Positions 1-28,374 of a stretch of DNA of 28,374 nt are shown here, piece by piece. Every line of letters begins with the position of its first letter. Positions within the stretch are counted from its first letter, which is position 1. A program made the position numbers and the translations under genes. The notes beneath the pieces are model-generated. The model had not been told where the DNA came from. It saw nothing but the letters and a program-made list of their open reading frames with translations, and did no database searches. This DNA is from a virus: IMG/VR virus record IMGVR_UViG_3300044621_001460, positions 1-28,374 of that record. One strand, 5' to 3'.

Positions 1-11
1 AGCCTAACGGG
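1..11. repeat. 11-bp terminal direct repeat (copy 1; copy 2 at 28364-28374)
   Basis: The first 11 bases, AGCCTAACGGG, are identical to the last 11 bases (28364-28374), and the match does not extend further. The repeat lies about 50 bp upstream of the candidate small terminase gene, where cos sites of cohesive-end phages usually lie. It may be a filled-in cohesive end or the residual overlap of a circular assembly. The sequence alone cannot separate these. Confidence 0.75.
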
Positions 12-119
12 GTCGGGGGAGGGTCCGGTCAGTATACACGCTTTTTCGGCCTGTTCTGACCCGTTCCTGTCGCCGCCGGGAGTGCTGACCCGCCACCATT
101 GACGGGCCAGCGATCCCAT
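1..119 (-). CDS. Possible 53-residue ORF running across the joined ends
   Basis: If the two 11-bp termini are collapsed into one, a leftward ATG at 119 opens a 53-codon frame. It crosses the junction and stops with TAG at 28323-28321, just before the ribosome binding site of the small terminase gene. A GGAGG lies 9 bases upstream of the ATG. The predicted protein resembles no family I know and its composition is not strongly protein-like. It fills the only gap left in the leftward block, which is the main argument for it. It could equally be the untranslated region holding the packaging site. Confidence 0.25.
   Translation of the reverse strand, partial: MGSLARQWWRVSTPGGDRNGSEQAEKACILTGPSPDPVR
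31..36 (-). promoter_or_regulatory. Possible leftward -10 element upstream of the terminase genes
   Basis: Read leftward, bases 36 to 31 give TATACT, five of six matches to the sigma70 -10 consensus, in very G+C-rich DNA. No convincing -35 is seen 17 bp upstream (TCAGAA). If the ends are joined, transcription from here would enter the small terminase gene at 28312. The call rests on one hexamer and is weak. Confidence 0.2.
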
Positions 120-150
120 ACGTTCCAGCCTCCGAGGAGGCACAGCCTAC

Positions 151-399
151 CTATCGCGAAGGCTCACGCCTTGGCAACCTCGACCCGATACGCTGCGCCA
201 TTGGCACCTCGCCGTAAGGCGTGCGGCGCCGCACCTCGAGATGCGATGGGCATGGCGGCGCGTTGTCATAGACCCGCGCGAGGCCCGAGGCCGTGGGCCT
301 CGACCAGTCGGCTCGCCATTCCGAGGCGTAGATCGTGGTTGAGGCGCAGCCGCGCTGCCAGCGTTCGCAGGTCAAGCATGTGCCGCGAGAAGGATTCAC
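151..399 (-). CDS. Small cysteine-rich protein, possible metal-binding
   Basis: This predicted 82-residue protein starts with GTG at 399. The GTG overlaps the TGA of the upstream gene as GTGA, the coupling style used throughout this genome, and that decides the start. Visible features are CxxC at residues 8 and 11, a third Cys at 18 and a CxxH pair at 50 and 53. This pattern could bind a metal ion such as zinc, but no named family is recognised. The C-terminal third is basic. It is the last clear gene before the genome ends. The reading frame stays open another 120 bases upstream, but that part is a shadow of the preceding gene. Function is unknown. Confidence 0.55.
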   Translation of the reverse strand: MNPSRGTCLTCERWQRGCASTTIYASEWRADWSRPTASGLARVYDNAPPCPSHLEVRRRTPYGEVPMAQRIGSRLPRREPSR

Positions 400-614
400 G
401 CGTGACTCCGGTTGTACCGCTTCCACGACTTCACGGCGCGCTTGAACGTCTCGCGCGCCTCGTGGCAAGCGTTCCGCGACATCGCAAGCGCGAGCGTGTC
501 CGGGCAGTCGCCCGTCCATCGGCCAGCCTTGCTCAAGGCGTCATTCGCCAGATCGCCGAGCGGTGAGTCGCGATGCGTCTGCCGAGAGAGCCAAGTCCTA
601 AAGTCGATCGCCAT
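396..614 (-). CDS. YozE-like SAM-fold small protein
   Basis: This 72-residue protein starts at ATG 614, preceded by a strong GGAGGTGACC ribosome binding site. A longer frame opens at 695, but that part is untranslated leader. The sequence matches the YozE SAM-like pattern: an aromatic plus WL near residues 5-9, then RDSPLGDLANDA at about 15-26, then an EAxxTFxxAxxxWxxY helix near the C-terminus. YozE-like domains form a small helical bundle found in Firmicutes and phages; their function is not established. It is the first gene downstream of the repeat and promoter region at 635-858 and is probably expressed from it. Its stop codon overlaps the next gene's GTG. Family assignment is by recognition of the motif, not by a search. 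Confidence 0.7.
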   Translation of the reverse strand: MAIDFRTWLSRQTHRDSPLGDLANDALSKAGRWTGDCPDTLALAMSRNACHEARETFKRAVKSWKRYNRSHA

Positions 615-634
615 CTGGTCACCTCCATCGCCTC

Positions 635-858
635 GGGACACTTCCGAGGACACTTCTGTACTTCTAGGATGCCGTGCTGGCCGGCATTGGGACACATGGG
701 ACAGATTTTTCCGACATCATCCGTCTATATATGCGAGCGTTGACGATGCGTGAACCTATCTCATATGGTGAATGATGTCGAAATAAAGTGTCCCATGTGT
801 CCTAATGCCGTGCTGGTCTACATCGTAGGTGGTGCCGATGTGTCCCACGATGTGTCCC
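635..858. repeat. Dyad-symmetric array of eight GGGACAC-like repeats; candidate origin or operator array
   Basis: Four GGGACA or AGGACA elements on the left (starts 635, 647, 689, 698) face four TGTCCC or TGTCCT elements on the right (789, 798, 841, 853). Spacings mirror each other (12, 42, 9 against 9, 43, 12) about a centre near 746. The inner arms 683-703 and 789-809 form a 21-bp inverted repeat with one mismatch. CGACATCAT at 712-720 pairs with ATGATGTCG at 772-780 about the same centre. The core is AT-rich for this genome. It lies directly downstream of the primase-helicase gene. This is the layout of an iteron origin, but an operator array is also possible. Confidence 0.7.
726..757 (-). 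promoter_or_regulatory. Leftward promoter candidate overlapped by a third XRE-type operator (O3)
   Basis: Read leftward, TTCACG (754-749), a 17-bp spacer and TATATA (731-726) form a plausible sigma70 promoter aimed at the gene at 614. Over it lies a 9-3-9 dyad at 737-757 with half-sites GCGTTGACG and CGTGAACCT. These match the half-site GGGTTGACG and its complement at 8 of 9 and 7 of 9 positions. The same architecture occurs twice in front of the XRE gene. The dyad is centred within one base of the surrounding repeat array. Repressor control is an inference. Confidence 0.5.
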
Positions 859-859
859 A

Positions 860-3178
860 TCACGACCAGTACCCACGGCCGTCGTGCTTCGTCGGCGCCG
901 ACTGCTCCTCGCGCAGGGACAGGCCGACCCAGCGCCGCCCCGCGGAACGGCTGGCGTCTTGAGCGTACCCTCGATCCTCGAGGTTGCGGGTGAGCCACTT
1001 GTGGGAGCGAGGGCGCTCTCCGTTCGCCACCGACCACGTGCTGAACGCTTGGTAGAGCTGCGTGTTGCCGACCGATCCCGTGAAGTAGCACTTCTCGCCG
1101 AGGAACTCGGAGAGCAGGTCCATATCGTCGCGGTACTTCTGCGTCGCGTCGAGGACCGCCGGGGGCGGCGAGAGCCCGATGCGCTGCCACTGGAGGCAGC
1201 CCTCGAGCGCCCAGGCGAGGATACCCGGCGCCTCGGCCGCAAGCTTCGCGCCGAGGTCGCGGTCCTTCTCGTGGTCGGCGATCGTCTCAGTGAACGGCAC
1301 GAGCCGGATGCGGCGCCAGATGCCGTGGTCGGTACCTCGGATGATCGGTCGGTGGTTCGTCGCGAGCAACACCTTGAAGGTCGGCTGGAACGTGAAGAAC
1401 TCTGCGCGCATGAAGCGCGCGGTCATGGCAGCGTCGCCGGTCATCTCCTTCACGAGGCCCTCGTCCAGCTGCTCGCCCTGCTCAGGCTCCGAGGCCGTCA
1501 CGAGGCGCGCACCGCGGAGCGCGGCGATGTCGTTGGGGATGCCGCCCTTCGTGTTGCGGACGAACGTCTCGGCACGTGCGTGCACGGCGTAGTCGCCCAT
1601 GATCGCGCGTAGCGTGTCGAGGAAGGTGCTCTTCCCGTTGCTGCCCGATCCATACAGGATGAAGACGCACTGCTCGCGCGTGCTCCCTGTGAGGCAGTAG
1701 CCCACGACGCGCTGTAAGAAGCCCACCATCTCCGGGTCGCCGCCCATGATGCGCGTGAGGAAGGCGACCCACGTCGGGCACCCGGCCTTGTCGCCGAGGT
1801 CCGTGCCGGCGATCTTTGTCGCTCGGGCCTCGCGCTCGTGGGGGCGCAGCGTATCGGTGCGAAGGTCCACGATCCCGTTCTGCGTGTTGAGCGCCCAATG
1901 GTCGGCGTCCAGTTCGTCGTGCCGGATGGCCACGTCGGTACGCGCCACCTTCGCGACCGCGAGGAGGTGCGCCTGCATCTCGCTCTGCCGTGCCCACTGT
2001 GCCCACGCCTTCGCCTCGGTGCGAAGCAGCGCGAGAGAGCGTTGCTGTGCGGGCGTCGAGGTCTTGCCGATGGTCACTGCCGCGGCCCTCGCGCGCTCTT
2101 GCAGCTCGGCGGCGTAGGTCACTACGTCTACCGCGACCTGACGCGAGAGCGAGTCCACCCGACGCATCGCGTCAGGCGCCCACCGCTTCCCGTCCCACAC
2201 GAGCCAGCCTTCGCCCTGGGCGACATCGCACCACCGCACATCGGCGCCGAAGCGGTCCACGAGGCGCGCGGCGTTGCCCACGTCGCTCGGTCGGTAGAGC
2301 GTGGCCGGGATGGTCGAGGGCGCATCGCTGAACCGGCGCGGGTGCTGTGCCCCACGGTCGAGGCCATTCCGCACAGTGCGGACCACCTCCTCTTCTCCCT
2401 TGCCAGCCTGAAGACCAGCGGCGACGAGGTGAGCATTCGCGACCTCGCGCGGGATGCACCCGCCTGCCACGAGCTCACCGATGTTCGCGCTCTCGCGGTA
2501 GATCGCATCATGCCGGCTACCGGTACATGTGAGGATGCGTTGCGTCGCGACCTGTAGGACCTCGGCGCCAGTGGACAGATCCTCATCGGTCACGGTCGCA
2601 GTCGTCGGGGCCTTCGGCGCCGGCTCGACCTTCGGCGGGTAGAGCACATCGAGGAGCCATTCGGGCGCCTCGGCAATCTCCGTGCAGTCACGTGACCATT
2701 CGTACTTGCGCCCGCTCGGGTGGATGCTCGGCGGCAGCACGACGTACCCGCCGTCGCCTCGCGTATCGAGCGCGGCGCGCTGCCCGTCGATGGTCACTCG
2801 CGCGCGGTTGCGGATCTCGCGCTGCGGCAGTTGGAAGTAATAGTGCGCCCCGTTCCCGGTGCGGACGTTGAGCGTGGGCGGGAGCGCCCCGTGGCGCTCC
2901 TCGAGGATCGCGAGGGCCTCGGGCCCGGTGAGCCCACCGCCCTTCGGTGGGTCGCCGTCTACGTCGAAGACCCACACGCCCGACACGGCACCGGTCGCGA
3001 GCCCGATGTTGTACTCTCGGTCGCCCCACATGGCGGCGATCTCCGCGGGGTCGCTGCTCGCGTCCTTGAACCCGTTGGCAGTCGCCGGCAGCTTGTCGCG
3101 CTCGCGCAGGGGGAACACCGCCCATCCTTTCTTGCGCGCGTAAACCAGGGCCATCTGGCCCATCTTGCTTCCCGTCAT
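860..3178 (-). CDS. Bifunctional Prim-Pol primase / D5-type replicative helicase
   Basis: This 772-residue replication protein should prime and unwind phage DNA at the fork. The N-terminal Prim-Pol domain (about 1-165) shows the catalytic FDVDGD (D72, D74), a GAHYYF motif (H112) and LDTRGDGGY near 138. The middle resembles a D5 N-terminal region. The helicase is superfamily 3, with Walker A GSGSNGKST (K516), a Walker B-like segment ending in SEPE near 564, the sensor Asn in ATNHRP (N608) and a GIWRR arginine motif near 622. The C-terminus looks like a winged helix. The start is ATG 3178, preceded by AGGTGGAG. An in-frame GTG at 3187 lacks a site. The architecture is like the P4 alpha protein, which also binds iterons. 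The repeat array begins at its stop codon. Confidence 0.95.
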   Translation of the reverse strand: MTGSKMGQMALVYARKKGWAVFPLRERDKLPATANGFKDASSDPAEIAAMWGDREYNIGLATGAVSGVWVFDVDGDPPKGGGLTGPEALAILEERHGALPPTLNVRTGNGAHYYFQLPQREIRNRARVTIDGQRAALDTRGDGGYVVLPPSIHPSGRKYEWSRDCTEIAEAPEWLLDVLYPPKVEPAPKAPTTATVTDEDLSTGAEVLQVATQRILTCTGSRHDAIYRESANIGELVAGGCIPREVANAHLVAAGLQAGKGEEEVVRTVRNGLDRGAQHPRRFSDAPSTIPATLYRPSDVGNAARLVDRFGADVRWCDVAQGEGWLVWDGKRWAPDAMRRVDSLSRQVAVDVVTYAAELQERARAAAVTIGKTSTPAQQRSLALLRTEAKAWAQWARQSEMQAHLLAVAKVARTDVAIRHDELDADHWALNTQNGIVDLRTDTLRPHEREARATKIAGTDLGDKAGCPTWVAFLTRIMGGDPEMVGFLQRVVGYCLTGSTREQCVFILYGSGSNGKSTFLDTLRAIMGDYAVHARAETFVRNTKGGIPNDIAALRGARLVTASEPEQGEQLDEGLVKEMTGDAAMTARFMRAEFFTFQPTFKVLLATNHRPIIRGTDHGIWRRIRLVPFTETIADHEKDRDLGAKLAAEAPGILAWALEGCLQWQRIGLSPPPAVLDATQKYRDDMDLLSEFLGEKCYFTGSVGNTQLYQAFSTWSVANGERPRSHKWLTRNLEDRGYAQDASRSAGRRWVGLSLREEQSAPTKHDGRGYWS

Positions 3179-3194
3179 TGTCTCCACCTGTCCG

Positions 3195-3256
3195 CACCGG
3201 GGGAGGACGCGGGGGCTTGATGCCCCCGCGTGCGGGTGGCCGCCCGCGTCCCGGTG
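3195..3256 (-). promoter_or_regulatory. Structured leader (predicted three-way junction) before the primase-helicase gene
   Basis: In the leftward transcript, CACCGGG (3256-3250) pairs with CCCGGTG (3201-3195). Inside are two adjacent hairpins: a GCGGG/CCCGC stem (3247-3232) and a perfect 10-bp stem ACGCGGGGGC/GCCCCCGCGT with a 5-base loop (3231-3207). The closing stem ends about 8 bases before the AGGTGGAG ribosome binding site. There is no T tract, so simple intrinsic termination is unlikely. An attenuator, translational control element, processing site or single-strand initiation site is possible. Confidence 0.55.
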
Positions 3257-3284
3257 GAGGACACGTCAAGGCTAACGGCATCCC

Positions 3285-3656
3285 CTACGCCGCGTCAACC
3301 CTCTGCCGCCGCTTCGGCCGCGCGCCCCTCTGCCTCCCGACCGCATACGGCAGTCCCATGCGCCGGGCCCAGAGCAGCACGGCCCCGCGGAGGGTCTTGC
3401 CGTCCATGTTGATCCTCGCCTCCTCGGCGACCTCGTCCCAGGTGAACGCGCCCGTGTTCCACAAGGCGAGGGCCTCGTGGTACTCGCTCCGCATCCGGTA
3501 GCGCGTGGGAGGACATCCCCACGCGACGAGGATGTCGCGCATGGTCGAGGTCCGCATCCGCTCCCGGCGAGCCAGCCACTCGAGCGAGACGCCGTCCATG
3601 CGTTCCATGATCCAGAGCAGGACGAGGACGGGATCATGGTCGGTGGGCGCGCTCAC
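3285..3656 (-). CDS. Putative DNA-binding protein with two HTH-like segments
   Basis: This 123-residue protein starts with GTG at 3656, overlapping the upstream TGA as GTGA, with GAGGAGGGG just before it. Two segments share a pattern resembling helix-turn-helix units. One is at about residues 24-47 (SLEWLARRERMR, then TMRDILVAWG). The other is at about 72-100 (TWDEVAEEARIN, then TLRGAVLLWARRMG). A strongly basic tail (GRQRGARPKRRQR) follows. This suggests sequence-specific DNA binding, and the repeated halves suggest an internal duplication. It directly precedes the structured leader of the primase-helicase gene, so a replication initiator or regulator is possible. No named family is recognised. 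Confidence 0.7.
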   Translation of the reverse strand: MSAPTDHDPVLVLLWIMERMDGVSLEWLARRERMRTSTMRDILVAWGCPPTRYRMRSEYHEALALWNTGAFTWDEVAEEARINMDGKTLRGAVLLWARRMGLPYAVGRQRGARPKRRQRVDAA

Positions 3657-3880
3657 GGCATCCCCTCCTCGACCATCTGCCGCACATCATCGGTGGACAG
3701 CTCGACCGTAAACCACGAGTGCCCATCCGGGCACACACGCCGACGCATGATCACATCGGGCGTGTACCAGGTGGCGACCTCGCCTGCTTGCTTGATCTTG
3801 CCTAGCCATGTGCGTGGGTGGCTCTCCGGGTGGCGCGTCTCGGTGACGCGTGACGGCTTGCCGCAGCGGGTGCAGGTCAT
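3653..3880 (-). CDS. NrdR-like zinc-ribbon small protein
   Basis: This 75-residue protein starts at ATG 3880, with GGAGG 7 bases upstream and an ATGA overlap with the previous gene. The frame remains open further upstream only as a shadow. Residues 3 and 6 form CxxC, followed by VTETRH near 12-17. Then comes an RRR run (46-48) leading into CPDGH (C50, H54) and WFTVE. This is the layout of the NrdR N-terminal zinc ribbon (CxxC, V-S/T-x-x-R, RRRxC, RFTTxE), with His replacing the usual last Cys. The ATP-cone domain of NrdR is absent, so it is not a complete NrdR. It may be a small DNA-binding regulator. Confidence 0.75.
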   Translation of the reverse strand: MTCTRCGKPSRVTETRHPESHPRTWLGKIKQAGEVATWYTPDVIMRRRVCPDGHSWFTVELSTDDVRQMVEEGMP

Positions 3881-4278
3881 GGCGAAGCCTCCAACGCGGC
3901 GACGAGGGCTTCGGCCTCGGTTACCCAGTGTCGTGCCGTGAGCGACCGTCCACCAGCGGTCAACTGGCATACCCACATGACGTCGCCGGGGCCGTAGTCC
4001 ACGGGCAGCACGCAGGCGCATTCGTCGCCCCACGCCTCCCGCACCAGCGCGAGCAGGCACCCCAGCGTGGCGGGGTCGGTGAGGTCGGGCAGATAGCCCG
4101 CGTCTTCCGCGTCAACCCAGCCTCCGCCTTCCCGTGTCGCGCCTTGTCGGTGCCCGATGATGTAGCCGCCACCACCCTCGATAACGCGCACGCTGCACGC
4201 GGTTAGCATCCCCGCCATCCACCGCCAGCCCCGACACGCCACAGCGCGGCGTGCGAGCACGATCTGTTCGTCGGTCAT
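3877..4278 (-). CDS. Conserved phage hypothetical protein
   Basis: This 133-residue protein has an ATGA overlap with both neighbours, which fixes the start at 4278. It opens with ARRAVACRGWRWMAGML and has PDLTDPATLGCLLALVREAWGD in the middle, given here as two parts of a pattern (PDLTDPATLG at about 64-73, then ALVREAWGD). The end is rich in Ala and Leu (EAEALVAALEASP). I recognise this combination from many small hypothetical proteins in phages and prophages of G+C-rich bacteria, but no function is known. No membrane segment or metal motif is evident. It sits among replication and recombination genes in the early leftward operon. Confidence 0.8.
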   Translation of the reverse strand: MTDEQIVLARRAVACRGWRWMAGMLTACSVRVIEGGGGYIIGHRQGATREGGGWVDAEDAGYLPDLTDPATLGCLLALVREAWGDECACVLPVDYGPGDVMWVCQLTAGGRSLTARHWVTEAEALVAALEASP

Positions 4279-4487
4279 TTGTGACTACCATACCCCGCCA
4301 GCGGCTTTGTCTTATTTGTGGACACGCTGATGATGCAGGACACCCACCACAGCACGATCACGGTTCCAACCACGCCCCACACCCATCCAGGAGCCGCGAA
4401 TCTATCGAGCAGCAGGAAGGCGACAGCGGTTTGAGTAGTGGGCAGCCGCGTCGGAAGCGCGTCCCACGGAATGACGGTACGGTTCAT
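4275..4487 (-). CDS. Small membrane protein
   Basis: This 70-residue protein is coupled to both neighbours by ATGA overlaps. Residues about 18-32 are moderately hydrophobic. Residues about 33-55 (GWVWGVVGTVIVLWWVSCIISV) form a clear membrane-spanning segment, followed by a short polar tail (TNKTKPLAGYGSHK). One or two helices in the host inner membrane are expected. Its location in the early operon, away from the lysis genes, argues against a holin. Superinfection exclusion is one speculative role. No family is recognised. Confidence 0.65.
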   Translation of the reverse strand: MNRTVIPWDALPTRLPTTQTAVAFLLLDRFAAPGWVWGVVGTVIVLWWVSCIISVSTNKTKPLAGYGSHK

Positions 4488-4768
4488 CGCTCCTCCTCGC
4501 GGCGGTGGTCGCCTCGCTCGATGATGTTCGCAAGATGCGCGAGCAGCATGGCGACGCCTGCGCTCGCCGCATCAACGGAGACATCGTCAACTCGATAGAG
4601 CGTGACGGAACTGACCTGCTCGCGCAGCCACGCCACCACGGCGCGACGCTCACCTTGCAGGTACCGCAGCTCGTTCATCAGCAGATCCCACTCGTCGGCG
4701 TGGACAACCCGCACAAGCGGCGACCGCGCCTCGTTCCCGTCGATCGACGTGTAGACCTTGGGCTTCAT
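4484..4768 (-). CDS. Hypothetical protein of the early operon
   Basis: This 94-residue protein starts at ATG 4768, overlapping the RusA stop as ATGA, and ends in an ATGA overlap with the next gene. It has a mixed helical composition. An amphipathic stretch (DEWDLLMNELRYLQGERRAVVAWL) lies at about 26-49, an Ala/Leu-rich helix (GVAMLLAHLANIIERG) at about 70-86, and the tail is charged (DHRREEER). No catalytic motif, Cys cluster or membrane helix is visible. Coupling to RusA suggests an early role, but function is unknown. Confidence 0.7.
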   Translation of the reverse strand: MKPKVYTSIDGNEARSPLVRVVHADEWDLLMNELRYLQGERRAVVAWLREQVSSVTLYRVDDVSVDAASAGVAMLLAHLANIIERGDHRREEER

Positions 4769-5229
4769 ACCCTCACCTCCCGCAGCGCCACGTCGACCCG
4801 CGGCTCCTCGCCGGGCGCGGCGTAGAACGACCCGGCGTTGATGCTGACAATGCAGCGGTCATTCTCGATCACGCGTGCGATCTGCATGGCATCGAGCACG
4901 ATCTTCACGATGTTGTCCAGGTCATGCCGCGTCGTCGCCGGCAGACTGTAGGCCGGCACCTTCCAGACCTCGCGCGGGATGTAGGCCGGGCGGGTCTTCG
5001 GCCTCGGATGGTAGGCCGTGATGTCGACCTCCCAGAGCGGGTGGATCCCGTCGAGCGCGACGTATGGATCAGGGTTCGCGCGCTGGTGCTGCTCCCGCAG
5101 CTGGTGCGCCGCCTCATGCTCCCACGCCCTGGTCGTCTCCGGCGTGCGGGCGCTGCCCGTCGCACGGGAGAATACCGGGCGTCCCTTGCCCCGCGGCTCG
5201 AGCCGGATGGTGTAGTGCTGATCGTTCAT
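4765..5229 (-). CDS. rusA: RusA-family Holliday junction resolvase
   Basis: This 154-residue protein should cut four-way DNA junctions formed during recombination or replication, leaving DNA suitable for packaging. The N-terminus reads RLEPRGKGRPVFSR, typical of RusA strand 1. The signature RHDLDNIVKIVLDAM supplies acidic residues D103 and D105, then N106 and K109. VIENDRCIVSI supplies the third acidic residue, D124. These correspond to the known catalytic Asp residues and Lys of RusA. Length is slightly above the roughly 120 residues of the E. coli protein, through a Pro-rich insertion near 65-95. It is coupled by ATGA overlaps at both ends. It likely acts with the ERF annealing protein encoded rightward at 5726. 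Confidence 0.93.
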   Translation of the reverse strand: MNDQHYTIRLEPRGKGRPVFSRATGSARTPETTRAWEHEAAHQLREQHQRANPDPYVALDGIHPLWEVDITAYHPRPKTRPAYIPREVWKVPAYSLPATTRHDLDNIVKIVLDAMQIARVIENDRCIVSINAGSFYAAPGEEPRVDVALREVRV

Positions 5230-5447
5230 CGCTGGCTCTGACGGTTGAGGTTGCTCTCGAGCGCCGTGCGGAGCATCTGCTGGCAGTTCTCGAGGCGCAC
5301 CGTCAGGACCGCAGCCTCGGCGGCGTAGTGCTGCACCTTTGCGTTGGCCTCATCGAGGCCACGCTGCGCCACCGCAAGGGCGCGCTCGGCCATCTCCGCA
5401 CGGGTGAGCAGCTGGTCGATACCAGCGCGCAGCTCGACCGGCGTCAT
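5226..5447 (-). CDS. Small coiled-coil protein
   Basis: This 73-residue protein is coupled by ATGA overlaps to the XRE gene before it and rusA after it. Nearly the whole sequence (about 5-65) is a predicted amphipathic helix rich in Ala, Glu, Leu and Arg with heptad-like spacing (ELRAGIDQLLTRAEMAERAL onward), so a coiled-coil dimer is likely. There is a single Cys at about residue 55. No domain is recognised. Its position right behind the regulator could mean it modulates the XRE protein, which itself has no dimerisation domain, but this is only suggested by gene order. Confidence 0.7.
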   Translation of the reverse strand: MTPVELRAGIDQLLTRAEMAERALAVAQRGLDEANAKVQHYAAEAAVLTVRLENCQQMLRTALESNLNRQSQR

Positions 5448-5641
5448 TCGGCACCCATGTAGAGCGCGGCGATCTCCAGCGCGTCAAGGCCCAGGGCCCG
5501 GTAAAGGGCAGCGATGGCCTTCATGGACGGCCTACGCCGCCCGTTCTCGTATGCCTTGACCGCGCTGATGCTGATGCCGCACGCCTCCGCGAGCTGAGCT
5601 TGCGTCATGCCGGCTGCCCGGCGTCGTTCTGCGAGACTCAC
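5444..5641 (-). CDS. XRE-family HTH transcriptional regulator
   Basis: This 65-residue protein is essentially one helix-turn-helix domain. MTQAQLAEACGIS (about 12-24) gives helix 2 and the turn, ISAVKAYENGRRRPS (about 25-39) the recognition helix, and the rest closes the five-helix bundle. There is no C-terminal dimerisation or LexA-like autocleavage domain, so it is Cro-like in size and would not be induced through RecA. The start is GTG 5641, with AGGAGG 9 bases upstream. It is the first gene leftward from the divergent control region, where two dyad operators lie. Autoregulation and control of the ERF promoter are therefore likely. Whether it maintains a dormant state is unknown, as no integrase is seen. 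Confidence 0.92.
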   Translation of the reverse strand: MSLAERRRAAGMTQAQLAEACGISISAVKAYENGRRRPSMKAIAALYRALGLDALEIAALYMGAE

Positions 5642-5657
5642 TTTTCTAGTCCTCCTT

Positions 5658-5711
5658 GGGTTGACGTATCGTCACCCCATACATAGTCTAGGGGTGTCGG
5701 GTCGTCAACCC
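5658..5711. promoter_or_regulatory. Divergent control region with two dyad operators (O1, O2) and overlapping promoters
   Basis: O1 (5658-5678) is GGGTTGACG, 3 bases, CGTCACCCC. O2 (5691-5711) is GGGGTGTCG, 3 bases, CGTCAACCC. Both have 9-3-9 geometry, and their centres are 33 bp apart, about three helical turns. A leftward promoter reads TTGACG (5708-5703), 17-bp spacer, TATGTA (5685-5680). A rightward TTGACG lies at 5661-5666 with a weaker -10 near 5682-5689. Both -35 boxes sit inside operator half-sites, so a bound regulator should block both promoters. The 84-bp gap 5642-5725 contains nothing else except the two ribosome binding sites. Confidence 0.7.
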
Positions 5712-5725
5712 GGCGAAGGAGAACG

Positions 5726-6454
5726 ATGCACTTCCAGTCTGACAACATCGGCGAACTGGCGAAGGCCCTCGCCGCCGCACAGGGTGAGATGAGCGCCGCG
5801 GCGAAGGACGCCACGAACCCGCACTTTAAGACGCGCTATGCCGACCTCGCGAGCATCATGGACGCGTGCCGCGGCCCACTCACGAAGCACGGGCTCTCCG
5901 TGACCCAGCTGCCCGGACGCGGCGACGACGGCGCCGTGACCCTCACGACCATGCTCATGCACGCCAGCGGGCAGCACATCGGGTCGACGGTCGGTGCGCG
6001 CCCTGCCCAGGAGAACCCGCAGGTCGTGGGTTCGATCCTGACCTACCTGCGCCGGTACGCCCTCGCGTCGGTCGTCGGTGTGGTGAGCGATGACGACGAC
6101 GGCGAGGCTGCAAGCCAGCACGCTCGTAGCGCCCCTGCGCGGCCAGTGGAGACGCCTCGGCAGTCGCACCCGACCGCTCCCCCTGCCGCGCCTCAGAGCG
6201 CGCCCCAGCGGCCCGCACAGCGCGACAACGGCCCCACGCTCTCGACCGACTGCCCGGAGTGTGGCGGCGCGATGTGGGACAACCGCGAGAAGAAGACCAA
6301 CCCGAAGGCGCCTGACTTCAAGTGCAAGGACAAGTCCTGCACGGGCGTGATCTGGCGCTACAAGGCCCCCACGACGCAGCCGATCCCCGGCGGGTTCCTC
6401 GAGGCCGAGATGCGCGGCGCTCCCCCACCGTCCGACGACGACATCCCGTTCTAG
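5726..6454 (+). CDS. erf: ERF-family single-strand annealing protein with zinc ribbon and SSB-like tail
   Basis: This 242-residue recombinase should anneal complementary single strands, for example to circularise or repair phage DNA. The ERF core is at about 1-125: NPHFKTRYADLASIMDAC at 31-48, then a hydrophobic LTKHGLSVTQ segment, HASGQ, and LTYLRRYALASVVGV at 105-119. A Pro/Ala/Gln-rich linker (about 130-172) follows. A four-Cys zinc ribbon (C176, C179, C200, C205) resembles those of topoisomerase IA tails. The last residues are SDDDIPF, the same as the acidic tip of bacterial SSB. The ATG follows AAGGAG closely. It is the first rightward gene, directly under the divergent operators. Confidence 0.93.
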   Translation: MHFQSDNIGELAKALAAAQGEMSAAAKDATNPHFKTRYADLASIMDACRGPLTKHGLSVTQLPGRGDDGAVTLTTMLMHASGQHIGSTVGARPAQENPQVVGSILTYLRRYALASVVGVVSDDDDGEAASQHARSAPARPVETPRQSHPTAPPAAPQSAPQRPAQRDNGPTLSTDCPECGGAMWDNREKKTNPKAPDFKCKDKSCTGVIWRYKAPTTQPIPGGFLEAEMRGAPPPSDDDIPF

Positions 6455-6479
6455 CCTCACCACACTCTAGGAGGTCACC

Positions 6480-6632
6480 ATGACCGCATTCATCATGTGT
6501 CTCTCGCCCTTCCTCGCGGCGTTCTTCTGTGCGCTGTTCGCTCTCTGCGGCGACTACCCGCTGGCGCTGTGGTGCCTGCTCATCGCTCCGGTCGGCATCG
6601 CCGTGGCGCCGTACCTCGGGGAGGGCGAATGA
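6480..6632 (+). CDS. 50-residue membrane protein
   Basis: A short frame with an excellent AGGAGGT ribosome binding site 4 bases before ATG 6480 encodes 50 residues. Its stop overlaps the ATG of the exonuclease gene as ATGA. The protein is almost entirely hydrophobic. One membrane segment spans about 3-22 (AFIMCLSPFLAAFFCALFAL), a GDYP turn follows, and a second spans about 28-44 (LALWCLLIAPVGIAVAP), before an acidic end. The two-helix hairpin is holin-like in size but lies in the recombination operon. Function is unknown. Confidence 0.7.
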   Translation: MTAFIMCLSPFLAAFFCALFALCGDYPLALWCLLIAPVGIAVAPYLGEGE

Positions 6633-7315
6633 AGTCCGGCAAACTCTACATCGATATCGAGACGCTGCCGCCGCTCCAGTGGCAGGATCATGAGCGCACG
6701 GCCTACGTGCGGATGAAGGTGCCTGGCACGCACAAGCGACCGGAGAGCATCGCGGCGTGGTGCCAGGAGAACTTCGACGAGCAGTGGGGGCGCGCCGCAC
6801 TCGACTGGCGCGTGTCCCGCATCGCCTGCATCGGCGTCACGTGGGAGCCGGACGACCACGACACGCTCTACTCAGCGTGCTTCATGGGTGGCCCGACCGA
6901 CGAGGATGAGTACCGCATGTTTACCGACCTCGCCGATTTTCTGCGCCAGCACAAGGCTTGGGCGGCGCACCTCGTCGGGCACAACGTTCTCGGCTTTGAT
7001 CTGCCGCGGATGCACATCACCTCAGCGAGGCTCAACCATGTTCTCGCTGGATGGTTCCACGAGATCAACCAGGACCATCGAAAGCGCGTGACGGACACGA
7101 TGCACCTCGCGTTCCCGTTGCGTGAGCGTGTGGGCCTGTCCGACCTTGCGCTCGCGCTCGGTGTCGGCGACAAGAGCGGCCACGGGTCCGAGGTGCTGCC
7201 GATGTGGCTCGCCGGTCGCCACGTCGAGATTGCCGAGTACTGCCTCAATGATGTCGGCATCACCCGTCAGATCTACCTCGCTCTCAATGGAGTGGCCTAC
7301 GATGCCCGTACTTGA
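6629..7315 (+). CDS. DEDDy 3'-5' exonuclease (PolB exonuclease-like)
   Basis: This 228-residue protein has the three exonuclease motifs of the RNase H-like DEDDy group. These are YIDIET (D9, E11), HNVLGFDLPR (N119, D124) and YCLNDV (Y204, D208), with a further candidate metal ligand in VTDTMHL (D156). This is the layout of the stand-alone family related to the exonuclease domain of PolB polymerases. It should remove nucleotides from 3' ends. It starts at ATG 6629, overlapping the previous stop. The frame runs open from 6497, but that part is a shadow of the membrane protein. Encoded just after ERF, it may trim ends for annealing, which is unusual because phage annealing proteins are commonly paired with 5'-3' nucleases. 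Confidence 0.88.
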   Translation: MKSGKLYIDIETLPPLQWQDHERTAYVRMKVPGTHKRPESIAAWCQENFDEQWGRAALDWRVSRIACIGVTWEPDDHDTLYSACFMGGPTDEDEYRMFTDLADFLRQHKAWAAHLVGHNVLGFDLPRMHITSARLNHVLAGWFHEINQDHRKRVTDTMHLAFPLRERVGLSDLALALGVGDKSGHGSEVLPMWLAGRHVEIAEYCLNDVGITRQIYLALNGVAYDART

Positions 7316-7619
7316 CTGGACCGTGATCACCGTCAGCAAGCCCTCGATGCACCTCGCGTGGACGCACAGCCTACGCGACGGGGCGCACCTGCTCATCACC
7401 GAGCGCACCGGCCTGTGGTTCTCGTGGGAGCTGCTGACGCGTGATCCGATCACCGACCAGCGTGGACGCGCCACGACGCTCGAGGACGCGCAGCGCGAGG
7501 CCGAGATGGCCGCGGCGGCGCATGGGCTCATCGACATCAGCACCGAGTACGCCCGCCCCGACATGGACCGCGCGCAGATCGCGAGTCTGCTCGACGTGGC
7601 GATGCGAGAGCAGACGTGA
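7302..7619 (+). CDS. Hypothetical protein downstream of the exonuclease
   Basis: This 105-residue protein starts at ATG 7302, 14 bases inside the exonuclease gene, with GGAGTGG as ribosome binding site. An ATG at 7287 in the same frame has no such site. The first half is predicted beta-rich (DWTVITVSKPSMHLAWTHSL, then LLITERTGLWFSWELL). The second half is helical and charged (TTLEDAQREAEMAAAAHGLI and a C-terminal helix). No family is recognised. It is coupled by GTGA to the next gene and belongs to the early rightward operon. Confidence 0.75.
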   Translation: MPVLDWTVITVSKPSMHLAWTHSLRDGAHLLITERTGLWFSWELLTRDPITDQRGRATTLEDAQREAEMAAAAHGLIDISTEYARPDMDRAQIASLLDVAMREQT

Positions 7620-7825
7620 AGCCACCCGGTCACACCTGCCCGGCGATCGACCGGGCGCAGTCCGCGCTCCGTCGCCTCGCTTGGCGATGCGCGAACCCGG
7701 AGCATCAGGGCATCACGGCCGGCGAGGTGCTCGCCGAGGGGCTCGCCGCGCTTGAGCAGGTACGCGAGGAGAACCGCCAGATGCGCGCCGCCTACCACGC
7801 CGCATGTTCGCTTGGCTCACGGTAG
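7616..7825 (+). CDS. Small early-operon protein with charged helix
   Basis: This 69-residue protein starts at GTG 7616, overlapping the previous TGA. It begins KPPGHTCPAIDRAQSALRRL and ends in a charged helix (ALEQVREENRQMRAAYHAAC). Small phage proteins with a TCP-x-ID start followed by an LEEVRxxNxxLR helix are common in early regions of G+C-rich phages. Their function is unknown, and the similarity here is by eye. It has Cys residues at 8, 25 and 64. It is the last well-supported gene of the rightward block. Confidence 0.65.
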   Translation: MKPPGHTCPAIDRAQSALRRLAWRCANPEHQGITAGEVLAEGLAALEQVREENRQMRAAYHAACSLGSR

Positions 7826-7971
7826 GGTGCATCGTGCTCCTTGTGGGCGCGATGGTCCAGCTCGTGACGCGGATCGTCGTTTGCGTCGCGCTCGCTATCG
7901 CGTCTCGAGGATCGAAACGTCAGCGGCGCGCGCATCGGGAGAGCATGCCCCGCGCACCGTCTCGACCGTGA
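7804..7971 (+). CDS. Possible small membrane protein
   Basis: A 55-residue frame from ATG 7804 encodes a hydrophobic stretch at about 3-34 (WLTVGCIVLLVGAMVQLVTR onward to LAIAS). A very basic tail (RGSKRQRRAHRE) follows, the usual arrangement of a one- or two-helix membrane protein with a cytoplasmic tail. It overlaps the previous gene by 22 bases and the convergent leftward gene by 77 bases. There is no good ribosome binding site, so translation by coupling would be needed. The hydrophobic pattern is the only support. Confidence 0.4.
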   Translation: MFAWLTVGCIVLLVGAMVQLVTRIVVCVALAIASRGSKRQRRAHRESMPRAPSRP

Positions 7972-8224
7972 AGGCGTTGCCCCACTGCTGGTGAGCCTGA
8001 GCGACGGCACGCCGCCACACGCGACGCACCTGCTCGGGCTCGTCGGGCGCCTCGGCGCATAGGCGGTGCGTGGTGACCTGGACACGCACCACGACCGGAT
8101 CGACCTCGACCACGTGTGCCGTGATCGTCAGGCCGACCGGCCACTCGCACGCGTCGAGGCGCGGGTCGGTGATCGAGAGGACCTCGCCGACCTCGACCGC
8201 GCAGGAAACGTCTAGCCCGTCCAC
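7895..8224 (-). CDS. Hypothetical protein ending the leftward block
   Basis: This 109-residue protein starts with GTG 8224, 13 bases inside the endolysin gene, and would rely on coupling because no clear ribosome binding site is seen. The N-terminal half is beta-rich (VEVGEVLSITDP, LTITAHVVEVDPVVVRVQVT). The second half is helical (EQVRRVWRRAVAQAHQQWGN). It has four Cys residues without a recognisable metal pattern. It is the last leftward gene, and its 3' end overlaps the end of the rightward block. No intrinsic terminator with a T tract is visible between the converging blocks. Function is unknown. Confidence 0.6.
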   Translation of the reverse strand: MDGLDVSCAVEVGEVLSITDPRLDACEWPVGLTITAHVVEVDPVVVRVQVTTHRLCAEAPDEPEQVRRVWRRAVAQAHQQWGNAFTVETVRGACSPDARAADVSILETR

Positions 8225-8667
8225 GGCGCGTAAGTCTTGCCGTCCCAGGTGAGCGCCTGACGGCTCTTCGCGAGAGGACGGTACGGCTCACCGAGCGAGA
8301 CGTGGATCCATGACACCTTGCCGTTCGGACCCTCGAGGATGGCTTGTCCGTAGGGGATGCCGCTCTCCTTGACGATCCACGCGAACACGACCTCGAGGGC
8401 CACGCCGGGAACCACGATGTCCGCGGCCTGTCCGCTCATGTGCTGCGAGGTCTTGCTCCCGCCCACCGCGGTATTGACGGCAGGTCCACGGAACGCGCTG
8501 TTGATTCGGATGGGCCCGAACTTCGCGCGTATCGGCTCGAGGATCGTGGTCGCGAGCGCCGTCAGCGCGCCCATGCACGCTTGCGCCTCCTGACGATTGA
8601 CCGCCTGGAGCGAGGTCTGCCCGGTGCGGGTGAGCTCATCGAAGGTGAAGTGCGGCGACAGGTTCAC
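8212..8667 (-). CDS. Peptidase M15-type endolysin
   Basis: This 151-residue protein should cut the peptide part of host peptidoglycan at the end of infection. It has the M15-type arrangement. FTFDELTRT is at 8-16, and INSAFRGPAVNTAVGG at 55-70. The zinc ligands are H76 and D83 in SQHMSGQAADI, with H122 in WIHVSL as third ligand. Length matches short single-domain phage M15 enzymes, and there is no wall-binding domain. The start is GTG 8667, overlapping the upstream TGA as GTGA. The frame continues open to 8838 but that part is shadow. There is no signal peptide, so export needs a holin or similar pore. The gene just upstream encodes a membrane protein. Confidence 0.9.
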   Translation of the reverse strand: MNLSPHFTFDELTRTGQTSLQAVNRQEAQACMGALTALATTILEPIRAKFGPIRINSAFRGPAVNTAVGGSKTSQHMSGQAADIVVPGVALEVVFAWIVKESGIPYGQAILEGPNGKVSWIHVSLGEPYRPLAKSRQALTWDGKTYAPWTG

Positions 8668-9200
8668 GGCTTCCTCGCGGGCTTGGGCTTGGCCTTCGCG
8701 GCCTTCTCGAGACGCTCCACGCGCGCGATCAGCGCGTCTCCGTCGAAGTCGTCGGGCAAGTCGATCGAAGTCATGCGCGAGGCTTTGGCCTCGACCGCCG
8801 CGATCCGCGCCTCGAGGGCGCTGTGCGCCGCGATGCAAGGAGGAGGGCTCGTCGTGGGCACCTGCGTCTTCGCGGTGAGCTCAGCCATAGCCAGCTCGTG
8901 CGCGAGCTCGGCGTGCTTCGCGGCGAGGTCGGCCTTCTGCTTGCTAGACTGCGAGTAGAACTTCCAGCCCGCGCCGCCGCCGAGGACCGCCACGATGGCG
9001 AGGACCACGCCGATAGCACCGCCGTCCTCAGCGCCCTGGGCGATCTGCACGAGCTGCTCGGGCGTCGGTGCCGAAGCCTGTGCCTCGTGCGCCATCACGA
9101 GTGCGTCATCGGTGACGCTCGCGACGATCGCGTCCTTCTCGGCGGTCTGCTCGGGGGGCGCCTCGTGGGCGACCGGTTCCTCGACGTGGATGGGATCCAT
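8664..9200 (-). CDS. Membrane and coiled-coil protein of the lysis region
   Basis: This 178-residue protein starts at ATG 9200, sharing one base with the upstream TAA (TAATG). The N-terminal 60 residues are acidic and Glu/Ala/Pro-rich. One membrane segment lies at about 61-82 (GAIGVVLAIVAVLGGGAGWKFY). An alpha-helical coiled-coil region with two blocks follows (about 84-115 and 130-168), ending in a Lys/Pro tail (AAKAKPKPARKP). It is immediately upstream of and coupled to the endolysin gene, so a lysis role such as holin or spanin-like envelope protein is likely from context. The sequence does not match a holin family I know. Confidence 0.7.
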   Translation of the reverse strand: MDPIHVEEPVAHEAPPEQTAEKDAIVASVTDDALVMAHEAQASAPTPEQLVQIAQGAEDGGAIGVVLAIVAVLGGGAGWKFYSQSSKQKADLAAKHAELAHELAMAELTAKTQVPTTSPPPCIAAHSALEARIAAVEAKASRMTSIDLPDDFDGDALIARVERLEKAAKAKPKPARKP

Positions 9201-9553
9201 TAGAGTCCATTCTCCTCGAGCAGGATCTCGCACGGTACGGACGTGTGGGCCGGTGAGAATACGGCGACCTTGACGACGGACGCGAAGCCTGTACGGCGAT
9301 TCGGCCCGCACTTGATCGTGAGGCCATTGCCATCAACGATCATGTAGGTCGCGGGCGCGGGGCCACCGTCCGTTAGCGTCTGGTCAAACGAGAAGGCGAG
9401 ATCCTTCGTCGCCTTCTCGCGGTTGTGGAGCGTGATCTGAAGCGACCCGTTGATCGGGAGCAGGATGATCGAGCAGAGGTTCGCCGTCCCGGGCGTGACC
9501 GTGCTGGAGACCCACGGGTACTGCGTGACGGTGGATAGGTCGAGCGTCGCCAT
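9200..9553 (-). CDS. Beta-rich hypothetical protein
   Basis: This 117-residue protein starts at ATG 9553 (TAATG-type overlap with the preceding gene) and ends in the same type of overlap. It is rich in beta-forming residues (STVTQYPWVSSTVTPG, SIILLPINGSLQITLHN, ATYMIVDGNGLTIKCG, FASVVKVAVFSP). There is no membrane segment or catalytic motif. Such all-beta small proteins in late operons are often virion decoration or tail proteins. Its location between lysis-type genes leaves this open. No family is recognised. Confidence 0.7.
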   Translation of the reverse strand: MATLDLSTVTQYPWVSSTVTPGTANLCSIILLPINGSLQITLHNREKATKDLAFSFDQTLTDGGPAPATYMIVDGNGLTIKCGPNRRTGFASVVKVAVFSPAHTSVPCEILLEENGL

Positions 9554-9738
9554 TAGTCGAGCGCATCCACGACGAGCGCCGCGACGAGACGACCCGCGAG
9601 CGCGAGCAGCTTGCGGCGCTCGGCGCGCGTGATCTTGACGCCACCGTCACCATCCACGGCGCGTGCATCCTTGATCGCCTCGATGATGGCGAGAACCTCG
9701 GCGGGCAGCGTCACGATCTCGTCAGGGGACAGGGGCAT
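9553..9738 (-). CDS. Small helical protein with an EF-hand-like loop
   Basis: This 61-residue protein starts at ATG 9738, 17 bases inside the upstream gene. A long frame extending upstream to 10812 is a shadow. Residues 29-40 (DGDGGVKITRAE) have Asp at 1 and 3, Gly at 5 and Glu at 12. That is the spacing of an EF-hand calcium loop, and it lies between two helices (PAEVLAIIEAIKDA and RRKLLALAGRLVAALVVDAL). Position 5 is Gly rather than Asp or Asn, so calcium binding is uncertain. It lies in the lysis region. Function is unknown. Confidence 0.65.
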   Translation of the reverse strand: MPLSPDEIVTLPAEVLAIIEAIKDARAVDGDGGVKITRAERRKLLALAGRLVAALVVDALD

Positions 9739-10000
9739 GGGAGACTCCGGTGTGCGTGTGGGCCATTGCGGCGACGGTCGCGAGCTGGCGCTCGATCGCG
9801 TCGAGGCGTCCCTCAATCCGGCGCTGGCCAGTGAGGATCTGCTCGATCTGGGTCGCGTCCACCTGGGGGGCGGCGCTCGCCTCGGCCGACTGCATCCCGA
9901 GAAAGCCACCACCGCCGGCCATCGCCGCTCCGAGCAGCATGAGCGACCACACTGGTACGGGGACGAGCCGCTGCGACCACGGAGCCTGAGTATCTGCCAT
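9722..10000 (-). CDS. Small membrane protein with coiled coil, lysis region
   Basis: This 92-residue protein starts at ATG 10000, preceded by GTGGGGG; an in-frame GTG at 10012 has no ribosome binding site. A single membrane segment lies at about 15-40 (VPVPVWSLMLLGAAMAGGGG, then FLGMQ). A helical region follows (IEQILTGQRRIEGRLDAIER), ending in an unusual HTHTGVSHAPVP tail. The topology of one N-terminal anchor and an extended helix is compatible with a spanin or holin partner of the endolysin. This is inferred from topology and neighbours only. Confidence 0.65.
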   Translation of the reverse strand: MADTQAPWSQRLVPVPVWSLMLLGAAMAGGGGFLGMQSAEASAAPQVDATQIEQILTGQRRIEGRLDAIERQLATVAAMAHTHTGVSHAPVP

Positions 10001-10033
10001 CGGTGCCCCCACTGATGGGCCGATACTAGCGCA

Positions 10034-10222
10034 TCACGCGCGGAAACGCACGACCAGACGGCCCTCATCATCGAGGCCCTCGCTCCAGTCCTCATCCCAC
10101 GAGGCGCATGTGACGTTGGGGGGAAGGCGCGCGGCGTCCACGGTAAACCCGGTCTGGAGATCGATCTGAACGACGCTGGGGTTGGCCTCGATAATCGCGA
10201 TGACGTAGTCGGTGCAGTCCAT
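10034..10222 (-). CDS. Small hypothetical protein
   Basis: This 62-residue acidic protein begins MDCTDYVIAIIEANPSVVQI and ends in LDDEGRLVVRFRA, with WDEDW in between. It starts one base after the TGA of the upstream tail gene and ends about 33 bases before the next start. No motif is recognised. The tight spacing and normal composition support it as a gene. A role in the tail tip or lysis cannot be assigned. Confidence 0.6.
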   Translation of the reverse strand: MDCTDYVIAIIEANPSVVQIDLQTGFTVDAARLPPNVTCASWDEDWSEGLDDEGRLVVRFRA

Positions 10223-10223
10223 G

Positions 10224-11189
10224 TCAGACCTTCAAAAGCATGGCGTCGCCGCCGGTAGAGGGGTGGTATGCCACGATGTAGCCCTGCTCGACGCCGAGGT
10301 AGCGCCACGTCGTCGTGCTGGCTGCGTCTGACGTGTGGTACATCTCGCGCAGCTGGCCCCAATAGGTGCTGTTGAAGACGCTCACCTGAATCGGGATCCG
10401 TGGGATCTCGCCTGCACGGTTTGCCCATCCAGCCGGGAACGATGTAGACGCCATCGGCGAGATGGTGCGGATGAGCTGCGTGATCGTGGTCGCGCCGTTG
10501 TTGAATGCGCCGAAGTGCGCCGCCGTGTTGACGTTGTAGTGGCCGAGGAGCCCACCGTCTGCGGCGCCGATCGAGGCCCACTGGGCCGAGAGGTTCGTGG
10601 TGCTGCCAGAGACTGACATCGAGTAGATACGGCCGTCGCTCTCGCACGTGCCGGCGCTTGTCGAGAGCGGGTCGATGAGCGCGCCGAATGTGACGATGGA
10701 CGATGTAGCTGCGTTCGACGCCTGAAACATCTGGATGATGCAGCCCTCTTGTGACTCCCACATGGCGACGCGGTCGTATGCGACTGCCGAGAACAGACGC
10801 CCCACTCGCCAATAGCCGGAGAAGCCCGACGTGAACGGCTGCGCGTCGTACCAGTTCCCGAATGCTCCACTACCTCTGTTCATGCCCGCGACTAGTACGG
10901 AAGTCGCCGCGGTCGTGTCGGGGGCCAACACTGGGTATGCTCTCGCCGTGGCGTTCGTGCCGCCGAGGATGTACCGCATCCCGAGCGCGTTCGTCGGTGG
11001 GTTGCCGTAAACCGACTCAGCGGGGCGTGTCCATGTCCAGGCGCTGCCTGTTCCGGGCGTGCGTGCCGTGCCGTTAGCATAGGTCGTCGCTGTGCCGAGA
11101 GTATAGATCGCGTCCATCATCTGATCGACGAACGATGCAGCGACGGTGCGGGTGCCGACGTACTTCCAGTTGAGTGGGGACAATGCCAT
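10224..11189 (-). CDS. Putative tail or receptor-binding structural protein
   Basis: This 321-residue protein starts at ATG 11189, sharing a base with the upstream TAA. It has the composition of a virion surface protein: rich in Gly, Ala, Ser, Thr and aromatic residues, low in Lys, with many short beta-like segments (GMRYILGGTNATARAYPVLA, GYWRVGRLFSAVAYDRVAMW). There are only two Cys residues. It follows the fibre-like protein and precedes the lysis genes, the usual place for tail-tip or receptor-binding proteins. No specific fold is recognised, so the role is inferred from position. Confidence 0.65.
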   Translation of the reverse strand: MALSPLNWKYVGTRTVAASFVDQMMDAIYTLGTATTYANGTARTPGTGSAWTWTRPAESVYGNPPTNALGMRYILGGTNATARAYPVLAPDTTAATSVLVAGMNRGSGAFGNWYDAQPFTSGFSGYWRVGRLFSAVAYDRVAMWESQEGCIIQMFQASNAATSSIVTFGALIDPLSTSAGTCESDGRIYSMSVSGSTTNLSAQWASIGAADGGLLGHYNVNTAAHFGAFNNGATTITQLIRTISPMASTSFPAGWANRAGEIPRIPIQVSVFNSTYWGQLREMYHTSDAASTTTWRYLGVEQGYIVAYHPSTGGDAMLLKV

Positions 11190-11725
11190 TAGGAGATCAC
11201 TCCCGGCGCCACTTCGGCGCTGTTGGTGTCGATCTGTGCGGCGATGAAGTCCTCATCGACTTCCGGGTCAAGGAGGAACCCGACCGCAGCGACGATGGAC
11301 ACCCATTGGAGCGTGCCGCCTCGACGTACAAGCATGGTCTCATCGGCTGTGGCTTGCACGGCCTGAGCGACACCACTCCCGTCAAACGCTGCGACGCTCG
11401 TCGTGCTGCCAGTGTGCCCGCTCGAGGCCCACCCGAGCGACGAGAGCGCGGAGTGCGCAGGTACCGCTGGCGTGCCGTGCGTGTGGTCGCCGCGGGCGTA
11501 GTCGGTCGAGGTCCCCACAGCCGGGCTCTGTCCGAAGCTCGTCTCGCTGACGACCGTTGAGGCCGGCGTGCCGCCACCGCCGCCACCGCCACCGGAGGAC
11601 GCCACCGTGACCGTCAGCACGTCGCCGGAAAGGCTCTCGGAGATGGTGACATTCGAGCCGGCGACCAGCTGCGCCACTCGGGCGAACTGGCCGGTGCTGT
11701 TGCGTGTGAGCGGTACGCGTGCCAT
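11189..11725 (-). CDS. Tail fibre-like protein with GDHTHG motif
   Basis: This 178-residue protein starts at ATG 11725, sharing a base with the preceding TGA. A short beta N-terminus leads to an uninterrupted run of eight Gly (45-52), probably a flexible hinge. Next comes TDYARGDHTHGTP (74-86). The Y-A-R-x-D-H-T-H-G pattern is widespread in phage fibre and tail-tip proteins, and its His pair may bind metal in trimeric fibres. The C-terminal part (VAAVGFLLDPEVDEDFIAAQ) is less typical. It probably forms a short fibre or connects the tail-tip proteins on either side. Confidence 0.8.
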   Translation of the reverse strand: MARVPLTRNSTGQFARVAQLVAGSNVTISESLSGDVLTVTVASSGGGGGGGGTPASTVVSETSFGQSPAVGTSTDYARGDHTHGTPAVPAHSALSSLGWASSGHTGSTTSVAAFDGSGVAQAVQATADETMLVRRGGTLQWVSIVAAVGFLLDPEVDEDFIAAQIDTNSAEVAPGVIS

Positions 11726-13317
11726 CAGGCCCCCGTCTCGATGTATCGCAGCGTGAGGGTAACCGTCGCGTCCTCGCCCCAGGTGACGCCCTCGATGAGC
11801 ATCGGCTGTGCGTCGGCGGCGATCTCCACGTCAGTAAGCGTCACGAGGTCGCCGCGGCGCAGCCACCCGTACCGCTGCGGCGCGATGTACTGCACGACCC
11901 GCGACGGCTGGCCGTAGCGCGCGGCTTGTGCGACCAGCACCTTCGTCGCCGTGTTCGCGTCGTGTACCACGGTCGTCTCGACGACCTTTCGACGTAGTCC
12001 GTACCGGGAGACAGGCCCGACGAGCTGCTTGATCGCGATGCGGAATGGGTCGGCGACGTGGACCTCGCCCGTGATGCGCCTCGAGGAGCGATAGCCATCG
12101 GTCTGCGGGTCCCACATGTACCGGAGCTCGACGTAAGTAGCGACCTCGTCGGAGCCCTCGTAGGCTATGCGCCCCACACGCTCGAGATTAGGGTCCACAT
12201 CGGTCGAGAGCGCCGCGAGGGCCTGTGATGCGTCCGGGTAGACCGGCCACACGTAGGGATAGACGCCGCCTGCTCCGACCGCCATCGCGAAGGGAAACAC
12301 CGCGGCGAGGACCTCGCTCATGTACTCGCCGAGCATGACGGGCTCATCGATGTACCCCGAGGTCGCGTACTGGTTGAGCGGCACGCGCGCCGAGTCCACC
12401 CGCGACCAATCCACCCGCAGCGCCGACCGGCGCAGGATGTGCGCGAGGAAATCACCCGCTCCGCGGATGGCCTGTGAGCTCTCGTCCACGAGCGCCGCGC
12501 CGTTATTCCAGACCGTGAAGAGCGGGTCGGTGAGCACGAGGCTCGTCGTGCCCGTGTTGACGACGACCCACGCAACGACGGGGATCCCGCGCGTCACGCC
12601 GAAGTATTCGCGCACGTCAGTGTAGTAAACGGGGAACGTCTCGGTCGTGCCTGCGCTGTCGATGATGTCCACCGAGAACGCCTCGATGTAATGGCACGCT
12701 ACGCCGAGGTAGACCAGACTCCCGACCGTGCCGATGATCGGTGCCGGGCTCCCGGCTGATACCCCATCCCCAGGCGTGCCCCACACCATCGGCACGATCA
12801 CGCCAGCGTCGCCAGCTGTCGCCGCGGGGTTCCCGCTCACAGCCTCGGCGAGCCAGGACGCAATCGTGATGGGCTCAAGCGGGAGCGTCGTCTGATCGTC
12901 GGCGACCATCTCCTCGAGGCTGCACGTGATCGGCTCCCACTCAGCTCCGTACTCGGGATCGACCAGCTTTCCGCGCACGACCACGCGGCGCTCGTCCCAC
13001 TCGGTACCTGCTGCCCACTGCGAGAGCTCGCCAACGGCACCGTCGAGGGCATGCCCTTCGGCGACGAGGCCGGGGACATCGACCGGCAAGATGAACGAGA
13101 GCGGCACCGAGAGGCGCGGGCTCTCCACGCTCCAGATCTCGAGCGCCTCCTCGATCTGCGGCGCGTCCACGAGGTCGGGCGTCGTCGTGATCGCGCCCGT
13201 CCCGTCCGTGATGTAGAGCGCATCGGTCGAGACGTAGTAGGTGCCGCCGGCCCACGTGATCGCGAGGACCCAGTACAGATCGCCGCGCAGCTGCGCCTCG
13301 GTCCACCGGTCGGTCAT
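11725..13317 (-). CDS. Tail tip / hub-like structural protein
   Basis: This 530-residue protein starts at ATG 13317, overlapping the preceding TGA as ATGA, with GAGGAGGT immediately before. Further upstream the open frame is shadow. It is rich in beta strands and aromatic residues, with repeated ligand-like loops (TWAGGTYYVSTDALYITDGT near the start, LTDVEIAADAQPMLIEGVTW near the end). The near-C-terminal RRGDLVTLTDVEI and VTLTLRYIETG segments resemble the end of hub-type tail proteins that carry a small beta domain. It is encoded after the large propeller-containing protein and before the fibre-like protein. No peptidase or lysozyme motif is seen. The role is inferred. Confidence 0.7.
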   Translation of the reverse strand: MTDRWTEAQLRGDLYWVLAITWAGGTYYVSTDALYITDGTGAITTTPDLVDAPQIEEALEIWSVESPRLSVPLSFILPVDVPGLVAEGHALDGAVGELSQWAAGTEWDERRVVVRGKLVDPEYGAEWEPITCSLEEMVADDQTTLPLEPITIASWLAEAVSGNPAATAGDAGVIVPMVWGTPGDGVSAGSPAPIIGTVGSLVYLGVACHYIEAFSVDIIDSAGTTETFPVYYTDVREYFGVTRGIPVVAWVVVNTGTTSLVLTDPLFTVWNNGAALVDESSQAIRGAGDFLAHILRRSALRVDWSRVDSARVPLNQYATSGYIDEPVMLGEYMSEVLAAVFPFAMAVGAGGVYPYVWPVYPDASQALAALSTDVDPNLERVGRIAYEGSDEVATYVELRYMWDPQTDGYRSSRRITGEVHVADPFRIAIKQLVGPVSRYGLRRKVVETTVVHDANTATKVLVAQAARYGQPSRVVQYIAPQRYGWLRRGDLVTLTDVEIAADAQPMLIEGVTWGEDATVTLTLRYIETGA

Positions 13318-16300
13318 ACCTCCTCCTCGATGCGGATCGAGGAAGTCCGCACGACCTCGCCGGTAGCCCCATCGGTGGAGATCCACTCCTCGCCCTGCAC
13401 CGTCTCGATGCTCACGTCGGAGACGATGCGGCCATAGAGCATGAGGTCCGGGTGGCTCGCCTGATAGGTCGTGCCGAGCGCCTTACGCTCGATCCATGGC
13501 AGGTACACGACCGGCGTTGCGCTGCCGTAGAGCTCACGGACGAGGCCCTCAACGGAGAGCGGCGCGTCATACCAGGTCGCCGCGGCCTCGCCACCACCCG
13601 AGGCCGCGGCAAGCACGTAGTCCGCAGTCGTCCCCGTCCGCACTGCCGACACGTCGGTGCCATCCGTCCACCCAAACTCGACCGACCGGCGTGCCGGCCC
13701 AAAGTTCTGCGCCCTACGCGCGCCCGATCGCCCGGTTGTGAGCGTCGTGTTCGGCGCCGTCTGCATCGTGCGGCCCCAGCTGTAGCGCCGGCCGAACGCC
13801 ATGACGTGACCCAGCATCAACGTGCCGATCTCGAAGTAATCCTCGACCGTGTGCTGTGCCGGGATCGTCAGTCGGTAGGCATTGTACCGAGGGTCGTTAT
13901 TCCACACGAGGACGCCGCTGCGGTGGACGATCGCGCCGTTCGATCCGCTCGTCCCCACGCCTGACGTGCTGGCGAGCTCGAGTCGGAGACGGCGCCCTAG
14001 TTGATTACTCCAGTTACCCTCGCTGCTCTTGGCAATGACTCGAGCCGTGAGCCCTGCGGCGGCCGTCGTGTCGGGGATGAAGCGAGCATCGCGCAGAATG
14101 CCGTGCGGCCAGAAGTACCCGGCCGAGGTTGCGCTCGTCGCATCGGGTTCAATGATGGTGCCCGAGCGCGTCCACCGCAGCGGCGCGCTTTGCACGCTCA
14201 TGTCCACCGTGCCGAGACTGACCCACGCTCCCGCGCCATTGCGCCCCTCGAGAGTCGCCGTGCGGAAGTTGCAGCCGCCCAAGTAGAGCGCCCCGAGAGG
14301 TCCGCGCAGAGGGGTGACTGCACCCGCACCGCTCTCGATCACCCATGCGAGGACGTGCTGCGTCGCATCGACCGAGCGCCACGACTGACGAGGCGACGGG
14401 GCCTCGCTCACGAGGACATTCTCCACGGCGTAGTCATGCCGCGGGGTGATCGTCCACTCGTCGTCCACGAGCGTCGGACCAGCGACGGCACGAACCTTCG
14501 TGCCGAAGTCCAGCGTCTGTGGGTACGCCGAGAATGGACGACCAGGTAGCCCCAAGGGGAGCGCGATGTTGTAGACCTGCGACACGCCAGCCGCGGCGTT
14601 CCACGCGACCGAATACCATCTCGATTCGGCCGGGTTGACCTGCGAGAACTGACCCCACGTTACCGACGTTGCCGCCGCAGTCACGCCGGAGTCGGACACC
14701 GTGTTGACCGAGCAGATCTTCGTCGCCGGGCGAATGGTGCGGAGCCCACCGACCGACGTGGACAGGTAGACCACCGCGTTGCATCCGGCCGCGCCGTTGT
14801 TCTCGAGAAAGGCGCGGATCTGGATCGGCAGTCCTGCCGTGACCGTCGTCGTGGCGAGCGTCGCGCCGCCGTTGCTGTCGAGGACATCGACGGTCGTGCC
14901 CGAGTAGCGGACCTGAATGCCGTATGTGTTCGTCCCGTTGCTCGAGGAGAGACGGATCTCGCTCCTCAGCGTGATCGCCGCCCACTCAGCGAACGCCGAC
15001 ACCGTGTGGTTCGTCGTCAGCGCGGGGCCCGCCTGTGTGTACGTATTGACGGCGGTGCCTGGCGCCGTGATCGTGAGGTATCCAGCGGCGTTGAGGTTCG
15101 TCGTCGGGAGCCCCGCCGTCGCCAGCGTCCACCCGGCCGAGTCGGGGAGCCAGTACGGGAGCCACGTGAGTCGCGACCCGAGGAGGCTGTCGGAGCGGAC
15201 CTCGGTGGCCGGCGACCAAGGGACGCACGCGGTCGCATACCCGGCGATGGCCGAGCACCCGATCTGCCCCGGCCACGTCGCCGAGTCCCACTGCGACACG
15301 AGCCGCAGCGTGCCATTGTACGCGCTTACCGTGCCGCCCACCCATTCGTTGCCTGTTCCGGCGTTGAGCGGCACGTTCGGCACCGTCGCGCTCTGGACGC
15401 CGACCTCGGTCCAGTCGGTGAATACGTCCGACGTGCTGCGCGCGATCTGCGTCTGCTGGTTCGTCGCGAAGTCAACCGAGAGGACGTAGACCGTGCCGTC
15501 CTCGTCGCGGGTGGCACAGAGTTCGGTCGAGGCCGAGAGATACCCGCCGCCGGGGTAGGCCGCGGCCGTCACGTTCGCCGAAGGTGCCGAGAGGGCCGAT
15601 AGCGTCGTCGTGACGACCGTCGTCCACGCGACCCATGCGGACGGAAGCACCTTGTAGAGCACCGCGGAGTTGGCGCCGTAGGTCAGGCGAGACGACGAGA
15701 CGAACACCACGAGGAAGGTGCCGGTCGGGGTGACCACGATATCATGCGCGCCACCCGAGTAGTCGTTGGCGTCGGGTGGGTCATCCATTGACGCGACAAG
15801 CGCGAACGATGCGCCCTCGTCTGCACTGGCGTACTGCTTGAACGTGTCGGCGATGGTTGGCGCAGTCGCGGCCGTCGTGTCCCGATAGGCCAGCATCATG
15901 AGCACCTGACCATTCGAATACGCCGCCCGCAGCCTGCGCGGCGCGAGGTTGGTCCCGTCCAGCTCGTCACGGATCACGCTGTCGGCGTACCTGGTCCACG
16001 TCGAGCCGTCGTCGGTGCTGATCCACGCCCGGATCGTGTACTGCCCCGCCGGCAGGGTCTTGCTCGAGAGCAGGAGCAGCCGCCCCTCGGGCAGTCGGAC
16101 CAGCGTCGGGCAGTACGCCACGAGGCCCACGGGCTGCGTGTCCACCACGATCGTCGTCGTCGTGAGCGACGCATCCGTGCGAAGGATCACGAGCGCGCGG
16201 GTAGCGCCGGCCGTCGAGAACCGCTGCGCCGCGGTGAGCATCGTGCCGTCGTCGGTGTGGATCGTGTGAAGGTTGCCGTACTGGTTGGCACCGACTCCGC

Positions 16301-16643
16301 TGGCGAACGTGTGCAGCGGGCTCCAGCCGGAGAAAACGAGCGGCCCGTTCCAGCCGAGCCAGTTGAGTCCATTCGTCTGCATCGCGAATGCGCCCGGCTC
16401 GATCTCGCCATCGGGCGACGAGGAGACTCCGCCCGCGCGGACAGTGCGGATCGTGATCGTGCCTTGGTCCATCTCGCCGCTAGACTCAAGGACCATGGAC
16501 GTGGGCCTCGTCGGGACGGGCACGCCGGGATGGGCGCCGGCCTCGGAGTATGACGACAGCGCCTCCGAGAACGACGAGGCGTTGATCCGCTCGTCATGCA
16601 CGAGGATGCCGCGGAGGGCGTTGACCGTGACCGCGTTTGCCAT
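13314..16643 (-). CDS. Large tail protein with sialidase-type Asp-box repeats
   Basis: This 1109-residue virion protein is encoded right after the tape measure gene. Two Asp boxes are seen, STDDGSTW (209-216) and SADEGASF (273-280). A degenerate ARSTSDVFTDW follows later. These mark blades of a BNR or sialidase-like beta-propeller at roughly 90-480. A beta-sandwich-like region follows at about 500-660, and a Gly/Ser-rich C-terminal region ends RIEEEV. It starts at ATG 16643, two bases after the tape measure stop. The propeller could bind or cut host surface glycans. Catalytic sialidase residues (Arg triad, Tyr/Glu pair) could not be confirmed by eye, so an enzyme activity is not claimed. Confidence 0.8.
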   Translation of the reverse strand: MANAVTVNALRGILVHDERINASSFSEALSSYSEAGAHPGVPVPTRPTSMVLESSGEMDQGTITIRTVRAGGVSSSPDGEIEPGAFAMQTNGLNWLGWNGPLVFSGWSPLHTFASGVGANQYGNLHTIHTDDGTMLTAAQRFSTAGATRALVILRTDASLTTTTIVVDTQPVGLVAYCPTLVRLPEGRLLLLSSKTLPAGQYTIRAWISTDDGSTWTRYADSVIRDELDGTNLAPRRLRAAYSNGQVLMMLAYRDTTAATAPTIADTFKQYASADEGASFALVASMDDPPDANDYSGGAHDIVVTPTGTFLVVFVSSSRLTYGANSAVLYKVLPSAWVAWTTVVTTTLSALSAPSANVTAAAYPGGGYLSASTELCATRDEDGTVYVLSVDFATNQQTQIARSTSDVFTDWTEVGVQSATVPNVPLNAGTGNEWVGGTVSAYNGTLRLVSQWDSATWPGQIGCSAIAGYATACVPWSPATEVRSDSLLGSRLTWLPYWLPDSAGWTLATAGLPTTNLNAAGYLTITAPGTAVNTYTQAGPALTTNHTVSAFAEWAAITLRSEIRLSSSNGTNTYGIQVRYSGTTVDVLDSNGGATLATTTVTAGLPIQIRAFLENNGAAGCNAVVYLSTSVGGLRTIRPATKICSVNTVSDSGVTAAATSVTWGQFSQVNPAESRWYSVAWNAAAGVSQVYNIALPLGLPGRPFSAYPQTLDFGTKVRAVAGPTLVDDEWTITPRHDYAVENVLVSEAPSPRQSWRSVDATQHVLAWVIESGAGAVTPLRGPLGALYLGGCNFRTATLEGRNGAGAWVSLGTVDMSVQSAPLRWTRSGTIIEPDATSATSAGYFWPHGILRDARFIPDTTAAAGLTARVIAKSSEGNWSNQLGRRLRLELASTSGVGTSGSNGAIVHRSGVLVWNNDPRYNAYRLTIPAQHTVEDYFEIGTLMLGHVMAFGRRYSWGRTMQTAPNTTLTTGRSGARRAQNFGPARRSVEFGWTDGTDVSAVRTGTTADYVLAAASGGGEAAATWYDAPLSVEGLVRELYGSATPVVYLPWIERKALGTTYQASHPDLMLYGRIVSDVSIETVQGEEWISTDGATGEVVRTSSIRIEEEV

Positions 16644-16645
16644 GT

Positions 16646-18637
16646 TCAGCCTCCCCGCTGCCCGAGCCTACGCCCTGCGTTTAACGCACGGGGGAGGGTC
16701 GCGTTCGTTCGCAGGTGATCGCGCACGAAGTAGTCGAAGCTCTTGTGCTTGTAGACGATCTGCACCGCTCCACCACCGTGGCCTTGCGCGATGCCGGCGT
16801 TCGCCTGACGGATCGCGTCGTCGCCGAGGAGGCTGCGCCCCATCGGATTCAGCACAGCCTCGCCCGCGCGGACCACGGCCATGCTCTCGTCGGGTTGGCC
16901 GATGAGCCCGCCTTTGTGGAACTTCGGCTGCGTGGCCTGCACGGTCGCCAGCTGCACCGCGCCGGCCGCACCCGCCGCGATGGCGGCGATCGCGTTGAAC
17001 GGTGGCGGCGACGAGGCCAGCGCCTGAGCGACGGCGGCCGCCGTGTTGATCGTGATCTGCGCGATCTGCAACGCCTTCGTGATTTCGAACTGCTTGCGCG
17101 ACGCCTCGCGTGCATCCTCGACGCGCTCCTTCGCCTGCTTCTTCTCGTCGGCGGTCGCGTCATCGCCGAGGGCCTTACGCGCGGCGATGGCGTTGTGGAG
17201 CTCGGTCTCCGTCTGCTCGGCGTAGAAGTCGGAGAGCGACTGAAGGTTGCTAAAAAGGTCGCTCGCGTAGCTCTGCACGCCAGCGAAGAACGCCGCCGCC
17301 TGATCGATCGTGAACGCTTCCTCGGTCTTCGTCTGGAGCGCCTCGAGCGCGGCCACCGCCTCGTCCGACATCGCCTTGAAGCGCATCCCGAGCTCTTCGG
17401 TCGGGGCACGCTGCATCGCGAGGTCGAGGTCGGCGATCAGAAGCTGGAGCTGCTCGACATCCGAGAGCGGCTGCGACGGGACCAGCGAGGAGAGCTTCGC
17501 GCTGTACGTCTCGATCGCCTTGACCGTCTTGTCGGTGATCGCCTGGGCCTGCGCCTCGGCGGCTACGCGTCCCTGCTCGAGGCTGCGCTGCCAATCCGCG
17601 TCGATCTTGAGGTACGCATCGATCTCGTCGGTGATCGCCTTGATGGCTGCGGCGTCCTTCTCCTCGACGCGCTTCTTCGCCTCGACGCTCGCCGTGCGGC
17701 GCTTGTCGTTCTTCGCAACCTGGTCGATCGCCTCGGCCTCGAGGCGCATGAACTCGATGCTGTCCTCGGTCGTGGCGTTGACCTCAACGAGCCGTTGGCG
17801 ACGCTGCGCCTGTGCTGCGGTGATCGCCTCGATCTCAGGCCCGAGCGCCGCGAGACGGGCACGCTCCTCCTCGGTCGCCTTGCCGAGTAGGAGGTGGTTC
17901 GTGATTGCGGTCTGCTCAGCCTGACGCGCGGCGAGGATAGCGTCGGCGCGGGCGATTTGCTCCTCGGTTGCCGCGGTCGTCGCCGCAGCCTCTTCTCGCA
18001 GCGCCTCGCCTCGCTTGCGCGCGGTCTGCGCGGCCATCGTCTCGAGGCCGGTCGCGATCTTGATGTAGTCGTTGACACCCGCGAGGCTTCCGGCGAACTT
18101 CGCATTGGCCTCATCCGCGGCCTTCGTCGCGGCCTCGTACTTCGCCAGCGCGACGGCCGTCTCCTCCGCGCGCTTCTGCTCCTCATAGATCAGCTCGCCG
18201 ATGGGCGCGAGCCCGGCTGCGAAGAGCGCCAGCACACCAACGACCGGGAGGATCACGGCGCCGAGGCCCTCGAACGCGAGCGCCCCGACCTCGCCAACGT
18301 CCGCGAGGTCCGCGACGTTACGCGCACTGTCCCCGAGTGCAGGCCCGAGCATCGAGAGCGCGCCCGCAAGCTTGCCGGCCGAGGACCCGACCGTGCCGAA
18401 CTTGTCGCCGACGTTCCCGACCTTCGCCGCCGCCTCACTCGCCGCAGCGGACGCCTGCTGCATCGACCGTTTGCTCGCTTCGGCCGCTGCCTTCGCCGCA
18501 CGCTCGCTGGCCTTGATGCTCTTGTTCAACTCGGCCGTCATGAGACGCGCCTGCTCGGCAGTCAGGCCGGGGATGCTCTCGAGCTGCGCCCGCAGCCCGG
18601 AGAGGTTGGCGTCTACGCTCAGTTCAACGGAAGCCAT
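16646..18637 (-). CDS. Tail tape measure protein
   Basis: This 663-residue protein sets tail length and is expelled during DNA entry. The N-terminal 110 residues are Ala/Lys/Ser-rich helix. A hydrophobic segment at about 122-150 (AVILPVVGVLALFAAGLAPI) follows, then long coiled coils (to about 520) and a second Ala-rich hydrophobic stretch near 540-570. The C-terminal FHKGGLIGQPDESMAVVRAGE followed by LNPMGRSLLG is typical of tape measure proteins. At roughly 1.5 angstrom per residue, a tail near 100 nm is expected. It is preceded by GTAGGGGG. No lytic transglycosylase or peptidase motif is visible. It lies downstream of the frameshifted chaperone, as expected, but with one gene inserted between. 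Confidence 0.93.
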   Translation of the reverse strand: MASVELSVDANLSGLRAQLESIPGLTAEQARLMTAELNKSIKASERAAKAAAEASKRSMQQASAAASEAAAKVGNVGDKFGTVGSSAGKLAGALSMLGPALGDSARNVADLADVGEVGALAFEGLGAVILPVVGVLALFAAGLAPIGELIYEEQKRAEETAVALAKYEAATKAADEANAKFAGSLAGVNDYIKIATGLETMAAQTARKRGEALREEAAATTAATEEQIARADAILAARQAEQTAITNHLLLGKATEEERARLAALGPEIEAITAAQAQRRQRLVEVNATTEDSIEFMRLEAEAIDQVAKNDKRRTASVEAKKRVEEKDAAAIKAITDEIDAYLKIDADWQRSLEQGRVAAEAQAQAITDKTVKAIETYSAKLSSLVPSQPLSDVEQLQLLIADLDLAMQRAPTEELGMRFKAMSDEAVAALEALQTKTEEAFTIDQAAAFFAGVQSYASDLFSNLQSLSDFYAEQTETELHNAIAARKALGDDATADEKKQAKERVEDAREASRKQFEITKALQIAQITINTAAAVAQALASSPPPFNAIAAIAAGAAGAVQLATVQATQPKFHKGGLIGQPDESMAVVRAGEAVLNPMGRSLLGDDAIRQANAGIAQGHGGGAVQIVYKHKSFDYFVRDHLRTNATLPRALNAGRRLGQRGG

Positions 18638-18645
18638 AGATCCCC

Positions 18646-19224
18646 CTACGCCGCCACGCGACGCGCTGCGGCCTGTAGTGCCTTATCGATCTCGGGTAGT
18701 CGCTCGCGCACGATGCGCTTGCCGTAGTCGAGGACAACGACCTTCCAGAGGTTCTTCCCGTCGCGAGGGCGCACGCTGTCACGCGCAACCAGACGGAACA
18801 CGCCGACCGGTCGCCGGGTACGGGTGTAGCGCCCGACCGTGTAGCCGTCCGGTACCTGTCCCGTCGCGCGGTAGGTCTGCATTACCTGGGCGAACTCGGT
18901 ACCGTCCACGCGTCGCCCGATTGTCGAGAATGGTCCCGGCCGGCGCACGTAGTACGTGTCCTTGTTGGTCGAGAACACCACGCCGCGGAGGTGCGTTGGC
19001 GTGATCCGCATCTCGTAGTCGATGCCGCCGCCTGTCGCGCCCGTGCGCCGGGTCACGTTGAGGTACCACTCGGCCTGGGCGTGCTCCGTCACGTCTGAGG
19101 CGATGGCCTCGACCTCGCGCTTGATCTCTGCGTAGGTCGTGGAGATCATGCGATCGAGCGCCCGCTCGAGCTCTGGCCCGATGGTCGTGGACGCTCGACC
19201 GACTGTGATCTTCTTACCCGCCAC
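18646..19224 (-). CDS. Putative tail protein between chaperone and tape measure genes
   Basis: This 192-residue basic protein starts with GTG at 19224, overlapping the end of the frameshifted chaperone product by 11 bases, and ends 8 bases before the tape measure ATG. It has a helical N-terminus (GPELERALDRMISTTYAEIK), a central region VVFSTNKDTYYVRRPGPF near 80-100, and a Lys/Arg-rich C-terminal helix (YGKRIVRERLPEIDKALQAA). The size, helix-strand layout and basic character resemble HK97 gp10-type tail completion proteins. Those are usually encoded before the tail tube, so the position is unusual. The family assignment is tentative. Confidence 0.7.
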   Translation of the reverse strand: MAGKKITVGRASTTIGPELERALDRMISTTYAEIKREVEAIASDVTEHAQAEWYLNVTRRTGATGGGIDYEMRITPTHLRGVVFSTNKDTYYVRRPGPFSTIGRRVDGTEFAQVMQTYRATGQVPDGYTVGRYTRTRRPVGVFRLVARDSVRPRDGKNLWKVVVLDYGKRIVRERLPEIDKALQAAARRVAA

Positions 19225-19767
19225 CTAGCCCCCAGAAGGCTCGAGCCTCGGGATCGATACTATCACCGTCGCGGGCCTTCGCGCGCGGGCTCTTCGTCGT
19301 GGGCGGCGGCGTGTGCTTGACGCGCCACCAGGCGAGGACGCGCTCCTGCGTCTCGCGGTCCCACTGGTAGAAGGCGCCGGGGTCGCCGCAGTACGTGAGC
19401 CCGATCTCGAGTGCTACGGCGTCGAGGGCTCCGTCCCCTCGGTAAAAACCGCCGCGGTCGCGACCTCCTCCTCGCGCGGGATCGCCGCGATCACGAGGTC
19501 GAGGGCGTGCTTGCCACCCTCGTAGATCTCGCCCTCGCTCACACCGAGCGATACCAGCTCGTCCACGACGGCGCCGCCGTAAGCGAGCATGTCGTACTTG
19601 CATCCGGCGAGCGTGGCCTTGAGCGGCTTCGATCCCCAGCACACGCCGAGCGCCGCCCCGAGCCCACGCAGCGCCGAGGTGCCGACCGCGATGGTGACCT
19701 CGCGCGCCGCCATGAACGACGAGGGCTTCCGAAGCGTGACGTTGAACTTCCCGAGCTTGATGTCCAT
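19214..19767 (-). CDS. Tail assembly chaperone GT fusion made by -1 frameshift
   Basis: A second frame, -1 relative to the upstream chaperone, runs past its stop to a TAA at 19216-19214. The likely slip site is GGTTTTTA at 19450-19443, read as GTT TTT A in the first frame. TTT can re-pair perfectly after slipping and GTT less well. The fusion would be 184 residues, 108 from the first frame and 76 from the second. The added part contains LTYCGDPGAFYQWDRETQER and LAWWRV, reminiscent of T-type extensions, which recruit the tape measure and tail tube proteins. The position between tube and tape measure matches the known G/GT system of long-tailed phages. The slip itself is inferred. Confidence 0.8.
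19414..19767 (-). CDS. Tail assembly chaperone (G-type)
   Basis: This 117-residue protein is the unshifted product. It should coat the tape measure protein during tail assembly and is not part of the finished virion. It starts at ATG 19767 with AAGGAGGAAGG just before it; the longer open frame upstream contains the hairpin and is leader. It opens with MDIKLGKFNVTLRKPSSF. A hydrophobic middle follows (VGTSALRGLGAALGVCWG), then an acidic helical end. Only 9 codons follow the presumed slip site before TAG at 19416-19414. No sequence identity to lambda gpG is claimed; the call rests on size, place and frame arrangement. Confidence 0.82.
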   Translation of the reverse strand: MDIKLGKFNVTLRKPSSFMAAREVTIAVGTSALRGLGAALGVCWGSKPLKATLAGCKYDMLAYGGAVVDELVSLGVSEGEIYEGGKHALDLVIAAIPREEEVATAAVFTEGTEPSTP

Positions 19768-19788
19768 CCTTCCTCCTTGAACGTGAAA

Positions 19789-19818
19789 CGCCCCCCGCAC
19801 CTAGTAGCACGGGGGGCG
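19789..19818 (-). terminator. Strong hairpin after the tail tube gene; attenuator or processing site
   Basis: CGCCCCCCG (19789-19797) and CGGGGGGCG (19810-19818) form a perfect 9-bp G+C stem with a 12-base loop, between the tail tube stop and the chaperone ribosome binding site. The leftward strand has no T tract after it. It may reduce readthrough, protect the upstream mRNA end, or both. That would give more tail tube than chaperone, which particles require. Confidence 0.6.
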
Positions 19819-19836
19819 CTCGGGTAGCCGGTCGGA

Positions 19837-20334
19837 TCAGGTCGCGGTGATCGTGCCGTAGACCGTGAAGTTGATCGTGTAGCTGTTGGGGTCGCCCTCG
19901 GCGATGTCCACGCCGGTCACGTGCACGTCGTTCATGGTCAAGACGTGGTCCCCGCTATCGCCGAAATTGGACCCCTCACAGGTCCAGACGAGCTTGTATG
20001 TCTTGACATCGCTGGCGCTCCCGAGCGTGGACACCATCGACGCGAAATAGCCGGTGATCGCCGCCACGTCGTAGAGCGTGCCGCCGGTCGCATCGGTGAG
20101 GTCCGTGAAGTGCGCCGAAAACGACCCCGTGACGAACGTCCTCGCGGTCTGCCGGAGCGATCCGAGCTCCCCGCGGTCGAGGTAGGTAGCCGTCTCGTGG
20201 AGCTGCCCGAGGCCGCTCACGGAGAGGTCGCCGCTCTCGTACTGCACCGTCATCGACAGGGGAGTCGGCGAGGTGTTGTCGGAGAAGGTGATGGATCCGT
20301 CACGGTAGTTCTTCACGACGCTGGAAATGGCCAT
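19837..20334 (-). CDS. Major tail tube protein
   Basis: This 165-residue protein is the probable building block of the tail tube. It starts at ATG 20334, with GGGGG 4 bases upstream. It is predicted almost entirely beta: ISSVVKNYRDGSITFSD at 3-19, LSMTVQYESGDLSVSGL at about 26-42, an FVTGSFSAHFTDLTDATGG segment, and a final VDIAEGDPNSYTINFTVYGT. The D-G-S-x-x-F start and the late SYTINFTVYGT strand are typical of tube proteins of this type. It is encoded just before the chaperone and tape measure genes and is followed by a strong hairpin, consistent with high expression. The family is assigned by composition and position. Confidence 0.82.
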   Translation of the reverse strand: MAISSVVKNYRDGSITFSDNTSPTPLSMTVQYESGDLSVSGLGQLHETATYLDRGELGSLRQTARTFVTGSFSAHFTDLTDATGGTLYDVAAITGYFASMVSTLGSASDVKTYKLVWTCEGSNFGDSGDHVLTMNDVHVTGVDIAEGDPNSYTINFTVYGTITAT

Positions 20335-20349
20335 TTTTGCCCCCTTTTT

Positions 20350-20793
20350 CTACTGAAGCGGAAGAGTGTGAACGATGCGGAACGTTACCACACCGACGAC
20401 CCATTCGCCGATGGTGTTTGTCTCACGCGTGGTCCGCAGCACCTGCACCTTGTACGAGGAGGGCCACGTCGCGTCGTAGACCATGAGCTTGTTGATCACG
20501 GCCTGCTCGCCGTCGAGGGCGTCGTCGTAGCTATCGCTCATGCCCTTCGGAGCGAGGCGCCATGAGTAGCGCAGGTCGAGGGTCGTCTCCACGAGGAGCC
20601 CCTCGGCAGGACGCCCACGGTAGGCGCGCAGGTCCTCGGTCAGCGTCGGGTGTACAGCAAACGCCTTGTGCGCGATGGAGTCGGCATCCCGGCCGAAGTT
20701 ATCCGGCGCGACCCGCGACTCCTTCCAGCCGGTGAGCTGAAGGATGCGCGCGGTCACATCCTCGCGCAGCTGGCGTACCGTCTTGCTGGCCAT
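20350..20793 (-). CDS. Putative tail terminator / head-tail joining protein
   Basis: This 147-residue protein starts at ATG 20793, overlapping the preceding TGA (TGATG), and lies just before the tail tube gene. It begins with a helical segment (TVRQLREDVTARILQLTGW). It continues with alternating strands and helices, including VETTLDLRYSWRLAPKGM and VGVVTFRIVHTLPLQ at the end. Size and position fit a tail terminator (gpU-like) or the last connector. The alpha/beta layout is compatible, but no diagnostic motif is seen. The open frame upstream of 20793 belongs to the neighbouring gene's shadow. Confidence 0.65.
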   Translation of the reverse strand: MASKTVRQLREDVTARILQLTGWKESRVAPDNFGRDADSIAHKAFAVHPTLTEDLRAYRGRPAEGLLVETTLDLRYSWRLAPKGMSDSYDDALDGEQAVINKLMVYDATWPSSYKVQVLRTTRETNTIGEWVVGVVTFRIVHTLPLQ

Positions 20794-21554
20794 CAGTACC
20801 ACCCGCCGACGCGCGGATAACCGCCGCGGCCGTTGAGCCACACCGTCGAGGTGCCGGCCTTCTTCGTGGACGGGTTCACCTTGTTCTCGTCGCTCTCGTC
20901 GTAGCTAAAGCGGAGCTGGTTCCACGCCTCGGTGTACATGCGCTGGTAGTGCTCGGCCAATGCTTGCCACCTGCCGCCATCACCCGCTGATGTTTGGTAG
21001 TCAGTGAATACGATCTGAAGCGTGAGCGCGAGATGGCAGTCCCGCAGCGCGCTCGGCTGGATGATCAGGTAGGGTCGCCGGCCCTGCGCCACGAGACGGT
21101 TGGTGATCGTGGCCCACGCCTCGTCTAGGTAGTCCTGGTAGCTCGTCGTGCCCGTGGCGAGCAGCGACGGGAGGTCGGAGTGACGCCGGAAGAGGTCGGC
21201 GTCCGTGACCACCGGGTAGAGCGTGCGGCGCACGAGCGCGGCGTCCTGACGGAAGACGTTCTGCACGGTCGCAGTCATCTGAAGCGTCCACTCGATGAGC
21301 CACCCCTCCTCGAGCGCGAGCGACGTGGTGACCGTCCCCAGGAGCGCGTAGGTCGCCACACTCCCGGTGATGGTGACCGGCGCGGCGTTGACGACCACGG
21401 TCCCGTCTGCACGGTAGATCGTGATCGTCCCGGAGAGCGGCGCCACGAGGGCGCCCGCCCGGTAGATGGGGCACGTGAGGTCCTGGTTACGGCCACGCTC
21501 GATCGTCTCGCCCGAGCGGAACCGTGCCGTGTACAGCGTCTCGCTGATGCTCAT
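20793..21554 (-). CDS. Putative connector or neck protein
   Basis: This 253-residue protein starts at ATG 21554 with GAGGGGG 4 bases upstream. The first 90 residues look like a beta-sandwich (LTCPIYRAGALVAPLSGTIT, VTITGSVATYALLG). The second half is helical (DLFRRHSDLPSLLATG, YQDYLDEAWATITNRLVAQG), reminiscent of gp6-type head-tail adaptors. This mix suggests a fusion of a small beta domain and an adaptor-like helical domain. It lies between capsid and tail tube genes, the connector cluster. Assignment is by context and secondary-structure appearance, not by a known family. Confidence 0.68.
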   Translation of the reverse strand: MSISETLYTARFRSGETIERGRNQDLTCPIYRAGALVAPLSGTITIYRADGTVVVNAAPVTITGSVATYALLGTVTTSLALEEGWLIEWTLQMTATVQNVFRQDAALVRRTLYPVVTDADLFRRHSDLPSLLATGTTSYQDYLDEAWATITNRLVAQGRRPYLIIQPSALRDCHLALTLQIVFTDYQTSAGDGGRWQALAEHYQRMYTEAWNQLRFSYDESDENKVNPSTKKAGTSTVWLNGRGGYPRVGGWY

Positions 21555-21569
21555 CGTGCCCCCTCGTCG

Positions 21570-21710
21570 CTACTTATCGCGTTCGCGGCGGTCGGCCTTC
21601 TGCGCCTGTTGGCGTGCGATCTGCTCAGCGCGCGGCGCCGGCATCCCGCCCTCGACCAGACGGCGCGTCATGGCGTCCTTCGCTGCCGCGATGTCCTTGC
21701 GCTCGCTCAT
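21570..21710 (-). CDS. 46-residue charged helical protein
   Basis: A short leftward frame starts at ATG 21710 in an ATGA overlap with the upstream gene and stops at TAG 21572-21570. The protein is helical and strongly charged, with SERKDIAAAKDAMTRRLVEG followed by a Gln/Lys/Arg-rich end (AEQIARQQAQKADRRERDK). The overlap, matching frame and lack of any other gene in this 150-bp stretch support it. It may be a small accessory head or connector protein. No family is recognised. Confidence 0.65.
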   Translation of the reverse strand: MSERKDIAAAKDAMTRRLVEGGMPAPRAEQIARQQAQKADRRERDK

Positions 21711-22339
21711 ACCTTCGCCTTCGTGGACTTGGCGGGAGTATACATGCGCTCACGTGCGGCGCGCATCTCCTCGAGGCGCTTCTCGGCGACCGGGAGCGCG
21801 AGCGCGCTGCCGGGGTGAGTCGGCGCGCGGGTGCGGTGCTCGTTGACGAGGCGCTCCTGTCGCTCCACGATGACGTTGATGAAGTCCGGGTCGGGAACCT
21901 TCACGATCCCCTCTGCGACGAGGCGCTTCTGAAACGCGCGGTATCCCTCGATGTCGTTCGAGATCCGCACCTGACCGGCCACGAGCTTTGGCTTCTCCCA
22001 TTTCGAGAGGAACACAGGCCCACCGCTTCCGGCGTACTGCACGCAGTAGCCGCCAGGCTCGACCTCCCACGGGATCACGATCATGCCCTTCTTCCCGAGG
22101 TGAACCTCGGCGAGCGCCGTGTCACCGTTCTTGTCCACGCGGTTGAGGCCGGGGATCGCGACCATCTGCGTCAGGTCGGGGAGCCACTCGCCGTCCACGC
22201 ACTGCCAGTGCGCCGGATGGTGCGTGTACCACCACGCCGCGTTGCTCGGCAGATTGAGCAGGGTCGCCATCCCCGCTGGGCGGCTGGCGGGTTGAGCGGC
22301 GAATGCGCCGCCATCAGATGCCGTGAAGTTCGCAGCCAT
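21707..22339 (-). CDS. Head-region hypothetical protein downstream of capsid
   Basis: This 210-residue protein starts at ATG 22339, preceded by AAGGGAG; an in-frame GTG at 22357 lies within the ribosome binding region. The first 30 residues are Ala-rich and flexible. The middle contains WWYTHHPAHWQCVDGEWLPDL, given here as WWYTHHPAHW (42-51) followed by DGEWLPDLTQ, and then strands such as KKGMIVIPWEVEPGGYCVQY. The end is helical and charged (NVIVERQERLVNEHRTR, EKRLEEMRAARERM). Tryptophan- and His-rich, it may be a capsid accessory or connector protein. It lies directly after the capsid terminator, so lower expression than capsid is likely. Confidence 0.7.
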   Translation of the reverse strand: MAANFTASDGGAFAAQPASRPAGMATLLNLPSNAAWWYTHHPAHWQCVDGEWLPDLTQMVAIPGLNRVDKNGDTALAEVHLGKKGMIVIPWEVEPGGYCVQYAGSGGPVFLSKWEKPKLVAGQVRISNDIEGYRAFQKRLVAEGIVKVPDPDFINVIVERQERLVNEHRTRAPTHPGSALALPVAEKRLEEMRAARERMYTPAKSTKAKV

Positions 22340-22360
22340 TGAGTCTCCCTTACGCACGAA

Positions 22361-22412
22361 GGCGTGCCCGTACCATAAGCACGGACACGCCCCGACGCTA
22401 GGCGGAGCCTAG
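22361..22412 (-). terminator. Two hairpins after the capsid gene; partial terminator
   Basis: Leftward from the capsid stop come two hairpins. The first is a 6-bp hairpin CTAGGC/GCCTAG (22412-22398) with a 3-base loop. The second is a 13-bp hairpin (22391-22379 with 22373-22361), with two G-U pairs and a 5-base loop. Only two T residues follow the second stem, so termination would be partial. This arrangement would let capsid mRNA outnumber the downstream connector message. Confidence 0.65.
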
Positions 22413-22419
22413 CAGACCA

Positions 22420-23343
22420 TCACAGGTCGGACAGGATGCCGACGCCCTTGAGGTCCTGAAGCTCGGCGACGCCGAGGAAGGCGCTACCAACGACCTTGGT
22501 GAGGCCCGAGGCTGCGTCACGCTCCCACTCCACCGCCACAGGGGCGCCGGCCGGGATGATGACGCCACCGGCCGCCGCGATGGGCGCCGGGGTGCCGAGG
22601 GCGTAGGCGATGGCGCCGTTGCCGAGCATCATGCCGCGGTAGTCCGCGCCACCGACCGCCGGCACGTAGGACGACACGTGGACGTTCACGCCGAAGAGCT
22701 TGCCCTTGTAGGACGCGCCGAGCGCCGAGGTCTGCTCCTGGTTCGCCGCGATGTACTGGGCCGGGCCCGTCTCCGTGCGGAGGCTGGACATGAGGTCGTT
22801 GTACTGCTGCGGGTGGAGGATGCAGTCGTACTCGCCCATCACGCTCTGGAGCTGGAGCGCGAAGATCGCCGAGTAGAACGTGTCGGTGTCGAGGTCAACG
22901 CCCGTGCTGCCCACCTGCGTCGCGAAGCCACCCGAGAGGGCGCACGCGAGCTGGTTGAACCGGCCGTTGAAGGCCGCGACCATCGCGTTGCTCAGGCCCT
23001 CGAGGTCCACGCCACCCGTCACGGAGTTCGTGACGCGAGCGAGGTCGGTGAGGTCGTAGCGCAGCGCCTGACGCGCCACAACGACCGTCGCAGCCGCGGA
23101 GGTGATCGAGGTGTTCGACACGGACACGCCGTCGCCGGGGGCGCTCATGATGTCGGTGCCGTTGAGGCCGACGACGGGCACCTGGATGGAGTCGCTGCCG
23201 GTGCCGTTGACGCTGCCCACGTTGAGGAAGCATGGGGCGTTGCGGAGGCTGCCGGTGTCGGCGAGCTTCATGACGATCGACTGGTAGAGAACCGCAGCGA
23301 CGCGAGCGTTGCCGTCGAGAGCGGCAAAATCGATGTTGGCCAT
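22420..23343 (-). CDS. Major capsid protein
   Basis: This 307-residue protein should build the head shell. It begins MANIDFAALDGNARVAAVLY and starts at ATG 23343 after AGGAGG with 5-base spacing. Features typical of HK97-fold capsid proteins can be seen. There is an N-terminal helix, a beta-rich extended region (DSIQVPVVGLNGTDIM), the stretch AAATVVVARQALRYDLTDLA, a spine-like helix near 110-135, DCILHPQQYNDLMSSLR at about 174-190 and a final KVVGSAFLGVAELQDLKGVG. It follows the scaffold gene, and it has its own promoter candidate and trailing hairpins. The fold is assigned from pattern and position; no search was run. Confidence 0.9.
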   Translation of the reverse strand: MANIDFAALDGNARVAAVLYQSIVMKLADTGSLRNAPCFLNVGSVNGTGSDSIQVPVVGLNGTDIMSAPGDGVSVSNTSITSAAATVVVARQALRYDLTDLARVTNSVTGGVDLEGLSNAMVAAFNGRFNQLACALSGGFATQVGSTGVDLDTDTFYSAIFALQLQSVMGEYDCILHPQQYNDLMSSLRTETGPAQYIAANQEQTSALGASYKGKLFGVNVHVSSYVPAVGGADYRGMMLGNGAIAYALGTPAPIAAAGGVIIPAGAPVAVEWERDAASGLTKVVGSAFLGVAELQDLKGVGILSDL

Positions 23344-23410
23344 AGTGGCCTCCTAGAGAGGTTCGAGGTTTGCCGCGCCTGTCGTTTTTTACGGGAGCTC
23401 GCCCCGAGCG

Positions 23411-23461
23411 CGTGGGGTTGCCCCCACGGCTACCTTACGCCGCTCTGTGACAGACTGTCAA
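23411..23461 (-). promoter_or_regulatory. Capsid promoter candidate and leader hairpin
   Basis: Leftward, TTGACA (23461-23456), an 18-bp spacer and TAAGGT (23437-23432) form a promoter with a perfect -35 and a poor -10. Downstream in the leader, CGTGGGG and CCCCACG (23428-23411) make a 7-bp stem capped by GCAA, a stable GNRA tetraloop. The 114-bp gap 23344-23457 otherwise holds a leader rich in G and A and the capsid ribosome binding site. The hairpin may stabilise capsid mRNA or end scaffold readthrough. Confidence 0.5.
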
Positions 23462-24006
23462 GGAGCGCGGAGTGCCGCCTGAATGGCTGCGGCGTTTGCC
23501 TTGAACTCCGCGGGCGACAGTCGCATGATCGCCTCGGGCGTCCACGTCGTCGTCGCCGGGGGCGTCTGCGTCACGGTCCCGGCGTTGCTCTTCGGCAGAG
23601 GCGCTCCCGTCGTGGGAGCGGTCGTGGGAGCGGGCGCCTCGGGTAGGTACGCGCGCACGGCCTTCGGCAGGCTGTCCTTCGCCGCGAGCCACTCGGCCAG
23701 CGGGGGACGCCCCTCGGACGGGAGGCGCGAGTACGCGTGCTGCACGTACTCCATCCCTTCCGCGTCGGTGATGCCGGCCGCGGAGATCTCGCGCTCGATG
23801 CGAAGCGCCTCGCGCTCGGCCTTGCTCGCGGCCTTGACCTCCTCGATCTGCGCCCGGTACTTCTCGGCGCTCTCGGCCAGCGGCGTCAGCTCGCCGACGC
23901 GCCCCTCGAGCTCCTTCACGCGTGCCACGAGCTGACGGATGCGCGCTGCCGCGCCGCCGTCGTTGCTCTCGGTCGTGGTCGTGGTCGTCGTTCCTTCTTC
24001 GCTCAT
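23458..24006 (-). CDS. Scaffolding protein
   Basis: This 182-residue protein should guide capsid assembly and then leave the head. It starts at ATG 24006, after AGGAGG and in an ATGA overlap with the upstream gene. It begins with a run of Thr (EEGTTTTTTTESNDGG). A coiled coil at about 20-75 follows (ARIRQLVARVKELEGRVGEL, REALRIEREI), then a Pro/Thr-rich flexible part, ending with WTPEAIMRLSPAEFKANAAA, a helix that may contact the capsid. This acidic N-terminus, coiled coil and C-terminal interaction helix, next to the capsid gene, match phage scaffolds. No protease is recognised, so removal by exit rather than cleavage is possible. Confidence 0.85.
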   Translation of the reverse strand: MSEEGTTTTTTTESNDGGAAARIRQLVARVKELEGRVGELTPLAESAEKYRAQIEEVKAASKAEREALRIEREISAAGITDAEGMEYVQHAYSRLPSEGRPPLAEWLAAKDSLPKAVRAYLPEAPAPTTAPTTGAPLPKSNAGTVTQTPPATTTWTPEAIMRLSPAEFKANAAAIQAALRAP

Positions 24007-24437
24007 GCTTCCTCCTCGCGTGCGGCTTGCACGCGTTCCCATACTGCTAGTTGCCGTCGCGCCCATGCCCGACCGGGTGCGCCGCCCCACAGGTCCCACG
24101 CGATGCGACCGGCACTCGGATAGTCCGGGTGCCCTGGCTTCGCCGCGGGCGCCTCGAGGTCGCGTTCGTGTCGCGTGAAGTACGCGACCATGCGCTTGAT
24201 CGTCTCGATGCTCACGACCGCGCGGTTCGCGAGCTGCGAGGCCCGACGCGCCCCGACCAGCGTCCCGCCCCGTCCGTACTTGCGACGGTTCTCGAGGCCC
24301 CGCTTCGCGACCGCGGCCACATCGACGGGGGCTCGCAGATCGAAGCCCATCGCGCGCTCATCACGCAGGAAGCGACGGTAGACCGCCGGGTGCTCGCGCT
24401 TGAGGTAGTCACGCTGGCGCTCGGAGATGAAGGGCAT
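24003..24437 (-). CDS. Conserved phage head-region protein
   Basis: This 144-residue protein shares one base with the portal stop (TGATG) and is coupled to the scaffold gene. Its N-terminus (FISERQRDYLKREHPAVYRR) is followed by a segment I recognise from many phages: AAVAKRGLENRRKYGRGGT, then AxxLANRAVVSxETIKRMVAYFTRHE, then YPSAGRIAWDLWGGAPGRAW with a trailing amphipathic helix. In other phages this segment occurs as a small protein or as the end of a head protein near the portal and capsid genes. Its function is not established. It is basic and helical. A role in head assembly is suggested by the location. Confidence 0.8.
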   Translation of the reverse strand: MPFISERQRDYLKREHPAVYRRFLRDERAMGFDLRAPVDVAAVAKRGLENRRKYGRGGTLVGARRASQLANRAVVSIETIKRMVAYFTRHERDLEAPAAKPGHPDYPSAGRIAWDLWGGAPGRAWARRQLAVWERVQAAREEEA

Positions 24438-26158
24438 CAGGACTCCTCGTCCATGTCCTCGTCGTCGTGGATCTCGACCTCGGCCTCGACCTTCGGCCCG
24501 AGCCCCAGATAGCCACGTGCCTCGCGCAGGCTCTCGATCACCGCGGCGATCACCTGGGCGTTATCGCCGTCGAGCTCAAGGGCGCCGAGCGCCTCCTCGG
24601 CCGCGTCGAGCTCCTCAGCGACCTCGGACATAGCCTCCGCGTGCGCGGGGGATACGTCGGCTGCGGCCGTCGCCGGTCGTACCTCCGAGTCTCCTTCTTC
24701 CGCGGCCGGCGACGCGCTTTCCATCATCCGGGCCTCGGCCATCTTCGCCGCGGCGATCTGCTCGAGGCGAGCGACCGCGTCCTCGTGGGAGAGCGAGCCG
24801 AAGAGGCGCAGCGCCTCGACCTTATCCATCAGGCCGGCCTCCATCATTTCCATCGCGTGAGCGCGCCTGCTCGCGAGCTCCTCGGGGGACAGCGGGATCT
24901 CGCGATAGTGGACCGAATACCCGCCCTCAGGGAACTGCGTGCCCATCGCCCGGTTGTAGAGCGTCGCCGACACCGCTACGAGGCGCTCGTCCGCGTCGCG
25001 GAACTGCATGACGTACTTGCGCTGCGCCGTGCGCTTGCCGTCCTGCGAGAGCGAGATCGCGTACCCGCTCTTCGCGCTGCCCGAGGTGCGCTGAAGGTCG
25101 GTCGGCGCGAGTCCCGCGTCGGTCGCCAGCCGGTGCGCGATCGCCGCGATCGTCGCCTCGATCTTCTCCACGTCCGCGCCCGCCACGAACTGCCCGACCT
25201 GCGGCTGCTGCTCCATCGCTGCGTCGAGCATGAGGATCGTCGTCGGGTCGGTCACGACCTCGACGCGCTGCCCCCTCGTGCCTCCGTCCACCATGTCCGA
25301 CCCAGCGATGCGGACGCCGATGGCGTACCGCTGCGGGAACGATGCATCCCGCAGGGTGTGCGCGAGGAAGCTGTAGTAAACCGCGAGGTTCAGCGAGCCC
25401 TCGTAGAGTTCAACGCCGTTGAACGCGTCGAAGAGGCGATCTCCGTACAGGCTCGCATGGTAGAGCACGACCGGGAGGATCGGCGTGCCGTCTGCGCGCC
25501 GGTACGGGTACGCCTCGCCCGAGTACGTGGCGCCGAGGACCTCGAGGGTCACGTCCGCGCCGAAGCCGCCATCCTTCGCGAGAACCACCTGGTACGTCGG
25601 GTTCGCAGGATCGCGGATGTCGAGGACATCCCACGCCCACTGTGCCTCGCCACGGATGTGCCGAAGCCGGATCTCGGCGTAAGCGAGCGGCGCCGTGGGA
25701 CGGCTAGGGTCGGCCTCAGCGATCGTCATGTCGGGCGAAACCGGGCGATAGATCAGCCGGCCGTCCTCGACATCGATCCGCATCCACATTTCGCGGAGCG
25801 CGATCACCATCGACTGAAACCGCGCCATCTGCGGCCACAGGCCGGAGCGCGCGATCAGACCATTCGAGCCGCAGAGCTCGTCCACCGCCCCGCCGGCCGT
25901 GTTGTGGGAAACGTCCGGGGGGGCATCATAAAGAGTGGCCAACTCGGTCGCGACGACCTTGAACGGATTGCTCGAGATGTCGGGGATGCCCCACGCCTGA
26001 CGGCGTGTGCTGCCGAGCTGCGCCTGGAGACGGTCCTCGAGGAGGCGCGTCCACCGTCCCTCCATCATCGCCCGACGATGCCGGGTATGCTCCCAGCGCG
26101 ACGCCTCTTCCGGGTTCGTGGGAGCGGGCGGCTGAGGCATCTTGCTGTAGGCGTACAT
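24437..26158 (-). CDS. Portal protein
   Basis: This 573-residue protein forms the dodecameric DNA channel at the head vertex. It starts at ATG 26158 after AAGGGGG. The order is typical of SPP1/HK97-like portals. The N-terminal helical part contains NPFKVVATELATLYDAPPDV at about 64-83. A beta-rich wing and stem follow (MWMRIDVEDGRLIYRPVSPD), then FVAGADVEKIEATIAAIAHR at about 326-345 and SAKSGYAISLSQDGKRTAQR near 362-381. The crown is a helical C-terminus rich in Ala and Glu. The last 90 residues are strongly acidic (EVEIHDDEDMDEES). It lies between the terminase and head genes, 8 bases after the large terminase stop. Confidence 0.92.
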   Translation of the reverse strand: MYAYSKMPQPPAPTNPEEASRWEHTRHRRAMMEGRWTRLLEDRLQAQLGSTRRQAWGIPDISSNPFKVVATELATLYDAPPDVSHNTAGGAVDELCGSNGLIARSGLWPQMARFQSMVIALREMWMRIDVEDGRLIYRPVSPDMTIAEADPSRPTAPLAYAEIRLRHIRGEAQWAWDVLDIRDPANPTYQVVLAKDGGFGADVTLEVLGATYSGEAYPYRRADGTPILPVVLYHASLYGDRLFDAFNGVELYEGSLNLAVYYSFLAHTLRDASFPQRYAIGVRIAGSDMVDGGTRGQRVEVVTDPTTILMLDAAMEQQPQVGQFVAGADVEKIEATIAAIAHRLATDAGLAPTDLQRTSGSAKSGYAISLSQDGKRTAQRKYVMQFRDADERLVAVSATLYNRAMGTQFPEGGYSVHYREIPLSPEELASRRAHAMEMMEAGLMDKVEALRLFGSLSHEDAVARLEQIAAAKMAEARMMESASPAAEEGDSEVRPATAAADVSPAHAEAMSEVAEELDAAEEALGALELDGDNAQVIAAVIESLREARGYLGLGPKVEAEVEIHDDEDMDEES

Positions 26159-26167
26159 GGTTCCCCC

Positions 26168-27553
26168 TTACCCCAGTCGGATCGATGTCGGCTGATACAG
26201 GCGCCTAGTATACAGTTCGAGGCAGTAGCGCAGGCCGTCTATGGAGTGCTTATGTGGCGAAGCCTCGCGGCCGTCGAACTTCTGCAAGTCGTCAATGAGC
26301 CCACGGCACCGCGGGTTGATCGAGAAGTCGCCGCGGAGCATGGCGGCGCTCAACACCCGGTAGCCCTCGAAGACCGACCCGCGAGGTTTGTACGCCGTAT
26401 GGATGCGAAAGGGGAGGCTACCCGTGGGGAGGTGCAGCGAACGCTCAAACGCCGACATCAGCATGGCGTTGCTCTTGAGCGATCCGTTCTTTCGGCCATA
26501 CACCTTACGGTCGCCAACCCATCGATCGACCTGCTCCCACCGCAGACCGCAACGGCGCAGCATCGTCAAGATCGCCGCGGCGTCCTGATCAGGCGTGGTC
26601 ATACCGTCGCTCACCACTTGGTCGAGGACCCAGATCTTCGGATGTCCTTCGCCCGCGTCGCGAACCAGCGCCGTGAGGATTGCCACCTGGGCGCCGGCCT
26701 CGGTGCCGTGGTCGATCCCCACGCCGATGAGGGCCTCACCCACGGGAGCGTCAGCCTTGACGTGCTGCGCGGGATCGAACTGACGGAACACCCTGCCCTC
26801 GACCCACCCCGCATCCCACTCTCCGTGTATGCGTTGGGCTCGCTCTTGCGGCAGCACCTGTGCGGAGAGCTTGTCGATGTCGGCCTGCTCGAGCAGGGGC
26901 CGCCCGCCGATGGGCGTGGTGTTCTCGACGGTCAACGGGAAGTGCAGGTCCTGCACCACCTGATCCTCGACGAGGCGCTTCAACCACCCGAGGGGCGAGC
27001 CGATGGGCGTGAGCGTGATTGCGATGCGCCCACGCTGGCGCAGCACGCGCGCCGCGAGCTCGGACCAGATCTCCTCGGGCGGTGGCTCGTCGATCAGCAC
27101 GTAGTCGATAGTCGCTGAGGCGAGACTGAGGGCGCCCTGGTTGATCGTTCGGATGCGGAGGACGCTTCCGTTCAAAAAGCGCAGGATGGGCACCTTGCCG
27201 CGGAAGCCCCTCCCCGGGACGTACTCCGGGTCATGAATGGCGTCCTTCGGGACCAGCGCCCACAGCTTCGCTTGAATGGCGAGGCTCTGCTCCCACGACA
27301 CGACAACAACCCACGCCTCAATCGGCGCCGCCTTGACCAACGTGTACGGGTGCGACCCGAGACACCGGTAGATGCAGTCAGCCAGCCCCGCCCACGTCTT
27401 GCCGAGCTGGTTCCCGGCGCGCAGCAGGCGCACGGGATGGTTCGAGCTGAGGAAGGCGAGCTGCGGTGGCGTCGGCCGGAAGTAGGCCAGCGGGTCAGCG
27501 TGCGCCCGACGCGCAAGCGTGTTGGTCGCCGTGGCAAGAGCGGAGAGGTTCAC
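26168..27553 (-). CDS. terL: Terminase large subunit
   Basis: This 461-residue packaging motor has an ATPase and a nuclease domain. The P-loop is GNQLGKT (47-53), preceded by RLLRA. Walker B is YVLIDE (D155, E156). A motif III-like LTPIG follows near 181. In the nuclease half the acidic residues are D281 in GVGIDHGTE, D348 in VGDRKV and D439 in HSIDGLRY, as in RNase H-fold terminases. The start is GTG 27553, overlapping the upstream TGA as GTGA. The frame is open back to 27727 only as a shadow. The length is typical. It drives DNA into the head through the portal protein encoded next. Confidence 0.95.
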   Translation of the reverse strand: MNLSALATATNTLARRAHADPLAYFRPTPPQLAFLSSNHPVRLLRAGNQLGKTWAGLADCIYRCLGSHPYTLVKAAPIEAWVVVVSWEQSLAIQAKLWALVPKDAIHDPEYVPGRGFRGKVPILRFLNGSVLRIRTINQGALSLASATIDYVLIDEPPPEEIWSELAARVLRQRGRIAITLTPIGSPLGWLKRLVEDQVVQDLHFPLTVENTTPIGGRPLLEQADIDKLSAQVLPQERAQRIHGEWDAGWVEGRVFRQFDPAQHVKADAPVGEALIGVGIDHGTEAGAQVAILTALVRDAGEGHPKIWVLDQVVSDGMTTPDQDAAAILTMLRRCGLRWEQVDRWVGDRKVYGRKNGSLKSNAMLMSAFERSLHLPTGSLPFRIHTAYKPRGSVFEGYRVLSAAMLRGDFSINPRCRGLIDDLQKFDGREASPHKHSIDGLRYCLELYTRRLYQPTSIRLG

Positions 27554-27756
27554 CGCTTCACCTTGTGCGCGTGGTGCGCGATGCGCTCTGCCGCAGCGTA
27601 GAGCGCAGGTTGATCGAGGCGCTCGCTTTCCTCGCGGAGCCACTCCACGATCTCGTTGCGCTCTTCGACCTTGAACGCGCCGCGAGCGTTGAACAGTGCG
27701 CGCTCCTTCTCTGCCCAGCCGGGGCACGTCTCACATCCGATGGGGCGGTCGGTCAC
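27550..27756 (-). CDS. Small CxxC protein between terminase genes
   Basis: This 68-residue protein starts with GTG at 27756 and is coupled by GTGA overlaps on both sides. The first residues MTDRPIGCETC hold a CxxC pair (8 and 11). The remainder is helical (FKVEERNEIVEWLREESERL) and ends with several His and Lys (ERIAHHAHKVKR). A metal site formed by the Cys pair and His residues is possible but unproven. Its place between small and large terminase suggests a packaging or regulatory role. No family is recognised. Confidence 0.65.
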   Translation of the reverse strand: MTDRPIGCETCPGWAEKERALFNARGAFKVEERNEIVEWLREESERLDQPALYAAAERIAHHAHKVKR

Positions 27757-27947
27757 TCGGCCATGCCTTCGGCTTCTCGCTTTCGCACCCACTCTCGAAC
27801 GGTGAGCCGCGACGACTCCAGCGCATTGATGAACTCGTGAAGATTCATCGCGGGTAGCACCACGGTACGAGATGTCGTGCGGCGTGGCTTCGGTTGTGGT
27901 TCGCGCCTCACGCCGCGATGCGACTTCCATCGTGACTTAGACATCAT
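27753..27947 (-). CDS. Small basic protein between terminase genes
   Basis: This 64-residue protein starts at ATG 27947 in an ATGA overlap with the preceding gene. An internal ATG at about residue 34 has no better support. The N-terminal half is very basic and probably unstructured (SKSRWKSHRGVRREPQPKPR). The second half, LHEFINALESSRLTVREWVR followed by KREAEG, looks like a short helix-turn-helix. Basic tail plus helical unit suggests DNA binding, perhaps in packaging. No family is recognised and the assignment is tentative. Confidence 0.6.
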   Translation of the reverse strand: MMSKSRWKSHRGVRREPQPKPRRTTSRTVVLPAMNLHEFINALESSRLTVREWVRKREAEGMAE

Positions 27948-28312
27948 GCCGTCTCAACCAGACGCACAGGCGGCGCCCCGCGCCGGATGGCGATCGCGTC
28001 CTCGAGGCGCTCGAGGTGCTGCGCCGGCAGGGACGCCACCGCCTGCACCATGATCGCGAGCAACTGCTCGTCGCTCATCGTGTCGTCGGGTGCCGACGCC
28101 TTCGCGAGCGCGAGGTCGAGCTCGTCACGCGTTTGCAGAGCGAGGCGCTTCGCGCTGACCGCCGCCTGCCAGCTTCGCGCCTCCTCGGCCTTCGTCACCA
28201 TGCTCTCGGCCTGCCGCAACGCGTCGCGCAGGTATTCCACGCGCTCCTGGGTGTCGGGGAGCTTGCCGTAGTTCGCGGCCCTGTCCCTCGGTTTGCGGCG
28301 TTCGATGGCCAT
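27944..28312 (-). CDS. Putative terminase small subunit
   Basis: This 122-residue protein starts at ATG 28312, preceded by AGGGGGCC 4 bases upstream. It has a basic N-terminus (MAIERRKPRDRAANYGKLPD), then a long helical hairpin (RVEYLRDALRQAESMVTKAE, ARSWQAAVSAKRLALQTRDE) and a second helical block near 80-108. A basic DNA-contact end followed by a coiled-coil hairpin for ring assembly is the general shape of small terminases. It is the first gene of the packaging cluster, beside the genome ends. No classical HTH motif is clear, so the call rests on shape and position. Confidence 0.65.
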   Translation of the reverse strand: MAIERRKPRDRAANYGKLPDTQERVEYLRDALRQAESMVTKAEEARSWQAAVSAKRLALQTRDELDLALAKASAPDDTMSDEQLLAIMVQAVASLPAQHLERLEDAIAIRRGAPPVRLVETA

Positions 28313-28374
28313 TTGGCCCCCTAGGTTGCGTTCAAGGTACCGGGAGAGAGCGAGAAGGTCGAGAGCCTAACGGG

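Follow-up and report, generated by a model that had tools for sequence, protein, structure and literature searches.

What is the function of eight copies of a short word that stand as a near-perfect mirror, directly 3′ of the primase-helicase gene, in an environmental phage? The DNA analysed here, referred to as the window, is the whole stretch of 28,374 bases of the IMG/VR virus record IMGVR_UViG_3300044621_001460. Its phage genes include those for a Prim-Pol/D5 primase, RusA, ERF, an exonuclease and a large terminase. The window probably represents an entire genome whose cohesive end is 11 nt long. An identical stretch of 11 bases, AGCCTAACGGG, is found at positions 1–11 and 28364–28374; the contig of one relative, L003, ends exactly at the reverse complement of this sequence, and that of another, L006, reads across the junction into a small-terminase-like gene. 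Scanning the window against Rfam and for tRNAs returned nothing.

Geometry of the mirrored words

The array occupies positions 635–858, between the primase gene and a small gene (396–614), and consists of eight [A/G]GGACA[C/G] words that form four pairs around one common centre at 746–746.5. The plus-strand elements start at 635, 647, 689 and 698, and the minus-strand elements at 788/789, 797/798, 840/841 and 852/853. Outer element 1 (GGGACAC, 635–641) is paired with 1′ (GTGTCCC, 852–858) and outer element 2 (AGGACAC, 647–653) with 2′ (GTGTCCC, 840–846), both about 746.5. Inner element 3 (GGGACAC, 689–695) is paired with 3′ (GTGTCCT, 797–803) and inner element 4 (GGGACAG, 698–704) with 4′ (GTGTCCC, 788–794), both about 746.0. 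The eight repeats and their coordinates, as given in an earlier note made from the sequence alone, were thus confirmed, and so was its claim that each left element has a partner around this centre, with the qualification that the word is degenerate.

Across 21 bp, the inner arms (683–703 and 789–809) are inverted repeats of each other with a single mismatch, and a perfect 9-bp pair (712–720 and 772–780) shares the centre at 746; both had been described before and were recovered here. In the inverted-repeat listing, the arms appear as a 57-nt pair (664–720 and 772–828) with 77% matching. An additional mirrored pair, designated motif B, is composed of CTAGGATG at 664–671, within the 42–43 bp gap, and CATCGTAG at 821–828, again centred on 746. 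The core between the innermost elements (705–787), which is the proposed unwinding region and contains the 9-bp pair, spans 83 bp with a GC content of 40%, as compared to about 67% for the genome, in agreement with its earlier description as A+T-rich in a G+C-rich genome. The last base of the array lies one before the stop codon of the primase gene (TCA, 860–862); the adjacency reported earlier therefore stands, corrected by one base. No second cluster of the GGACA word was found elsewhere in the window.

When the whole 28-kb sequence was shuffled 60 times with its dinucleotide composition preserved, three same-centre pairs of one 6-mer never arose, while the window has three same-centre GGACAC pairs and a fourth that differs by one letter. 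Thus, the array is not a product of chance. Among all centres in the genome, position 746 has the highest complementarity (half-width 115 bp, z 4.6), but the next-best centre is close behind (z 4.3). Base matching by itself is just modestly unusual; the repeated word in mirror register is exceptional.

Conservation of the geometry among relatives

Primase searches of IMG/VR identified 13 relatives with the array (L001, L002–L007 and L033–L038), all of them metagenomic contigs, and in the window and all 13 the array starts no more than about 20 bp from the primase stop codon. Given that the L001 contig stops inside the array, the geometry was derived from the window and 12 relatives, 13 genomes altogether. 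From the outside to the inside, the gaps measure 11–13, 42–43 and 8–9 bp, except in L002, where 53–54 and 20 replace 43 and 9. In the 13 genomes, the core varies in length from 81 to 85 bp and in GC content from 39% to 48%. GGAC is retained in 103 of the 104 elements, and motif B is recognisable at a similar offset within the arms of the 13 genomes. The identity among seven lineages reaches 78% in the elements, as compared to 32% in the core and 28% in the DNA beyond the array. The earlier note had proposed a search for conservation of the spacing rather than of the sequence between elements, and this is the pattern found in these relatives. L106, the sole distant relative obtained from a scan of genome contigs, lacks the array.

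The two arms also change together. The inner gap varies in step on both sides (9/9, 8/8 or 20/20), and L007 and L038 have a fifth element on both arms. The match between left and right arms over 10 lineages was significant (p=7e-5), as only 7 of 100,000 shuffles that paired arms of different lineages were as good. Furthermore, mirror-mate elements share variant letters above the level of other elements in the same genome (113 of 132, as compared to 100.3 expected; p=3e-4). As judged from these sequence comparisons, the symmetry is maintained by evolution.

Two further features were observed in the family. Motif B, with the consensus CTACGATG, is mirrored in the gaps throughout. In the A+T-rich core of L033, L034, L035 and L038, TTATCCATA or its reverse complement is present, one base off a DnaA box; it is not present in the window.

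The putative initiator and alternative functions

The gene adjoining the array (860–3187, minus strand) encodes a Prim-Pol/D5 primase-helicase of the P4 family (Pfam Prim-Pol, 4e-45; D5_N, 2e-28; TIGR01613 primase_Cterm, 319 bits), which is the proposed initiator. A structure prediction of the full-length primase from 8 sequences was unusable (pLDDT 41), and an AF2 model of the C-terminal domain, covering the last 110 residues with 53 aligned sequences, was used instead. In this model, the domain at about residues 676–760 (908–1162, minus strand) adopts a winged-helix fold, with block pLDDT values of 83–93 across most of the domain, and would be the reader of the elements. The model matches the P4 origin-binding domain (1ka8) with a Z score of 7.2 and an rmsd of 3.4 over 77 aligned residues with 23% identity. 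Of the other structures compared, the RFX winged helices gave Z scores of 8.4 and 7.4, and those of cullins gave similar ones at 4–14% identity; such values are common for this fold, and the predicted likeness to the P4 domain rests on fold, identity and family together. With the TIGR01613 match, it bears out the link to P4 alpha that had been drawn in the earlier note.

Over the family, the element letters and the C-terminal domain showed a weak, not significant correlation (partial Mantel p=0.06). The L003 primase is a mosaic: it resembles that of L004 to a point some 400 bp short of the stop codon, from where the sequence is window-like across the C-terminal domain and on through the left arm. 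The first letter of the L003 words is of the window type (A or G), as compared to C in L004. This is one natural swap of the domain together with its words, but it can also reflect physical linkage.

Given its place 3′ of the initiator gene, its conserved geometry and its likeness to the EcCICFT073 origin described below, the array is very probably the replication origin of the phage, a two-sided iteron origin of the SaPI/PICI/P4 type. In this reading, the Prim-Pol/D5 protein would use its C-terminal winged helices to bind the GGACA words, of which each arm has four, and one initiator ring (hexamer) would assemble on each side, in opposite orientations. As proposed for the SaPI/PICI Rep proteins, the two opposed rings would open up the A+T-rich core, and the first primers would come from the attached primase. 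We propose that the mirror register is retained because the complex is two-fold symmetric, so that both arms need equal numbers and spacings of elements. The GC skew of the window, which had been suggested as a check, shows no switch at 746; this result counts against an origin, and GC skew is a weak test. Streptomyces phage Shaeky, Micrococcus phage Kurnik and Bordetella phage BPP-1 have no mirrored array 3′ of their related primases, and the layout is therefore not universal.

The inverted repeats might instead act as a DNA stem-loop (cruciform), with the Prim-Pol/SF3 initiator recognising the extruded hairpin, as proposed for pRN1 and Bordetella phage BIP-1. The domain plan and the position 3′ of the gene are shared with pRN1, which requires an intact 100-nt stem-loop (PMC4234260), the inner stem of the window measures 21 bp, and inner linkers are 85% mirrored. 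However, the complementarity is concentrated in the words (94% mirrored), as compared to 53% for the outer linkers and 55–59% for the gaps, the arms are built of one repeated word that a hairpin does not need, and the inner spacing of L002 has expanded to 20 bp on both arms. Since the words are mirrored much more than the linkers, protein-binding words are favoured over a hairpin, although the inner arms may still pair; recognition of a hairpin is unlikely here. BPP-1, named alongside BIP-1 in the stem-loop proposal, has no mirrored words 3′ of its primase. Moreover, the stems of pRN1 and pHEN7 themselves contain a 6–7-bp word repeated at 9 bp (p 0.0014–0.008 per arm), although the pRN1 origin has been described as a 100-nt stem-loop without iterons (PMC4234260). 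In the pRN1 stem (L116, about 5085–5182), TGTCCA-TAG-TGTCCA occupies one arm and its reverse complement the other, giving two TGGACA words 9 bp apart per arm, and pHEN7 (L119) has TGTCAC twice at 9 bp. A three-base deletion in the loop has been reported to abolish pRN1 replication (PMC4234260), which would fit a required distance between the arms. In pRN2 only a 4-bp word is repeated (p=0.19), and no repeated word was found in the pDL10 origin; the pSSVx stretch that was read is inside a coding region, outside this comparison of pRN1-family origins. The 9-bp-spaced words within the pRN1 and pHEN7 "stem-loop" origins look unreported, and the iteron reading of pRN1 is a lead, not proof.

An operator array for a regulator of the small gene at 396–614, or a site that terminates the primase operon transcript, is more improbable still. 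This same-strand gene does follow immediately, and a weak promoter-like site is present on the other strand at 740–769, but the downstream genes vary among the relatives while the array stays, no terminator-like site was found, and mirror spacing across 224 bp around a low-GC core would be atypical of an operator. The HTH-like protein encoded at 3285–3656, which the earlier note had put forward as a binder, has no family match and was not found in four array-carrying relatives; it was rejected as an unlikely candidate. The small gene itself belongs to PHROG 8600 (function unknown) with a sub-threshold YozE_SAM_like match, and is replaced by a different gene in several relatives. The least probable explanation is a packaging or partition site, such as terminase-binding sites near a phage end. 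About 0.6 kb separates the array from the end of the genome, where there is an apparent cos site. However, its position follows the primase stop codon rather than that end, and a PICI and other phages have the same layout 3′ of their primases.

Comparison with known origins

Same-centre pairs at p≤0.01 were found at 46 of 92 loci 3′ of D5-type primases, a figure that is descriptive, as the loci belong to few families (many with GGTGAC) and are not independent. More informative are the independent cases with irregular gaps, namely EcCICFT073 (GGTAGA), L016 (GTGACG), L024 (GGAAGG) and a Listeria phage (AGGGCA), in which the mirrored words likewise lie 3′ of the primase; phi105 and AcaML1 each show two pairs of mirrored words, also 3′ of the primase. 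EcCICFT073 contains five same-centre GGTAGA pairs 3′ of pri-rep, with irregular gaps of 11, 22, 46 and 9 on both arms (chance 5e-4). It is the weightiest parallel, because its rep-ori segment has been shown to replicate a plasmid (PMC6092414).

PICI origins always comprise two iteron sets around an A+T-rich region, a layout stated to be common to no known replicon besides PICIs (PMC6092414), and the phage layouts described here conflict with that statement. The SaPI Rep protein, apparently in the form of two hexamers, uses its C-terminal domain to bind iterons directly downstream of its own gene (PMC7581432), and the oppositely oriented SaPI repeats load two head-to-head hexamers (PMC9894130). 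The origin format is thus known already. Its strict mirror register looks unreported in the searchable open-access papers; subscription work, such as the original SaPI origin papers, may describe it.

It is possible, though we hold this only tentatively, that origins used by D5/P4-family primase-helicases generally obey a physical rule of exact mirror register, whether in a phage, a satellite or an archaeal plasmid, the arms co-evolving as a two-fold symmetric double ring measures their distance; in that case, the pRN1 origin would be of the mirrored-iteron type in its smallest form, 2+2, with overlooked words. This offers a different reading for an origin whose recognition motifs were reported as unidentified (PMC4234260). 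As a sequence rule, the same words, opposed, with equal gaps on both arms and directly 3′ of a D5/P4-family primase, would locate origins in environmental phages without experiment, and the symmetric changes among relatives could serve as natural experiments on the placement of two initiator rings.

In tandem-iteron plasmid origins, the initiator-binding words all point the same way and are confined to one side, next to an A+T-rich region. The window shares the repeated words by an A+T-rich region, but has two opposed sets around a centre; the earlier contrast with tandem iterons holds for iteron plasmids, but SaPI/PICI origins already have this format. The pRN1 plasmid of Sulfolobus resembles the window in its Prim-Pol, SF3 helicase and winged helix, in an origin 3′ of the gene, and in a GGACA core with the 9-bp spacing of the window's inner pairs, but has just 2+2 words. 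P4 alpha is likewise a primase-helicase with a C-terminal winged helix, and crr of P4, which is located immediately 3′ of alpha, contains repeats of either orientation. However, P4 alpha has a Toprim primase domain in place of Prim-Pol, its type I repeats are GGTGAA-like, crr is not exactly mirrored about one centre within each repeat unit, and P4 uses two separate cis sites (crr and ori1), as compared to the window without a second distant cluster.

The closest likeness is to the SaPI/PICI origins (EcCICFT073, SaPI5 PriRep). In both, the array is directly 3′ of a P4/D5-family rep gene and two opposed iteron sets flank an A+T-rich stretch, with 4+4 words in the window; the initiators share a C-terminal winged helix, which in the window is predicted to be origin-binding-like. 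The arms are exactly mirrored in EcCICFT073 as in the window, with GGTAGA in place of GGACA. On the other hand, the window family differs from SaPI/PICI origins in its 4+4 or 5+5 elements, the extra mirrored motif B and the 83-bp core, and from PICI satellites in being phages with their own large terminase (the window and 6 of 7 relatives). The window fits the SaPI/PICI mechanism, and we therefore file the array as a probable origin of that kind, carried by a phage rather than a satellite.
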